64,000 bases of DNA. Source: an uncultured Pelagibacteraceae bacterium (GTDB lineage: Bacteria > Pseudomonadota > Alphaproteobacteria > Pelagibacterales > Pelagibacteraceae). Location of the stretch: assembly GCA_902534735.1 (NCBI GenBank), contig CACARD010000005.1, positions 32,737 through 96,736 of the forward strand. The letters run 5' to 3'. How positions within the stretch are numbered: position 1 is the first letter of the stretch; every line of letters starts with the position of its first letter. The notes beneath the pieces are model-generated. The model did not search any database. It was not told the DNA's origin and was given only the letters and a program-made list of their open reading frames with translations. Made by a program: the position numbers and the translations under genes. Of the stretch, positions 1 through 64,000 are shown in pieces.

Positions 1-2
1 TA

Positions 3-383
3 GATTTAGTCAAAGAAGGAAAAATATCAAAAGATAAATTAGAAAGTATAAATCAAAGAACTAGAGATGGAGGTGCTGAAATTGTTAAATATTTAGAAAA
101 AGGTTCAGCATTTTATGCACCAGCAGCGTCAGGTGTTGAAATGGCAGAAGCATACTTAAAAGATAGCAAAAAAATGCTCCCTTGTGCTGCACATTTAAAT
201 GGACAATACGGAATAAGCAATATTTATGCTGGAGTACCAGTAATTGTTGGAAAGAACGGTATAGAAAAAATCGAAGAAATTGAGCTAGATGAAAATGAAA
301 AATCTGAGTTTAATAACTCAGTAGATGCTGTAAAAAAATTATGGGAAGCTGCATCCAAAATTGATCCTAGTTTAAATAACTAG
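3..383 (+). CDS. mdh: malate dehydrogenase, C-terminal part (truncated by window start)
   Basis: Open frame continues upstream of the listed ORF (…DLVKEGKISKDKLESINQRTRDGGAEIVKYLEKGSAFYAPAASGVEMAEAYLKDSKK…), typical MDH C-terminus; followed directly by sucC. Confidence 0.9.
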   Translation, partial: DLVKEGKISKDKLESINQRTRDGGAEIVKYLEKGSAFYAPAASGVEMAEAYLKDSKKMLPCAAHLNGQYGISNIYAGVPVIVGKNGIEKIEEIELDENEKSEFNNSVDAVKKLWEAASKIDPSLNN

Positions 384-386
384 TTA

Positions 387-1547
387 ATGAATATTCACGA
401 ACACCAAGCAAAGAATATACTTAGAAAATATGGAGCTAAAGTTCCGGATGGAGTTTATGCTCTAGATGTAAATGAATTATTGGAAAAAGCTAAAAATCTT
501 AAAACTGATAAATATGTGTTGAAAGCACAAATTCATGCTGGAGGCAGAGGTAAAGCTGGTGGAGTTAAAATAGTAAATAATTTAAAAAGTCTTGAAACAG
601 AGGCAAAATCCTTGCTTGGAAAAAAATTAATCACTCATCAGACAGGACCTAGCGGAAGAATTGTTAAAAGATTATATGTCGAAGTTTCATCTAACATTGA
701 TAAAGAATTTTATTTGTCTTGTGTTGTAGATCGTGCGAGCTCAAAGATAGCTTTTATCTCAAGTGATCAAGGGGGTATGGATATAGAAGAAGTCGCAATC
801 AAATCTCCTGAGAAAATTTTAACAACAAAAGTAGATTTAGATAACGAAATATCTGATGAAAATTGTAATAAAATAATAAGTATTTTTAATCTAGATGAAG
901 AAACAAAAGAACAAGGAATTAGTCTAATCAAGTCCATATACAAATTATTTATAGAAACCGATGCTAATTTAATCGAAATTAATCCTTTAATTTTAACAAA
1001 AGAAAAAGAGTTGATTTGTTTAGATGCAAAAATGAATTTTGATGGAAATGCTTTATTCAGACATCCAGAGCTAATTGAGTTGAGAGACCTCAATGAAGAA
1101 GAAGAAACAGAGATAGAAGCTAGCAAGCATGATTTAGCATATATTAAACTTGATGGAACAATTGGATGCATGGTTAATGGAGCTGGGCTTGCAATGGCAA
1201 CTATGGACATAATTAAATTATATGGAAAGGAACCAGCAAATTTTTTAGATGTTGGTGGTGGGGCTTCTAAAGAAAAAGTGGCAGCTGCTTTTAAAATAAT
1301 TTTATCAGATAAAAATGTTAAAGGAATATTGATTAATATTTTTGGCGGAATAATGAGGTGTGATGTTCTTGCCCAAGGTGTTGTGGATGCAGCAAAAGAA
1401 ATAAAAATGAATGTTCCTTTAGTTGTAAGATTGGCCGGAACAAATTTTGAAGAGGGAAAAAAAATACTTGATAATTCAGGTCTTGAGTTAATTTCTGCTT
1501 CTGATTTATCAGATGCTGCTAAAAAAATTGTAGAGGCTATTAAATAA
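387..1547 (+). CDS. sucC: succinyl-CoA synthetase (ADP-forming) beta subunit
   Basis: [22 protein letters not shown]…, ATP-grasp, [13 protein letters not shown] motif; next to sucD. Confidence 0.97.
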
Positions 1548-2423
1548 ATGTCAGTTTTAGTTAATAAAAACACAAAGTTAATTTGCCAAGGTTTTACGGG
1601 TAGTCACGGAACTTTTCATTCAGAGCAAGCAATTAAATATGGAACAAATTTAGTCGGAGGAGTTACACCAAAAAAAGGTGGTCAAACTCATCTAGATAGA
1701 CCAGTATTTAATACAGTAAAGGAAGCAGTCGATGAAACTGGTGCTAACGCAACTATGATTTATGTTCCTGCGAAATTTGCATCCGCAGCAATCATAGAGG
1801 CCATTGAAGCTAACTTAGAATTAATCGTTTGTATCACTGAGGGTATACCAGTTCTTGATATGATTAAGGTCAAAAAAAAGTTACTTAATTCAAAATCAAG
1901 ATTAATCGGTCCCAATTGTCCAGGGATAATTACGCCTGATGAATGCAAGATCGGAATAATGCCAGGAAATATACATAAAAAGGGTTCTGTTGGTATTGTA
2001 TCAAGATCTGGAACTTTGACCTATGAGGCTGTCGCACAAACTACAGAGAATGATTTGGGACAATCAACATGTATAGGTATAGGTGGTGATCCAATAAATG
2101 GTACGAACTTCATTGATTGTTTAGATTTATTTTTAAAGGATGAGGAAACTAAATCAATTTTAATGATTGGTGAAATAGGAGGATCAGCTGAAGAAGAAGC
2201 AGCTGAATTTGTAAAAAATCATGAAATAAAAAAACCCATGGTTGGTTTTATTGCAGGTGTTACAGCACCACCGGGTAGAAGAATGGGACATGCAGGCGCC
2301 ATAATATCAGGTGGCAAAGGCGGGGCCAAAGATAAGATCAAAAAAATGGAAGATTGTGGTATAGAAGTTGCCACATCCCCTTCAGAAATTGGAAAAACAT
2401 TGTTAAATAAATTGTCCAATTGA
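1548..2423 (+). CDS. sucD: succinyl-CoA synthetase alpha subunit
   Basis: [43 protein letters not shown] motifs. Confidence 0.97.
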
Positions 2424-2453
2424 AAACAAAATTTAGTATTATATTAAAATAAA

Positions 2454-5351
2454 ATGAGCTCTCCTAAAAATCTGGAATATAAAAAAACATCATTTCTAAA
2501 TAAAGCTAATAGTGCATTTATTGAGGAAATGTATGTAAAATTTATAAATAAAGATCCATCTCTATCTGAAAGTTGGATTGAATATTTCTCAGGTGTAGAT
2601 GAGGATATGAAGATATTAGTCGATGAGATAAATGGACCGTCGTGGAAACCTTTCTCAAAAAAAATTAATATAGAAGATGTTGAGAAAACAGCTAAAGAAA
2701 ATGAAAAAAACAAAGATAATTCTAGCAAGTTTAATTTTCAGGTAATTGCAAATTCAAATAAAAATTCAATAAGTGCCGTAGCCTTGATAAGAGCTTATCG
2801 CTTAAGGGGACATCTATTATCAAAATTAGATCCTTTAGAATTGATGAAGTCAGAATATTTAGACGAATTACATCCTGAGTACTATGGTTTTAAAAAAGAA
2901 GATTATGACAAAGAAATTTTTCTAAACGGAATAATAAATAAAAAAAGTGCAAATATTAGAGAAATACTGAAGTTTTTAAAAAAAACTTATTGTGGTCCCA
3001 TAGGTTATGAATACATGCATATTTCAAATCCAACTGAGAGAATGTGGTTTAGAGATAGAGTTGAAAAAGATGAGAATGCACTCAAGTTTACAAAAAATGG
3101 AAAGCAAGCAATTTTAAATAAATTAATACAAGCAGAGGGATTTGAAAAATTTTTAAACACAAAATATGTTGGTACTAAAAGATTTGGTTTAGATGGTGGA
3201 GAAAGTTTAATACCTGCTCTTGAGCAAATTATAAAAATCGGAGGACAATCCAAAATAAAAGAAGTTAAAATAGGAATGTCACATAGAGGAAGACTAAATG
3301 TCTTAGCAAACGTTTTACAAAAGTCTTATAAAAGAATTTTTAATGAATTTGCTGGTGAAATGGATGGTTCAGAAGATGGTGCTGGAGATGTCAAATACCA
3401 TTTAGGAGCCTCATCTGATAGAGAATTTGATGGAAATCCTGTACACGTTAGCTTAACAGATAATCCTTCACATTTAGAGGCAGTTAATCCTGTTGTTCTT
3501 GGCCAAACTAGAGCTAAACAATTTTTTCACCAAGACAAACAAAGAAATAAAGTTATACCAATATTAATTCACGGCGATGCTGCATTTGCAGGGCAAGGAA
3601 TAGTAGCAGAGTGTTTTGCGATGTCCGGACTTCCTGGTCATAACACTGGAGGGACAATCCATATTATTGTTAACAACCAAATTGGATTTACAACAAGTCC
3701 TAGATTTGCGCGATCTTCCCCTTATCCTTCTGACGTAGGTAAAATGGTTGATGCACCAATCATCCATGTTAATGGAGATGATCCTGAGGCAGTTGTTTAC
3801 GCAACTAGAATAGCAACTGAGTTTAGATTAAAATTTAATAGAGATGTTGTGATTGATTTAATATGTTACAGAAGATTTGGACATAATGAGGGAGATGAGC
3901 CATCTTTCACCCAACCACTTATGTACAAAAAAATTAGATCTCATCCATCTACAATTAAAATTTATGGTGAAAAGCTCGTAAATGAAGGACTTTTTACGAA
4001 ACAAGATTTAGATCAACAAATTATTGATTTTAAAAATTTATTAGATGATCAATTTAAAAATGCGAAAGATTATAAACCTAAAATTAGGTGGTTTGAGGGA
4101 ACTTGGTCGAGATATAAACCCGAAAGAGGTAAAGATAAAAGAGGTGTAACTGGATCAGATTTGAAAATTTTAAATAATATTTCTGACAGAATACATGTTT
4201 TTCCAACTGATAAAAATATTCACAAAACCATAACAAAAATTATGGAAAATAGAAAAAAAACTATTAATGAAGGCTCAGGAATTGATTGGGCAACAGCTGA
4301 GTCTTTAGCATTTGGTTCATTATTAGTTGAAGGTTATCCAGTAAGGTTAGTAGGTCAGGACTCAGGTAGAGGTACTTTTAGTCAAAGACACTCAGTTTTA
4401 AGAAATCAAATTGATAATTCAAGGTACATACCTTTAAACAATATATCTAGTAACCAAAAAAATTTTGAAATTGTAGATAGTTTTTTATCTGAACTTGCAG
4501 TTTTAGGATTTGAATATGGATACAGTTTAGTAGAACCGAATACATTGACAATTTGGGAAGCTCAATTTGGAGATTTTGCAAATGGTGCACAAGTAATTAT
4601 TGATCAATTTATATCATCTGGTGAAAGAAAGTGGAAAAGAGCATCAGGACTGGTTATGTTATTACCCCATGGTTATGAAGGACAAGGTCCAGAGCACTCT
4701 TCTGCGAGATTAGAGAGATTTTTACAATTATGTGCAAATGATAATTTACAAGTTATGAATTGTACTACACCTGCAAATTATTTTCATGCTTTAAGAAGAC
4801 AGATGCACCGTGATTTTAGAAAACCTTTAATTATAATGACACCTAAGTCACTTTTAAGAAATAAATATTGTGTATCAAATTTAGAAGATTTTAGTAAAAA
4901 AAATTCTTTTCATAGAGTGCTATGGGATCATGCTAGAGATACTAAGCAAAAAGGTTTTATTAAGTTAAAAGAAGATAAAAAAATTAGAAAAGTAATATTA
5001 TGCTCTGGAAAAATTTATTTTGATCTTCTCGCGGCAAGAGAGAAACTAAAAATCAATGATGTGATTTTGTATAGAATTGAACAACTATATCCTTTCCCTG
5101 CAAAAAGTTTGGTTAAAGAGCTAAAACCATTTGCAAAAAATTCAAAATTTTATTGGTGCCAAGAGGAGCCCAAAAATATGGGTGCTTGGTTTGCTGTTAG
5201 AGATTATATACAATGGACATTAGAGACTATTAAGGCTAAAAACAATGCAATTTCTTACATTGGAAGAAATCCAGATGCTACACCTGCTACAGGTTATGCA
5301 AGAAGACATAATTCTGAACAACAAGAAATTATAAATAAAGTATTTGAATAA
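2454..5351 (+). CDS. sucA: 2-oxoglutarate dehydrogenase E1 component
   Basis: 965 aa, GMSHRGRLNVLANV, HGDAAFAGQGIVAE, GYEGQGPEHSSARLERFLQ. Confidence 0.97.
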   Translation: MSSPKNLEYKKTSFLNKANSAFIEEMYVKFINKDPSLSESWIEYFSGVDEDMKILVDEINGPSWKPFSKKINIEDVEKTAKENEKNKDNSSKFNFQVIANSNKNSISAVALIRAYRLRGHLLSKLDPLELMKSEYLDELHPEYYGFKKEDYDKEIFLNGIINKKSANIREILKFLKKTYCGPIGYEYMHISNPTERMWFRDRVEKDENALKFTKNGKQAILNKLIQAEGFEKFLNTKYVGTKRFGLDGGESLIPALEQIIKIGGQSKIKEVKIGMSHRGRLNVLANVLQKSYKRIFNEFAGEMDGSEDGAGDVKYHLGASSDREFDGNPVHVSLTDNPSHLEAVNPVVLGQTRAKQFFHQDKQRNKVIPILIHGDAAFAGQGIVAECFAMSGLPGHNTGGTIHIIVNNQIGFTTSPRFARSSPYPSDVGKMVDAPIIHVNGDDPEAVVYATRIATEFRLKFNRDVVIDLICYRRFGHNEGDEPSFTQPLMYKKIRSHPSTIKIYGEKLVNEGLFTKQDLDQQIIDFKNLLDDQFKNAKDYKPKIRWFEGTWSRYKPERGKDKRGVTGSDLKILNNISDRIHVFPTDKNIHKTITKIMENRKKTINEGSGIDWATAESLAFGSLLVEGYPVRLVGQDSGRGTFSQRHSVLRNQIDNSRYIPLNNISSNQKNFEIVDSFLSELAVLGFEYGYSLVEPNTLTIWEAQFGDFANGAQVIIDQFISSGERKWKRASGLVMLLPHGYEGQGPEHSSARLERFLQLCANDNLQVMNCTTPANYFHALRRQMHRDFRKPLIIMTPKSLLRNKYCVSNLEDFSKKNSFHRVLWDHARDTKQKGFIKLKEDKKIRKVILCSGKIYFDLLAAREKLKINDVILYRIEQLYPFPAKSLVKELKPFAKNSKFYWCQEEPKNMGAWFAVRDYIQWTLETIKAKNNAISYIGRNPDATPATGYARRHNSEQQEIINKVFE

Positions 5352-6626
5352 ATGAGTGAAAAAATATTAGTTCCAGTTTTGGGAGAAAGTATTACAGAGG
5401 CTACGGTCACGAAATGGCTAAAGAAAAAGGGTGATAACGTAGTTGCTGATGAAGCTGTAGTAGAATTAGAAACTGACAAAGTAAACTTAGAAGTTCCTGC
5501 ACCTGCGAGTGGTGTTATATCAGAGATCAACTCAAAAGATGGTGATACAGTCGAAGTTGGAACTGTATTAGGAATGATTTCAGAAGGTGGTGCTCTTAAA
5601 GAAGAAAAGGAAGCTGAGCCGGTTAAAGGAAACGTTGAAAAAAATAATGTAATAAATTTAGAAATCGAAAAGAAAAAAGATACAAAAAAAACTCAAGAAC
5701 CTTTATTGCTTGACGAAGAACCATTGGTATTAACTGATGAAGTTAAAGAAATCAAGCCTATTAAACAAAATAAAATACTTTCTCCTGCTGTAAGAAAAAT
5801 GGTTGTTGAAAATAAAATTAATTTAGATGAAGTAAAAGGGACAGGTAAAGATGGTAGAATTTTAAAAGGTGATTTAATAAGTTTAATGGGAGCTAACCCT
5901 CAACCTAACGAAAGAAAAATTCAATACGGCGAAGAAGAACGAATTAAAATGTCAAGACTAAGACAAACGATTGCTAAACGTTTAAAAGAGGCTCAAAATA
6001 ATGCAGCTATGCTTACAACGTTTAATGAGGTTGATATGTCAAATATAATTTCAATGAGAAAAGATAACCAGGAAGATTTCCAAAATAGTTATGGAATTAA
6101 ACTTGGCTTCATGTCCTTTTTTGTTAAAGCTTGTATAGTAGGATTAAAATTATTTCCTGCAATAAATGCTGAAGTTGAAAATGATGAAATGGTTTACAAA
6201 AATTATTATAATGTGAGCTTTGCAGTAGGAACTGAAAAAGGATTAGTAGTTCCAGTATTAAAAAATGCTGATGAAATGTCTTTTGCTGACATTGAAAAAA
6301 ACATAAAAGATCTGTCAGACAAAGCAAAAAATGGCAGTCTTACCATAGAGGATCTTCAAGGGGGAACGTTTACAATTAGCAACGGAGGTGTTTATGGATC
6401 AATGTTATCTACTCCTATTTTAAACCCTCCACAATCAGCAGTTCTTGGAATGCATAATATTGTTGAAAGACCTGTTGTTGTTGATGGTGAGATAAAAGCT
6501 AGACCTATAATGTTTTTAGCATTGTCTTATGATCATAGAATAATTGATGGAAAAGAATCTGTGAGTTTTTTAAAAACTATTAAAGAAAACTTAGAAGATC
6601 CAAGAAGGTTATTTTTAAATTTATAA
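5352..6626 (+). CDS. sucB: dihydrolipoamide succinyltransferase (E2)
   Basis: Lipoyl domain ([14 protein letters not shown]), E3-binding domain, catalytic [11 protein letters not shown]. Confidence 0.97.
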
Positions 6627-6627
6627 T

Positions 6628-8025
6628 ATGTCAGAAAAATTTGATGTTACAGTAATTGGTGGTGGTCCTGGTGGTTATGTTTGTGCAATTAGATTGTCTC
6701 AACTTGGACTTAAAACAGCATGCATAGAGTCTAGAGGATCTCTAGGAGGGACATGTTTAAATATTGGATGCATCCCATCAAAAAGTTTACTTAATTTATC
6801 TGAAAAATTTCACAGTGCAAAAAATTTTGAAAAAATTGGAATCGAGACTGGAGAAATAAAACTCAATTTAGATAAAATGATGAAAAATAAAGACAAAGCT
6901 GTAACAGTTTTGACTAAAGGAGTTGAATTTTTATTCAAAAAAAACAAAGTCACTTATTTTAAAGGCAAAGGTTCATTTGAGAACGAGAATTCAATAAAAA
7001 TTGAAGGCTTGGAAGGCACTAAAATAATTCAAACTGATAAAACAATAATCAGTACAGGATCAGTGCCAGTTTCATTGCCTGGAGTAGATTTTGATGAAGA
7101 GAGAATTCTTTCTTCAACTGGAGCCCTATCTATTCCCAAACTCCCAAATAAAATGATTGTTGTTGGTGGAGGATATATAGGGTTGGAAATGGGATCAGTT
7201 TGGTCAAGACTTGGCACTGAAGTCACAGTCGTTGAATTTTTAGATCATATCACGCCTGGAATGGATCGAGATATTTCAAATGAATTTATGAAAATATTAA
7301 AGAAACAAGGTATAAAATTCAACCTTAATACTAAAGTTGATAAAATAACTAAAAACTCTAACGGTGTGACGGTTGAGACTTCACAAAATGATGGCCAAAA
7401 AGTTAAACATGATGTTGATGTTGTTTTAATTTCTGTAGGAAGAAGACCTTATACTAAAAACTTAAATTTAGATAAAGTTGGTGTAAAGTTAGATGAAAAA
7501 GGAAGAGTTAAAGTAAATAAAAATTTTGAAACGAATGTTAAAAATATTTATGCAATAGGTGATGTTATTGATGGCCCAATGTTAGCCCATAAAGCTGAAG
7601 AGGAAGGAATTGCTGTTGCAGAATTAATAGCAGGTCAATCAGGTCATGTTAATTATGATATTATTCCTGGAGTTGTTTATACATCTCCCGAAGTCGCTTA
7701 TGTTGGCAAAAGCGAAGAGCAATTAAAAAAAGAAAACATAGGGTACAAAATTGGTAAATTTCCTTTTATGGCAAATTCAAGAGCCAAAGCAATTGATGAG
7801 CCAGAGGGTTTTGTAAAAATTTTGGCAGACCAATCAACTGATAAAGTGCTTGGTGTACATATTATTGGTCCTCATGCAGGAGAAATGATAGCTGAGATGG
7901 CTGTCGCAATGGAATTTGGAGCTAGTTCCGAAGATATTGCAAGAACATGTCACGCACACCCAACATTTTCTGAAGCTATAAAAGAAGCAGCATTATCAGT
8001 AGATAAAAGACAAATTCACTCTTAA
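6628..8025 (+). CDS. lpdA: dihydrolipoyl dehydrogenase
   Basis: GGTCLNIGCIPSKSLL redox motif, FAD/NAD-binding GGGPGGY and GGGYIGLE, HAHPTFSE. Confidence 0.97.
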   Translation: MSEKFDVTVIGGGPGGYVCAIRLSQLGLKTACIESRGSLGGTCLNIGCIPSKSLLNLSEKFHSAKNFEKIGIETGEIKLNLDKMMKNKDKAVTVLTKGVEFLFKKNKVTYFKGKGSFENENSIKIEGLEGTKIIQTDKTIISTGSVPVSLPGVDFDEERILSSTGALSIPKLPNKMIVVGGGYIGLEMGSVWSRLGTEVTVVEFLDHITPGMDRDISNEFMKILKKQGIKFNLNTKVDKITKNSNGVTVETSQNDGQKVKHDVDVVLISVGRRPYTKNLNLDKVGVKLDEKGRVKVNKNFETNVKNIYAIGDVIDGPMLAHKAEEEGIAVAELIAGQSGHVNYDIIPGVVYTSPEVAYVGKSEEQLKKENIGYKIGKFPFMANSRAKAIDEPEGFVKILADQSTDKVLGVHIIGPHAGEMIAEMAVAMEFGASSEDIARTCHAHPTFSEAIKEAALSVDKRQIHS

Positions 8026-8028
8026 TAA

Positions 8029-8673
8029 TTATTTTTCTACATTCAATAAAGCAAATCTTTTAAATTTTTCTTCAAGTTTTATTTTATTATTATTTGCAAA
8101 GTCTTTTATTGCTTTTTCAACACTTTCAATTTTTGTAATACCTGCAAAATCATCACAAACAATTCTAGAATTATTTTTCATGTTGTCATAAAGTTTCTGT
8201 AAATCACTTAAAACTGTATCGTAACTATGGCCTCCATCTAAAAATACGAAATCAATTTCACTTAAAGGAACTTTTTCTAAAGTCACCCTTGTGTCTCCTT
8301 CTATTAGTTCAATATTTTGTGAAAATTTCTTTAAAAAATTTTGAACAGATATCTTTGAATTTAAATTTTCTTTTTTTATGAAATTATAATAGATAGTTTT
8401 AAGTGGATTCGAAAACTTTTGATTTTCAAGAAATTTAGGTTCGATCTCATCTACACTTGATGTTTTAGTAGATCCAAATAAATCTAATCCGTAATATCTA
8501 AAATCACTACCAAAATTTGTCTTTAATAATTCACATATATTTCTTGATGTAACACCACAAAAAACACCGATTTCTAATACATTTTTTGGCTTATATTCCT
8601 CAACTAAACTCAAAAAATTATCCCCATAAGGTTTTTTTAAACCTGATTTTCTCCAGTAATAATTATATTTCAT
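8029..8673 (-). CDS. class I SAM-dependent methyltransferase (Methyltransf_24-like)
   Basis: VLEIGVFCGVTSRNI motif I, IELIEGDT, DFVFLDGGHSYDTVLSDL; opposite strand between lpdA and priA. Confidence 0.7.
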   Translation of the reverse strand: MKYNYYWRKSGLKKPYGDNFLSLVEEYKPKNVLEIGVFCGVTSRNICELLKTNFGSDFRYYGLDLFGSTKTSSVDEIEPKFLENQKFSNPLKTIYYNFIKKENLNSKISVQNFLKKFSQNIELIEGDTRVTLEKVPLSEIDFVFLDGGHSYDTVLSDLQKLYDNMKNNSRIVCDDFAGITKIESVEKAIKDFANNNKIKLEEKFKRFALLNVEK

Positions 8674-8724
8674 TTGATCTATTTATATATTTTTAAGATA
8701 TAAAAAAACTAAAATTAAATATTT

Positions 8725-10680
8725 ATGAAATATCCAGTTTTGTTGCCAAATATATTTGATTATCCTTTTACTTATGAAAGTAATATTAAATTAAAAGCAG
8801 GAGATTATGTAAAAGTTCCATTTGGTAAGAAAAATATTATTGGTGTAATTTGGGATTTTTTTGAAGAAAAGAATAATAAGGAATTTAAATTAAAATCTAT
8901 AATTGAAAAAATTCAAATTGAACCACTAAGTAAAAAGACAATGAATTTTCTAAAGTGGTTTTCTAATTACAATCTTGTACCCCTAGGAATGTGTTTAAAA
9001 CTACATTTGATTAATGACGAAAATTTAAAAATAAAAAATGACAGCGATCTATTAAAATATGCTCTATCAAGCAAAAAAGAAAGTTATCAACTTTCTGAAG
9101 AGCAAGATAAGGCTTATAAAGAATTATCTAAAAATGATAGCAGTTTTAGAGTTCATTTACTGCAAGGTACAACCGGTTCAGGAAAAACAATAGTTTATTT
9201 TAAAGCTATTGAAAAAATTATAAATATAGAATTGCAAGCTCTAATTTTATTACCAGAAATAGGACTAACAAATGAATTTGAAAAAAAATTTAAATCTTAT
9301 TTTGGATTTGAAGCTGCAGTTTGGCATTCAAAAGTCAGCCAAAAAAAAAGAAAAATTATATGGAATGGATTATCAGCAGGAAAAATTAAAGTAGTACTTG
9401 GAGCAAGATCATCCTTATTTCTGCCATTCAAAAAATTAGGTTTGATAACTGTAGATGAAGAGCACGATCAATCTTATAAACAAGATGAAGGAATTATCTA
9501 TAATGCTAGAGATATGGCAATATCAAGAGCTAAACACGAAAATATTCCAATAAATTTAGTAACTGCAGTTCCATCAATCGAAACATATGAAAATATTAAA
9601 ATTAAAAAATATAATTACTCAAGATTGCTTAATCGATATAAGGGTGCAAATTTACCTAAACACCATGTTATCGATCTTTATCAAAATCAACTAGCGACCA
9701 AAAGTTCTATATCTCTCAAAACTCTTGAAAAAGTAAAAGAACATTTAAATAAAAAAGATCAAGTTCTCTTTTTCATAAATAGAAGAGGTTTTGCACCCTA
9801 TGTTTTATGTAAAAAATGTTTAAATGTTTTTACATGCCCAAGGTGTTCTATAAATTTAGTATTTCACAAAAATAAAAAAATTCTTTTGTGTCATTACTGT
9901 GGATATAATTCAAAATTAAATAGAGATTGTAAAAAAGGAAATGTTTGTGAGTTTGTATTTAGTGGACCTGGGGTAGAAAAAATTGCAGAGGAAGTTAAAA
10001 ACCTTTTTCCTAATAAAAAAACAATAATTTTTTCTAGTGACACAATGAATAAAGCATCTGGCAAAGATAAATTGAATAAAATTATATCTGGTGAAATAGA
10101 TATTCTTGTAGGCACTCAGTTGATATCAAAAGGATTTCACTTTCCAAAATTGAATTGTATTGTTGTATTAGATATTGATTTAACTTCTCAAGGACACGAT
10201 CTTAGGAGCACTGAAAAAAATTTACAACTTTACCATCAGTTATCAGGAAGAGCAGGTAGAACCGGCAAACCGGCTAATATTTATTTCCAAACATACAATT
10301 TAAAACCAGAAGTTATAAATCAAATTACAAATGAAGATCCTTTTAAATTTCTAGAAAATGAATTAAATTTAAGAAAGAGGAATAATCTACCACCCTACGA
10401 AAGATTTATCGCTTTAATCTTATCTTCATCAAATGAAAAAAAACTTGATATAGATGCCGTAAAACTTAAAAATATTTTATCAAAATCTATAGATGCAAAA
10501 ATTTTAGGACCAGTAAATGCTCCAATATATAGAATTAATCAAAAATTCAGAAATAGACTATTAATAAGGGCAAAAAAAACATCTAACGTTCAGAAAAAAT
10601 TGAAAGATGTATTGAAAAATTTTCAACTCTCCAAAGGAATGAAACTTTCAGTTGATGTTGACCCTATCAGCTTCAATTAG
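8725..10680 (+). CDS. priA: primosomal replication protein N' (PriA helicase)
   Basis: GTTGSGKT Walker A, DEEHD box, CxxC zinc motifs (CKKCLNVFTCPRCSINL), QLSGRAGRTGKP. Confidence 0.95.
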   Translation: MKYPVLLPNIFDYPFTYESNIKLKAGDYVKVPFGKKNIIGVIWDFFEEKNNKEFKLKSIIEKIQIEPLSKKTMNFLKWFSNYNLVPLGMCLKLHLINDENLKIKNDSDLLKYALSSKKESYQLSEEQDKAYKELSKNDSSFRVHLLQGTTGSGKTIVYFKAIEKIINIELQALILLPEIGLTNEFEKKFKSYFGFEAAVWHSKVSQKKRKIIWNGLSAGKIKVVLGARSSLFLPFKKLGLITVDEEHDQSYKQDEGIIYNARDMAISRAKHENIPINLVTAVPSIETYENIKIKKYNYSRLLNRYKGANLPKHHVIDLYQNQLATKSSISLKTLEKVKEHLNKKDQVLFFINRRGFAPYVLCKKCLNVFTCPRCSINLVFHKNKKILLCHYCGYNSKLNRDCKKGNVCEFVFSGPGVEKIAEEVKNLFPNKKTIIFSSDTMNKASGKDKLNKIISGEIDILVGTQLISKGFHFPKLNCIVVLDIDLTSQGHDLRSTEKNLQLYHQLSGRAGRTGKPANIYFQTYNLKPEVINQITNEDPFKFLENELNLRKRNNLPPYERFIALILSSSNEKKLDIDAVKLKNILSKSIDAKILGPVNAPIYRINQKFRNRLLIRAKKTSNVQKKLKDVLKNFQLSKGMKLSVDVDPISFN

Positions 10681-10782
10681 CCCATTAAATCTTACCATTT
10701 TTCACAATCTGAGCCTTGAAGACTGATAATTCGTATGTTATCTAAGCGAAATTTTTAACATCTTCACAATTGAGAGTATAAA

Positions 10783-11337
10783 TTGAGCGAAAATAAAATA
10801 TCAATAACTTCTAATAACAGTTATGCCCAAGCATTATTTGAGCTGGCTAACGAAGATAAATCTCTAGCAAAAGTAGAGGAACAAGTCGTTGCAATTTGTA
10901 GCCTCATAAATGAAAGTGAAGAATTTAGATATTTAATCAAAAACCCTACGACTAGTATTGAGGATTTAACTAAAGTTATTGAAACAATTTCTGAAAAAAA
11001 CAATTTTGATAATCTTTTAAAAAGATTTCTAGTTTTTTTAATTCAAAAAAGAAGATTTTTTTATTTAGAAAAAATTTTAAGTGACTTTATAGAGGTATGT
11101 TCGAAAGCTAGAGGTGAAATAAAAGCAGAGCTTTTTTCAGCTAAAGAACTTAATGAAAAAGATATTTCTAAAATTAAAGAAGAGCTATCTCAAAACTTTG
11201 GAGCAAAGATACAGTTAAATTATAAATTTGACCCAAGTTTAATTGGTGGCTTGGTATTAAAAGTGGGAAGTACAATGGTAGATAATTCTATTAAAAATAA
11301 ACTGCAACAAATTCAAAAACAAATGATAGAGGCATAA
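10783..11337 (+). CDS. atpH: F1F0 ATP synthase delta subunit
   Basis: OSCP/delta family sequence, first gene of the F1 operon; starts with TTG. Confidence 0.93.
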   Translation: MSENKISITSNNSYAQALFELANEDKSLAKVEEQVVAICSLINESEEFRYLIKNPTTSIEDLTKVIETISEKNNFDNLLKRFLVFLIQKRRFFYLEKILSDFIEVCSKARGEIKAELFSAKELNEKDISKIKEELSQNFGAKIQLNYKFDPSLIGGLVLKVGSTMVDNSIKNKLQQIQKQMIEA

Positions 11338-12858
11338 ATGGAAATAAATCCTTCAGAAGTAACAAAAATATTAAAAGAACAGATAAAAAAACTTGGCGAT
11401 AGAGCTGAGGTTTCAGAGGTCGGACAAGTATTATCTGTTGGAGATGGAATTGCAAGAATTTATGGCTTGGATAATGTTCAAGCAGGAGAAATGGTTGAGT
11501 TTTCTGATGGCTCTAAAGGAATGGCATTAAACTTAGAGAGTGACAATGTTGGTGTTGTTATATTTGGCGATGATAGAGAAATTAAAGAGGGTGATACTGT
11601 AAAAAGAACTGGTGCGATTGTTGATGTACCAGTTGGAAAACAACTTTTAGGAAGAGTTGTTGATGGATTAGGAAATCCAATTGATGGAAAAGGAGCTTTA
11701 GATAAAAGTTTAGAAAGAAAAAGAGTTGAAGTTAAAGCTCCAGGAATTATTCCACGACAATCAGTTGGAGAACCAATGCAAACAGGTTTAAAAGCAATTG
11801 ATAGCTTAATTCCTGTTGGAAGAGGGCAAAGAGAACTTATAATTGGAGATCGTCAAACTGGTAAAACCGCAGTAGCTATCGATACAATTATCAATCAAAA
11901 GAAAATTAATGAGTCAGACGACGAAAGTAAAAAACTTTATTGTATATATGTTGCAATTGGACAAAAAAGATCAACTGTTGCTCAGATTGTAAAAACTTTA
12001 GAGGACGCTGGCGCAATGGAATATACGACTATAGTTTCCGCAACAGCCTCAGACTCTGCGCCTCTTCAGTTTTTAGCTCCTTACACAGGATGTACTATGG
12101 GAGAATATTTTAGAGATAATGGAATGCATGCTTTAATTATTTACGATGATTTATCTAAGCAAGCAGTCGCATATAGACAAATGTCATTATTATTAAGAAG
12201 ACCACCGGGGCGTGAAGCATACCCAGGAGATGTGTTTTATTTACATAGTAGATTATTAGAGAGAGCTGCTAAATTAAGTGATGAAAATGGCGGAGGTTCT
12301 TTAACTGCGCTACCAATTATTGAAACACAAGCAGGCGATGTCTCTGCATACATTCCAACAAATGTAATATCTATTACAGATGGGCAAATATTTTTAGAAA
12401 CTGAACTATTCAATCAAGGAATTAGACCAGCAGTAAACGTTGGATTATCCGTATCTAGAGTTGGATCAGCTGCACAAACTAAAGCTATGAAATCTGTGGC
12501 TGGATCAATTAAATTAGAGTTAGCTCAATACAGAGAAATGGCAGCTTTTGCTCAATTTGGATCTGATTTAGATGCATCTACACAAAAACTTTTAAATAGA
12601 GGTTCGAAGTTAACTGAACTTTTAAAACAAGGACAGTATTCTCCCATGACAGTTGCAGAACAAGTTATATCAATTTTCTGTGGCGTAAAAGGTTATTTGG
12701 ATGATATTGAACTTAAAGATGTAGCAGACTTTGAAAATAAAGTTCTACAAAAGTGTAAATCTAATAAGCCTGAGATTATGGAGTCTATTGCCAAAACTGG
12801 GAAGATCGAGGAAGACATTGAAAAACAATTAGTAGAATTAATTAAAGGAATTAAATAA
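11338..12858 (+). CDS. atpA: ATP synthase alpha subunit
   Basis: [15 protein letters not shown] Walker A, conserved length and operon position. Confidence 0.98.
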
Positions 12859-12864
12859 TCATAA

Positions 12865-15169
<2,305 letters not shown>

Positions 15170-15170
<1 letters not shown>

Positions 15171-15568
15171 TGAGTAATCTCTTTAATATAGATATTGTTA
15201 ATCCAGAACAATCTTTTCTTTCTAAAGATAATGTATTTGAGGTTGTAATACCTGCTGTAGAAGGAGAGATTGGTATTCTTAAAGACCATATTCCAATCAT
15301 CTCTTTTTTAAAACCAGGTATAATTAGAGTATTCTCTGAGTCTGAGGAACAAAGTTTCTATGTTGAAGATGGTATTGTCGAATTTAAAGACAATACATTA
15401 TCTGTATTAACTAGTTCAATTTTTGATTTAAAAGATGCTGATAAAAATTTTGTATCTGAGTCGATAAGCAGTGCTGAAGCAGAATTATCAAAAGATAATA
15501 TTGATGATCAAAAAAGATTTCTTTTAAACCACAAAGTCGAAGTTCTAAAATCTATAAGTATTAATTAA
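15170..15568 (+). CDS. atpC: ATP synthase epsilon subunit
   Basis: Epsilon N-terminal beta-sandwich pattern (VIPAVEGEIGILKDHIPIIS); operon position. Confidence 0.94.
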
Positions 15569-16037
15569 TTACTTTTTCTAGTTCTTTTTGAATTTCTTGA
15601 TAAACATGAAGTTTGAAATCCACAACTTTAGTTGTTAAATCTTTAATATCTATCCATTTCCAATCTAAAAATTCAGGATGTTTAGTCTTAATGTTAATCT
15701 CATTTTCCTCTCCATTAAACTTTACAATAAACCACTTTTGCTTTTGGCCTTTATATTTTCCTTTCCAAATAATTCCTAAAAGGCGATCAGGAAGATCGTA
15801 AGTTGTGTATTTGCTTATTTCTTTAACTAGTTCTACTGACTTTATGCTTGTTTCTTCTTTAAGTTCCCTCAACGCTGCATCAAAATAATTTTCACCTTCA
15901 TCAATACCGCCCTGAGGCATCTGCCAAAAATCAGCAGGATTATCAATTCTTTTTGCAACAAATATCTTATTTTCTTTATTTAGGACTGCGATACCAACAC
16001 CATTTCTTAATGGAAGTTTTTGAAATTTTTCTTTCAT
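15561..16037 (-). CDS. rppH: RNA pyrophosphohydrolase (Nudix)
   Basis: Nudix box GGIDEGENYFDAALRELKEETSI; WQMPQGG. Confidence 0.92.
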   Translation of the reverse strand: MKEKFQKLPLRNGVGIAVLNKENKIFVAKRIDNPADFWQMPQGGIDEGENYFDAALRELKEETSIKSVELVKEISKYTTYDLPDRLLGIIWKGKYKGQKQKWFIVKFNGEENEINIKTKHPEFLDWKWIDIKDLTTKVVDFKLHVYQEIQKELEKVIN

Positions 16038-16039
16038 TC

Positions 16040-17173
16040 TTAACCATTTAATAATTTAAGAGCAAATTCCAACTGGTTATCAGTATCTGTATTTATTCTA
16101 AATTCATCTGAACCTTCAGCAATAACTATATCTGGATTTACACCTACTCTTGAAATCGATTTACCTGATGGGAGATAGTATTTAGAAACAGTAAGTCTTA
16201 TGGCACCTTCGTTTTCTAAAGGAATAATTGACTGGACTGACCCTTTTCCATATGTACTCTCTCCTACTAATATAGCTCTTTTGTGATCTTGTAGTGCTCC
16301 TGCAACAATCTCAGATGCTGATGCAGACCCATAATTAATCAAAATAACCATTGTTTCTCCATCAATAATATCTCCTTTTTTTGCAAACCATTTTCTATTT
16401 TCATACTTCCTTTTACTTTTTGTTGAAACTATTTCTCCATTTTCTAAAAAATAATCTGATATTTTTATCGCTTGAGATAACAATCCACCAGGATTGTTTC
16501 TTAAATCTAATATGTAATTTTTAATTTTCTTATTTTTCTTAAATTCTTTGATTTTATTTTTTATTTGTTTACTACTATTCTCATTGAATGATGTTAATCT
16601 TATATAAGCTGTTTGATCATCTTTAATTTCTGACTTTACAGATGCAACTTGTATTATTTCTCTTGTAATTGTAAATATAAGTGCTTTTCTTTCTCCTCTT
16701 CTTCTGACAGTAATTTCTATATCAGATCCAACTGGGCCTCTCATCAATTCTACAGCTTCAGAAAGAGTTTTTCCTTGAACTTGAACATCATCAATTTTAA
16801 CGATGTAATCTCCAGCTTTAACACCAACCTCCTCAGCTGGCGAGTTATCAATTGGAGAAATTACTTTTACGACACCTGCCTCCATACTGACTTCAATGCC
16901 CAATCCTCCAAATTCTCCGCTAGTCTCAGTTTGCATATTTTTAAACGAGTCTGGAGACATATATGCTGAATAAGGATCCAAAGATTGCAAAACGCCGTTT
17001 ATAGCAGCATCCATTGCTTCACTCTGATTTACTTCATCAACATATTCTTTATTAATTTTATCTAAGACTTCGCTGAATAAATCAATTTTTTTGTAAATAT
17101 CGTTTTCATTACTCAAAATTGGATTTGTAAATACGAAAAAAATTAAAGACGCTATTAAGTATACTTTTTTCAT
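16040..17173 (-). CDS. ctpA: C-terminal processing peptidase (S41, PDZ)
   Basis: PDZ region (GGLGIEVSMEAGVVKVISPIDNSPAEEVGVKAGD), DLRNNPGGLL, YGSASASEIVAGALQDHKRA. Confidence 0.93.
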   Translation of the reverse strand: MKKVYLIASLIFFVFTNPILSNENDIYKKIDLFSEVLDKINKEYVDEVNQSEAMDAAINGVLQSLDPYSAYMSPDSFKNMQTETSGEFGGLGIEVSMEAGVVKVISPIDNSPAEEVGVKAGDYIVKIDDVQVQGKTLSEAVELMRGPVGSDIEITVRRRGERKALIFTITREIIQVASVKSEIKDDQTAYIRLTSFNENSSKQIKNKIKEFKKNKKIKNYILDLRNNPGGLLSQAIKISDYFLENGEIVSTKSKRKYENRKWFAKKGDIIDGETMVILINYGSASASEIVAGALQDHKRAILVGESTYGKGSVQSIIPLENEGAIRLTVSKYYLPSGKSISRVGVNPDIVIAEGSDEFRINTDTDNQLEFALKLLNG

Positions 17174-17520
17174 ATGATCAGTTTTTCTTTAGGAATTAAT
17201 TCTGACCACATTTTCTCTAATTCATAAAATTTTCTTTTTTCAGGATTGAAAATATGAACAATTAAGTCTATTCCATCCACAAGCTTCCAATCATTGCTAT
17301 CTTTTCCTTCAATTTTACAATTATTCACACCATTAATTTTTAATTTTTCAAAAACTTGTTCAGACAAAGCTTGAATATGTCTTGATGATGTACCACTAGC
17401 TATAATCATGAAGTCTGCAACTGATGATTTTCCCTCGAGATCTATTGAAACTATGTCTAAGGCTTTATTAATATCAAGCGTTTTGATTATTTCATCTTTA
17501 AGAGCTGATATTTTTTCCAT
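17170..17520 (-). CDS. rsfS: ribosome silencing factor
   Basis: VDLEGKSSVADFMIIASGTSSRHIQALSEQV, DLIVHIF; adjacent to nadD and proA. Confidence 0.93.
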   Translation of the reverse strand: MEKISALKDEIIKTLDINKALDIVSIDLEGKSSVADFMIIASGTSSRHIQALSEQVFEKLKINGVNNCKIEGKDSNDWKLVDGIDLIVHIFNPEKRKFYELEKMWSELIPKEKLII

Positions 17521-17537
17521 TAATTGAATTTAGAGTA

Positions 17538-18080
17538 TCAAATTTTTCTTAATTGAGAAGATGAAATATTGACTTTATTAAACTTTATAAATTCAACTGC
17601 TTTTTTATTATATTTCTTAAATGATTTAGATCTAAAAGCCTTTGATTTGTATCCATTTCGATCAAATACCAATATTTTGCACATTTTAGTTATTGAATTG
17701 TACCCCTTCCATTTATGAAAATTTATTAGGTTATCTGCCCCCATTAAAAAAAATATTTCTGAATGTTTAAATTTTTTTTTTAAATGTTTAATTAAATCTA
17801 CTGTACGATTAGATTTTATTATTTCTTCAAAACATTTAACTTTTATAAATTTATTATTTTTATTAATTTTTTTTGCATAAGCTGTTCTTTTGTATAGATC
17901 ATTTGGATTATTTTTTTTAAATGGATTTTGTTTTGTTATAGCCCATATAACTTGGCTCAAATCATAATTTTTTTTTGCTAATTTAGAAATTCTTACATGA
18001 CCAACATGAGCTGGATCAAACGATCCACCGAGTATACCAATCTTTTTATTTTCTAATTTGCCCCGAACCATAAACTTCAT
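17538..18080 (-). CDS. nadD: nicotinate-nucleotide adenylyltransferase
   Basis: GILGGSFDPAHVGHVRIS and FLMGADNLINFHKWKGY; exact start uncertain. Confidence 0.93.
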   Translation of the reverse strand: MKFMVRGKLENKKIGILGGSFDPAHVGHVRISKLAKKNYDLSQVIWAITKQNPFKKNNPNDLYKRTAYAKKINKNNKFIKVKCFEEIIKSNRTVDLIKHLKKKFKHSEIFFLMGADNLINFHKWKGYNSITKMCKILVFDRNGYKSKAFRSKSFKKYNKKAVEFIKFNKVNISSSQLRKI

Positions 18081-19293
18081 ATTTATAACTTACTAATTGA
18101 TTTAAACCGACAGGACCTCTTGGTGGTAAGGTGTTTGTTGAAATTCCAACCTCTCCACCAAATCCAAATTCGCCTCCGTCAGCGAATTGTGTTGACGAAT
18201 TTTGAATAGCAATAGAGCTTTTTACATTCTTAATAAAGAATTTTGCTGTATTTTTGTTTTTGGTTACTATTGCATCTGTATGCATAGTTCCATATTTGTT
18301 GATATGGGCAACTGCTTCTTCGACATCATTCACTAATTTAACCGAAATAATCGGTGAAAGATGTTCTTTTGACCAAGTATTATTATTTGCAGGATATGTT
18401 TTGCCTTTAAATAATTTACTTATTTTTTTATCAGCTAAAATTTTACAACCACTTTCAGCTAGTGAATTTAAAATTAAATTTACTGATTTTGATTTACTTT
18501 TATGTATTAAGAGAGTTTCAGTTGCACCACATATACTAGTATTTCTCAACTTAGCATTTAATACTATTTTGTTTGCCATATTATCTTCTGCCTCTTTATC
18601 AATATATGTATGACAAATCCCTTCCAAATGACCAATAACTGGCACCTTTGAAAGTTGTTTAACTTTTTTTACTAAATTTTTTCCGCCTCGTGGTATTACA
18701 ACATCAATGGAGTTTTCCATTTTTGATAATAAATAATCTACGAGTTTTCTGCTTTTATTGTTTATAAACTGGACGTAATTTTCGTTTACTTTATTTTTTT
18801 TTAGAGCTTTCCTAAATAAATTTACTAAAATTTTATTACTATTGTAGGCTTCGGAACCACCTCTTAATATAACAGCATTCCCAGATTTAAAACATAGTGC
18901 TGATACATCCGATGTAACATTGGGTCTACTCTCAAATATTACACCTATAACTCCTATTGGTATTGTAACCCTTCTAATTTGAAGTCCATTTGGCCTTTTC
19001 CATTTGGAAGTTACTTGATTAACTGGATCTTTAAAAGAAGTAATAGTTTTAATAGAGTCAATTATACTTTTTAATTTATTATTATTAAGAGCGAGTCTTT
19101 GAATTAAGTTTTCTTTTAATTTTTTTTCTTTTGCATAAAAAATATCTTTCTTATTTTCACTAATTATTTTATTCTTATTAATCTCAATTAATTTTACAAA
19201 ATCTTTTAAAACTTTATTCTTTTTTTTTGGACTAATACTTGAATTCAAAGCTTTTCTAGAATTTAATCCAATTTTTTTAAGTATTTTACTCAT
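18046..19293 (-). CDS. proA: gamma-glutamyl phosphate reductase
   Basis: GVIGVIFESRPNVTSDVSALCFKSGNAVILRGGSEA; next to proB. Confidence 0.96.
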   Translation of the reverse strand: MSKILKKIGLNSRKALNSSISPKKKNKVLKDFVKLIEINKNKIISENKKDIFYAKEKKLKENLIQRLALNNNKLKSIIDSIKTITSFKDPVNQVTSKWKRPNGLQIRRVTIPIGVIGVIFESRPNVTSDVSALCFKSGNAVILRGGSEAYNSNKILVNLFRKALKKNKVNENYVQFINNKSRKLVDYLLSKMENSIDVVIPRGGKNLVKKVKQLSKVPVIGHLEGICHTYIDKEAEDNMANKIVLNAKLRNTSICGATETLLIHKSKSKSVNLILNSLAESGCKILADKKISKLFKGKTYPANNNTWSKEHLSPIISVKLVNDVEEAVAHINKYGTMHTDAIVTKNKNTAKFFIKNVKSSIAIQNSSTQFADGGEFGFGGEVGISTNTLPPRGPVGLNQLVSYKYEVYGSGQIRK

Positions 19294-20399
19294 TAAATTT
19301 TAACCATATCATCTTTATGTATAACTTCAGACTTTGTAACATAGCCTAAAAGATTACTAATTTTGTTAGAATGTTCTCCTTTTATTTTGGATATCTCATC
19401 AGATGTAAAACTACTCAACCCTCTAGCAAATTCTTTGTTATTTTTATCCAAAATTCTAACATGATCACCTTTAACAAATTTTCCTGAAACTTTTTTAATA
19501 CCTGCAGCTAATAAACTTTTTCCATTTTTTAAAGCATTTAAAGCACCATCATCTATTATAATTTCTCCTTTTGGAGATATAGAGCTAATTATCCATTTTT
19601 TTCTTGCATCTAATTTAGATATTTTTGGCAAAAACCATGTCCCAGAATTATGTTCCAGTATATTTTTAATTGGTCTTTTAATTAAACCATTTGCAATAGC
19701 CATATAGCAACCTGAGACTTGACAAACTTTTGCAGCATCAATTTTCGTTTTCATTCCACCAGTACCATACTCACTTGTGCTTTTACTTGAAAAATTTTCA
19801 ATTTTAGAATCAATATTTTTTATTTCTTTAATCAATTTAGCATTTTTATGAATTTTTGGATTTTTAGAATACAATCCATCAACATCAGATAGTAATATTA
19901 AGCAATCTGCACCTGATATTTGAGCAACTCTTGATGCTAATCTGTCATTGTCTCCGTATTTAATTTCAGAAGTTGCAATACTATCATTTTCATTAACAAC
20001 AGGTACAAAATTAAGCTCAAATAAGTTTTCGAAAGTTCTTTTAGCATTTATAGCTCTTCTTCTTTGTTCAGTATCTTCTAAAGTAATTAGAATTTGAGAA
20101 ATATTTATTCTATTTGAGCTAAATGTCTTTTTAAAAAGATTCATTAATTCTATTTGTCCGATTGATGCAACAGCTTGACTTTTATCAAGCTTTAAAGTTT
20201 TTTTATTTAATTGTAATTTTTTACACCCTAAAGCAATTGCTCCAGAACTCACTATAACAACGTTTTTTTTAAGTTTTTGTAACTCTTTAATATCTTTAGC
20301 AAATTCCAAAAGCCATTTTTCTCTAATAATTTTATTGTCATTTATTAATAAAGATGAACCTATTTTTATTACTACAGTTTTGGAGTCCTTAAGATACAT
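19293..20399 (-). CDS. proB: glutamate 5-kinase (with PUA domain)
   Basis: VVIKIGSSLL, VSSGAIALG, VNENDSIAT; C-terminal PUA-like region. Confidence 0.96.
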   Translation of the reverse strand: MYLKDSKTVVIKIGSSLLINDNKIIREKWLLEFAKDIKELQKLKKNVVIVSSGAIALGCKKLQLNKKTLKLDKSQAVASIGQIELMNLFKKTFSSNRINISQILITLEDTEQRRRAINAKRTFENLFELNFVPVVNENDSIATSEIKYGDNDRLASRVAQISGADCLILLSDVDGLYSKNPKIHKNAKLIKEIKNIDSKIENFSSKSTSEYGTGGMKTKIDAAKVCQVSGCYMAIANGLIKRPIKNILEHNSGTWFLPKISKLDARKKWIISSISPKGEIIIDDGALNALKNGKSLLAAGIKKVSGKFVKGDHVRILDKNNKEFARGLSSFTSDEISKIKGEHSNKISNLLGYVTKSEVIHKDDMVKI

Positions 20400-21372
20400 A
20401 GTTTACCAACTTTGACTTTATATCTGATACTGATTTTTTATCCATTGTTGACATGAAAAAGATATTTTTTTTTAATTTATTCTTGAGTTTTTTTATCTTC
20501 TCTTTTTTTTCCTCTTCATCTATTAAGTCAGTTTTATTTAAAACTACTATTTCTTTTTTTTTAACTAAATCTTTACTGTATTTTGATAATTCTTTTCTGA
20601 CTTGATTGTAAGAAATAAATAAATCATCTTCAGTTATATCTATTAAATGCAGCAAAGTTTTGCACCTTTCTATATGTTTTAAAAATTTTATTCCAAGACC
20701 AGTTCCGGTATGAGCACCCTCAATTAAGCCTGGTATATCTGCTAAAGTAACTTCTTTGTCATCATAACTAGCAACCCCAAGATTTGGATTAATTGTAGTA
20801 AATTTATAGTTTGCTATTTTTGGATTTGCACTCGTCATTGATGCAAGCAAGCTGGATTTCCCAGCATTGGGCAATCCTATGATACCGATATCAGCAATCG
20901 TTTTTAGTTGAAGCCAAATCCAAAATTCCTCTCCTTGACCCCCTTTTGTAAATTTCTTTGGGGCTCTATTGGTTGAGGACTTAAACCTTGTATTTCCAAA
21001 TCCCCCTTTACCTCCGGTTGCTACTAAAAATTCCTCTTTCTGACTTTTAAAATCATAAATAAGTGTTTTATTATCTTCTTCAAATACTTGTGTTCCTAAA
21101 GGTACTTTTAAATATAAATCATCACCACCTTTCCCAGTTTTGTTTTTTCCACTGCCATCCTTTCCTCTTTCAGCTTTGAAGTGTTGTTGATACCTGTAAT
21201 CAATCAAAGTATTAAGATTTCTCTCACTTATAAGAATTACAGATCCTCCTTTGCCTCCATCTCCGCCATCAGGGCCACCAAACTCTACAAATTTTTCCCT
21301 ACGAAAGCTTGGAGATCCTGACCCTCCGTTGCCAGCTTTTACATATATCTTAACTTGATCTAGAAATTTCAT
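20389..21372 (-). CDS. obgE: GTPase ObgE/CgtA
   Basis: Glycine-rich Obg domain (GGDGGKGGSVILIS), GLPNAGKSSLL, DIPGLIEGAHTGTGLG, NKTD. Confidence 0.97.
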   Translation of the reverse strand: MKFLDQVKIYVKAGNGGSGSPSFRREKFVEFGGPDGGDGGKGGSVILISERNLNTLIDYRYQQHFKAERGKDGSGKNKTGKGGDDLYLKVPLGTQVFEEDNKTLIYDFKSQKEEFLVATGGKGGFGNTRFKSSTNRAPKKFTKGGQGEEFWIWLQLKTIADIGIIGLPNAGKSSLLASMTSANPKIANYKFTTINPNLGVASYDDKEVTLADIPGLIEGAHTGTGLGIKFLKHIERCKTLLHLIDITEDDLFISYNQVRKELSKYSKDLVKKKEIVVLNKTDLIDEEEKKEKIKKLKNKLKKNIFFMSTMDKKSVSDIKSKLVNYVS

Positions 21373-21399
21373 ATAACAACTATGTGAGTGTTGTAACTA

Positions 21400-21654
21400 T
21401 TAATTGGGCTTTACAGAAACGTAAGTTCTATCAGATTTTGATTTTTTAAACTCTACTTTACCTTTAACAACTGAAAAAATCGAATGGTCTTTACCCATGC
21501 CAACATTTTCTCCAGGAAATATTTTAGTTCCCCTTTGTCTTACAATAATGTTGCCAGGCACAACCATCTCGCCGCCATATTTTTTCACACCCAGTCTACG
21601 ACCTGCACTATCTCTTCCGTTTCTTGACGATCCACCTGCTTTTTTCGTTGCCAT
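21400..21654 (-). CDS. rpmA: 50S ribosomal protein L27
   Basis: [29 protein letters not shown]…. Confidence 0.98.
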
Positions 21655-21664
21655 AAATTACTTT

Positions 21665-22066
21665 TTATTTAGCTGCTTCCTTAGTTTCAACTGTTTTTTT
21701 TGATGGTATTTCTTTTCTTTTTTCTGCTTCAGAAATAACTTTACCATCTTTTGAATAGATTTTACTTATTCTTACCATTGTAAATTTTTGTCTATGACCA
21801 TTCTTTCTTCTCGAATTTTGCCTTCTTCTTTTTTTAAAAATAAGAACTGTTCTATTTTTTCCATTTTTTATTAATTCAGCTTCAACTTTAGCTCCACTAA
21901 TAGTTGGCTCTCCTAACTCTAAATTTTTATCATCTCCGTAAGCTAGTATTTCATTAAACTCTATTTTTGAATTTTCTTTTGAATCTTCGAGTTTTTCAAC
22001 TTTAAGAATCTCTCCAGCTTTAACTTTATATTGTTTACCACCTGTTTGAATTACCGCGAATGACAT
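21665..22066 (-). CDS. rplU: 50S ribosomal protein L21
   Basis: FAVIQTGGKQYKVKAGEILKVEKL; KKRRRQNSRRKNGHRQ. Confidence 0.97.
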   Translation of the reverse strand: MSFAVIQTGGKQYKVKAGEILKVEKLEDSKENSKIEFNEILAYGDDKNLELGEPTISGAKVEAELIKNGKNRTVLIFKKRRRQNSRRKNGHRQKFTMVRISKIYSKDGKVISEAEKRKEIPSKKTVETKEAAK

Positions 22067-22092
22067 AGTTAGCCCTAATTTTTATAGGGAGC

Positions 22093-22120
22093 AATATAGT
22101 CCGGGTTGTATTATAGTCAA
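22093..22120 (-). promoter_or_regulatory. candidate sigma70-type promoter for rplU-rpmA
   Basis: Minus strand TTGACT - 16 nt - TATATT just upstream of rplU. Confidence 0.5.
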
Positions 22121-22130
22121 GTTTAATAAC

Positions 22131-22850
22131 TTAAAAATTATCCTTTAAATCCCGCAATTTTTTGAAATTTTCTAGATCGTTTGACTTAAGAAAAATGTTA
22201 CAATTAAGTTCCTCACCAATCGTCGATGGCATACTAGTTTTGCCTTGTTTAATTTTTTCTTTAATTTCTTTAATTTTGTTTAGTAATTCATTGTTATTGG
22301 AATCTTGTGCTAAACAAAATTCAGAATTCTTTAAAGTATACTCATGTCCACAATAAATTTTTGTATCTTTATCTAAATTTTTTAAAACTCGTAGTGAGTT
22401 GTACATTTGCTCATAACTCCCTTCAAAAATTCTTCCACATCCCAAAGAGAATAAAGTATCTCCTGTAAAAATTAACTTATTTTTAAAAAAATGAAAACAG
22501 ATATGACCTATTGTATGGCCAGGGACATGATATATTTTTGCTTCAAAAATATCTTTCTTCCAAATTTCACCATCACTTAAGCAAATATCAATTTGAGGTA
22601 TTCTGTTTTTATCTCCAACATAACCTACTACTTCTGCATTAAATTTTTTTTTTAATTCCTCATTCCCGCCAACATGGTCATGATGATGATGTGTATTTAA
22701 TATATATTTTAAATTTAATTTATTTTTCTCTAAATAATTTATAATTGGATCTGCTTCACCAGGATCAACAACACAACAATTTCTATTAGCTTCATTAATT
22801 AAAATGTAAGAAAAATTGTCTTCCAGACACTTAATAATTTCTACTTTCAT
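22131..22850 (-). CDS. gloB: hydroxyacylglutathione hydrolase (glyoxalase II)
   Basis: NTHHHHDHVGG, GDTLFSLGCGRIFEG, YCGHEYT. Confidence 0.94.
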   Translation of the reverse strand: MKVEIIKCLEDNFSYILINEANRNCCVVDPGEADPIINYLEKNKLNLKYILNTHHHHDHVGGNEELKKKFNAEVVGYVGDKNRIPQIDICLSDGEIWKKDIFEAKIYHVPGHTIGHICFHFFKNKLIFTGDTLFSLGCGRIFEGSYEQMYNSLRVLKNLDKDTKIYCGHEYTLKNSEFCLAQDSNNNELLNKIKEIKEKIKQGKTSMPSTIGEELNCNIFLKSNDLENFKKLRDLKDNF

Positions 22851-23447
22851 TTAATTTTCTATTAAAAATATACCTAAATGAGAGTCAAGATTTTTATAAT
22901 TTAAATTTGATTTATTTATTTCTGAAATTCGACTTTTTTTTAAAGCGATAGACTTAAATATTTTAATATTCTTACTACTGCAAAAATTATAAAAATCTTT
23001 AATTGTGCACATATGTAAATTTGGTGTATTGTACCATTCATGAGGTAAATTTTCTGTTACAGGCATTGTGCCTTTAAACAATAATTGTAGTCTAACTCTC
23101 CAGTAACCAAAATTAGGTATAGTAACAATTACTTTTTTTCCTACTTTTAGTAATTCATTAATTACTAATTCAGGATTAAGGAAAGCTTGTAATGTTTGGC
23201 TTAAAATAACGTAATCAAAAGACGATTTAGGAAATTGTTTTAAATCGCTTTCAGCATTCCCCTCAATTACAGTTAATCCCTTTGATAAACAATTTTGAAC
23301 TTTTTCTTTAGAAATTTCTAATCCACGAATATCTTTAGTTTTGTTTTCTTGTAAAAATTTCATCAAGTCTCCATTGCCACAACCGACATCTAGAACTCTA
23401 GTATTTTCCTCTATCAAATTAGATATAATGTTAAATTCTTCTTTCAT
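22851..23447 (-). CDS. metW: methionine biosynthesis protein MetW
   Basis: [36 protein letters not shown]; overlaps the end of metX. Confidence 0.94.
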
Positions 23448-24564
23448 TTATAACTTTGTAGGTTGAATTAATATAATCGCCAAGTGTCTTTAGGAAACTT
23501 GGAACATCAAGCAAAAAAGAGTCATGCCCCTTATCAGATTCTATTTCAACAAATCCGACATCTGCACCAATAGAATTTAGTGCCATAACTATTTCTCTAT
23601 TCTCCGATGTTGGATACAACCAATCTGATGTAAATGATATTACGAAAAATTTTGTTTTAGTTTTTTTGAATGCATCAGATAAATTTCCTTTGTGCTGTTT
23701 GGATAAGTCAAAATAATCCATTGCACGAGTTATATATAGATAACTATTAGCATCAAATCTATCAACAAATACAGATCCTTGGTATCTAAGATAACTCTCA
23801 ATTTGAAAATCTGCCTCAAATCCATATCTTAGGCTATCCCTATCTTGCAATTTTCTTCCAAATTTTTCCTGCAATCCTTTTTCAGAAAGATAAGTAATAT
23901 GTGCTGCCATTCTTGCTACTGCTAAACCTTTGTCAGGATTTAATTTGTAATTACTATAAAATCCATTTTCCCACTTACTGTCAGCCATAATTGCTTGTCT
24001 TCCTAATTCATTAAAAGCTATGTTTTGTGCTGAGTGACTAGATGTGCAAGCAATCGGTATTGCGAGTTTTGCTTTATCTGGAAAATTGGAAACAAATTGT
24101 AGCACTTGCATTCCACCCATTGAACCACCTACTACAGCAAAAAGTTTTTCAATTTCTAAATATTTAATTAGCTCATATTGAGCGTTAACCATGTCGTTAA
24201 TAGTTATAATTGGAAAATCAGTTCCTATTTGTTTACCAGTAGTCTCATTTATTGTGCTAGGTCCGTAAGATCCCATGCAGCCTCCAATAACGTTTGCACA
24301 AATCACAAAAAATTTATTTGTATCAATTGGCTTATTTTCTCCAACAACATAACTCCACCAACCATCTTTATTAGTTATTGGGTTTTTTCCAGAAACATAT
24401 TGATCTCCAGTCAAAGCATGGAAAACTAATATTGCATTACTTTTTTCACTGTTTAATTCCCCATATGTCTCATATGCTATTGGAAAGTTATTAATTTCCT
24501 TACCACAATCCAATTTAAGGGGATTTGATATAATTATTTTTTTTGTATCAATATTCTTATTCAT
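23431..24564 (-). CDS. metX: homoserine O-acetyl/succinyltransferase
   Basis: [48 protein letters not shown]. Confidence 0.95.
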
Positions 24565-24596
24565 AATAATTGTACTGATTGAATTGTGAGAAAAAA

Positions 24597-24648
24597 AACA
24601 TTTTAGCGGTTTTTTTATAGCGCTCGCAATTCAGTATAAATCAGCGCA
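24597..24648 (-). ncRNA. SAM-II riboswitch aptamer in metX 5' leader
   Basis: Minus strand TGCGCTGATTTATACTGAATTGCGAGCGCTATAAAAAAACCGCTAAAAtg closely follows the known SAM-II pattern (GCGCUGAUUUA…AUUGC-AGCGC…GCUAAAA). P1 stem GCGCT(24647-24643)/AGCGC(24624-24620). Lies directly upstream of metX, a canonical SAM-II target. Confidence 0.88.
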
Positions 24649-24744
24649 TGCAGGTTTTACTTCAAAGGAATTTATATGTCAAATATTGCTCAATTAATTA
24701 TTGTTTTATCTAGTTAAAAGACTATTTATAGTGAAATATTTACT

Positions 24745-25827
24745 ATGACAGCGCTAAGATTTAAAAAGATAAAATTACAGAGTTACAAACCAGGAAAATC
24801 CTTATTGGCTGGTAATAAAAATATTATTAAGTTATCTGCAAATGAATCTGCTTTAGGTGTCAGTAAAAACGTTGAAAAAATTGTTAAGTCTAAATTTGAT
24901 ATATCAAAATATCCAGACAGTAAATTTTCGGAATTAACACAAAAAATATCAAAGAAGTATGGTTGTGATAAATCCAAGATAATTTGTGGCTCTGGTTCTG
25001 ACGAAGTAATTCAAATGCTTTGTCAATTGTTCCTTAGAGAAAATGATGAAGTTGTTGTTCCTCAGTACAGTTTCCTCATGTATAGGATATATTCCAAAAT
25101 CGTTGGAGCAAATGTAAAATTAGCTAAAGAAATTAATTTTAAAGTTTCAGTTAAAGAAATTCTTAAAAAGACATCAAAAAAAACAAAAATTGTTTTTATT
25201 GCAAATCCAAATAATCCAACAGGAACTTATTTAACAAAAAACGAGCTATTAGACTTAAGGAGAAGATTAAATAAAAATATTTTATTGGTTGTTGATGATG
25301 CATATTTTGAATATATGAAGAATAAAGATTACAAATCTGGAATTGAGTTATTTAAAAACTCTAAAAATGTATTTATTTTAAGAACATTTTCAAAAATCTA
25401 TGGTCTAGCTTCATTAAGGATAGGCTGGGGATACGGTGATAAATCTATAATTAAAGAATTATATAAAATTAAACCACCTTTTAACGTAAATAAATTTGCT
25501 CAAATTTGTGCTGTTGAATCACTTAAAGACAATAAATTTGTTAAAAAGTCAGTAATACATAATCTTAAATGGTGCAAAAAAATTAAAAATGAGATGTTAA
25601 AATATAATATTGGTACAAACAAAATATCTGGTAATTTCTTTTTATTAGATTTCAAAAAAGCAAAATTTACCGCAGACATAACTTTAAAAAAATTACAGAA
25701 ATATGGAATTATACTAAGAGAAATGAATTCATATGGCATAAAAAATTGTTTAAGACTTACAATTGGTAACACAAAAGAAAACCAAATATTCCTTAAAAGA
25801 ATGAATACTATTTTTAAAAATGTTTAA
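24745..25827 (+). CDS. histidinol-phosphate/aromatic aminotransferase (class I/II PLP)
   Basis: NPNNPTGTYL, VVDDAYFEY, RTFSKIYGLASLRIGWGYG; paired with a prephenate dehydrogenase. Confidence 0.9.
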   Translation: MTALRFKKIKLQSYKPGKSLLAGNKNIIKLSANESALGVSKNVEKIVKSKFDISKYPDSKFSELTQKISKKYGCDKSKIICGSGSDEVIQMLCQLFLRENDEVVVPQYSFLMYRIYSKIVGANVKLAKEINFKVSVKEILKKTSKKTKIVFIANPNNPTGTYLTKNELLDLRRRLNKNILLVVDDAYFEYMKNKDYKSGIELFKNSKNVFILRTFSKIYGLASLRIGWGYGDKSIIKELYKIKPPFNVNKFAQICAVESLKDNKFVKKSVIHNLKWCKKIKNEMLKYNIGTNKISGNFFLLDFKKAKFTADITLKKLQKYGIILREMNSYGIKNCLRLTIGNTKENQIFLKRMNTIFKNV

Positions 25828-26713
25828 TAATATTCTTATTATTGGTTGCGGATTGATAGGCTCGTCAATATTAAAGGCGTCAATACAAAAAAAAATTTCT
25901 AAAAATTTTTTTGTATTTGAAAAATCAAAAAAATATAAATCTATTATTAAAAAATTTAACAAAAAAATTAAATTTTTAACAAGGTTAGATAAAAATTTAA
26001 AACAAATTGATCTTGTGATTTTAAGTACTCCTATGAGTGAATATCCTAAATTTTTTTCGTCATTAAATAAAAATCTCAATCATAATTCAATTGTAACTGA
26101 CGTTGGTTCAACAAAAAAAAATCTAATTTCTTTAAAAAAAAAAAAATTATCAAAAAATCTTGATTGGGTGATGAGTCATCCTATCTCAGGATCTGAAGTT
26201 AGTGGGCCCGAATATGGTAATGCTAATTTGTTCAAAAACAAGTGGTGCATAATAATAAAAGATAAAAATGATCTAAAACAAAAAAAAGTAGAGAAATTTT
26301 GGAAATCTTTAGGATCTAAAATAATTATTATGAACCCTGATGATCATGATAAAATTTTTTCAGTCACTAGCCATCTACCTCACTTGATTGCTTACAATTT
26401 AATAAAAACTGCTCAGGATTTTCAGAAAAAAAAGAATAAAAATTTGATTAAATTTAGTGCTGGTGGATTAAGAGATTTCTCAAGAATTGCTGCATCCAAC
26501 GAAATAATGTGGAGAGATATATTTTTCGAGAATAAAACTAATATGATTGAAGCAATAAATCTTTTTATGAAAAATTTAAAAGATTTTAAGAAGAATATAA
26601 GCAAGAAAGAAAATTCAAAGATAATAAAAAAATTAATCAATTCTAAAGTAGTAAGAAAACAAATAATTTCTCAAAAACAAGATATATCTAAACCTGATTT
26701 TGGTCGAGAATAA
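25820..26713 (+). CDS. prephenate/arogenate (cyclohexadienyl) dehydrogenase
   Basis: IIGCGLIGSSILKA, VTDVGSTK, SHPISGSEVSGPEYG, SHLPHLIAY. Confidence 0.92.
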   Translation: MFNNILIIGCGLIGSSILKASIQKKISKNFFVFEKSKKYKSIIKKFNKKIKFLTRLDKNLKQIDLVILSTPMSEYPKFFSSLNKNLNHNSIVTDVGSTKKNLISLKKKKLSKNLDWVMSHPISGSEVSGPEYGNANLFKNKWCIIIKDKNDLKQKKVEKFWKSLGSKIIIMNPDDHDKIFSVTSHLPHLIAYNLIKTAQDFQKKKNKNLIKFSAGGLRDFSRIAASNEIMWRDIFFENKTNMIEAINLFMKNLKDFKKNISKKENSKIIKKLINSKVVRKQIISQKQDISKPDFGRE

Positions 26714-26714
26714 T

Positions 26715-27461
26715 TCAGATCCTTGTTACTTTCTTTACATCTAATTTCGCAGTTTCTTTAATTAGTTTTATCGTTTTTTTAATTGGCATTATGATCACTC
26801 TTTTTTTTGGACCATAAGCGTGAATAAGATCATTTGTATTGATGCATATAGCAACATGTCCTTTCCAAAAAATAATATCACCTTTTTTAAATTTTTTTTT
26901 GGATTCCACACCTTTTTTTAATTTAACTTGATCAATCGTATCTCTTGGAAAAAAATTATTATTAAATTTATAAAATATTTGTAATAGAGCTGAACAATCA
27001 ATTCCTTCGAATGTTTTTCCACCCCATTTATATTTACAATTTAGAAAACTCTTAAATATTTTTACAAAATCAGTATTTTTTTTTTGAATTGGAAATATAT
27101 CTTTTGACCTTAGCCATTTATCTTTTTTATACATAATGAAATTTTGATTTCTTTTTAAAATTTGTATTTTGCTCGTAAATGGTAAAAACTTATTTGATTT
27201 TTCTCTTTTATTACCCAAATAAATTCTAGCCTTTAAAATTCCAACTTTGTGAGTTGGATTGAATTTTTTATAGCTATCAACTTTTTTTATAAAGCCTGAA
27301 TATTTGTCATATGAAGTCTTTATTTTAAAATAATTTTTTTTTTTACTAATTATTTTAAAACTCTCACCGTAGATAAGTTGAGAGCTAATATTAGAGTTCT
27401 TCTTTGGTTCCTCTAATATATCAACAAAAGGTTCTTTTAAAAAAAAACTATTTTGCACCAA
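26715..27461 (-). CDS. SH3-domain NlpC/P60 family cysteine peptidase
   Basis: N-terminal SH3-like repeats, KWGGKTFEGIDCSALLQIFYK, PRDTIDQ, GHVAICI. Confidence 0.88.
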   Translation of the reverse strand: MVQNSFFLKEPFVDILEEPKKNSNISSQLIYGESFKIISKKKNYFKIKTSYDKYSGFIKKVDSYKKFNPTHKVGILKARIYLGNKREKSNKFLPFTSKIQILKRNQNFIMYKKDKWLRSKDIFPIQKKNTDFVKIFKSFLNCKYKWGGKTFEGIDCSALLQIFYKFNNNFFPRDTIDQVKLKKGVESKKKFKKGDIIFWKGHVAICINTNDLIHAYGPKKRVIIMPIKKTIKLIKETAKLDVKKVTRI

Positions 27462-28821
27462 TTTTAATTTTATTCCTTATAAACCATAAACAAATTAAAG
27501 ACGGGATAACCATTAAAGTGGTAATTATAAAAAAGGTTCCCCAGTCTCCATTTAGCCAATCAACTAAAGCACCGGATGAAGAAGCAAGGGTCGTTCTTCC
27601 TGCAGTTCCAATTGAAGCTAGAAGTGCATACTGTGTAGCGGTATAAGTCCTATCCACTAAAAGAGAGATAAAGGCTACAAAAGCAACAGTTGCAAATGCT
27701 GCAGATATATCATCAGCGATAACCGCTAAAGCAAACAACCACTCAGATTTTCCTGACCACGCGAGAGCAGCAAATAATAAATTTGTTGCTGCCATAAATC
27801 CACCGGCAACAAACATTGTTTTTATTGTGCCAGCTCTCATAGCAAATATTCCACCTAATAATGTAAATACAACTGTCGTTATCCAGCCTAGAGTTTTAGA
27901 GTATATCGCTATTTCACCTTTTGAAAATCCAACCTCTTTATAAAAAACTATAGACATTCTTCCAAGAAAGGCCTCTCCAATTTTAAAAAGGAAGACAAAG
28001 CCAAGGATTCCAACTGCAATTGAGAAACCATTTTTTTTGAAGAAAGTAATTATTGGACCTCCTATTGTACCAGTAATATAAGCAACAAATTTTGTTATTA
28101 CATTATTTGATCCAAGTTTTGATTGTATTATTTCATCTGTTTCTTTTTGTTTGTTTTGCCTATCTGTTGTTATAGGCTCGTGTATAAACATTAAACCTAT
28201 ATTCATCAGGATTACTACAACGCCAAGAACTAAAAAAGTAGTTTGCCAGTAATCTTCAATTCCAATGTTTTGAAAAAATTCGGCAGTAAACAATGCTATA
28301 ACACCACCTAACTTATATCCGGTCCACCATCCAACTACAGCCATAGCAGCACCTGCTGCCATAGATTTTCCTTCATCAGCATTAATTTGTTCGATTCTCA
28401 ACGCATCAACTGTAATATCTTGTGTAGCCGAAGCAATTGCTATAACTAATCCAACACTAATTAGTAACGCCAAATTTTCTGTAGGGTTAATAAAAGTCCA
28501 AACAATTAAACTAAATAAAATTATAATTTGCATAAGGACAATCCAGCCTCGTCGATGCCCTAATCTTTTTGTTAAAAATGGAATTTGTATTCTATCAATT
28601 ATTGGTGCCCACAAATAATTAAAGGCGTACACTCCAAATATTAAACCTGCCCATCCAATAGTTGATCTACTTAAACCTTCTTCTTTTAGCCAAAGGCTTA
28701 AACTGCTGGCAATTAAAACCCAAGGAAATCCACTAATTGCACCAAGAAGTAATATTCTTAGCATTCGAATATCCTTGTAAACTAAAATAGACTCCGACCA
28801 GGTTTGTTTTTTTTCAAACAT
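27448..28821 (-). CDS. MFS transporter, AmpG-like (muropeptide permease family)
   Basis: LLLGAISGFPWVLIASSLSLWLKEEGLSRSTIGWAGL; 12-TM pattern. Start set at MFEKKQTW (28821, TAATG overlap with trkH stop) rather than the longer ORF start at 28911. Confidence 0.8.
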   Translation of the reverse strand: MFEKKQTWSESILVYKDIRMLRILLLGAISGFPWVLIASSLSLWLKEEGLSRSTIGWAGLIFGVYAFNYLWAPIIDRIQIPFLTKRLGHRRGWIVLMQIIILFSLIVWTFINPTENLALLISVGLVIAIASATQDITVDALRIEQINADEGKSMAAGAAMAVVGWWTGYKLGGVIALFTAEFFQNIGIEDYWQTTFLVLGVVVILMNIGLMFIHEPITTDRQNKQKETDEIIQSKLGSNNVITKFVAYITGTIGGPIITFFKKNGFSIAVGILGFVFLFKIGEAFLGRMSIVFYKEVGFSKGEIAIYSKTLGWITTVVFTLLGGIFAMRAGTIKTMFVAGGFMAATNLLFAALAWSGKSEWLFALAVIADDISAAFATVAFVAFISLLVDRTYTATQYALLASIGTAGRTTLASSSGALVDWLNGDWGTFFIITTLMVIPSLICLWFIRNKIKIGAK

Positions 28822-30269
28822 TAATATTTTCTCCAAAAAGATGGAATAAATAATACTAGAATTGCAAATAATTCCAACCTTCCAAGTATCATTGCAGCAC
28901 TGAGAACCCATTTAGAAAAATCAGACAGGCTTGAAAAACTTCCGTTTGGACCAATAATATCGCCTAAACCTGGACCAACATTTGAAATTGACGTGGCAGC
29001 TGCCGAAATTGCTGTAATAAAATTTAATCCATCAAGCGATAAAAGCGCAGTCACAACAAAAAATATTAATATGTAAAGGAATATAAATGAAATAATTGAG
29101 TCCATAAATTTTTCATCCACATTATTATTTTGATATTTAATTTTGAAAATTCCTCGAGGATAAATTATTTTTTTCAGCTGGTTTGATATAAATTGATACA
29201 AAATTTGAACTCTAAAAATCTTTATTCCACAAGTTGTAGAGCCAGCACAGCCTCCAATAAACATTAAAATTATGAAGTATACTAATGGAAATTGACCCCA
29301 ATTACTAAAATTTTCTGTAGCATATCCTGTTCCAGTCAAAATAGAAATTATATTAAAGCTAACAGATAAAAAACTTATTTCAGTTAAGCTTTTATTTATA
29401 ACAGATAAATAAAAAAACATTAAAAGAATTGAAATAATAACCAAAATTATAAAAGTTTTTATTTGTGTGTCTTTGAAAAATATTTTCTTATCTCCAGCCA
29501 AGTATTTGATGTAACTAATAAAAGGTATACTTCCAAGAATAATAAATATTATTGCATTAATTTCTATTAACGAGCTGTTAAAATAACCTATAGATTCATT
29601 ATAATTTGCAAAACCTCCAGTCGCTATTGTTGTCATAGCATGCACGATACTATCAAAAAAACTCATCCCAAATATAAAATAAAAAAAAGCACAAGTTAAA
29701 GTTAATAAGCTATATATAGACAATAATCTCAAAGAAACTTCTTTAGTTTTAGGAAAAATTTTTTCAGAAGTATCATTAGATGAAATATTGAAAAGTTGCA
29801 TACCCCCTATATTCATTAAAGGCATTAAAGTGATTGCCATTACGATAATTCCAATACCGCCAAACCACTGTAACATTCCTCTCCAAAGTAATATCGCTTT
29901 AGACGTTTCATTTAGATTCGTGATAATTGTAGATCCTGTTGTTGTAATACCAGACATGCTCTCAAAAAACGCATCTGTAAAACTCAAATCCGTACTAGAA
30001 AAAATTAAAGGTAAAGAACCAAATATAGCAATACTTAACCAGGAAAGTGTTGTGAGCAAAAAAGCTTGAGGTAAGCTTATCTTTTTATCGTGATCATAAT
30101 TAGAAATGAAAAATAAAAATCCAAAAACAATAGTAACAATCATTGATCCGATAAATCCTGCATCAATTTGATCAAATATTAATTGAACCAAAATAGGTAC
30201 AATCATTGAAAGACCTAAAATAATTTGCAAAACCCCTAATGTAAAAAAGACAGTTTTATAATTGGACAT
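28821..30269 (-). CDS. trkH: Trk-type potassium uptake protein TrkH
   Basis: SMSGITTTGSTII, RGMLQWFGGIGIIVMAI, GGCAGSTTCGIKIFR. Confidence 0.92.
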   Translation of the reverse strand: MSNYKTVFFTLGVLQIILGLSMIVPILVQLIFDQIDAGFIGSMIVTIVFGFLFFISNYDHDKKISLPQAFLLTTLSWLSIAIFGSLPLIFSSTDLSFTDAFFESMSGITTTGSTIITNLNETSKAILLWRGMLQWFGGIGIIVMAITLMPLMNIGGMQLFNISSNDTSEKIFPKTKEVSLRLLSIYSLLTLTCAFFYFIFGMSFFDSIVHAMTTIATGGFANYNESIGYFNSSLIEINAIIFIILGSIPFISYIKYLAGDKKIFFKDTQIKTFIILVIISILLMFFYLSVINKSLTEISFLSVSFNIISILTGTGYATENFSNWGQFPLVYFIILMFIGGCAGSTTCGIKIFRVQILYQFISNQLKKIIYPRGIFKIKYQNNNVDEKFMDSIISFIFLYILIFFVVTALLSLDGLNFITAISAAATSISNVGPGLGDIIGPNGSFSSLSDFSKWVLSAAMILGRLELFAILVLFIPSFWRKY

Positions 30270-30355
30270 TTTGAATGGACATTATTTTATGGTAAATAAA
30301 TTTCAACTCTATATGAATTATTAAAAAGGCTGATATTAAGGATATTTAAGTAGTT

Positions 30356-31924
30356 GTGATAGACAAAACAAATTTTGACAAAACAAACGCCTGGCCATTT
30401 GTTGAGGCTAAAAAGCTATTAAGAGAGAGAAAATCGAACATAGAGAAAAAAAATAAAATTGTTTTACAAACTGGTTATGGTCCTAGTGGTCTACCACATA
30501 TAGGTACATTTGGAGAAGTTGCAAGGACGACAATGATTGTCAACGCTCTTGATCATTTAACAGATATTCCAAAGGAAATTATTACATTTTCTGATGATAT
30601 GGATGGTCTTAGAAAAGTACCTGAAAATGTTCCAAATCAAGAAAAGCTCAAGAATAATCTTCACAAACCTTTAACGGATGTCCCTGATCCATTTGAAAAG
30701 TTTAGTAGTTTTGGAGAACATAATAATAATATGTTGAAACAATTTCTTGATAATTTTAAATTTGAATATTCATTTAAAAGTTCTACAGAACTCTACAAGT
30801 CTGGTTATTTTAATGACACCCTAAAATTAGTTCTAGAAAATTATGAAAAAATTATGGAAATAATTCTTCCAACTTTAGGCAAAGAAAGACAAAAAACCTA
30901 TTCCCCCTTTTTACCAATATGCCCAGAAACTGGAAAAGTTCTTGAAATACCTGTTTTAGAAATTGATTCTAAATCTTCTAAAATCATATTTGATAATAAT
31001 GGATCAAAATTGGAAAAAAGTATTTTAGACGGGAACTGCAAATTGCAATGGAAAGTTGATTGGGCAATGAGATGGTACGCTTTAGATGTTGATTTTGAAA
31101 TGTATGGAAAGGATTTAATTGAGAGTGCAATTCTTTCAACTAAGATTATTAAAACATTAGGTAAGTCTAACCCATCTGGTTTTGCGTATGAACTTTTTTT
31201 GGACGAAAAAGGTGAAAAAATATCTAAATCAAAAGGTAATGGAGTAACTATAGATGAATGGCTGAATTATGCATCTCCTCAAAGTCTATCTCTTTACATG
31301 TATCAAAATCCAAAAAGAGCAAAAAAATTGTACAGAGAAGTTGTTCCAAAAGCTGTTGATGAATATCTAGATTTTATAGAAAAAGGAAAAACTCAAAATG
31401 ATTTACAGAAGTTAATGAATCCAGTTTGGCATGTACATAATGGATCAATGCCAGAGGAAAATACAATTATGACTTTTTCAATGCTTTTAAATTTAGTTGA
31501 AACAAGTAATGCGGACAGCAAACAATTACTTTGGAAATTTGTAAAAAAATACAAGTCAGAAATTAATGAAAATGATCATCCAATTTTCGATAATTTAATT
31601 GAATATGCAATAAAATATTTCAATGATGTTATAAAAACAAAAAAAATTTACAAAACTCCAAATGAAAAAGAGAAAGTTGCACTGAAAGCATTAATTAAGT
31701 CTTTAGATAATTGTAATGATAAAATGGCTCCTGAAGATATTCAGACAAATATTTTTACCGTAGGAAAAGAAAATGGTTATAAAGAAAATTTAAGAGAATG
31801 GTTTAAGCTTATCTATGAGGTTGTATTTGGTGACGAAAATGGACCCAGAATGGGCTTCTTCATTAGTTTTTTTGGAGTAAATGAAACCAAAGAATTGATA
31901 AGAAAAAAGGTTGAAAATGTTTAA
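30356..31924 (+). CDS. lysK: class I (archaeal-type) lysyl-tRNA synthetase
   Basis: GPSGLPHIGTFGEVARTTM (HIGH-like), KISKSKGNGVTIDEWL (KMSKS-like); GTG start. Confidence 0.93.
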   Translation: MIDKTNFDKTNAWPFVEAKKLLRERKSNIEKKNKIVLQTGYGPSGLPHIGTFGEVARTTMIVNALDHLTDIPKEIITFSDDMDGLRKVPENVPNQEKLKNNLHKPLTDVPDPFEKFSSFGEHNNNMLKQFLDNFKFEYSFKSSTELYKSGYFNDTLKLVLENYEKIMEIILPTLGKERQKTYSPFLPICPETGKVLEIPVLEIDSKSSKIIFDNNGSKLEKSILDGNCKLQWKVDWAMRWYALDVDFEMYGKDLIESAILSTKIIKTLGKSNPSGFAYELFLDEKGEKISKSKGNGVTIDEWLNYASPQSLSLYMYQNPKRAKKLYREVVPKAVDEYLDFIEKGKTQNDLQKLMNPVWHVHNGSMPEENTIMTFSMLLNLVETSNADSKQLLWKFVKKYKSEINENDHPIFDNLIEYAIKYFNDVIKTKKIYKTPNEKEKVALKALIKSLDNCNDKMAPEDIQTNIFTVGKENGYKENLREWFKLIYEVVFGDENGPRMGFFISFFGVNETKELIRKKVENV

Positions 31925-32957
31925 TCTTATAAGACCTTTTATATTTAAATTTAGCCCTGAAGTTGCACACTCGCTAGCCATAAAGGCTTTAAAGTTAAAT
32001 CAGATACCAGCTATAGATAAAACAACCAGAGTTACTATCCAAACTAAATTTTTAAACAAAACCTTAAATTCTCCTCTAGGTGTTGCTGCTGGATTTGATA
32101 AAAATGCAGAAGTCTACAATCCTCTATACAAACTAGGATTTGGTTTCGTTGAGGTAGGTACAATTACACCTAAACCACAAATAGGAAATCCAAAGCCAAG
32201 AGTATTCAGATTGGAGGAAGATGAGGCTTTAATTAATAGACTTGGATTTAACAATATTGGATCAGAGGAAAGTAAAAAAAATATTGAAAATAATTCACCT
32301 AATGGATTACTTGGTATTAATATAGGACCTAATAAAGATACTGAAAACAGAGTTGAAGATTATTTAATTTGTTTCAGAAAATTTCATAATTTAGCAGACT
32401 ATATTACAATTAATATCTCTTCTCCTAATACAGAAAATTTAAGAAACTTTCACAAAAATGAAGAGTTAGATAATCTTTTAAAATGCATAAATGAAGAAAA
32501 GAAAAATTTGAATTCAAATGTGCCAATAGCAGTCAAAGTATCTCCTGATATTGATGAAAAAAGTATTGATGAAATCTCAGAACTTTTTTTAAAATATAAT
32601 GTTCAAATAGTTATAGTTTCAAATACGACCGATAGAAATAGAGAAAATGTATCTAATATAAATAAATTAGAGAAAGGCGGTTTGTCTGGAAAACCACTTG
32701 AAAATATCTCTAATGAATTGATTAATAAATTTTTTAAATTAGTTGGAAAAAAAATCTTAATAATTGGAGTTGGAGGCGTTGACTCTGCCGATGGCGTTTT
32801 TAATAAAATTGTAAGCGGTGCAACTCTTGTGCAATTGTATACAGGTATGGTTTATAAAGGACCAACTATTGCTTCAAAAATTAATAAAGATCTCGACGAA
32901 ATTGTAAAAAGAGAAGGTTTTAAAAATATTTCTGAAGTTATTGGAACAAAAAATTAA
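31911..32957 (+). CDS. pyrD: dihydroorotate dehydrogenase (quinone)
   Basis: PLGVAAGFDKNAEV, VEVGTITPKPQIGNPKPRVFRL, INISSPNTENLR. Confidence 0.96.
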   Translation: MKMFNLIRPFIFKFSPEVAHSLAIKALKLNQIPAIDKTTRVTIQTKFLNKTLNSPLGVAAGFDKNAEVYNPLYKLGFGFVEVGTITPKPQIGNPKPRVFRLEEDEALINRLGFNNIGSEESKKNIENNSPNGLLGINIGPNKDTENRVEDYLICFRKFHNLADYITINISSPNTENLRNFHKNEELDNLLKCINEEKKNLNSNVPIAVKVSPDIDEKSIDEISELFLKYNVQIVIVSNTTDRNRENVSNINKLEKGGLSGKPLENISNELINKFFKLVGKKILIIGVGGVDSADGVFNKIVSGATLVQLYTGMVYKGPTIASKINKDLDEIVKREGFKNISEVIGTKN

Positions 32958-32959
32958 TC

Positions 32960-32988
32960 TTGACTGGTATTCTTTAAGACCATATACA
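32960..32988 (+). promoter_or_regulatory. candidate sigma70-type promoter for rpmB
   Basis: TTGACT - 17 nt - TATACA immediately upstream of rpmB. Confidence 0.6.
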
Positions 32989-33000
32989 TCTTGAAAATTT

Positions 33001-33282
33001 ATGTCTAAAAAATGCGAACTTACTGGTAAAATCCCTCTAAAAGGTCACAATGTTAGTCACGCTAACAATAAAACTAAGAGAAGATTTCTTCCAAATTTAA
33101 AGAAAGTAAAATTTAAAAGTGAACTTTTAAAAAAATCTATGAGATTAACAGTTTCAAATGCAGGTGTTAGATCTGTAGATAAAAAAGGTAGCTTTGATAA
33201 TTTCTTAAAATCTGCAAAATCAAGAGATTTATCGTTAAGATTAAAAAAGCTTAAAAAATCAATAATCGCAAAAACAGCATAA
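33001..33282 (+). CDS. rpmB: 50S ribosomal protein L28
   Basis: [33 protein letters not shown]. Confidence 0.97.
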
Positions 33283-33830
33283 TGAATAAAGTTTTCCTTA
33301 CTCTCTCATTTTTAATGGGATTGGTTGTGTTAGCATCTAATTATTTAGTTCAATTTCCTATAAAATATTACGGTTTAGAGGAAATTTTAACTTACGGTGC
33401 TTTTAGTTATCCAATTGCATTTTTAATTACAGATTTAGCCAACAGATCCTTTGGAAAATTAGTAGCTAGAAAAATTGTCTATATAGGCTTCACAATTGGA
33501 ATTTTGTTTACTTTAATATTTTCAACTAATTTTACTGATCTTATTTCTATAAGAATAGCAATTGGTTCAGGAACAGCTTTTATAATTGCTCAACTTTTAG
33601 ATGTTCAGATATTTGATCAATTAAGACAAAAAAAGTGGTTTATAGCACCTTTAACATCTTCTTTGATAGGTTCAACAGTTGATACTTTTTTATTTTTCTC
33701 AATATCATTCTATGGAACGGGAATTCCTTGGGTAACTTTATCGTTAGGAGATCTTGCGGTAAAAATATTTGTAGCTCTTGTAATGTTGATACCTTTTAGA
33801 TTATTACTCGGCACACTAAAAGCAGCATAA
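33282..33830 (+). CDS. queuosine precursor transporter family membrane protein (YhhQ/VUT)
   Basis: ILTYGAFSYPIAFLITDLANRSFGKLVARK, AFIIAQLLDVQIFDQLRQKKWFIAPLTSSLIGSTVDTFLFF. Confidence 0.87.
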   Translation: MNKVFLTLSFLMGLVVLASNYLVQFPIKYYGLEEILTYGAFSYPIAFLITDLANRSFGKLVARKIVYIGFTIGILFTLIFSTNFTDLISIRIAIGSGTAFIIAQLLDVQIFDQLRQKKWFIAPLTSSLIGSTVDTFLFFSISFYGTGIPWVTLSLGDLAVKIFVALVMLIPFRLLLGTLKAA

Positions 33831-34883
33831 CTAAATTTTAGGTTCTTGTTGGGTCATGCAATGTATTGCACCAAATCCCCATATCAATTTGCTACAGTCA
33901 ACTGTTTCGATTTTTCTATTTCTAAAGTAATTTTTGAAAATTTTAATTGCAATATTGTCTTCTTTTACTTTGAATATTGGAAGAATTATTTTTTTATTAC
34001 AAATATAAAAATTCATATAACTTGCAGGAACTCTTGTATTCTCAATATAAATTGGTGAAGGCATAGGAACTTTTATAATTTTGAATTTCTTTCCTTTCTC
34101 ACATTTACTTTCTTTCAATATATTTAAATTCTTATTTAAGTTTTTGTAATTTATATCTTTTTTATTATTTTCAACCGCAGTCATAATCGTATTTCTTGAA
34201 ACAAATCTTGATATGTCATCAACATGTCCATGCGTGTCATCGCCAGCAATTCCTTTTTTAAGCCATATAAAGTTTTTTATATTTAAGTATTTATTAAACG
34301 TTTCTTCGTAGTCTTTTTTTTTAAAATTTTTATTTCTTTCTTGAATTTTGCTTAACAAACATTCTTCAGTTAATAAAATTGTACCTGAGCCATTTACATC
34401 AAATGCCCCTCCTTCCATGATTATTTTTCTAATTCTGCCTTTTTTTTTGATTATTGGATCAATCTTTTTAAAATTAGCAATTTTACTAATACTATTATTG
34501 ATTTTATTGTCATTTTTATAATTTTTATACTTTGACCATCCGTTAAAACCAAAATTTAGTATTACTTTTTTCTTTTCGACCTTGTTTGTTATAAATATGG
34601 GTCCAGAATCTCTTAACCATATTCTATCAGTTTTAATATAGTGGAAGTTGATATTTTTGATTTTATTAAGTTTTATTAATTTTTTTATATTTTTTATATT
34701 TTTGCTAACGATTAAGTTAATTTTTTGATTTTTTGAAATTTTTTTTATAATTTTTAAAATTACTTCAGGAATAAATTGATATAATCCAGGCCAATCATTT
34801 TTATTATAAGGCCAAGCAATCCAAACTGAATTTTGAGGCTCCCATTCAGCCGGCATTCTAAATCCATTAAAGTTTTCATTCAT
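33831..34883 (-). CDS. aguA: agmatine deiminase
   Basis: FRMPAEWEPQNSVWIAWPYN, RDSGPIFI, GDDTHGHVDDISRFV, GFGAIHCMTQQEP. Confidence 0.92.
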   Translation of the reverse strand: MNENFNGFRMPAEWEPQNSVWIAWPYNKNDWPGLYQFIPEVILKIIKKISKNQKINLIVSKNIKNIKKLIKLNKIKNINFHYIKTDRIWLRDSGPIFITNKVEKKKVILNFGFNGWSKYKNYKNDNKINNSISKIANFKKIDPIIKKKGRIRKIIMEGGAFDVNGSGTILLTEECLLSKIQERNKNFKKKDYEETFNKYLNIKNFIWLKKGIAGDDTHGHVDDISRFVSRNTIMTAVENNKKDINYKNLNKNLNILKESKCEKGKKFKIIKVPMPSPIYIENTRVPASYMNFYICNKKIILPIFKVKEDNIAIKIFKNYFRNRKIETVDCSKLIWGFGAIHCMTQQEPKI

Positions 34884-35757
34884 CTGCAGGATTTTTTAGT
34901 ATTCCTTTATAAAAATCGATTCTTCTATCTCTTAAAAAAGGCCAATGCTCTCTGGCTGTATCAATTTTTTTATAGTTTATTTCACGAATTAAAATTTCCT
35001 CTTTTTTATTCCCAAGTTTTCCAATTATTTGCCCACTAGGATCTATGATCATTGAGTTTCCCCAGAATTCTATTTTCTTCTTACCTTTTTTTTCTGTTCC
35101 AACTCTATTTATAGCAACCACATAAGTACCATTTGCGATTGCGTGAGATTTTTGCATTGTTATCCAAGAGTCTAGTTGAGATTTTCCAAATTTTTTTTTC
35201 TCTTTAGGATGCCATCCAATAGCAGTAGGGTAAAAAATTATTTGTGCACCTTTAAGTGCAGTCAATCTTGCAGCTTCCGGAAACCATTGATCCCAACAAA
35301 TTAAAGGTCCAATTTTACCGAATTTTGTTTTAACAGATTTAAAACCTAAATCTCCAGGAGTAAAATAAAATTTTTCATAATAACCAGGATCATCTGGTAT
35401 ATGCATTTTTCTATATTTCGATAAAATTTTACCTTTCTCGCTAATAACGATACTAGTATTATGATAGAAGCCATGTGTTTTTTTTTCAAATAATGAAATC
35501 ATTAATACTATTTGTAAATCTTTGGCTAATTCACAAAATATTTTTGTAGTTCTGCCAGGTATTTTTTCCGCTAGCTTAAAGTTGGAATGACTTTCTGTTT
35601 GACAAAAATAATTTGATAAAAATAGTTCTGGTACACAAATTATTTTAGCTTTTTTTGATGCTGCTTTTTTTATATTTTTAATAGCTGAATTTATATTTTT
35701 TTGAATATTATCTGAAATTTTACTTTGAATAATTCCAATTTTTACTTTTTTGATCAT
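34876..35757 (-). CDS. aguB: N-carbamoylputrescine amidase (nitrilase family)
   Basis: CVPELFLSNYFCQTE, YRKMHIPDDPGYYEKFYFTPGD, GPLICWDQWFPEAARLTALKGA. Confidence 0.92.
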   Translation of the reverse strand: MIKKVKIGIIQSKISDNIQKNINSAIKNIKKAASKKAKIICVPELFLSNYFCQTESHSNFKLAEKIPGRTTKIFCELAKDLQIVLMISLFEKKTHGFYHNTSIVISEKGKILSKYRKMHIPDDPGYYEKFYFTPGDLGFKSVKTKFGKIGPLICWDQWFPEAARLTALKGAQIIFYPTAIGWHPKEKKKFGKSQLDSWITMQKSHAIANGTYVVAINRVGTEKKGKKKIEFWGNSMIIDPSGQIIGKLGNKKEEILIREINYKKIDTAREHWPFLRDRRIDFYKGILKNPADE

Positions 35758-35760
35758 CTA

Positions 35761-36801
35761 TCAAAATATTTTGGAAAAGTTTTTTCTGTCTCTATTTTTC
35801 CATTCTCCAGTATGATAGGCGTCACTTGCTATTAATGGTAAAACACTGGTTGCTTCAGCAAATACCATTTGTTCTTTGGTAGTATCAACCTTACCCCATG
35901 AACTTGCTTCCTTTAATGTCGAACTACTGCAAGCTCCATCTCTTGAGTCAGCAACTGTAATTTGTATTGCATATTTGTGCATATCTACATTTTTTCCTAA
36001 AAGTTCAGCACAAATTACCGTGTCTTGTATAAAGTTTTTAGGAACTCCACCACCAATCATGAATAATCCCGACCCTTTAGATTTAATTTTAATCTCTGTT
36101 AATTCTCTAAATTCTCTAATTGAGTCTATTGTAATATGATTTTTTGGATTTCTCTCTTGATGCATGACTAATCCAAAACCTGCACTTGAGTCTGTAAATG
36201 CAGGACAGAATATAGGTACATCGTTATCAAAAGCTGTTTCAATTAAAGAACCTTTCTTTTTAGAATTAGTTTTTAGATATTTGCCAATCTCTTTAATAAA
36301 TTCTCTCGATGTGTAAGACTTCGGCTCAAGTTTGTCTGCTATTTCTCCTATTGTTTTATCACAAACCTGAAGCTCCTCTTCATCGATGTAAGTATCATAA
36401 ATCCTATCTATATAATTGTCTCTAAGTTCATTATCATTTTGATATTGTGATCCTTGGTAATGCTTAAATCCAAGCGCTTCAAAAAAATCCATATCTATTA
36501 TAGATGCTCCAGTTGCTACAATTGCATCTACCATGTTGTATTTAACCATATCTCTATAAATATGCATACATCCAGCGGCAGAAGTAGACCCTGCAAGAGT
36601 TAAGAATATTGTACAATCTTTATCTTTAAGCATTTCATTATATATCTTGGATGCATTAGCAGTTTCTCTTGAGACAAAAGACATTTTTTCCATAGAAGAT
36701 ATAATTTTTCTAGAGTCAAAAGATGTAATATCAATATGTTCAACCTCTTTACTTAAAAAGTCTTTTTTTCTGTTATGATTAAGATTTTTTGTATCTGACA
36801 T
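35761..36801 (-). CDS. deoxyhypusine synthase-like protein (possible homospermidine synthase)
   Basis: LTLAGSTSAAGCMHIYRDMV, FCPAFTDSSAGFGL, IGGGVPKNFIQD, ADSRDGACSSSTLKEASSWGKV (catalytic Lys context SWGK). Confidence 0.85.
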   Translation of the reverse strand: MSDTKNLNHNRKKDFLSKEVEHIDITSFDSRKIISSMEKMSFVSRETANASKIYNEMLKDKDCTIFLTLAGSTSAAGCMHIYRDMVKYNMVDAIVATGASIIDMDFFEALGFKHYQGSQYQNDNELRDNYIDRIYDTYIDEEELQVCDKTIGEIADKLEPKSYTSREFIKEIGKYLKTNSKKKGSLIETAFDNDVPIFCPAFTDSSAGFGLVMHQERNPKNHITIDSIREFRELTEIKIKSKGSGLFMIGGGVPKNFIQDTVICAELLGKNVDMHKYAIQITVADSRDGACSSSTLKEASSWGKVDTTKEQMVFAEATSVLPLIASDAYHTGEWKNRDRKNFSKIF

Positions 36802-37979
36802 TATGCAACAAGAAACTCTTTATTTGTTTCTTTGTCATACATCGTCATTATTGGATTATCACATACTTCGTAAATACTATCAGAATAATATCCATTAAAT
36901 TGAGTTCTAAATGTCAATCCGTATGCTCCTAATTGACCTAATTCAATGTAATCACCTTCTTTAATATTATTAGGTAGAATAAAAGGTCCCTTCATATAAT
37001 CCATGCTATCACATGTTGGTCCATAAAAATCAAATGAAGTCAATTTTTTTGATATAATTCTTCCACTTGTAATTAACCTTGATGGATAAACTATATTAGG
37101 CACACCTGCATCAAATAAAGTTCCGTATGTTCCATCATTGATATATAGCTTTTGTTTTTTTCTTAAGTTTACTCTCACAATTGTCGAACCACTTTCTGCA
37201 ACAATTGCTCGACCTGGCTCACATATAATCTCTGGTTTTTTTTCTAATTTTAATTTATTTAATGCATTTTTTATTTCCTCAAAATAAGAGTCTAATGTTT
37301 GAGGAACTAAGTCAGGATAGATTGTTGGAAATCCTCCACCTATATTTATAACATCTGGAACTATTTTTGTTTTTTTTATTATATATTTAATTTCGTTAAT
37401 CCCTTTTGAATAGGATATTGGATGCATACATTGCGAACCCACATGAAAACTTAATCCTATTTTTTTTGCATATTGTTTTGTTAATCTATAAAGCCCTATT
37501 GCTTCAGAAGTTTGTGCGCCAAATTTTTTTGATAAATCTATTTCTGCGTGTTCATTAGAAACTGCAACTCTTACAAATAACTCTAAATCCTTAGCTTGAT
37601 TAGTACTATTAAGAATTTTTATTAATTCATCTTTTGTATCAATTGAAAAAGTCTTAATATTATATTTGAAATATGCTTCGGTTATACTTTCCTTACTTTT
37701 TACAGTATGCATGTAGGAGCATTTTGCATCTGGGCTAACACTTCTAATTGCCTCAACTTCTTTAATTGAAGCGATATCAAAATCATTAATTCCGCTTTCC
37801 ACGATCGTTTTTAATACTAATGGATGCGGGTTAGTTTTAACTGCATATAGAATTTTACCAGGAAATTTATTCTGAAAAAATTTAGAAGCTATGTTTATAG
37901 AATCTCTTCTAATACAATAAACAGGTTCTGTTGGTTTCAGTTGGTTTACTAATTTATCAACTGATTTAAATTTTTGCAT
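36801..37979 (-). CDS. ornithine/lysine-type decarboxylase (alanine-racemase-fold, group IV)
   Basis: YAVKTNPHP (PLP Lys), FHVGSQC, INIGGGFP, CEPGRAIVAESG, YGPTCDSMD (active-site Cys). Start probably MQKFKS at 37979; ORF extends to 38018. Confidence 0.88.
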   Translation of the reverse strand: MQKFKSVDKLVNQLKPTEPVYCIRRDSINIASKFFQNKFPGKILYAVKTNPHPLVLKTIVESGINDFDIASIKEVEAIRSVSPDAKCSYMHTVKSKESITEAYFKYNIKTFSIDTKDELIKILNSTNQAKDLELFVRVAVSNEHAEIDLSKKFGAQTSEAIGLYRLTKQYAKKIGLSFHVGSQCMHPISYSKGINEIKYIIKKTKIVPDVINIGGGFPTIYPDLVPQTLDSYFEEIKNALNKLKLEKKPEIICEPGRAIVAESGSTIVRVNLRKKQKLYINDGTYGTLFDAGVPNIVYPSRLITSGRIISKKLTSFDFYGPTCDSMDYMKGPFILPNNIKEGDYIELGQLGAYGLTFRTQFNGYYSDSIYEVCDNPIMTMYDKETNKEFLVA

Positions 37980-38124
37980 TTCAAGCTCCAAAAAAAATTT
38001 AACAAAAAAAACCGGCATAACTGCTATGCAAGTTTATATAAAACGAGCATTTATGCTGAAAATGAACCAATGTAAAGTAAAAATGTACCCTTGAAATAAT
38101 TTAGAATGTTTCCATATAAGATCC

Positions 38125-38688
38125 ATGCCAGATGCAGAAGTATTAAAAAAAATAACAGAATTTGAGGATAAATCTCTACTTATAGTAGATGATGATAACC
38201 CTTTTAGAGAAAGACTAGCTCGAGCAATGGAGAAAAAGGGCTTTTCTGTTTCACAAGCAGAAGGTGTAAAAATTGGAATAGAGTCTGTGAAGTCAAAAAA
38301 ACCTGCTTTTGCAGTTGTTGACTTGAGACTAAACGATGGAAATGGACTAGAAGTTGTAAAAGAAATCCAGAAAAATAACTCAGAAAGTAGAATAGTGATG
38401 CTTACTGGCTATGGAAATATACCAACTGCAGTAGCAGCCATTAAAGAAGGTGCTATAGACTATTTAGCTAAACCAGCAGATGCAGATGACGTCGAAAAAG
38501 CACTTTTAGCTGATCCAAATAAAAAAGCTGCTCCACCAGAAAATCCAATGTCCGCTGATAGAGTTAAATGGGAACATATTCACAGAGTTTTCGAATTATG
38601 TAACAGAAATGTATCTGAGACTGCAAGAAGACTTAAAATGCATCGAAGAACACTTCAAAGAATTCTATCAAAAAGATCTCCAAGGTAA
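38125..38688 (+). CDS. regA: RegA/ActR/PrrA-type response regulator with Fis-type HTH
   Basis: DDDNPFRERLARAMEKKGF, VVDLRLNDGNGLEVV, C-terminal VSETARRLKMHRRTLQRILSKRSPR. Confidence 0.92.
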   Translation: MPDAEVLKKITEFEDKSLLIVDDDNPFRERLARAMEKKGFSVSQAEGVKIGIESVKSKKPAFAVVDLRLNDGNGLEVVKEIQKNNSESRIVMLTGYGNIPTAVAAIKEGAIDYLAKPADADDVEKALLADPNKKAAPPENPMSADRVKWEHIHRVFELCNRNVSETARRLKMHRRTLQRILSKRSPR

Positions 38689-38690
38689 TT

Positions 38691-39242
38691 CTAAATATAT
38701 TTTCTAAGTTTAATAATTTTATTAACTAAAGCTGTTAGTAATAATATCTTAAATAATTCAGCATAAAGAAATGGGTAAACACCAAATTCTAATATTGGTT
38801 TATCCCAACCGATTAAATTTCCAAGCCACAAAATACCCAAAATATATATTACTGATGTTGCAATTATAATTTTTAAAAAATTTAATATATGGTTTTTATC
38901 GTACGTAAATATGCCCGCTATCAGACATGCAAATATAAAACCTATTAAATATCCCATTGTGGGACCAACAAAATAAGCTAATCCTATTCCTTTCTCTGGT
39001 GAGTTAGAAAATACCGGTAATCCTATAATTCCTTCTATCAAATAAAAAACTACCGAAAGTACCCCAACTTTATATCCAAAGGAAATTCCTAAAAACAAAA
39101 CTATAAATGTTTGCATAGTCATAGGAACTGGATAAAAAGGTATTTTAATTTTTGCAGATATTGTCAATAAAATAGAACCTATTAATGCAAATATTATGAT
39201 TTTAATTATTTTATTATTAGAAATTGAATTTACTAATTCCAT
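38691..39242 (-). CDS. bioY: biotin transporter BioY
   Basis: IKIPFYPVPMTMQTFIVLFLG, LPVFSNSPEKGIGLAYFVGPTMGYLIGF. Confidence 0.9.
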   Translation of the reverse strand: MELVNSISNNKIIKIIIFALIGSILLTISAKIKIPFYPVPMTMQTFIVLFLGISFGYKVGVLSVVFYLIEGIIGLPVFSNSPEKGIGLAYFVGPTMGYLIGFIFACLIAGIFTYDKNHILNFLKIIIATSVIYILGILWLGNLIGWDKPILEFGVYPFLYAELFKILLLTALVNKIIKLRKYI

Positions 39243-39342
39243 TAGCTTTAAATTACTATTTTAATAAAGTTTAATCCACTAATATTTATTAACAGGATGT
39301 TTTATTCTTACTATAATACATCAATTTATTATAAATTAAATT

Positions 39343-42108
39343 ATGGGTAAAATTAAAAAAACAGATCATTTCTATCTTATTGATGGGTCCGGATACATAT
39401 TTAGAGCCTATTATGCATTGCCACCATTAACACGAAAAAGTGATGGTCTGCCAGTAGGAGCAGTAAGTGGATTTTGTAACATGCTGTTTAAACTATTAGA
39501 GGACTCTAAATCAAGCGAAAATTTAGAAAAACCAACTCATTTTGCAGTAATCTTTGATTCTGCAAGAAAGAATTTTCGTAACGAAATATATTCAGATTAT
39601 AAAGGAAATAGGTCTGATGCTCCCGACGATCTAATTCCTCAATTCGATTATATTAGAAAGTCAGTATTAGCATTCAATTTACCATCTATAGAAATGTTAA
39701 ATTACGAGGCTGATGATTTGATAGCCACCTATGTAGAGCAAATATTAGACGAAGGTGCAAAGGTTACAATTGTATCATCTGACAAAGATTTAATGCAACT
39801 TTTCAAAAAAAAGGTTCGTATATACGATCCAATGAAGAATAAATTTATATCTAATGACGATGTAATCAATAAATTTGGGGTTGGTCCGGATAAAGTAATT
39901 GATGTTCAATCACTAGCAGGGGATAGTACAGACAATGTACCTGGCGTTCCAGGTATTGGTGTAAAAACAGCAGCAGAATTAATTAAGGAATATGGAAATT
40001 TAGAAAACCTTCTAAAAAACGCAAATAAAATAAAACAGAACAAAAGAAGAGAAACACTTTTAGAAAATAAAGATAAGGCTCTGGTAAGTAAAAAACTAGT
40101 CACATTAAAAAATAATGTTCCGGTGAAAGATAAATTAACTGACTTTGTTCTAAAGAAAGTAGACGTAGACAAGTTATACAATTTTTTGAGAGAAATGGAA
40201 TTTAATAGGTTATTGAGTTCAGCAATTTCGACGTATGGTCAATCCAAATTTAGTGATGAAATAGAAGTCAAAAAAGAAACATCTAAAATATCAAAAGATA
40301 AATATGTTTTGATAAAAAATTTATCTGAAATAAAAGATTGGATGCAAGAAGCCGAAGAAGCTGGTGAATTTTCTATTGATACTGAAACAGATTCTCTTGA
40401 CCCACATCAGGCAAATTTAGTTGGTATCTCAATTTCTAGCAAAATAGGTAAAGCTTGTTACATTCCAACAGGTCATATTGATAAAAATAATCTAAATGAA
40501 AAAGATGTTTTGAGAATTTTAAAACCATATTTAGAGGATAAAAGTTTAAAAAAAATTGGGCAAAATATTAAATTCGATTACATAATATTTCGTAAAAGGG
40601 ATATAGATATTCAAAGCATGGAAGATACAATGTTGATGTCATACGTTTTAGATGCTGGGAAAAATAGACATAATATGGATACTCTTTCAGATATTCATCT
40701 TGGTCACAAAACAATTAAATATAAAGATCTTGTTGGATCTGGAAAAAAAGAAATTAAATTCAGCCAAGTAGAGTTAAATATTGCAAAAGATTATGCGGCA
40801 GAAGATGCTGATATAACTTACCGTTTATATAAAATATTTTTGAAATCGCTTAAATCAGAAAAATTACTAAATATTTATGAAATTTTCGAAAAACCTTTAA
40901 TTAAAATTTTAGCATCAATGGAAATCAATGGCATAAAATTGGATAATAATTTTCTTAAAAAATTATCTGTTAAGTTTGAAAAAAAACTTCAAGATTTAGA
41001 AAAACAAATTTTTAAAATTTCAAAAAAAAAATTTAATATTGCATCGACTAAACAGTTGGGTGAAATAATGTATAATGACCTCAAAATTGCATCGCTAAAA
41101 AAGACTAAAAAAGGTAGTTTTGCAACTGGTGCAGCAGTTCTAGAGGATTTAGCTTACAAAGGGAATGAATTTCCTAAATTGGTTTTAGAATGGAGGCAAT
41201 CTAGTAAATTGAAAAATACATATTCAGATTCTTTGCCAGAGCATTTAAATCCCAATACAAAAAGAGTGCATACATCTTTTCTGTTAGCAGCAACTACAAC
41301 AGGTAGACTTGCTTCTAGTGATCCAAATTTACAAAATATTCCTATTAAAACTGAGGAGGGCAAAGATATTCGTAAAGCCTTCATATCAGAAAAAAATAAA
41401 AAACTTATATCAGCAGACTATAATCAGATTGAAATGAGAATTTTGGCTGATCTAGCTGATGTAAAAGAACTAAAAAAAGCTTTTAAAAATAATGAGGATA
41501 TTCACTCATTAACCGCTAGCCAGGTTTTTGGTGCAGACATAAAAAAAATTGATGCTGATATGAGGAGAAAAGCGAAAGCTATTAATTTTGGAATAATTTA
41601 TGGAATATCTCAATATGGTTTGGCCAAACAAATTGGTGTATCAAACAATGAAGCCGAAGAATTTCTAAATTCATATTTTATTAAATTTCCAGAAATTAAA
41701 GAATACATGAATAACACAATTAAATTCTGTAGAAAAAGTGGATATGTAAGAAATATTTTTGGTCGAAAAACTCATATTCCAGGAATCAATGACAAAAATT
41801 TTAATGTTAGAAATTTTCAAGAAAGGGCAGCTATAAATGCACCTATCCAAGGATCTGCATCAGAAATAATGCGACTTGCTATGATTAGAATCAACGATGA
41901 GCTAGATACTAAAAAAACAAATGAATTTAATATGTTACTTCAAATTCACGATGAATTGATTTTTGAGGTAATTGATAATGGTACTAAATCTGCTTCTAAA
42001 AAGATTAAAGATATTATGACAAGTGTGAAAGATAGTGATTTGCATTCATTTTCAATACCATTATCGGTAGATGTAAACATAGGTGATAACTGGGGAGAGC
42101 TTCATTAA
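39343..42108 (+). CDS. polA: DNA polymerase I
   Basis: 5' nuclease domain, DTETDSLDPHQ exonuclease motif, DPNLQNIPI, RRKAKAINFGIIYGIS, QIHDELIFEV. Confidence 0.97.
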   Translation: MGKIKKTDHFYLIDGSGYIFRAYYALPPLTRKSDGLPVGAVSGFCNMLFKLLEDSKSSENLEKPTHFAVIFDSARKNFRNEIYSDYKGNRSDAPDDLIPQFDYIRKSVLAFNLPSIEMLNYEADDLIATYVEQILDEGAKVTIVSSDKDLMQLFKKKVRIYDPMKNKFISNDDVINKFGVGPDKVIDVQSLAGDSTDNVPGVPGIGVKTAAELIKEYGNLENLLKNANKIKQNKRRETLLENKDKALVSKKLVTLKNNVPVKDKLTDFVLKKVDVDKLYNFLREMEFNRLLSSAISTYGQSKFSDEIEVKKETSKISKDKYVLIKNLSEIKDWMQEAEEAGEFSIDTETDSLDPHQANLVGISISSKIGKACYIPTGHIDKNNLNEKDVLRILKPYLEDKSLKKIGQNIKFDYIIFRKRDIDIQSMEDTMLMSYVLDAGKNRHNMDTLSDIHLGHKTIKYKDLVGSGKKEIKFSQVELNIAKDYAAEDADITYRLYKIFLKSLKSEKLLNIYEIFEKPLIKILASMEINGIKLDNNFLKKLSVKFEKKLQDLEKQIFKISKKKFNIASTKQLGEIMYNDLKIASLKKTKKGSFATGAAVLEDLAYKGNEFPKLVLEWRQSSKLKNTYSDSLPEHLNPNTKRVHTSFLLAATTTGRLASSDPNLQNIPIKTEEGKDIRKAFISEKNKKLISADYNQIEMRILADLADVKELKKAFKNNEDIHSLTASQVFGADIKKIDADMRRKAKAINFGIIYGISQYGLAKQIGVSNNEAEEFLNSYFIKFPEIKEYMNNTIKFCRKSGYVRNIFGRKTHIPGINDKNFNVRNFQERAAINAPIQGSASEIMRLAMIRINDELDTKKTNEFNMLLQIHDELIFEVIDNGTKSASKKIKDIMTSVKDSDLHSFSIPLSVDVNIGDNWGELH

Positions 42109-42159
42109 TAAACATTTAATTGCCCAATTTTAAACATTTTAGTATTTTTATAGTTAAAC

Positions 42160-42858
42160 ATGAAACAAACAATTGCCCTTGTTGATGATGATAGAAATAT
42201 ATTAACTAGTTTAAGTATTGCTCTAGAGAAAGAGGGTTTTAATATTCAAACTTATTTGGATGGAGAAAGTGCCTTAATAGGTTTGTCAAGAAATCCCCCA
42301 GACCTTGCAGTTATAGATATTAAAATGCCAAGAATGGATGGAGAAGAATTGTTAAAAAAATTAAGAAAAAAAACATCTATGCCCGTTATCTTTTTAACTT
42401 CAAAAGATGAAGAGGTGGATGAGCTCTTAGGACTAAAACTAGGGGCTGATGATTTTGTAAAAAAATCAGGTGGCTTTTCAACTAAAGTTCTTATTGAAAG
42501 AATTCGTGTCCAACTTAGAAAAAAAGATAATAATTTAGAGGAAAATAGAAATATAATTTCACATGGAAAATTAAAACTTGACCCTTCACAGCTTGAGTGT
42601 GAATGGGATGGCAAGCAATTACCAGATAAATTAACAACAACAGAATTCTTAATTGTAAAGGAATTAGCAAAAAGACCTGGAATTATTAAAGAAAGATCTC
42701 AATTAATGGATGTTGCTTACAGAGAAGACACAGATATTGAAGATAGAACAATAGATAGTCACGTAAAAAGGATTAGAAAAAAGTTTAAAAAAGTAGATAA
42801 TAACTTTTCAGCGATAGAAACCAGATATGGCAGTGGTTATCGTTGGAATGTTAAATAA
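42160..42858 (+). CDS. chvI: two-component response regulator, OmpR family (ChvI-like)
   Basis: ALVDDDRNILTSLSIALEKEGF, VIDIKMPRMDGEELL, wHTH TIDSHVKRIRKKFK…YGSGYRW; next to ChvG-like kinase. Confidence 0.88.
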   Translation: MKQTIALVDDDRNILTSLSIALEKEGFNIQTYLDGESALIGLSRNPPDLAVIDIKMPRMDGEELLKKLRKKTSMPVIFLTSKDEEVDELLGLKLGADDFVKKSGGFSTKVLIERIRVQLRKKDNNLEENRNIISHGKLKLDPSQLECEWDGKQLPDKLTTTEFLIVKELAKRPGIIKERSQLMDVAYREDTDIEDRTIDSHVKRIRKKFKKVDNNFSAIETRYGSGYRWNVK

Positions 42859-44390
42859 TGGCTACTTCAAAATCTAATAATCAATCTATTTTAAAAAAAT
42901 TCTTAGTTATCAACTTTATTGTTTTTTTAGTGATTGGTGTATTAACATTATTTTACCTTAACACAGTAAAACCTACACTCATTAAAAATAAAACTGCCTC
43001 GCACATAAAAATTATTGATAATACAACAGAAAATATTGATCGTTTAAAAATAAATTTCTCATCTGAAGATATTAGAGAGTTTCTGTTTTCCACTAAATTT
43101 TTATTTCAAAGTATAGATAGAGTACAGATATTTGATAGTGAATTTAATCTATTAGGAGATACCGACACATTAGACTTAGATCCAAATGCTTTCTCAAGAA
43201 GTCTAAACATAATTGAAATGAGTGACTTAAATAATCAAAGTATTCAAAATAAGAATCTGGAAGAGAGTAATAAAAGCTTTGAAAGTAAAGAAATATTTGA
43301 AGATTTAAAAAAGTACTCATATTCATCAGATTATGGAAAACCGTTAACTTACTCTAAAGAAAACTATGATCAATTTTTATTAGTAACTGTTAAAAATGTA
43401 GTCAGTGAAAACAAAACAATAGGCTATTTAGCTATTACTGAAAATGCCAATGAAATAAAGGTTGCAATAGATGAAAGAAGAAATTTTATAATCAGAACTG
43501 CTTTGCTTGTCGCATTAGTAATTTTAATTTTTTCATATGTATTAAATAGATACTTCTTAAAACCAATTAAAAATTTGGTTCAATATACCAATATTATAAA
43601 AAACAAAAGTAAGGAAAAGACCAATATTGGAAATATAAAAAAAAGAAATGACGAATTGGGAAAATTATCAAATTCTCTTGATGAAATGACTAATGAATTA
43701 AACAAAAGAATTACTACAGCAGAAAATTATTCAACAGATCTTTTGCATGAAATCAGAAATCCTTTAGCATCTCTAAAAAGTGCCTCTGAGATAATTTCTG
43801 AAACAAATGATAAATCTCAAAGAAACAAATTAATTAATATTGTATCACATGACGTAGAGAGAATTGAAAGATTAATAACTGATTACTCTCAAATGCTAAG
43901 AGATGAGGCTGCAATTTCCTCTGAGAAAATGCAAAAATTAAATTTAAAAGAGATTGCTCAATCTGTTGTTGACGATTTTAACAGTATCTATGAAACAAAA
44001 AAATCGATTGGAATTAAATTGAAATCTAATGGAATTAAAAATTATAGTATCTTAGGGATAGAAAATAGAATTGAACAAATTATTGCAAACTTATTAGAAA
44101 ACTCAATTTCTTTTAGTGAAAATAATCAAGAAATTACTGTTGAAATATCAAAAGATAAAAATGATAAAATTAAATTAGTTGTCGTTGATCAGGGATCTGG
44201 ATTTAGTGAAAAGGATACAAATAAGATATTTAATAGATTTTATAGTAATAGACCTGAAAACTTTGGAGAACATTCGGGTTTGGGATTAAATATTGTCAAA
44301 AATTTAGTTGAAATTCATGGTGGTGAAATCAACGCATCTAATAATAAAGATAAAGGGGCAAGAATTGAAATAATTTTCCCAGAAGCATAA
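42858..44390 (+). CDS. chvG: sensor histidine kinase (ChvG-like)
   Basis: HAMP, LLHEIRNPLASLKSASEI H-box, N-box, GSGFSEKD and HSGLGLNIVKNLVEIHGG. Confidence 0.88.
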   Translation: MATSKSNNQSILKKFLVINFIVFLVIGVLTLFYLNTVKPTLIKNKTASHIKIIDNTTENIDRLKINFSSEDIREFLFSTKFLFQSIDRVQIFDSEFNLLGDTDTLDLDPNAFSRSLNIIEMSDLNNQSIQNKNLEESNKSFESKEIFEDLKKYSYSSDYGKPLTYSKENYDQFLLVTVKNVVSENKTIGYLAITENANEIKVAIDERRNFIIRTALLVALVILIFSYVLNRYFLKPIKNLVQYTNIIKNKSKEKTNIGNIKKRNDELGKLSNSLDEMTNELNKRITTAENYSTDLLHEIRNPLASLKSASEIISETNDKSQRNKLINIVSHDVERIERLITDYSQMLRDEAAISSEKMQKLNLKEIAQSVVDDFNSIYETKKSIGIKLKSNGIKNYSILGIENRIEQIIANLLENSISFSENNQEITVEISKDKNDKIKLVVVDQGSGFSEKDTNKIFNRFYSNRPENFGEHSGLGLNIVKNLVEIHGGEINASNNKDKGARIEIIFPEA

Positions 44391-44434
44391 ATCTTTGTTG
44401 ATATATTAAGTAAAATTGTTAAAAGCCTCTTTCT

Positions 44435-45721
44435 ATGGAAGATTTTAAAGTAAAAGATATATCCCAAGCGGAATTTGGAAGAAAAGAAATTTCACTGGCC
44501 GAAACTGAAATGCCAGGATTAATGGCTCTTAGAGAAGAATATAAGGGTAAAAAACCTTTAAATGGAGCTCGGATTGTTGGTTGTTTACACATGACAATAC
44601 AAACAGCTGTCTTAATAGAAACTTTAGTTGAGTTAGGAGCCGAAGTAAGATGGTCCTCATGTAATATTTTTTCGACACAAGACCATGCAGCAGCAGCGAT
44701 TGCAAAAGCTGGCATTCCTGTATTTGCTTGGAAAGGCGAAACAGAAGAAGAATATTGGTGGTGTGTAAAGCAAACTATTGTAGGAAAAGATGGCTGGAAA
44801 CCAAATATGATACTTGATGATGGCGGCGATCTTACAGCATTGATGCACAAAGATTATAAAGAATTATTAAATGATGTTAAAGGTTTATCAGAAGAGACAA
44901 CTACAGGAGTTTTAGCATTAAAAAAAATGGAAAGTGAAGGCAATTTACTAGTTCCGGCAATAAATGTTAATGACTCAGTAACAAAATCTAAGTTCGACAA
45001 TTTATATGGTTGCAGAGAAAGTTTAGTTGATGGAATTAAAAGAGCTACTGACGTCATGATGTCAGGTAAGGTAGCTATTGTAGCTGGATTTGGAGATGTT
45101 GGAAAGGGAAGCGCTGCTTCTCTTCGCCAAAGCGGTGCAAGAGTTATGGTTACAGAAACAGATCCAATTTGTGCTCTCCAAGCTGCAATGGAAGGTTATG
45201 AAGTAGTCTTAATGGATGAGATGATAAAAGAAGCCGACATTGTTGTTACGGCAACAGGAAATAAAGATATTGTGACAGCTGACCATATGAGAGAAATGAA
45301 AGATAGAGCAATTCTATGCAATATTGGTCACTTTGATAATGAAATCCAAGTAGATGCTCTTAAAAATTATAAATGGGATGAAATAAAACCACAAGTTCAC
45401 GAAATTACATTGCCAGATGGAAAAAGAATTATTTTATTAGCAGAAGGTAGATTGGTTAATCTTGGATGTGCAACAGGACACCCTAGTTTTGTAATGAGTG
45501 CTTCTTTTACAAATCAAGTAACAGCTCAGATAGAATTATGGAATAACTCAGATAAATATGAGAAAAAAGTATATGTTTTACCTAAACATTTAGATGAGAA
45601 AGTAGCCAGACTTCATTTAGAAAAAGTTGGAGCTAAATTAACCAAATTATCAGATGATCAAGCAAAATATATAAGCGTAACACCAGAAGGACCTTATAAA
45701 CCAGATGCCTATCGCTACTAA
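44435..45721 (+). CDS. ahcY: S-adenosylhomocysteine hydrolase
   Basis: [34 protein letters not shown]-terminal [10 protein letters not shown]. Confidence 0.98.
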
Positions 45722-46187
45722 AAGTAGCAAAATAGATATTTCAAAAGAAATTATCACACAAAAAATTGCTGAAAAAATTGCAAGTAAAGTTAGTAAAAAT
45801 ACAACTTTGCTTTTTTATGGAAATATCGGTGTAGGTAAGACTACATTTATCAGGTATCTAATCAATTATCTTCAAACAAAAAATGGTTTAGAAAGAACAG
45901 AAATACCTAGTCCAACTTTTAATATTATAAATGAATATGAGATTAATTCTTTGATTGTTAGACATTTTGATCTTTACAGAATTAAAGATAAAAAAGATTT
46001 AAATAATTTAGGAATTAATGAAAATCTAGAAGATTATGCCAGACTAATTGAATGGCCTGAAATCTTAGGTAAAAATATAGAAAGTACTTTTAAATTAAAG
46101 TTTGAATATGATGAAAAGCTTGAAAATAGGTACTTAATTATATCTAATAATATTGATTTTGATTTTAATGAATTTGAAAAAATTTAA
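45705..46187 (+). CDS. tsaE: tRNA threonylcarbamoyladenosine biosynthesis ATPase TsaE
   Basis: [34 protein letters not shown]. Confidence 0.9.
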
Positions 46188-47100
46188 AAAGTTATCAGGA
46201 GATGCATCTTTTAGACAATTTTATAGAACAAATAATTCAGTATTAGTTTATAGCAAAATTCAAAAGCGATCAAACTTGTTAAATTATGATGCTGTTAACA
46301 AAATATTGATTAAAAATAAAATATTAGCACCAGGTTTAATTAGTCAAAATTATAAAAAAAACTTTATAGAAATTGAGGATTTCGGCAATAAAAACATGTT
46401 GGATAAAATTAAATCTTCAAAAACTAAATTAAATGAATACAAAAAAATACTGAAAATTTTATATCAAATTCAAAAAATTAAAAATTTTAAAACTCAAAAT
46501 TTTCTCAAGAAAAAATTTAATTTATCAAACTATTCAAAAGCTAAAATACTTAAAGAATCGTACCTTTTTTTGGATTGGTACTTACCAGCAAATAAATTAA
46601 TTATTCAAAAAGGATATATAAAAAAAAATCTCAAAAAAATAATAGATAATTTGTATTTAAATTTAAAAATCAAACAGAAAGTATTTGTACATAGAGATTT
46701 TCACGTCTCAAATATGATGTTTTATAAAAATAAAATCGCTTTAATAGATAGTCAAGATGCTGTCCTAGGCAGTCCAGCATATGATTTAGCCTCACTTATA
46801 GATGATGTAAGAATTAAAACTTCAAATAGTTTTAAGTCAAATATTTTAAAAGTATTTCTTAGTAAATTTAAGTATAAAAATAAATCTCAATTTATTAACG
46901 ATTTTGAAATTTTATCTGTTTTAAGAAATCTAAAAATAATTGGTATATTCACAAGACTTGCAAATAGAGATAAAAAAAAAAAATATTTAAAATTAATACC
47001 TTATGCATGGAAATTAATTGATAATCGTATGAAAAATAATTCAAATTTTAATGATTTAATAAAATTTCTAAAAGAAAATCCAAAAATAAAAAAAAAATGA
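46153..47100 (+). CDS. amgK: aminoglycoside phosphotransferase-family kinase (AmgK-like)
   Basis: LSGDASFRQFYR, VFVHRDFHVSNMMFY, ALIDSQDAVLGSPAYDLASLIDD; followed by murU-like gene. Alternative start at 46168. Confidence 0.8.
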   Translation: MILILMNLKKFKKLSGDASFRQFYRTNNSVLVYSKIQKRSNLLNYDAVNKILIKNKILAPGLISQNYKKNFIEIEDFGNKNMLDKIKSSKTKLNEYKKILKILYQIQKIKNFKTQNFLKKKFNLSNYSKAKILKESYLFLDWYLPANKLIIQKGYIKKNLKKIIDNLYLNLKIKQKVFVHRDFHVSNMMFYKNKIALIDSQDAVLGSPAYDLASLIDDVRIKTSNSFKSNILKVFLSKFKYKNKSQFINDFEILSVLRNLKIIGIFTRLANRDKKKKYLKLIPYAWKLIDNRMKNNSNFNDLIKFLKENPKIKKK

Positions 47101-47789
47101 AAATTAAAACAGCAATAATTTTATGTGCAGGCTTTGGAAAAAGATTAATGCCATTAACTGAGAAAACCCCAAAACCACTCTTGAAAATCAATGAGATTAG
47201 CTTATTAGAAAATACTATAAATTTGATAAAAGTATTAGAGATAAAATCTTTAAAAATTAATACTTTTTATTTAAGTGAGAAAATTAAAGATTTTATATTT
47301 TCAAATAATTTTGATTTAGAAATTCAAATCGTAGAAGATGGTGCTGAAATATTAGACACAGGGGGCGGTCTTTTAAATGTTGTAAATAATTCAGTTGAAA
47401 GAGATTTTATAGTTTTTAATCCTGATACAATTTGGAACACTGAATATGCAAATGAAATTAAGCAGATGGAAAATATATATTTTAAAAATAACTTAGAAAA
47501 TATTTTAATGGTTGTAAAAAAAGATTTAAGTTTTGATAAAAGACTTAAAGGCAATTTCTCTCTTGCTGGTAATAATTTAAATAAAAATAATGATAAAAAT
47601 TATATTTATACGGGATGTCAAATTATAAATAAAAATATTTTAAAAAATTTATCAAAAAAAATATTCTCTATGAATGAGATTTGGGACTACTACATTGAAA
47701 AGGAAAATTTGCACGGTTTCGAAAGTAATATTGAATTTCTACATTTGACAGATAATGAGATTTACGAAAAACTTTTGCAAAAAGGTTAG
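47097..47789 (+). CDS. murU: nucleotidyltransferase (MurU-like)
   Basis: AIILCAGFGKRLMPLTEKTPKPLLKI; coupled to AmgK-like gene. Confidence 0.82.
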   Translation: MKIKTAIILCAGFGKRLMPLTEKTPKPLLKINEISLLENTINLIKVLEIKSLKINTFYLSEKIKDFIFSNNFDLEIQIVEDGAEILDTGGGLLNVVNNSVERDFIVFNPDTIWNTEYANEIKQMENIYFKNNLENILMVVKKDLSFDKRLKGNFSLAGNNLNKNNDKNYIYTGCQIINKNILKNLSKKIFSMNEIWDYYIEKENLHGFESNIEFLHLTDNEIYEKLLQKG

Positions 47790-48496
47790 AATTTAATTAA
47801 ATCCCTAGATCTACTCTGATCGAGGTATTTAGCTTCTTTTATATTCTTTTTTTCAAATTTCAAAAGTAGAGGATTTCCGGTTGGTATTTCAAGTTTGGAA
47901 ATTTCATTGTCATCAATTTTAAATAAATATTTTAAAAGCGATCTAATAGAATTTCCATGAGCAGATATAATTGTGTTATCGTGTAAATTTTTCTCTATGT
48001 TTTCAACAAAATAGGGCACAACTCTATCATAAGTATCTTTTAAGGACTCTGTATCTGGAATTAAGTTACGAGGTATATCATTATAAATACTTATATTTTT
48101 TGGATGATAAGGACTATTTGTGTTCAATGGTTTTGGCGGATTATCCCAAGATCTTCTGAATTTGTGAACTTCTTCTTCTCCTAATTTTTTCCTCATTTCA
48201 TCTTTATTTAATCCTGTAAGTGACCCGTAGTGCCTTTCATTTAATTGCCAGGCCTTAATTATATTATTTGGTTTTACTCTGATCGTATTTAAAATGAGCT
48301 TCAAGGTATCAATCGATCTTAGTTGATATGAAGTATAAAAATGTTTTATTTCTAAATTTAATTTTTTTATAAACTCTCCGGCTTTACAGGCTTCTAATTT
48401 ACCTTGTGGTGCGAGCTCAACGTCGACCCATCCTGTAAATTTATTTTCTAAATTCCATTCGCTTTGACCATGTCTAACAAGTATTAAGTGACTCAT
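47786..48496 (-). CDS. gpmA: 2,3-bisphosphoglycerate-dependent phosphoglycerate mutase
   Basis: LVRHGQSEWNLENKFTGWVDVELAPQG, LNERHYGSLTGLNK, SAHGNSIRSLLKYL. Confidence 0.95.
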   Translation of the reverse strand: MSHLILVRHGQSEWNLENKFTGWVDVELAPQGKLEACKAGEFIKKLNLEIKHFYTSYQLRSIDTLKLILNTIRVKPNNIIKAWQLNERHYGSLTGLNKDEMRKKLGEEEVHKFRRSWDNPPKPLNTNSPYHPKNISIYNDIPRNLIPDTESLKDTYDRVVPYFVENIEKNLHDNTIISAHGNSIRSLLKYLFKIDDNEISKLEIPTGNPLLLKFEKKNIKEAKYLDQSRSRDLIKF

Positions 48497-48522
48497 TTGT
48501 GAAAATTTAATATAGATTAACT

Positions 48523-48894
48523 ATGAATTACTTAAAGCAGTTTTTTTATCTGTCTAACATAGTTTTATTTATTTTTTACTTATATCCCGGTAGTATTTTT
48601 GGATGTTTTATTTATAGTGATTGTAAAATTCAACCACAATTAACAAGAGATTTTTTAGTATCTTCAAATCACGTTTATGTTTTCTTTATTATATCAATTC
48701 TAGGATTAATTGTTTTTAAACATAAATTAAAAAATATATTTATTTATCTTATTTGTATTTCTATTGTTTTAGAAATTATGCACTTAATAATTCCAGAAAG
48801 AGGATTTGAATTAGGTGATTTGTTTGGTAATATAATAGGTGTATTTATATCGTTTTTAGTTTTTAAAATAATTTATAAAGGTAGATTACAATGA
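48523..48894 (+). CDS. VanZ-like small membrane protein
   Basis: Hydrophobic TM segments with EIMHLIIPERGFELGDLFGNIIGV, VanZ-family C-terminal pattern. Confidence 0.6.
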   Translation: MNYLKQFFYLSNIVLFIFYLYPGSIFGCFIYSDCKIQPQLTRDFLVSSNHVYVFFIISILGLIVFKHKLKNIFIYLICISIVLEIMHLIIPERGFELGDLFGNIIGVFISFLVFKIIYKGRLQ

Positions 48895-49199
48895 GTTCAT
48901 TCGATGAAAGAAAAAAAGGTTTTGAAAAAAAATTTGCTCATGATGAGGAAAAACAATTTAAAATTAATGCAAGAAAAAATAAATATTTAGGAGAGTGGGC
49001 CTCACAAATTCTCGGATATGATGAGGAAAAAAAAAATCAATATATTGAAGATGTAATTAAAGCAGATTTTGCTGAGGCAGGTGATGAAGATGTGTATAGA
49101 AAGCTTTATGGAGATTTAAAAGATAAAAATATATCCGAAGATCAAATTAGAAAAAAAATGCAAGAATGCAATGAAAAAGCAACTACTGAAGTTAGTTAG
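48891..49199 (+). CDS. DUF1476 protein (alphaproteobacterial F1-ATPase zeta-inhibitor family)
   Basis: SSFDERKKGFEKKFAHDEEKQFKINARKNKYLGEWAS conserved DUF1476 N-terminus. Confidence 0.88.
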   Translation: MSSFDERKKGFEKKFAHDEEKQFKINARKNKYLGEWASQILGYDEEKKNQYIEDVIKADFAEAGDEDVYRKLYGDLKDKNISEDQIRKKMQECNEKATTEVS

Positions 49200-49683
49200 T
49201 TTTATATTTTTATTTACATTTGTAGCAACAAATTACTTACTATCAGAAACAATCCTAATTTCAGATAAGATTAAAATAATTGATGGCGATACAATTTTAT
49301 TAGATAATAAAAAAATTCGTTTTTCAGGCATAGATGCTCCAGAAACTAAATTTAAAGGGAAGCAACAGTTTTGCCTAAAAAATAAAAAAAAAATTAATTG
49401 TGGAAAAATTTCAAAAAATTCTCTTACAGAAAAAATTATAAATAAAAAATTAAAATGTCTAATTGAGCCACAAAAGGACTATTTTGGTAGGTATTTAGGT
49501 GAGTGTTTTATCAATAATGAAAGTGTTTCAGCTTACATGGTAAGAAATGGATTAGCCTTCGACTATCCAAAATATTCGAAAAAAAAATATTCTAAATATC
49601 AAATTTATGCAAAAAACAATAAGTTAGGTTTATGGAGTATGGAATTTGATTATCCATGGATATGGAGAAAAAATAATAGATAA
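49171..49683 (+). CDS. secreted thermonuclease-family (SNase-like) protein
   Basis: N-terminal signal-like stretch, IDGDTILLDNKKIRFSGIDAPE, DYFGRYLGECFINNESVSAYMVRNGLAF. Confidence 0.88.
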   Translation: MKKQLLKLVSFIFLFTFVATNYLLSETILISDKIKIIDGDTILLDNKKIRFSGIDAPETKFKGKQQFCLKNKKKINCGKISKNSLTEKIINKKLKCLIEPQKDYFGRYLGECFINNESVSAYMVRNGLAFDYPKYSKKKYSKYQIYAKNNKLGLWSMEFDYPWIWRKNNR

Positions 49684-49696
49684 TTTATATTAAACT

Positions 49697-50296
49697 GTGA
49701 TTCTTTTTAGAAAGTATTTTTTATTTTTTGGTCTATTATTTTTAACTGCTTGCTCATCGATACCACAAAATACAGCAGATGGCTGTTCAATATTTTCTGA
49801 GAGATATCTTTGGTATAAACACGCAAAAAAAACTGAAAAAAAGTGGGGAACACCAATCAACTTACAATTAGCAATAATAAAAATGGAATCTGATTTTGAC
49901 TGGCTCGCTAAGCCTGCGCGTCAAAAATTATTTAAAGTTATACCTTATAAAAGACCTTCTAGTTCATTTGGATACTCACAAGCTATTAAAGGTACTTGGA
50001 AACAATATAAAGATGAGACTGGAAATAAATATGCTTTAAGAACTAGATTTAAAGATAGTGTTGATTTTATTGGCTGGTATACAAACAAAACAGAAAAAAT
50101 TTTAAAGGTTTCAAAAAAAGATGCTTTCAGACAATATATTGCTTATCATGAAGGCTGGGGAAATTATAAAAATTATAAAAATAATCAGAAAGTTATAGTA
50201 TTGGCAAAAAAAGTAGAGGGTTATTCAAATAAATTCAAGAAGCAGCTTAATAAATGTAGTAAATCTTTGACTACTAGAAAATATATTATTTTTTAA
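49697..50296 (+). CDS. lipoprotein with lysozyme-like/SLT domain
   Basis: GTG start, lipobox LTACSS, LAIIKMESDFDW and SSFGYSQAIKGTWKQY. Confidence 0.75.
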   Translation: MILFRKYFLFFGLLFLTACSSIPQNTADGCSIFSERYLWYKHAKKTEKKWGTPINLQLAIIKMESDFDWLAKPARQKLFKVIPYKRPSSSFGYSQAIKGTWKQYKDETGNKYALRTRFKDSVDFIGWYTNKTEKILKVSKKDAFRQYIAYHEGWGNYKNYKNNQKVIVLAKKVEGYSNKFKKQLNKCSKSLTTRKYIIF

Positions 50297-53200
50297 TCAA
50301 CTGCTTTTCTAGCTCCAGATCTACTGCATCTATTCTCTTGGTATTTTTTGCTAATGTTAAATACATAGTTGGCGTAACATATAATGTAAAGAATGTTGAA
50401 ATAATCATTCCACCAAAGATTGTTGATCCAACTGCTAATCTAGACGCCTCACCTGCGCCTGGACCTATGTTACCTACTATAAGAGGCAACATTGCAATCA
50501 TGGTGCTTAATGAAGTCATTATGATTGGTCTTATTCTTAATTTGCAAGCTTCCATCAATGCTTCCTCAATTTTTGCACCTGTTGTTCGAATTTGATTAGT
50601 ATAGTCTACGATTAAAATACTATTTTTAGTGGATATACCGATTAATATAATCAAGGCGATTTGTGAAAATATATTTATTGAACTATTTAGAAATAAAATG
50701 AATACAAGACCTCCAAAAACTGCAAGAGGCACAGTCAATATTATAATAAAAGGATGGACAAAAGAGTTAAAAGTAGCGGCCATTACTAAATATGCAGTTA
50801 TTAATGCTAAAGCGAAAATAAGAAATATTTCGTTACTAGTCTCTTTTAGTTCTTCGGACTTACCTTTCCAAGTTATTTGATTTTGAGGAGCAACTCTCAA
50901 CATTACGTCTTCTAAATATTTTATAGCTTCAGACAATGTATATTCTTCAGATAAAGCTGCCGATATAGTTACTGCTCTTTGTCTATTATATCTAGGTAAT
51001 GACTCAGCAGTTCCTTTCTCTTCAAATTCTACCAAACTTGCAACAGATACTAATTTTCCTGTAGTTTCAGATCTTACAAAAATCTTTGATAAGCCATCTT
51101 TATCTCTTCTATCTGCTAAATACTGCTGAAGAATAATGGGGTATTCTCTTCCTTCTTTATTATATGTTGTAACTCTCTTTCCACCGTATAATGTTTCTAG
51201 TGTTCTGCCTATATTTTCTATTGAAACTCCTAAATCATTTGCTCGATTTTTATTTGTGATTAATTTTACTTCAGGTTTATTTTTTGTGTAATCACTTTCA
51301 ATTCTAAACATATTTCTATTTCTTCTTAGTTCTCTTAAAACTTGGCTTTGAATTTGTTCTAACTCTTCATAACTTGTCCCATAAATCACCATTTGAACTG
51401 GTTTATTGTAGCTAGAAACTCTTATAGATTGAGGTGATATAGGAAACGCAAACGTTTCAGGCACACTAACAACTTGTCCAATAGCTTCTCTTAAAACAAC
51501 TTGTGTACTCTTTTCTCTATTTTTCCATTCATCTAAAAGTGCAATTATAATAAAAGTATTATATGAAGTTGCAGACTTACCGAAACCAGGTACCCTCATA
51601 ATTAATCTTTGGTAAGGGCTGTCTTCTGCTTGTAACAATTTTAATATTCTTCCCTCAATTATTTGGGCTTTTTCTTGTGTGTACTCGAATGAACTTCCTT
51701 CATCAGTAGAACCAATTATTAAATAAGCCCCCCTATCTTCTAATGGTATCAATTCTTTTTTAGTAAAGTTAAATAAATAAACTGAAGCTGCAATTAATAG
51801 AATTATAAATATCGAAATTGTTTTCTGTTTATTAATCCAAAATTTTAAGGTATCGGTATAAAATTCTGTAAAAGATTTAAATCCATTATTGAATTTTTTT
51901 ACAAAAAAATTAATTTTTTCTTTTTTATTTAAAAACTTACTTCCTAACATTGGTGAAAGAGTTAAAGCCACAAACGAAGAAACAACAATTGAGAAAGATA
52001 GTGCTATTGCGGTTTCCTTAAACAAGGTGCCAGCTATACCCTCAATAAAAATTAAAGGTAAAAAAACTGCAACTAAGATTAAAGTTGTAGCTATTATCGC
52101 AAATGTTATTTGTCTTGAGCCTTTATAAGCAGCTACAAGTGGTGTTTCTCCTTTTTCAATTCTTGTATAAATTGCATCTGTCATTATTACAGAATCATCA
52201 GTTATTATTCCAATTGCTAAAATAAAACTCAGGAGAACAAATATATTTATAGAAAGATCAAATATATATAAACCTAAAAACGAACCAATTAAACTTACTG
52301 GCAAAGCTACAGCTGGTACAATTACAGCTTTTAGGTTTCCTAAAAACAAGTAAATTATTACTACAACCAAAATAAAAGCAATAATTAAACTTTTATAAAC
52401 TTCCTGTATTGCAGTTCCTACGTAAGTTGCTCTATTAAATGCTATTTCTAACTTTAAACCATCTGGTAAAGATTGATTTAAAACGTTTATTTTCTCTTTA
52501 ATTTGATTTGAAAGTTCGACGGTTGATGCTCCACTTTTTGCGTATATTCCAATCCCAACTGTTTTTAAATTAGCTGCATTTTTTCTTTGAGCTTTAAATA
52601 AAGTTTTCTCAGAAACTGGACCAAGCTCAACATTTGCAATATCAGAAAGGGTTGTGACTTTATCTTTGTTTTTCTTAAGAGGAAGCTGCTTGATTGTTTC
52701 AATGTTAGAGTAAGACTTATCAATATTAAGAGTTAAGTCTTTGTTACTAGCTTCTAAAGTTCCAGCAGGGATGTTTATATTTTCATTTCTTAATGCTCTC
52801 TCGACTTCCTGAATAGTAAGATTATTGGCTGCTAATTTGATAGGATCTACCCAAACTCTAACACTTAGCTCTCTTAGTCCACCGACTAAAATTCTACCAA
52901 CATTTGGTACGCTCGAAAAGGCATCTATAAGATATCTTTCTGCATAATCACCCAAATCCAAATCATTCCAAGTTGGTGACGATAGCGCAACCCACATTGT
53001 AGTTGTAAAACCTGCTGCTTGTTTCAAAATTTGGGGTGGGTTTGCTTGATCTGGTAAATTGTCCGCAACTCTTGATACTCTTTCTCTTATGTCATTTGCT
53101 GCATCATCTAAATCTATATCTGTATTAAAATAAATATTTATTCTACTTCTTCCATTAAGCGAACTAGAATCAATGTTCTTAATTCCTTCCGCTCCTCCTA

Positions 53201-53414
53201 TAACATCTTCTATTTTTTGTGTTATTTCTTCATCAACAATTTCAGCTGAAGCAGATTTATAATCGGTTTGTACCTGCACCACTGGAGGCTGAATACCATC
53301 TGGTAATTCCCTAACAGGTAATTCCCAAAATACAAAAATTCCAAAAATAATTAGTATCATTGACATTACCCATGCAACGACAGGTCTTTTAATACTAACT
53401 TCAGTTATATACAT
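50286..53414 (-). CDS. RND multidrug efflux permease (AcrB/MexF-like HAE1)
   Basis: 1042 aa, ISIKRPVVAWVMSMILIIFGIF, GIITDDSVIMTDAI, ISTKNSILIVDY; partner MFP downstream gene order. Confidence 0.95.
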   Translation of the reverse strand: MYITEVSIKRPVVAWVMSMILIIFGIFVFWELPVRELPDGIQPPVVQVQTDYKSASAEIVDEEITQKIEDVIGGAEGIKNIDSSSLNGRSRINIYFNTDIDLDDAANDIRERVSRVADNLPDQANPPQILKQAAGFTTTMWVALSSPTWNDLDLGDYAERYLIDAFSSVPNVGRILVGGLRELSVRVWVDPIKLAANNLTIQEVERALRNENINIPAGTLEASNKDLTLNIDKSYSNIETIKQLPLKKNKDKVTTLSDIANVELGPVSEKTLFKAQRKNAANLKTVGIGIYAKSGASTVELSNQIKEKINVLNQSLPDGLKLEIAFNRATYVGTAIQEVYKSLIIAFILVVVIIYLFLGNLKAVIVPAVALPVSLIGSFLGLYIFDLSINIFVLLSFILAIGIITDDSVIMTDAIYTRIEKGETPLVAAYKGSRQITFAIIATTLILVAVFLPLIFIEGIAGTLFKETAIALSFSIVVSSFVALTLSPMLGSKFLNKKEKINFFVKKFNNGFKSFTEFYTDTLKFWINKQKTISIFIILLIAASVYLFNFTKKELIPLEDRGAYLIIGSTDEGSSFEYTQEKAQIIEGRILKLLQAEDSPYQRLIMRVPGFGKSATSYNTFIIIALLDEWKNREKSTQVVLREAIGQVVSVPETFAFPISPQSIRVSSYNKPVQMVIYGTSYEELEQIQSQVLRELRRNRNMFRIESDYTKNKPEVKLITNKNRANDLGVSIENIGRTLETLYGGKRVTTYNKEGREYPIILQQYLADRRDKDGLSKIFVRSETTGKLVSVASLVEFEEKGTAESLPRYNRQRAVTISAALSEEYTLSEAIKYLEDVMLRVAPQNQITWKGKSEELKETSNEIFLIFALALITAYLVMAATFNSFVHPFIIILTVPLAVFGGLVFILFLNSSINIFSQIALIILIGISTKNSILIVDYTNQIRTTGAKIEEALMEACKLRIRPIIMTSLSTMIAMLPLIVGNIGPGAGEASRLAVGSTIFGGMIISTFFTLYVTPTMYLTLAKNTKRIDAVDLELEKQLIKK

Positions 53415-53421
53415 GTATTAA

Positions 53422-54438
53422 TTATTTTTTATTTTCTTGTTTTTCAGAGTCAGACTTTTTAAATATATTTAATTTTTGTAACCACGCAAACATACCATTC
53501 TTGTTTTCTTTAGTATCTTTTTTCTTTTTTCCACTCCAACTAGATTTGTTTTGATTAGCTACTTTAGCACCCTTTTTTATGGGTCTTATTATTAAATTTG
53601 GTCTGACTTTTTTTGTACCCTCAGCAACAACTTTGTCACCAACTTTTAGACCATTTAAAACTTCAACAAAACCCAGGTATCTATCGCCGGTATCAATATT
53701 TGTTTTTAATACCTTATTTTTTTCGTCAACTTTATAGATAAATATATTATCACCTTCCACTATTGTGCTTGTATCCGGGATACTTAAGCTTTCTCTTGTA
53801 TCATATTTTATTGAAATTTCTAAAAATGAGCCAGGCAAAATTTCACCAGATGTATTATCCATTTTTATCCTTGTTGGTAATGATCTAGTATCCTCACTAA
53901 TTCGACTAGCTAAAGAGTCAACTTCACCTTTATAAGTTTTATCTTTGTATCCAGAAAATTTTATATCAACAGGTAAACCAACTTTAATAAACGGTACAAA
54001 CATTTCAGGTATATCTACATCACAATAGATAATACTGGTATTTTCGAGATTAACTAAGATTGAAGATTTTGAAACTTCGATGTCTTCTGAAAATTCTCTT
54101 TTTCCAATTGTTCCATCAAACTGAGCAGTAATTTTTCTATTTTTAAGTTCTGCAATTACATCACCTTTTTTTACTTTTTGATTAAAGTTGATAGGTTTAA
54201 GTATTTCATACTTCTCAATTTTATAGGATTGTGTTTTAAATGGTCTTGCTGTTCCATATGTACTTATTAAATTTTCAAAAACTCTATTTTCAGCTGCAGT
54301 AACAATTATTCCTGGAGGTGGTCTTTTACTAAATTTCTTCTTAAAATGATTTCCAATCATTGTTCTACCAACAATCACTGTAGCTATAATTAAAAAGAAA
54401 ATTATTATTATGCTTGTAATTTTTGTTGATCTTTTCAT
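53422..54438 (-). CDS. RND efflux periplasmic adaptor (MFP)
   Basis: Single TM then lipoyl/barrel-like adaptor pattern; adjacent to RND permease. Confidence 0.88.
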   Translation of the reverse strand: MKRSTKITSIIIIFFLIIATVIVGRTMIGNHFKKKFSKRPPPGIIVTAAENRVFENLISTYGTARPFKTQSYKIEKYEILKPINFNQKVKKGDVIAELKNRKITAQFDGTIGKREFSEDIEVSKSSILVNLENTSIIYCDVDIPEMFVPFIKVGLPVDIKFSGYKDKTYKGEVDSLASRISEDTRSLPTRIKMDNTSGEILPGSFLEISIKYDTRESLSIPDTSTIVEGDNIFIYKVDEKNKVLKTNIDTGDRYLGFVEVLNGLKVGDKVVAEGTKKVRPNLIIRPIKKGAKVANQNKSSWSGKKKKDTKENKNGMFAWLQKLNIFKKSDSEKQENKK

Positions 54439-54441
54439 AAT

Positions 54442-55254
54442 TTATATTTTACCATATTCAGCCCATGAGCCATCATAAATGACTGGAAGATACTTATTAT
54501 TTACTTGAGAATATGCAAGTGCCAAAACACATGCTGTGATCCCAGAACCGCATGAAAACACAACATTTATTGGGTCATTTAAAGATAATTCGTTAAAATA
54601 AGAAGAAATTTCAGATTTGCTTTTAAAAGTAAAATCGTCATTGATAAGTTTTTTAAATGGTAAGCAAATTGAATTAGGTATTGAACCACTTCTTACATTT
54701 TTTCTTGGGTCTGGAGTTGTGCCATTAAAACGATCTTTGCTTCTCGCATCAACTAAATCAAATTTTTTTTTTATTATATTTTGGTCAATCTGATCTTTGC
54801 TCTTAACCATTCCATTATTTTCTTTTGCTTTATAGCTAGTTGTTTGAATAATTATATTATTAGCAGAAGTTATTCTTTTTTCTTTTTTCCATTTATTAAA
54901 ACCTCCATCTAAAACATGTACTTTCTTTTTATCATGGCCAAAGTAAATTAAATTAAACCATACTCTACAAGCACTTAAAACATCAGAATTATCATAAATC
55001 ACAATTTCGTCTTCGTTAGATATGCCCATAGATGATAGTATATTTTCCCACGAACTAATATCCGTTAACATATGTGGTAAGTCGGTTGATTTATTACAAT
55101 TTTTGTCGATATCAAAAAAAATTGCATTTGGTATGTGCTCTTTATTAAATTCTTCTTTACCACTTCTATTTGTTGCAGGCATATGCCAAGAGCCATCAAT
55201 TATTTTTACATTTGAGAGATTTTTTTCTAGCCACTCAGTTGATATAAGTGACAT
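54442..55254 (-). CDS. sseA: thiosulfate/3-mercaptopyruvate sulfurtransferase (rhodanese)
   Basis: VKIIDGSWHMPATNRSGKEEFNKEHIPNAIFFDID, FSCGSGITACVLALA active-site loop. Confidence 0.92.
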   Translation of the reverse strand: MSLISTEWLEKNLSNVKIIDGSWHMPATNRSGKEEFNKEHIPNAIFFDIDKNCNKSTDLPHMLTDISSWENILSSMGISNEDEIVIYDNSDVLSACRVWFNLIYFGHDKKKVHVLDGGFNKWKKEKRITSANNIIIQTTSYKAKENNGMVKSKDQIDQNIIKKKFDLVDARSKDRFNGTTPDPRKNVRSGSIPNSICLPFKKLINDDFTFKSKSEISSYFNELSLNDPINVVFSCGSGITACVLALAYSQVNNKYLPVIYDGSWAEYGKI

Positions 55255-55700
55255 TAGAAAGTTTTTTCCAAATATTTCTGATGATAATCTTCGGCTTTGT
55301 TATAATTTTTTGATTTTGATATTTTGGTAACGATTTTACCCTTAAATTTTTCATTAATTTCTTTCAATACTTTGTTAGCGATTTTATTTTGATTTTCATC
55401 ATGAACAAATATTTCACTTCTATACTGAGTACCTACATCTGGACCTTGCCGGTTTAAAGTAGTTGGATCATGAAATTCAAAAAAGTTTCTTATTATTTCC
55501 TCATAAGAAATTTTAGTATTGTCAAATTCAACTTTAACTACTTCTGCGTGATTGGTGTCACCATAACATACTTCTTTATAAGATGTCTTCTCAGTATTAC
55601 CTCCACAATATCCAACCTCTGTATTTATTACTCCATCTAACTTGCTAAATTTTATTTCGGGTCCCCAAAAACATCCAAGTGCTAAAGTTGCTATTTCCAT
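55254..55700 (-). CDS. msrA: peptide methionine sulfoxide reductase MsrA
   Basis: LALGCFWGPE, VGYCGGNT, FEFHDPTTLNRQGPDVGTQYRS, AEDYHQKY. Confidence 0.96.
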   Translation of the reverse strand: MEIATLALGCFWGPEIKFSKLDGVINTEVGYCGGNTEKTSYKEVCYGDTNHAEVVKVEFDNTKISYEEIIRNFFEFHDPTTLNRQGPDVGTQYRSEIFVHDENQNKIANKVLKEINEKFKGKIVTKISKSKNYNKAEDYHQKYLEKTF

Positions 55701-55734
55701 TGCTAAAAATTTTAATTAATCTAAAGTTATTATC

Positions 55735-56616
55735 ATGCTTTCCAAAAATCAATTAGGCTTTTTTTACATGTTTTTATCAATATGTGCCTTTTCATTTATG
55801 GATGTAATAGTCAAGTGGTCATCAGATTATCCAATTGGACAGGTAATGTTCTTTAGAGGTCTATTTGGTATTTTGCCAATAATTTTTTTAGTTCCTAAGA
55901 CAAGATTTAGAGATTTTTACAAAACAAATAGACCAGGATTACATTTAATTAGATGTTTTTCAGGACTGATAGCTTTAGCTGCAATATTTTTGGCACTAAG
56001 AAACCTACCACTTGCAACAGTGACAAGTATTTCATTTGCTGCACCTATATTTACAACTTTGTTATCAATATTTTTACTAAGTGAGAAAGTAGGAGTATAT
56101 AGATGGGCTGCAGTATTTGTTGGTTTTATTGGTGTTTTAGTAATTACCCAACCAGGATTTTCTAGCTTAAATATTTATTACTTATTTCCAATAATCTTTT
56201 GTATTGGAATGTCTTACGTTGCAATTACAATTAGAAAACTCTCATCCACAGAACCAGTCTGGTTGATCTCATTCTTTTTTTCTTTTGCAATTACAATTGT
56301 TGGAGTTTTATCAATTCCATTTGGGTGGATCATGCCAACTTTCAATGATTTCTTACTATTATGTACAATTGGCTTGTTGGGAGGAACAGCTAATTTATTA
56401 TTAAGTCAATCATATAAATTATCTGAGGTTTCTCTGGTTACACCTCTTAAATATTTAGGATTAATTTTTGCAATAACTTTTGGATATTTTATTTGGGATG
56501 AAATTCCCACAATTAAAACATTGATGGGTGCTTCACTGGTAATAATATCATCAATCATTATATTTCGAAGAGAAATATATTTAAATAAACAAGTAACGGT
56601 AAGTAGAAATGAGTAA
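55735..56616 (+). CDS. EamA/DMT family transporter
   Basis: 10-TM pattern with two repeated halves; FFRGLFGILPIIFLV, LPLATVTSISFAAPIFTTLLSIFLLSEKV. Confidence 0.85.
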   Translation: MLSKNQLGFFYMFLSICAFSFMDVIVKWSSDYPIGQVMFFRGLFGILPIIFLVPKTRFRDFYKTNRPGLHLIRCFSGLIALAAIFLALRNLPLATVTSISFAAPIFTTLLSIFLLSEKVGVYRWAAVFVGFIGVLVITQPGFSSLNIYYLFPIIFCIGMSYVAITIRKLSSTEPVWLISFFFSFAITIVGVLSIPFGWIMPTFNDFLLLCTIGLLGGTANLLLSQSYKLSEVSLVTPLKYLGLIFAITFGYFIWDEIPTIKTLMGASLVIISSIIIFRREIYLNKQVTVSRNE

Positions 56617-57235
56617 GGCACCGACATATTGGAAAAAAGCTAGAAAATATCTTTCAAAAAAAGATAGTATTATGAGATCATTGATTAAAAAATATAAAGA
56701 TAATAATTTGACTACTAGAAAAGATGTCTTTTATTCTTTATGCAAAAGTATAATAGGACAACAAATAAGCGTTGCTGCCGCAGACTCTGTCTTCAAAAAA
56801 TTTGAATTGGCATGTAAAAAAAAAATTAATCCAAAAATTGTTTCAAAGCTTAAAATATCACAACTTAAAAAATGCGGTCTTAGTCGTCAAAAAATAAAGG
56901 GTATCTTGGAAATGTCTCAAAAATTTAAAGATAAAAGTTTTAATCCAAGATTAATTTCGAAAATGAACGATGAAGAAGCAATTATATACCTATCAACTTT
57001 AAGACAAATTGGAAGATGGTCAGCAGAGATGATTTTGTTATTTACTTATAATAGGTCTAATATCTGGCCAGTTCAGGATATTGGGTTATTAAGAGCAATA
57101 TCAAACAACTATAAAAAAAAATATTTTCCACCTGAAATTTTTGTAAAAAAGCTTCAGAAAAGATTTTCTCCATACTGCTCTGTTGCCACTTGGTATTTGT
57201 GGCGTTCAATTGATGGCGATACTATTCAGTATTAG
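56609..57235 (+). CDS. DNA-3-methyladenine glycosylase II-like (HhH-GPD)
   Basis: SIIGQQISVAAADSVFKKF, LRQIGRWSAEMILLFTYNRSNIWPVQDIGLLRAI. Confidence 0.88.
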   Translation: MSKAPTYWKKARKYLSKKDSIMRSLIKKYKDNNLTTRKDVFYSLCKSIIGQQISVAAADSVFKKFELACKKKINPKIVSKLKISQLKKCGLSRQKIKGILEMSQKFKDKSFNPRLISKMNDEEAIIYLSTLRQIGRWSAEMILLFTYNRSNIWPVQDIGLLRAISNNYKKKYFPPEIFVKKLQKRFSPYCSVATWYLWRSIDGDTIQY

Positions 57236-57518
57236 CACCCTCCACAATAAACATATGTCTTTTTGTAGTTTGTTCTGCATAAGACCAAGCTTTTAAATAA
57301 TCTTCTGAGTCATGACAAGATATGGCCATGTCATAACTGGGAAATTCCCAAATGACGGTCCTTAATATTTTATCACCACTATAATATTTTAGCTTTCCTC
57401 CTCTAACTACAGGAGTACCACCAAATTTTTTTATAACTGGTATTGCATTTTCACCATATTTTTTTAGGTTATCTTGATCTGAAATCTCTGTATACAAACT
57501 CACCCAATATGCCTTCAT
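57222..57518 (-). CDS. DUF1330 family protein (copy 1)
   Basis: KAYWVSLYTEISDQDNLKKYGENAIPVIKKFGGTPVVRGG…; paralog of adjacent ORF. Confidence 0.82.
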   Translation of the reverse strand: MKAYWVSLYTEISDQDNLKKYGENAIPVIKKFGGTPVVRGGKLKYYSGDKILRTVIWEFPSYDMAISCHDSEDYLKAWSYAEQTTKRHMFIVEGANTE

Positions 57519-57536
57519 ATTTGCCCCTTTTCTAAG

Positions 57537-57827
57537 TTATTCCATTCCTTCAAATATCATATGTTCTCTAATTACATTATCTTTAAGATATGTTCTTGCC
57601 TCAACATATTCTTCAGAATCGTAGCATTTTTTAGCAGTTTCCACGTCTGGGAACTCTGCAAGTGCTATTCTAACCATTTCTCTACCCTCAAGTGCAATGT
57701 TATTAGCACTTCGAGCTAAAATTTTTCCTGAATGTTTTAATACAGCTTCCTTTGCTTTATCTGCATATTTTTTCATTCTTTCAGGGTCTTTAATTTCACT
57801 GTAAGTTGCAATCCAGTAACCTTTCAT
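57537..57827 (-). CDS. DUF1330 family protein (copy 2)
   Basis: KGYWIATYSEIKDPERMKKYADKAKEAVLKHSGKILARS…RIALAEFPDVETAKKCYDSEEYVEA. Confidence 0.85.
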   Translation of the reverse strand: MKGYWIATYSEIKDPERMKKYADKAKEAVLKHSGKILARSANNIALEGREMVRIALAEFPDVETAKKCYDSEEYVEARTYLKDNVIREHMIFEGME

Positions 57828-57869
57828 AATTCTCCTTTTTAATTTTTTTTTTTTATGTTACCAAATTTT

Positions 57870-58391
57870 ATGGCAGAAAAATTAATAATCAATTATGAAG
57901 ATTATAAATTAGCAGTTGAAAAGTTAGCTCTTACAATTGAAAAAAATTACAAACCATCTGTTTTAGTCGGAATAATGAGAGGTGCAGCACCTATAATTGA
58001 TATGCTTTCAAGAATATTTAAATTGCCCACTGCTTATGTTGTTATTCAAAGTTATTCTGGAGAAACTGTAGAAAATAAACAGGGTGAACTTATTTTTGCA
58101 AGAGACATAAGCTCAATAGCTAAAAATGAAGACTTTAAAAATGTTTTGTTAGTTGATGATTTATCCGATACTGGACTTACATTAAATGAAAGTATTAAAT
58201 GGTTAAAAAATTATGCTCCAGTGAAAAACCATATTCAAGAAATAAAAACAGCTTGTCTTTGGAAAAAAAAATCCTCTTCTTTTACTCCAGATTTTTGTCC
58301 AATTTTACTAGATGGAGATCCTTGGATAGTTCAACCATCGGAATATTATGATGAAATAGATATTAATGGTTTAAAGAAAAAACATTCATAA
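57870..58391 (+). CDS. phosphoribosyltransferase (hypoxanthine/xanthine/guanine PRT-like)
   Basis: VLVGIMRGAAPIIDMLSRIF and PRPP loop NVLLVDDLSDTGLTL. Start may be 57855 or 57870. Confidence 0.85.
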   Translation: MAEKLIINYEDYKLAVEKLALTIEKNYKPSVLVGIMRGAAPIIDMLSRIFKLPTAYVVIQSYSGETVENKQGELIFARDISSIAKNEDFKNVLLVDDLSDTGLTLNESIKWLKNYAPVKNHIQEIKTACLWKKKSSSFTPDFCPILLDGDPWIVQPSEYYDEIDINGLKKKHS

Positions 58392-58422
58392 AAAAAGGCC
58401 AACTATATAAGTTGGCCTTTTT
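58392..58422. terminator. bidirectional intrinsic terminator between convergent genes
   Basis: Perfect 12-bp stem AAAAAGGCCAAC-tatataa-GTTGGCCTTTTT, A-run on one side and T-run on the other. Confidence 0.88.
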
Positions 58423-58438
58423 AATTTTTTTTTAAAAA

Positions 58439-59503
58439 TTATTTTGGAATATCTCCTTCAACACCTTTTACATAAACACTCATTCCAGCTAACATTCCAT
58501 CATCAGCAACTTTCCCTTCTGCAACTAATATATTACCTTTTTGGTCATATATAGGACCTGTGAAGGAATGAACTTTTCCTGATGCTAGATCTTTTTGAAG
58601 CTGCTCTACTTCTTTAACTAAGTCAGCACCCATTGCAGAATTATATGGTCCCATAGCTACCATACCTTCCTTTAATCCATGCCATGTGTCTTGTTGATTC
58701 CATGTGCCGTCTCTTGCAGCAATAGCTCTTTCAACATAATATGGTGCCCAATCATCTATAATTGAAGTCAAAATTGATTTAGGAGCAAATCTCTGCATGT
58801 CACTTGCTTGACCAAATGACCATACACCCGCTTTCTCAGCTGTTTGAACTGGTGCTGTACTATCTGTATGTTGCATAATTACATCTGCACCTTGATCGAT
58901 TAAAGCTTGCGCTGCTTCAGCTTCTTTACCTGGATCGTACCAAGTAAACACCCATACAATCTTAGTTTTAATATTTGGATTGACCTTTTGTGCAGCAAGA
59001 GTCATTGCGTTAATTCCTCTTATTACTTCAGGAATTGGAAAAGATGCAATATAGCCAATCGTGTTAGTTTTAGTCATTTTTCCAGCAATATGGCCTAAAA
59101 GAGTTCTTCCTTCGTAAAATCTTGCAGAATAAGTAGAAACATTTGAGTGTTCTCTCTTATAACCTGTTGCGTGTTCAAATTTTACATTTGGAAAATCTTT
59201 TGCAACTTTGTTGGTTGGATCCATATATCCAAAACTAGTTGTAAAAATTAAGTCGTGGCCAGATTGAGCCAGTTGTCTTATCACTCTTTCTGCATCAGCA
59301 CCTTCTGGAACACTTTCAACAAATGTTGTTTTTATTCCAGCTGCCTCTACAGCGTTTCTACCTTCGTGATGTTGAAATGTCCATCCATGGTCACCAGTTG
59401 GGCCAACATAGACAAAACCAACTTTAAAATCCGCATTTGAGTTTACACTAAACCCAAGTAGAAAAATTGCAGAAATTAAATATCTAAAAAAGTTTTTATA
59501 CAT
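58439..59503 (-). CDS. BMP-family ABC transporter substrate-binding protein (nucleoside/purine type)
   Basis: Signal peptide, VGFVYVGPTGDHGWTFQHHEGRNAVE, GADVIMQHTDSTAPVQTAEKAGV. Start set at 59503, preceded by AGAGGGG. Confidence 0.9.
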   Translation of the reverse strand: MYKNFFRYLISAIFLLGFSVNSNADFKVGFVYVGPTGDHGWTFQHHEGRNAVEAAGIKTTFVESVPEGADAERVIRQLAQSGHDLIFTTSFGYMDPTNKVAKDFPNVKFEHATGYKREHSNVSTYSARFYEGRTLLGHIAGKMTKTNTIGYIASFPIPEVIRGINAMTLAAQKVNPNIKTKIVWVFTWYDPGKEAEAAQALIDQGADVIMQHTDSTAPVQTAEKAGVWSFGQASDMQRFAPKSILTSIIDDWAPYYVERAIAARDGTWNQQDTWHGLKEGMVAMGPYNSAMGADLVKEVEQLQKDLASGKVHSFTGPIYDQKGNILVAEGKVADDGMLAGMSVYVKGVEGDIPK

Positions 59504-59591
59504 TTTGAATTTCCCCTCTAAATTTTTTTTGTGAAGCTTTAAGTTAATCAAAATTCAAAAAAAAAAAATAATTATTTTCGAATAGCTAACA

Positions 59592-60524
59592 TTACTTTTC
59601 CTTATAGAATATTCTTCCTAAGGAGGTTGGGGTATTAAGTTTTATTTTTCTACTGTCACGAGAGATTACAACTAAAACTATTATTGTCATCAGATAAGGT
59701 AATGCACTTAAAAATTGAACTGGTATTCTAAACCCAATTGCTTGCATATGTAATTGTAGAATTGTAATACCACCAAAAATTAAAGCACCAATTAAGACTT
59801 TTATAGGACTCCAGGTTGCAAATACAACCAAAGCCAAAGCTATCCATCCTCTTCCAGCTGTCATATTTTCAATCCACTGTGGAGTGTATATTAAAGATAG
59901 ATATGCACCTGCCAAGCCACACATAGCTCCTCCATAGAGAATACAACAGTATCTAACTAGAACAACATTTATACCTTGATTAGATGCAGAAACAGGCGAA
60001 TCACCAACAGCTCTAACAACTAAGCCTAATTTAGTTTTTTTCAAAAAATAATTAGTTAAAAATGGTAAAGCAAAAGCAAAATATAAAACTATAGAGTGTC
60101 CAAACAATATTGGACCAAAAAACGGAATACTTTCTCTTAAACTTGAAAATAAAATTGGAAATTCTTTTCCAGGGATACCAACAAAATTTTTTCCTAACAT
60201 TGCTGATAAACCAATGCCAAAAATAGTTAATGCCAAACCTGTTGCAACATGGTTTGTAAGAAGAGATTGCGTTAAAAATCCAAAGATTAGTGAAATTATA
60301 ACTCCTGATAACATAGAGCCTACTATTGCTATAAATAGGTTGTCTGTTATCACCATTAAAGCAAAACCAGATATTGCTCCAATTATCATCATTCCTTCGA
60401 CACCTAAATTTAAAACGCCCGATCTTTCAGTAATCAATTCACCTGAAGCAGCAAGTATTAATGGCACTGATGAAGCCATTATTGATCCTATCAGAATTCC
60501 TATAAAACTAATGTCTAAGCTCAT
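59592..60524 (-). CDS. ABC transporter permease (nucleoside/purine type)
   Basis: GELITERSGVLNLGVEGMMIIGAISGFA. Confidence 0.92.
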   Translation of the reverse strand: MSLDISFIGILIGSIMASSVPLILAASGELITERSGVLNLGVEGMMIIGAISGFALMVITDNLFIAIVGSMLSGVIISLIFGFLTQSLLTNHVATGLALTIFGIGLSAMLGKNFVGIPGKEFPILFSSLRESIPFFGPILFGHSIVLYFAFALPFLTNYFLKKTKLGLVVRAVGDSPVSASNQGINVVLVRYCCILYGGAMCGLAGAYLSLIYTPQWIENMTAGRGWIALALVVFATWSPIKVLIGALIFGGITILQLHMQAIGFRIPVQFLSALPYLMTIIVLVVISRDSRKIKLNTPTSLGRIFYKEK

Positions 60525-61587
60525 TTTTTTTTAAATTTAAAATTTTAACTTTGAAAAAAAGCAAATAATCAGATGCGAGTAAAAAAAATAAGATCATACC
60601 CTGAAAGACTTGGCCGGTATATTTTGGTATTTGTAAAAAAATTTGAGCCGTTTCAGCACCGAGGTATGTCAATGCAACAACCAAAGATGCAAAAATTATG
60701 CCAAAAGGATTAAGACGACCTAAAAAAGCAACAATAATTGCTGTAAAACCGTAATCGGGGGATATCATTCTATGCAGCTGTCCAATAGGTCCAGTAATTT
60801 CACCAACTCCAGCTAATCCCGCACAAGCACCACTAATCATAAAAACAACCAAAATCATAGTTTTTCCTTTAAACCCAGCATACTTAGCAGTTTTTAAACT
60901 TAGACCAGATACTTTAATCTGAAAGCCTAAATAGGTTTTATAAAGAATAAACCAACTCAGCATAACTGCTGCGAGAGCTAAAAAAATACCAGCATGAATT
61001 CTCAAACCCTCAAATAATAATGGCATTCTAGATGAGTCACTAAACTGTCTTGTTTCAGGAAAATTAAAACCTTCAGGATTACTCCATGGCCCAACCACTA
61101 AGTAATCTAGGAGTAGCTTTGAAACGTAAACCAACATAAGACTAACTAAAATCTCGTTTGTATTAAAATATGTTTTAAGGATTGCTGGGATAAGTGCAAA
61201 GAACATTCCCCCGATTGCTCCAGCAGTTATAACTAAAGGCAATATATAAAAACCTTCTTGATTATAAAATAAAAGAGCAACTCCTCCTCCTACAATCGCG
61301 CCAAAAGTTAATTGTCCTTCTGCACCAATATTCCAATTATTACTTTTAAAACAAAATGATAAACCAATAGCAATTAAACAAAGGGGGGTTGCTTTGAGTA
61401 ACAATTCACTAAAACCATATAAGTTTGAAATTGGAGTTATAAAATAAAACTTAAGTGCTTCTATTGGATTAAAACCTAAAATATAAAAAATTATACCACC
61501 ACCTAAAATTGTAAGTATGATTGCAATAAAAGGAGTAAAAAAATATAATGCCATTGGTACATCATTTCTTTTTTCAATTTTAATCAA
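60508..61587 (-). CDS. ABC transporter permease (nucleoside/purine type)
   Basis: LLKATPLCLIAIGLSFCFKSNNWNIGAEGQLTFGAIVG, SPDYGFTAIIVAFLGRLNPFGI. Confidence 0.92.
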   Translation of the reverse strand: MIKIEKRNDVPMALYFFTPFIAIILTILGGGIIFYILGFNPIEALKFYFITPISNLYGFSELLLKATPLCLIAIGLSFCFKSNNWNIGAEGQLTFGAIVGGGVALLFYNQEGFYILPLVITAGAIGGMFFALIPAILKTYFNTNEILVSLMLVYVSKLLLDYLVVGPWSNPEGFNFPETRQFSDSSRMPLLFEGLRIHAGIFLALAAVMLSWFILYKTYLGFQIKVSGLSLKTAKYAGFKGKTMILVVFMISGACAGLAGVGEITGPIGQLHRMISPDYGFTAIIVAFLGRLNPFGIIFASLVVALTYLGAETAQIFLQIPKYTGQVFQGMILFFLLASDYLLFFKVKILNLKKNELRH

Positions 61588-63079
61588 TGGAACCTCCTCC
61601 CATTAGAACTCCTAATTTTCCTGGGGTGACTTCCTCTGAAGGCATTATTTTTGAAAGCTTGCCTTTATAAATAACTGCAATTCTATCACTGAGTTTTAAT
61701 AACTCCTCCGTATCTGTAGAAATTAAAATCGTTGATTTTTCTTGATCGTTAATTTTTATAAGAGTTTCATGAATATAATTGATTGCACCCACATCAAGCC
61801 CCCATGTTGGATTGTAACAAATTAATAATTCTGGAGCTGTAATTAACTCTCTCCCTAAAATAAGTTTTTGTAAATTTCCACCTGATAGAAATTGACTTTT
61901 TAATTCAACATTGTCTGTATTTACTGAGAAGTCAGATAATATTTTCTTTGAATGCTCTTTAATTTTTTTTTCATTTACCAAACCTTTTTCAAAAAAATTC
62001 GATGACTTAAAATTATTTAAAGCTACATTTTCATATATTTTTAATTCAGGTACAGCCGCTTGAGATATTCTATCTTCAGGAGAAAAAGCCATTAAATACT
62101 CTCGTCTTTGCTTTGGATTTAATTTAGCAATTTCCTTATTTCGAAAAATGATTGATGTATCTGGTGCAATTATTTCCCCACTCAAAATTTGAAACAGTTC
62201 GTTTTGACCATTGCCAGAAATACCTGCTATACCCAAACATTCTCCTTTCTTTACAGAAAAATTAAGATTAACTAAATTTGTTTCAAAAGGATCATCGCTA
62301 TAAAAATTTAAATGTTTTACTTTAAATATCTCATCTTTATTTTTGGAAATATTAATTTTTTTCTTAATTTTCGCTAGTTTTTGACCAACCATCTTATTTG
62401 CGAGAGTTTCAACTCTTTCATTTTGTGTTTGGCTAACAGATACGACCTTACCTTTTCGCATTACTGCAACTTCATCGCATAAAGACAAAACTTCTTTTAA
62501 CTTGTGAGTTATGTAAATAATTAATATTCCTTCATCACAGAATTTTTTTAAAGATATAAATAATTCCTCTGTTTCTTGCTCAGTCAAAACAGATGTAGGC
62601 TCGTCCATGATTAGAACTTTAGGGCTTCTTAAAAGACATCTTATAATCTCAACTTTTTGCTTTTGTCCTGCTGATAAATTTAATACAGGAACATCAAGGT
62701 CAATACTAAAGTTATATTTTTTAAATATTTCGTTTATTCTTACCCTTAAACTTTTGTTATCTTCATTTGCATCTATACTTAAGTTTTCAAATACTGATAA
62801 AGTTTCAAATAAATTGAAATGCTGAAAAACCATTCCAATTTTATTTTTCTTGGCATTGAGTGGAGAGCTTAATTTTAAATTTTTTTCATTTAAAAAAACC
62901 TCACCATTATCCGGGCTTATTACACCAGACAAAATTTTCACCAATGTAGATTTTCCAGCTCCGTTCTCTCCTAATAATGCGTATATTTTTCCACTTTTAA
63001 ATTGAAGAGATACATTATCATTAGCTATACATCCTGGATATATTTTTGATATATTTGATATTCTTAAGTCTGTTGCCAT
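61580..63079 (-). CDS. ABC transporter ATPase, duplicated domains (sugar/nucleoside type)
   Basis: GENGAGKSTLVKILSG, LSAGQKQKVEIIRCLLRSPKVLIMDEPTSVLT; second half GISGNGQNELFQIL, LSGGNLQKLILGREL. Confidence 0.95.
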   Translation of the reverse strand: MATDLRISNISKIYPGCIANDNVSLQFKSGKIYALLGENGAGKSTLVKILSGVISPDNGEVFLNEKNLKLSSPLNAKKNKIGMVFQHFNLFETLSVFENLSIDANEDNKSLRVRINEIFKKYNFSIDLDVPVLNLSAGQKQKVEIIRCLLRSPKVLIMDEPTSVLTEQETEELFISLKKFCDEGILIIYITHKLKEVLSLCDEVAVMRKGKVVSVSQTQNERVETLANKMVGQKLAKIKKKINISKNKDEIFKVKHLNFYSDDPFETNLVNLNFSVKKGECLGIAGISGNGQNELFQILSGEIIAPDTSIIFRNKEIAKLNPKQRREYLMAFSPEDRISQAAVPELKIYENVALNNFKSSNFFEKGLVNEKKIKEHSKKILSDFSVNTDNVELKSQFLSGGNLQKLILGRELITAPELLICYNPTWGLDVGAINYIHETLIKINDQEKSTILISTDTEELLKLSDRIAVIYKGKLSKIMPSEEVTPGKLGVLMGGGSID

Positions 63080-63217
63080 AACATTTCTTTAATATAATAA
63101 ATCAATAACTCAATAATCTTTAAAATTTCCTATCTTTTCAAATTTGTATTAAATTCAAACAATTTAATGAAAGTTTTGAACAAATTGTTAACATAATTCA
63201 ACTTTAGGTATGTATTA

Positions 63218-63550
63218 ATGATTATTGCTTTTAAAAATAATACTTTATCAAAAAAATTTATTGCTCTGTTTATCACATTAACAATAATTTTTTTAACTGG
63301 ATGCCAGACAATTAAAAAGAAATCTGATGAAGTGGCTGAAAAAGAGAATGAAAAATTTGGTCAATTCGTTGGTAAAGAAGTTAATGAGATGAGATTAGAA
63401 TTAGGCTCACCTTCAGAAGATTTTGTCAATGAACTCGGAAATGAAATGCTTATTTACAAAACAAAAAAATATGGAATTCCTTGTGAAAGAAAATTTGAGG
63501 TGAATGCATCAGGGGTTATTATCGGATTTAGCTCTAGTGGATGTATTTAG
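63218..63550 (+). CDS. small predicted lipoprotein
   Basis: Hydrophobic N-terminus ending in LTGC lipobox; 110 aa. Confidence 0.65.
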   Translation: MIIAFKNNTLSKKFIALFITLTIIFLTGCQTIKKKSDEVAEKENEKFGQFVGKEVNEMRLELGSPSEDFVNELGNEMLIYKTKKYGIPCERKFEVNASGVIIGFSSSGCI

Positions 63551-63551
63551 T

Positions 63552-63574
63552 CTTGTGGGGACTAGCCCCACAAG
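63552..63574. terminator. GC-rich hairpin between convergent genes; possible terminator
   Basis: Perfect inverted repeat CTTGTGGGG-actag-CCCCACAAG; no adjacent U-tract. Confidence 0.45.
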
Positions 63575-63582
63575 CAAGGTAC

Positions 63583-64000
63583 TTATTTAATTTCAATAAG
63601 TTTCTTTTTTTTATGTTCCGGGATAATCCTTTCACATGCGATTGTTAAAAGACCATCTTTTAACTCTGCACCATTCACTTTTACATCATCTGCAATTGTA
63701 AATGATCTCGCAAATTGTCTTTGCGATATACCTTTGTGGATTATCTCTCCATCTTGGTTTTTGTTTTCACTTCTATCAACTTGTTTAGTTCTTACAGTTA
63801 ATAGATTATCTTCAAACTCTACCTCAACATCTTTTTTGCTAAAACCAGCTAAAGCAACCTCTATTGAGTAGTTATCTTTGCCAGTTCTTCTTATGTTGTA
63901 AGGCGGGTAGTTTGACTGCATACTTAAACCACCATTGCCCAACATACTTTCGAATTGGTCAAACATATCGTCAAAACCAATTGAGAAAGGCCGAAGTGAG
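63583..64000 (-). CDS. Hsp20/IbpA small heat-shock protein (N-terminus beyond window end)
   Basis: YPPYNIRRTGKDNYSIEVALAGFSKKDVEVEFEDNLLTV; frame stays open upstream of the listed ORF start (…SLRPFSIGFDDMFDQFES). Confidence 0.93.
   Translation of the reverse strand, partial: SLRPFSIGFDDMFDQFESMLGNGGLSMQSNYPPYNIRRTGKDNYSIEVALAGFSKKDVEVEFEDNLLTVRTKQVDRSENKNQDGEIIHKGISQRQFARSFTIADDVKVNGAELKDGLLTIACERIIPEHKKKKLIEIK

What the first reader, a model, noticed from the sequence alone, without database searches (positions are those of the whole stretch)
24565..24640. Candidate expression platform: alternative stem mutually exclusive with SAM-II P1
On the minus strand UGAAUUGCGAG (24633-24623), inside the aptamer loop/P1 3' side, is complementary at 10 of 11 positions to CUCACAAUUCA (24590-24580), about 16 nt before the metX AUG. 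Forming this stem would disrupt P1 (it uses 24623-24624). The segment after the aptamer has a U8 run and no purine-rich Shine-Dalgarno near the aptamer, so the usual SAM-II model of direct SD capture is not obvious here. I infer an alternative-fold switch near the start codon or a U-tract-associated termination event.
Basis: partly seen in the sequence, partly recalled or inferred. Interest (0 to 1): 0.6.

Follow-up and report, generated by a model that had tools for sequence, protein, structure and literature searches.

The report
Riboswitch-unfolding arm before the metX gene
In SAR11, the commonest group of ocean bacteria, the RNA sensor for the metabolite SAM in front of the methionine gene metX is followed by a strictly conserved, imperfectly complementary strand that can unfold the sensor, an on/off design different from the textbook one for this sensor.

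Summary
The metX leader carries a degenerate SAM-II aptamer. UGAAUUGCGAG (24633-24623) is complementary at 10 of 11 positions to CUCACAAUUCA (24590-24580). In one sequence this is weak evidence (1.8% of shuffles reach it), but the downstream arm is present in all 220 genus-level metX leaders found by the aptamer core alone (171 distinct). Four relatives with the same core have a terminator instead of the arm. Paired arm positions hardly change. The one mismatch changed at least 13 times, never to G, which would strengthen the helix from about -12 to -17.8 kcal/mol. A second helix (24645-24640 with 24579-24574) and an A-tract/U-tract helix make the ligand-free leader one hairpin.

I read this as a tuned anti-aptamer: a strand-exchange platform for SAM-II with neither Shine-Dalgarno nor terminator hairpin. 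The arm lies after the U8 tract, so it cannot control termination there. I favour translation: SAM binding frees U8 plus arm to fold onto the A-rich start region. The modelled effect is about 2.5 kcal/mol (133 of 161 leaders), but its sign depends on the ribosome footprint assumed. Output level, sign and SAM binding are untested. New variant of a known kind.

The parts
24677..24682 (-). -35 box TTGACA, 35 nt before the first base of P1, so the transcript probably starts at P1
   Evidence: TTGAC[AT] begins 35 nt before P1 in 162 of 169 leaders; the simple promoter scan did not list it because the -10 hexamer is weak
24643..24647 (-). P1 5' strand GCGCU of the SAM-II aptamer
   Evidence: RF00521 match 24657-24582, 23.7 bits; sequence
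24620..24624 (-). P1 3' strand AGCGC
   Evidence: RF00521 alignment
24602..24607 (-). conserved GCUAAA, P2 (pseudoknot) 3' strand with the SAM contacts
   Evidence: RF00521 alignment; invariant in A1
24623..24633 (-). helix A 5' strand UGAAUUGCGAG, lying in the aptamer loop and P1 3' side
   Evidence: sequence; in MFE and centroid of the leader
24580..24590 (-). helix A 3' strand, the anti-aptamer arm CUCACAAUUCA, with its mismatch at A24587
   Evidence: present in 220 of 220 leaders of this type; mismatch never G, energies -9.2 to -12.4 kcal/mol
24609..24616 (-). A-tract plus C (AAAAAAAC), 5' strand of the inner A/U helix in the ligand-free fold
   Evidence: MFE; pair count
24591..24599 (-). 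G plus U8 tract, 3' strand of the inner helix; released when the aptamer is closed
   Evidence: sequence; U-run of 5-9 (mode 8) in 169 leaders
24640..24645 (-). helix B 5' strand GCUGAU (overlaps the P1 5' strand)
   Evidence: MFE
24574..24579 (-). helix B 3' strand AUCAGU, ending 9 nt before the AUG
   Evidence: MFE; helices of 7 bp or more in 37 of 138 distinct spacers against 10.3 expected
23431..24564 (-). metX, homoserine O-acetyltransferase, the regulated gene; AUG 24564-24562
   Evidence: NF001209, 511 bits
22851..23447 (-). metW, next gene, overlapping the 3' end of metX
   Evidence: TIGR02081, 235 bits

Best explanation
The metX leader is a SAM-II riboswitch whose expression platform is a strand exchange, not Shine-Dalgarno capture or an intrinsic terminator. 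Ligand-free (computed): once the arm is transcribed the leader refolds into one long imperfect hairpin. Helix A (UGAAUUG.GAG with CUC.CAAUUCA) destroys the SAM pocket and P1, helix B takes the P1 5' strand, and the A-tract pairs the U-tract. Helix A always keeps a defect, so SAM can win. Output (inferred, least certain): the released U8 plus arm folds onto the A-rich, Shine-Dalgarno-free start region of metX and lowers translation, so high SAM turns metX down. Shown: the arms, their conservation, the mutual exclusion, the tuned mismatch, the alternation with terminators. Inferred: SAM binding, order of folding, sign, level of output. Sub-probabilities: functional anti-aptamer 0.85; translation as main output 0.4.
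For: Arm conserved in 220 of 220 leaders selected without reference to it; four relatives with the same aptamer core have a terminator and no arm, none has both, and arm versus no arm is one change on the metX tree. Conservation follows pairing: mismatch position changed 13 times, columns after the arm 7-24 times. Mismatch is A, U, C or absent, never G; all nine arm variants give -9.2 to -12.4 kcal/mol, the unseen perfect arm -17.8. Leaders that do hold that G carry a two-base insertion (L126, L227, L267) or a shifted mismatch (L093). Base after the arm is A or G only, opposite U in 168 of 169. Helix B enriched. Leader folds as this hairpin, z = -3.0; it overtakes P1 once the arm is out. Closed-aptamer state costs about 2.5 kcal/mol more to open -4..+20, in 133 of 161 leaders, and the cost vanishes when U8 plus arm is masked. 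No strict Shine-Dalgarno in 169 leaders.
Against: No two-sided covariation is possible because the aptamer side is invariant. SAM binding was not tested, and the match is below Rfam's gathering score. The sign of the translation effect depends on the footprint: for -16..+12 the ligand-free fold is the harder one in 124 of 164 leaders. The occlusion is mostly generic: swapping in other coding starts changes it by only 0.45 kcal/mol. In the window itself the closed-aptamer MFE leaves U8 and arm unpaired and hides the AUG in a hairpin of spacer and early codons. P2 was treated as a mask, not modelled. Related sequences are not independent.
Confidence: 0.6

Rival explanations
1. Same strand exchange, different output: SAM exposes a G-poor, pyrimidine-rich single strand (U8, arm, spacer) that loads Rho or is cut by RNase E; the ligand-free hairpin hides it. 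High SAM then lowers metX mRNA.
For: The stretch from U-tract to AUG is 66% U+C and only 4% G, median 34 nt. It gives the expected sign and lets the arm act after it is made. Riboswitch control through Rho and RNase E is known for other classes (own knowledge; the library holds papers on it).
Against: 34 nt is short for a Rho site; no rut or cleavage-site model was tested; A/U-rich exposed strands are everywhere in SAR11.
Confidence: 0.2
2. The SAM-bound pseudoknot abutting the U8 tract is itself an intrinsic terminator; the arm only unfolds the aptamer in transcripts that escaped.
For: P2 pairing runs into the first U residues; U-run is 7-9 here against U5-6 at that place in the four terminator-type relatives; sister platforms terminate transcription; the literature calls P. 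ubique SAM-II transcriptional (PMC5069961).
Against: No terminator-like hairpin; the outer part of P2 is only 3-4 A/U-rich pairs; a ligand-stabilised terminator in the exit channel is considered unlikely (PMC10907184); it leaves the strict conservation of the arm unexplained, since the arm is made after U8.
Confidence: 0.13
3. The sign is inverted: the ligand-free hairpin, ending 8-16 nt before the AUG, blocks the ribosome and SAM opens it, making an ON switch.
For: With a -16..+12 footprint the ligand-free ensemble is harder to open in 124 of 164 leaders.
Against: Illogical for a methionine biosynthesis gene; every known SAM riboswitch represses (own knowledge); for -7..+12 and -4..+20 the order reverses.
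Confidence: 0.08
4. The arm is conserved for another reason (protein or small-RNA site, or common descent) and its complementarity to the aptamer is incidental.
For: No two-sided covariation; a single-sequence match of this quality occurs in 1.8% of shuffles.
Against: Conservation follows pairing position by position: the unpaired base drifts but avoids G, and the base after the arm toggles only A/G opposite U. Variant arms re-create the helix with shifted defects. Flanks diverge freely.
Confidence: 0.05

Closest known systems
SAM-II riboswitch (Rfam RF00521), direct Shine-Dalgarno occlusion type (metX, PDB 2QWY; PMC10907184)
   Same: Aptamer core GAUUU, UUGC, GCUAAA, P1, and the metX gene
   Different: No Shine-Dalgarno in P2 or near the AUG; a conserved downstream anti-aptamer arm; weak outer P2; score below gathering
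SAM-II with intrinsic terminator (S. meliloti metZ, PMC9373788; sister SAR11 genera and bhmT leaders in this genus)
   Same: Aptamer strand pairs a downstream strand in the ligand-free state
   Different: There the downstream strand is part of a terminator; here the terminator hairpin is absent and the U-tract lies before the exchange strand
Tandem SAM-II/SAM-V of bhmT in Ca. P. ubique (PMC11508383)
   Same: Sequence downstream of the SAM-II domain prevents it from answering SAM in the full-length RNA
   Different: Linker ends in a terminator-like hairpin with poly(U) and a second aptamer; different arm
HMP-PP (thiS) riboswitch with terminator-embedded aptamer (PMC6478431)
   Same: The ligand-free leader is one extended hairpin that maximises pairing and excludes the aptamer
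   Different: There the hairpin is a terminator; here no U-tract follows it
Strand-exchange group of riboswitches (PMC10907184)
   Same: Competing strand, two mutually exclusive folds, imperfect helix so the ligand can win
   Different: SAM-II/V is listed there under direct occlusion; the output here is not a known terminator or Shine-Dalgarno sequestration

Membership tests
SAM-II riboswitch (RF00521) | Conserved SAM-contact core GAUUU / UUGC / GCUAAA | tested here: met
   Alignment to RF00521 over model 1-79; invariant in 20 diverse leaders
SAM-II riboswitch (RF00521) | P1 helix | tested here: met
   GCGCU/AGCGC, invariant
SAM-II riboswitch (RF00521) | Pseudoknot P2 including its outer part | tested here: inconclusive
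   GC/GC inner pairs kept; outer part reduced to about C-G, U-A and one or two A-U pairs; in the window the last G-U stretch is imperfect
SAM-II riboswitch (RF00521) | Score at or above the Rfam gathering threshold | tested here: not met
   23.7 bits against 36; a curation threshold, not a biological feature, and most SAR11 metX and bhmT members also fall short
SAM-II riboswitch (RF00521) | Binds SAM | not testable with these tools
   No binding data for this leader; the bhmT SAM-II of P. ubique is reported at 1.2 uM (PMC5069961)
SAM-II, Shine-Dalgarno occlusion type | Shine-Dalgarno within P2 near the start codon | tested here: not met
   0 of 169 leaders with GGAG, GAGG or AGGA at -18..-4; P2 strand ends about 35 nt before the AUG
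SAM-II, intrinsic terminator type | G+C-rich hairpin followed by a U-tract | tested here: not met
   No terminator-like site; 0 of 220 arm-bearing leaders
SAM-V riboswitch (RF01826) | Match to the SAM-V model | tested here: not met
   Not among matches up to E = 5 in this leader
Strand-exchange riboswitches | A conserved strand able to displace aptamer helices | tested here: met
   Helix A and helix B, mutually exclusive with P1 and the pocket
Strand-exchange riboswitches | Ligand shifts the balance and changes expression | not testable with these tools
   Needs probing and reporters

The most novel reading that the evidence does not exclude
A SAM-II expression platform without terminator or Shine-Dalgarno: the aptamer's own 5' half is the guard strand for an anti-start strand (U8 plus arm), which SAM releases onto the start codon, with a selected mismatch holding the two folds in balance across a whole genus of SAR11.
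Probability: 0.35. Interest if true: 0.66.

Novelty: new variant of a known kind. Interest (0 to 1): 0.52.

Why it matters
SAM-II is the textbook case of direct ribosome-site occlusion. Here, in a very abundant marine lineage, the same aptamer seems coupled to its gene by a tuned strand exchange next to a start codon without a Shine-Dalgarno. Sister genera use terminators with the same aptamer, so the locus shows one expression platform replacing another. The single mismatch that never becomes a pair offers a one-base test of how natural riboswitches are balanced.

Tried and rejected
(1) Arm pairing with AUG plus codon 2 (AUUCA x UGRRU) as cause of the strong AAY/AGY/GAY second-codon bias: rejected, sister leaders without the arm also start MN/MS. 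(2) U-tract as tail of a hidden terminator: rejected, no hairpin. (3) Two-sided covariation for helix A: not obtainable, the 5' side is invariant. (4) A-tract and U-tract lengths as covariation: only r = 0.24. (5) Simple occlusion of -16..+12 as the SAM-off mechanism: wrong sign. (6) Aptamer core plus arm in viral contigs: none. (8) Poiata 2009 (SAM-V/tandem) is not held, so a prior description of this arm there cannot be excluded. (9) Helix B in its UUAGC form could also pair the P2 strand GCUAA, as in the sister terminators; UCAGC and AAUUAGC favour GCUGA(UU).

Full report
WHAT WAS CLAIMED. A stem between UGAAUUGCGAG (24633-24623) and CUCACAAUUCA (24590-24580), exclusive with P1 of a SAM-II aptamer before metX, read as an alternative-fold switch or U-tract termination.

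OBSERVATION. Coordinates and letters are exact. The gene is metX (NF001209, 511 bits), followed by metW. The aptamer is SAM-II by best match (RF00521, 23.7 bits, E 0.0028) but below the gathering score of 36. In one sequence the complementarity is weak evidence: 1.8% of shuffles reach 10/11. The leader on its own folds far better than shuffles (z = -3.0), with this stem in MFE and centroid; with coding sequence and upstream flank added the excess is lost (z = -1.0).

CONSERVATION. I fetched metX leaders by MetX similarity only: all 109 readable ones carry the arm right after a U-run. A scan of GTDB representatives, together with the other loci, with the aptamer core alone gave 233 matches: 220 with arm and no terminator, 4 with terminator and no arm, 3 with neither (A/U-rich hairpins, metW-type), and 6 chance matches without an aptamer. 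The named ones with the arm are nearly all uncultured Pelagibacteraceae. Distinct leaders: 171, of which 169 have a readable start. The arm lies 10-20 nt before the AUG in nearly all, most often 16-17.

PAIRING FOOTPRINT. The 5' side cannot vary (it is the SAM pocket), so two-sided covariation is impossible, and the pair count shows none (95.2% of cells paired, against at most 67% for slid versions). But the 3' side evolves as a strand of this helix would. On a metX tree of 117 loci with the pattern CUCNCAAUUC the nine paired columns are fixed by that choice, but only 3 of 120 arm-bearing loci on the tree fall outside the pattern; the mismatch column changed 13 times, the columns after the arm 7-24 times. 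The mismatch is A, U, C or missing, never G, although A-to-G is one transition; with a one-in-three chance per change, 0 of 13 has probability about 0.005 (my arithmetic, treating changes as independent). Energies of all nine arm variants lie within -9.2 to -12.4 kcal/mol at 20 C, the unseen perfect arm at -17.8. The four leaders in which that G exists carry another defect: CUCGC[AU or AA]AAUUC with a two-base insertion (L126, L227, L267) or CUAGCAAUUC with the mismatch shifted (L093). The base after the arm is A or G in all 169, opposite U in 168. I read this as selection for a competitor strand that is strong but not too strong.

MORE OF THE FOLD. Downstream of the arm a second strand, usually U[CU][AG]GC, pairs GCUGA(UU) of P1/L1: helices of 7 bp or more in 37 of 138 distinct spacers, 10.3 expected; 56 of the 88 spacers holding NNNGC fit UYRGC. 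The A-tract linker pairs the U-tract. Together these make the ligand-free leader one hairpin. A -35 box sits exactly 35 nt before P1 in 162 of 169 leaders, so the RNA probably starts at P1. In stepwise folding P1 and the A/U hairpin dominate until the arm emerges, then the long hairpin wins (-26.1 against -16.7 kcal/mol at 20 C, P2 and SAM not counted).

COMPARISON WITHIN THE ORDER. Sister genera carry, before metX, SAM-II followed by a textbook terminator (GCCCAG UUUAG CUGGGC U9) and then AUG, its loop complementary to the P2 strand AGCUAAA. A second family, and the bhmT leader in the same genus, also use terminators. Among the SAM-II leaders read here only this genus has the U-tract before the exchange strand and no terminator hairpin. 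The arm therefore stands where the relatives have the terminator; on the tree arm versus no arm is a single change.

HOW IT WORKS. Shown: two mutually exclusive folds, one of them conserved as a tuned competitor. Inferred: SAM binding, co-transcriptional order, sign. Because the arm is made after the U8, it cannot decide termination there; its effect must come later. Opening the start region -4..+20 costs a median 7.5 kcal/mol with the aptamer closed and 5.3 in the free ensemble; the difference vanishes when U8 and arm are masked. So released U8 plus arm can mask a start region that lacks a Shine-Dalgarno, giving SAM-off. The effect is mostly generic (swapping coding starts changes it by 0.45 kcal/mol) and changes sign for -16..+12; in the window itself the closed-aptamer MFE instead hides the AUG in a hairpin of spacer and early codons. 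I give translation 0.4, Rho or RNase E exposure 0.2, U8 termination 0.13, inverted sign 0.08.

KNOWN OR NEW. The metX SAM-II of Ca. P. ubique was noted in 2009 (PMC2704228) and SAM-II was called transcriptional in 2016 without metX data (PMC5069961). A review files SAM-II/V under direct occlusion (PMC10907184). I found no description of this arm in the held literature; Poiata 2009 was not available. It is a new variant of expression platform for a known riboswitch class.

Noticed in passing
L162 301-375 (-); also L163, L164, L167-L170, L173, L174, L182-L193, L196: Sister-genus metX leaders hold the SAM-II sequence that (from memory) was crystallised as 2QWY, the textbook Shine-Dalgarno occlusion case; in its genome it is followed by an intrinsic terminator (GCCCAG..CUGGGC U9) and then the AUG, with the terminator loop UUUAGCU complementary to the P2 strand AGCUAAA. 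This suggests transcriptional control.
   Followed up: partly
L141 245-328 (+) (G000:C7:5044-5127); also L142-L145: A second SAM-II-like element (25-27 bits, below gathering) with GGAGG in its 3' strand, directly before a 55-aa ORF (MKIIIQSIKNYFKSKKDRG...) without a Pfam match over cut-off.
   Followed up: partly
L194, L198, L199: metX leaders of two other genera: a hairpin just before the AUG with an arm complementary to aptamer loop L1 (GGUUAAA x UUUAACC; AAAUCG x CGAUUU), possibly other anti-aptamer designs.
   Followed up: no
L165, L251, L290: SAM-II before metW-type genes (one record named Fonsibacter) followed by hairpins with A-runs and U-runs, in L165 of A and U only.
   Followed up: no
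L147 178-242 and 278-353 (-): bhmT leader: SAM-II with terminator and then SAM-V (58 bits, above gathering), the known tandem arrangement.
   Followed up: partly
L216, metX start region: AUU stands where close relatives have the AUG start codon (AAAAAUAUUAUUGGUAAUUUUGG); sequencing error, other start codon or downstream start.
   Followed up: no
725 gene starts from the window and loci L200 and above: Shine-Dalgarno-like motifs are rare before these genes (10% against 5% in shuffles), so most starts seem independent of it; longest-ORF starts were used, so this is noisy.
   Followed up: partly
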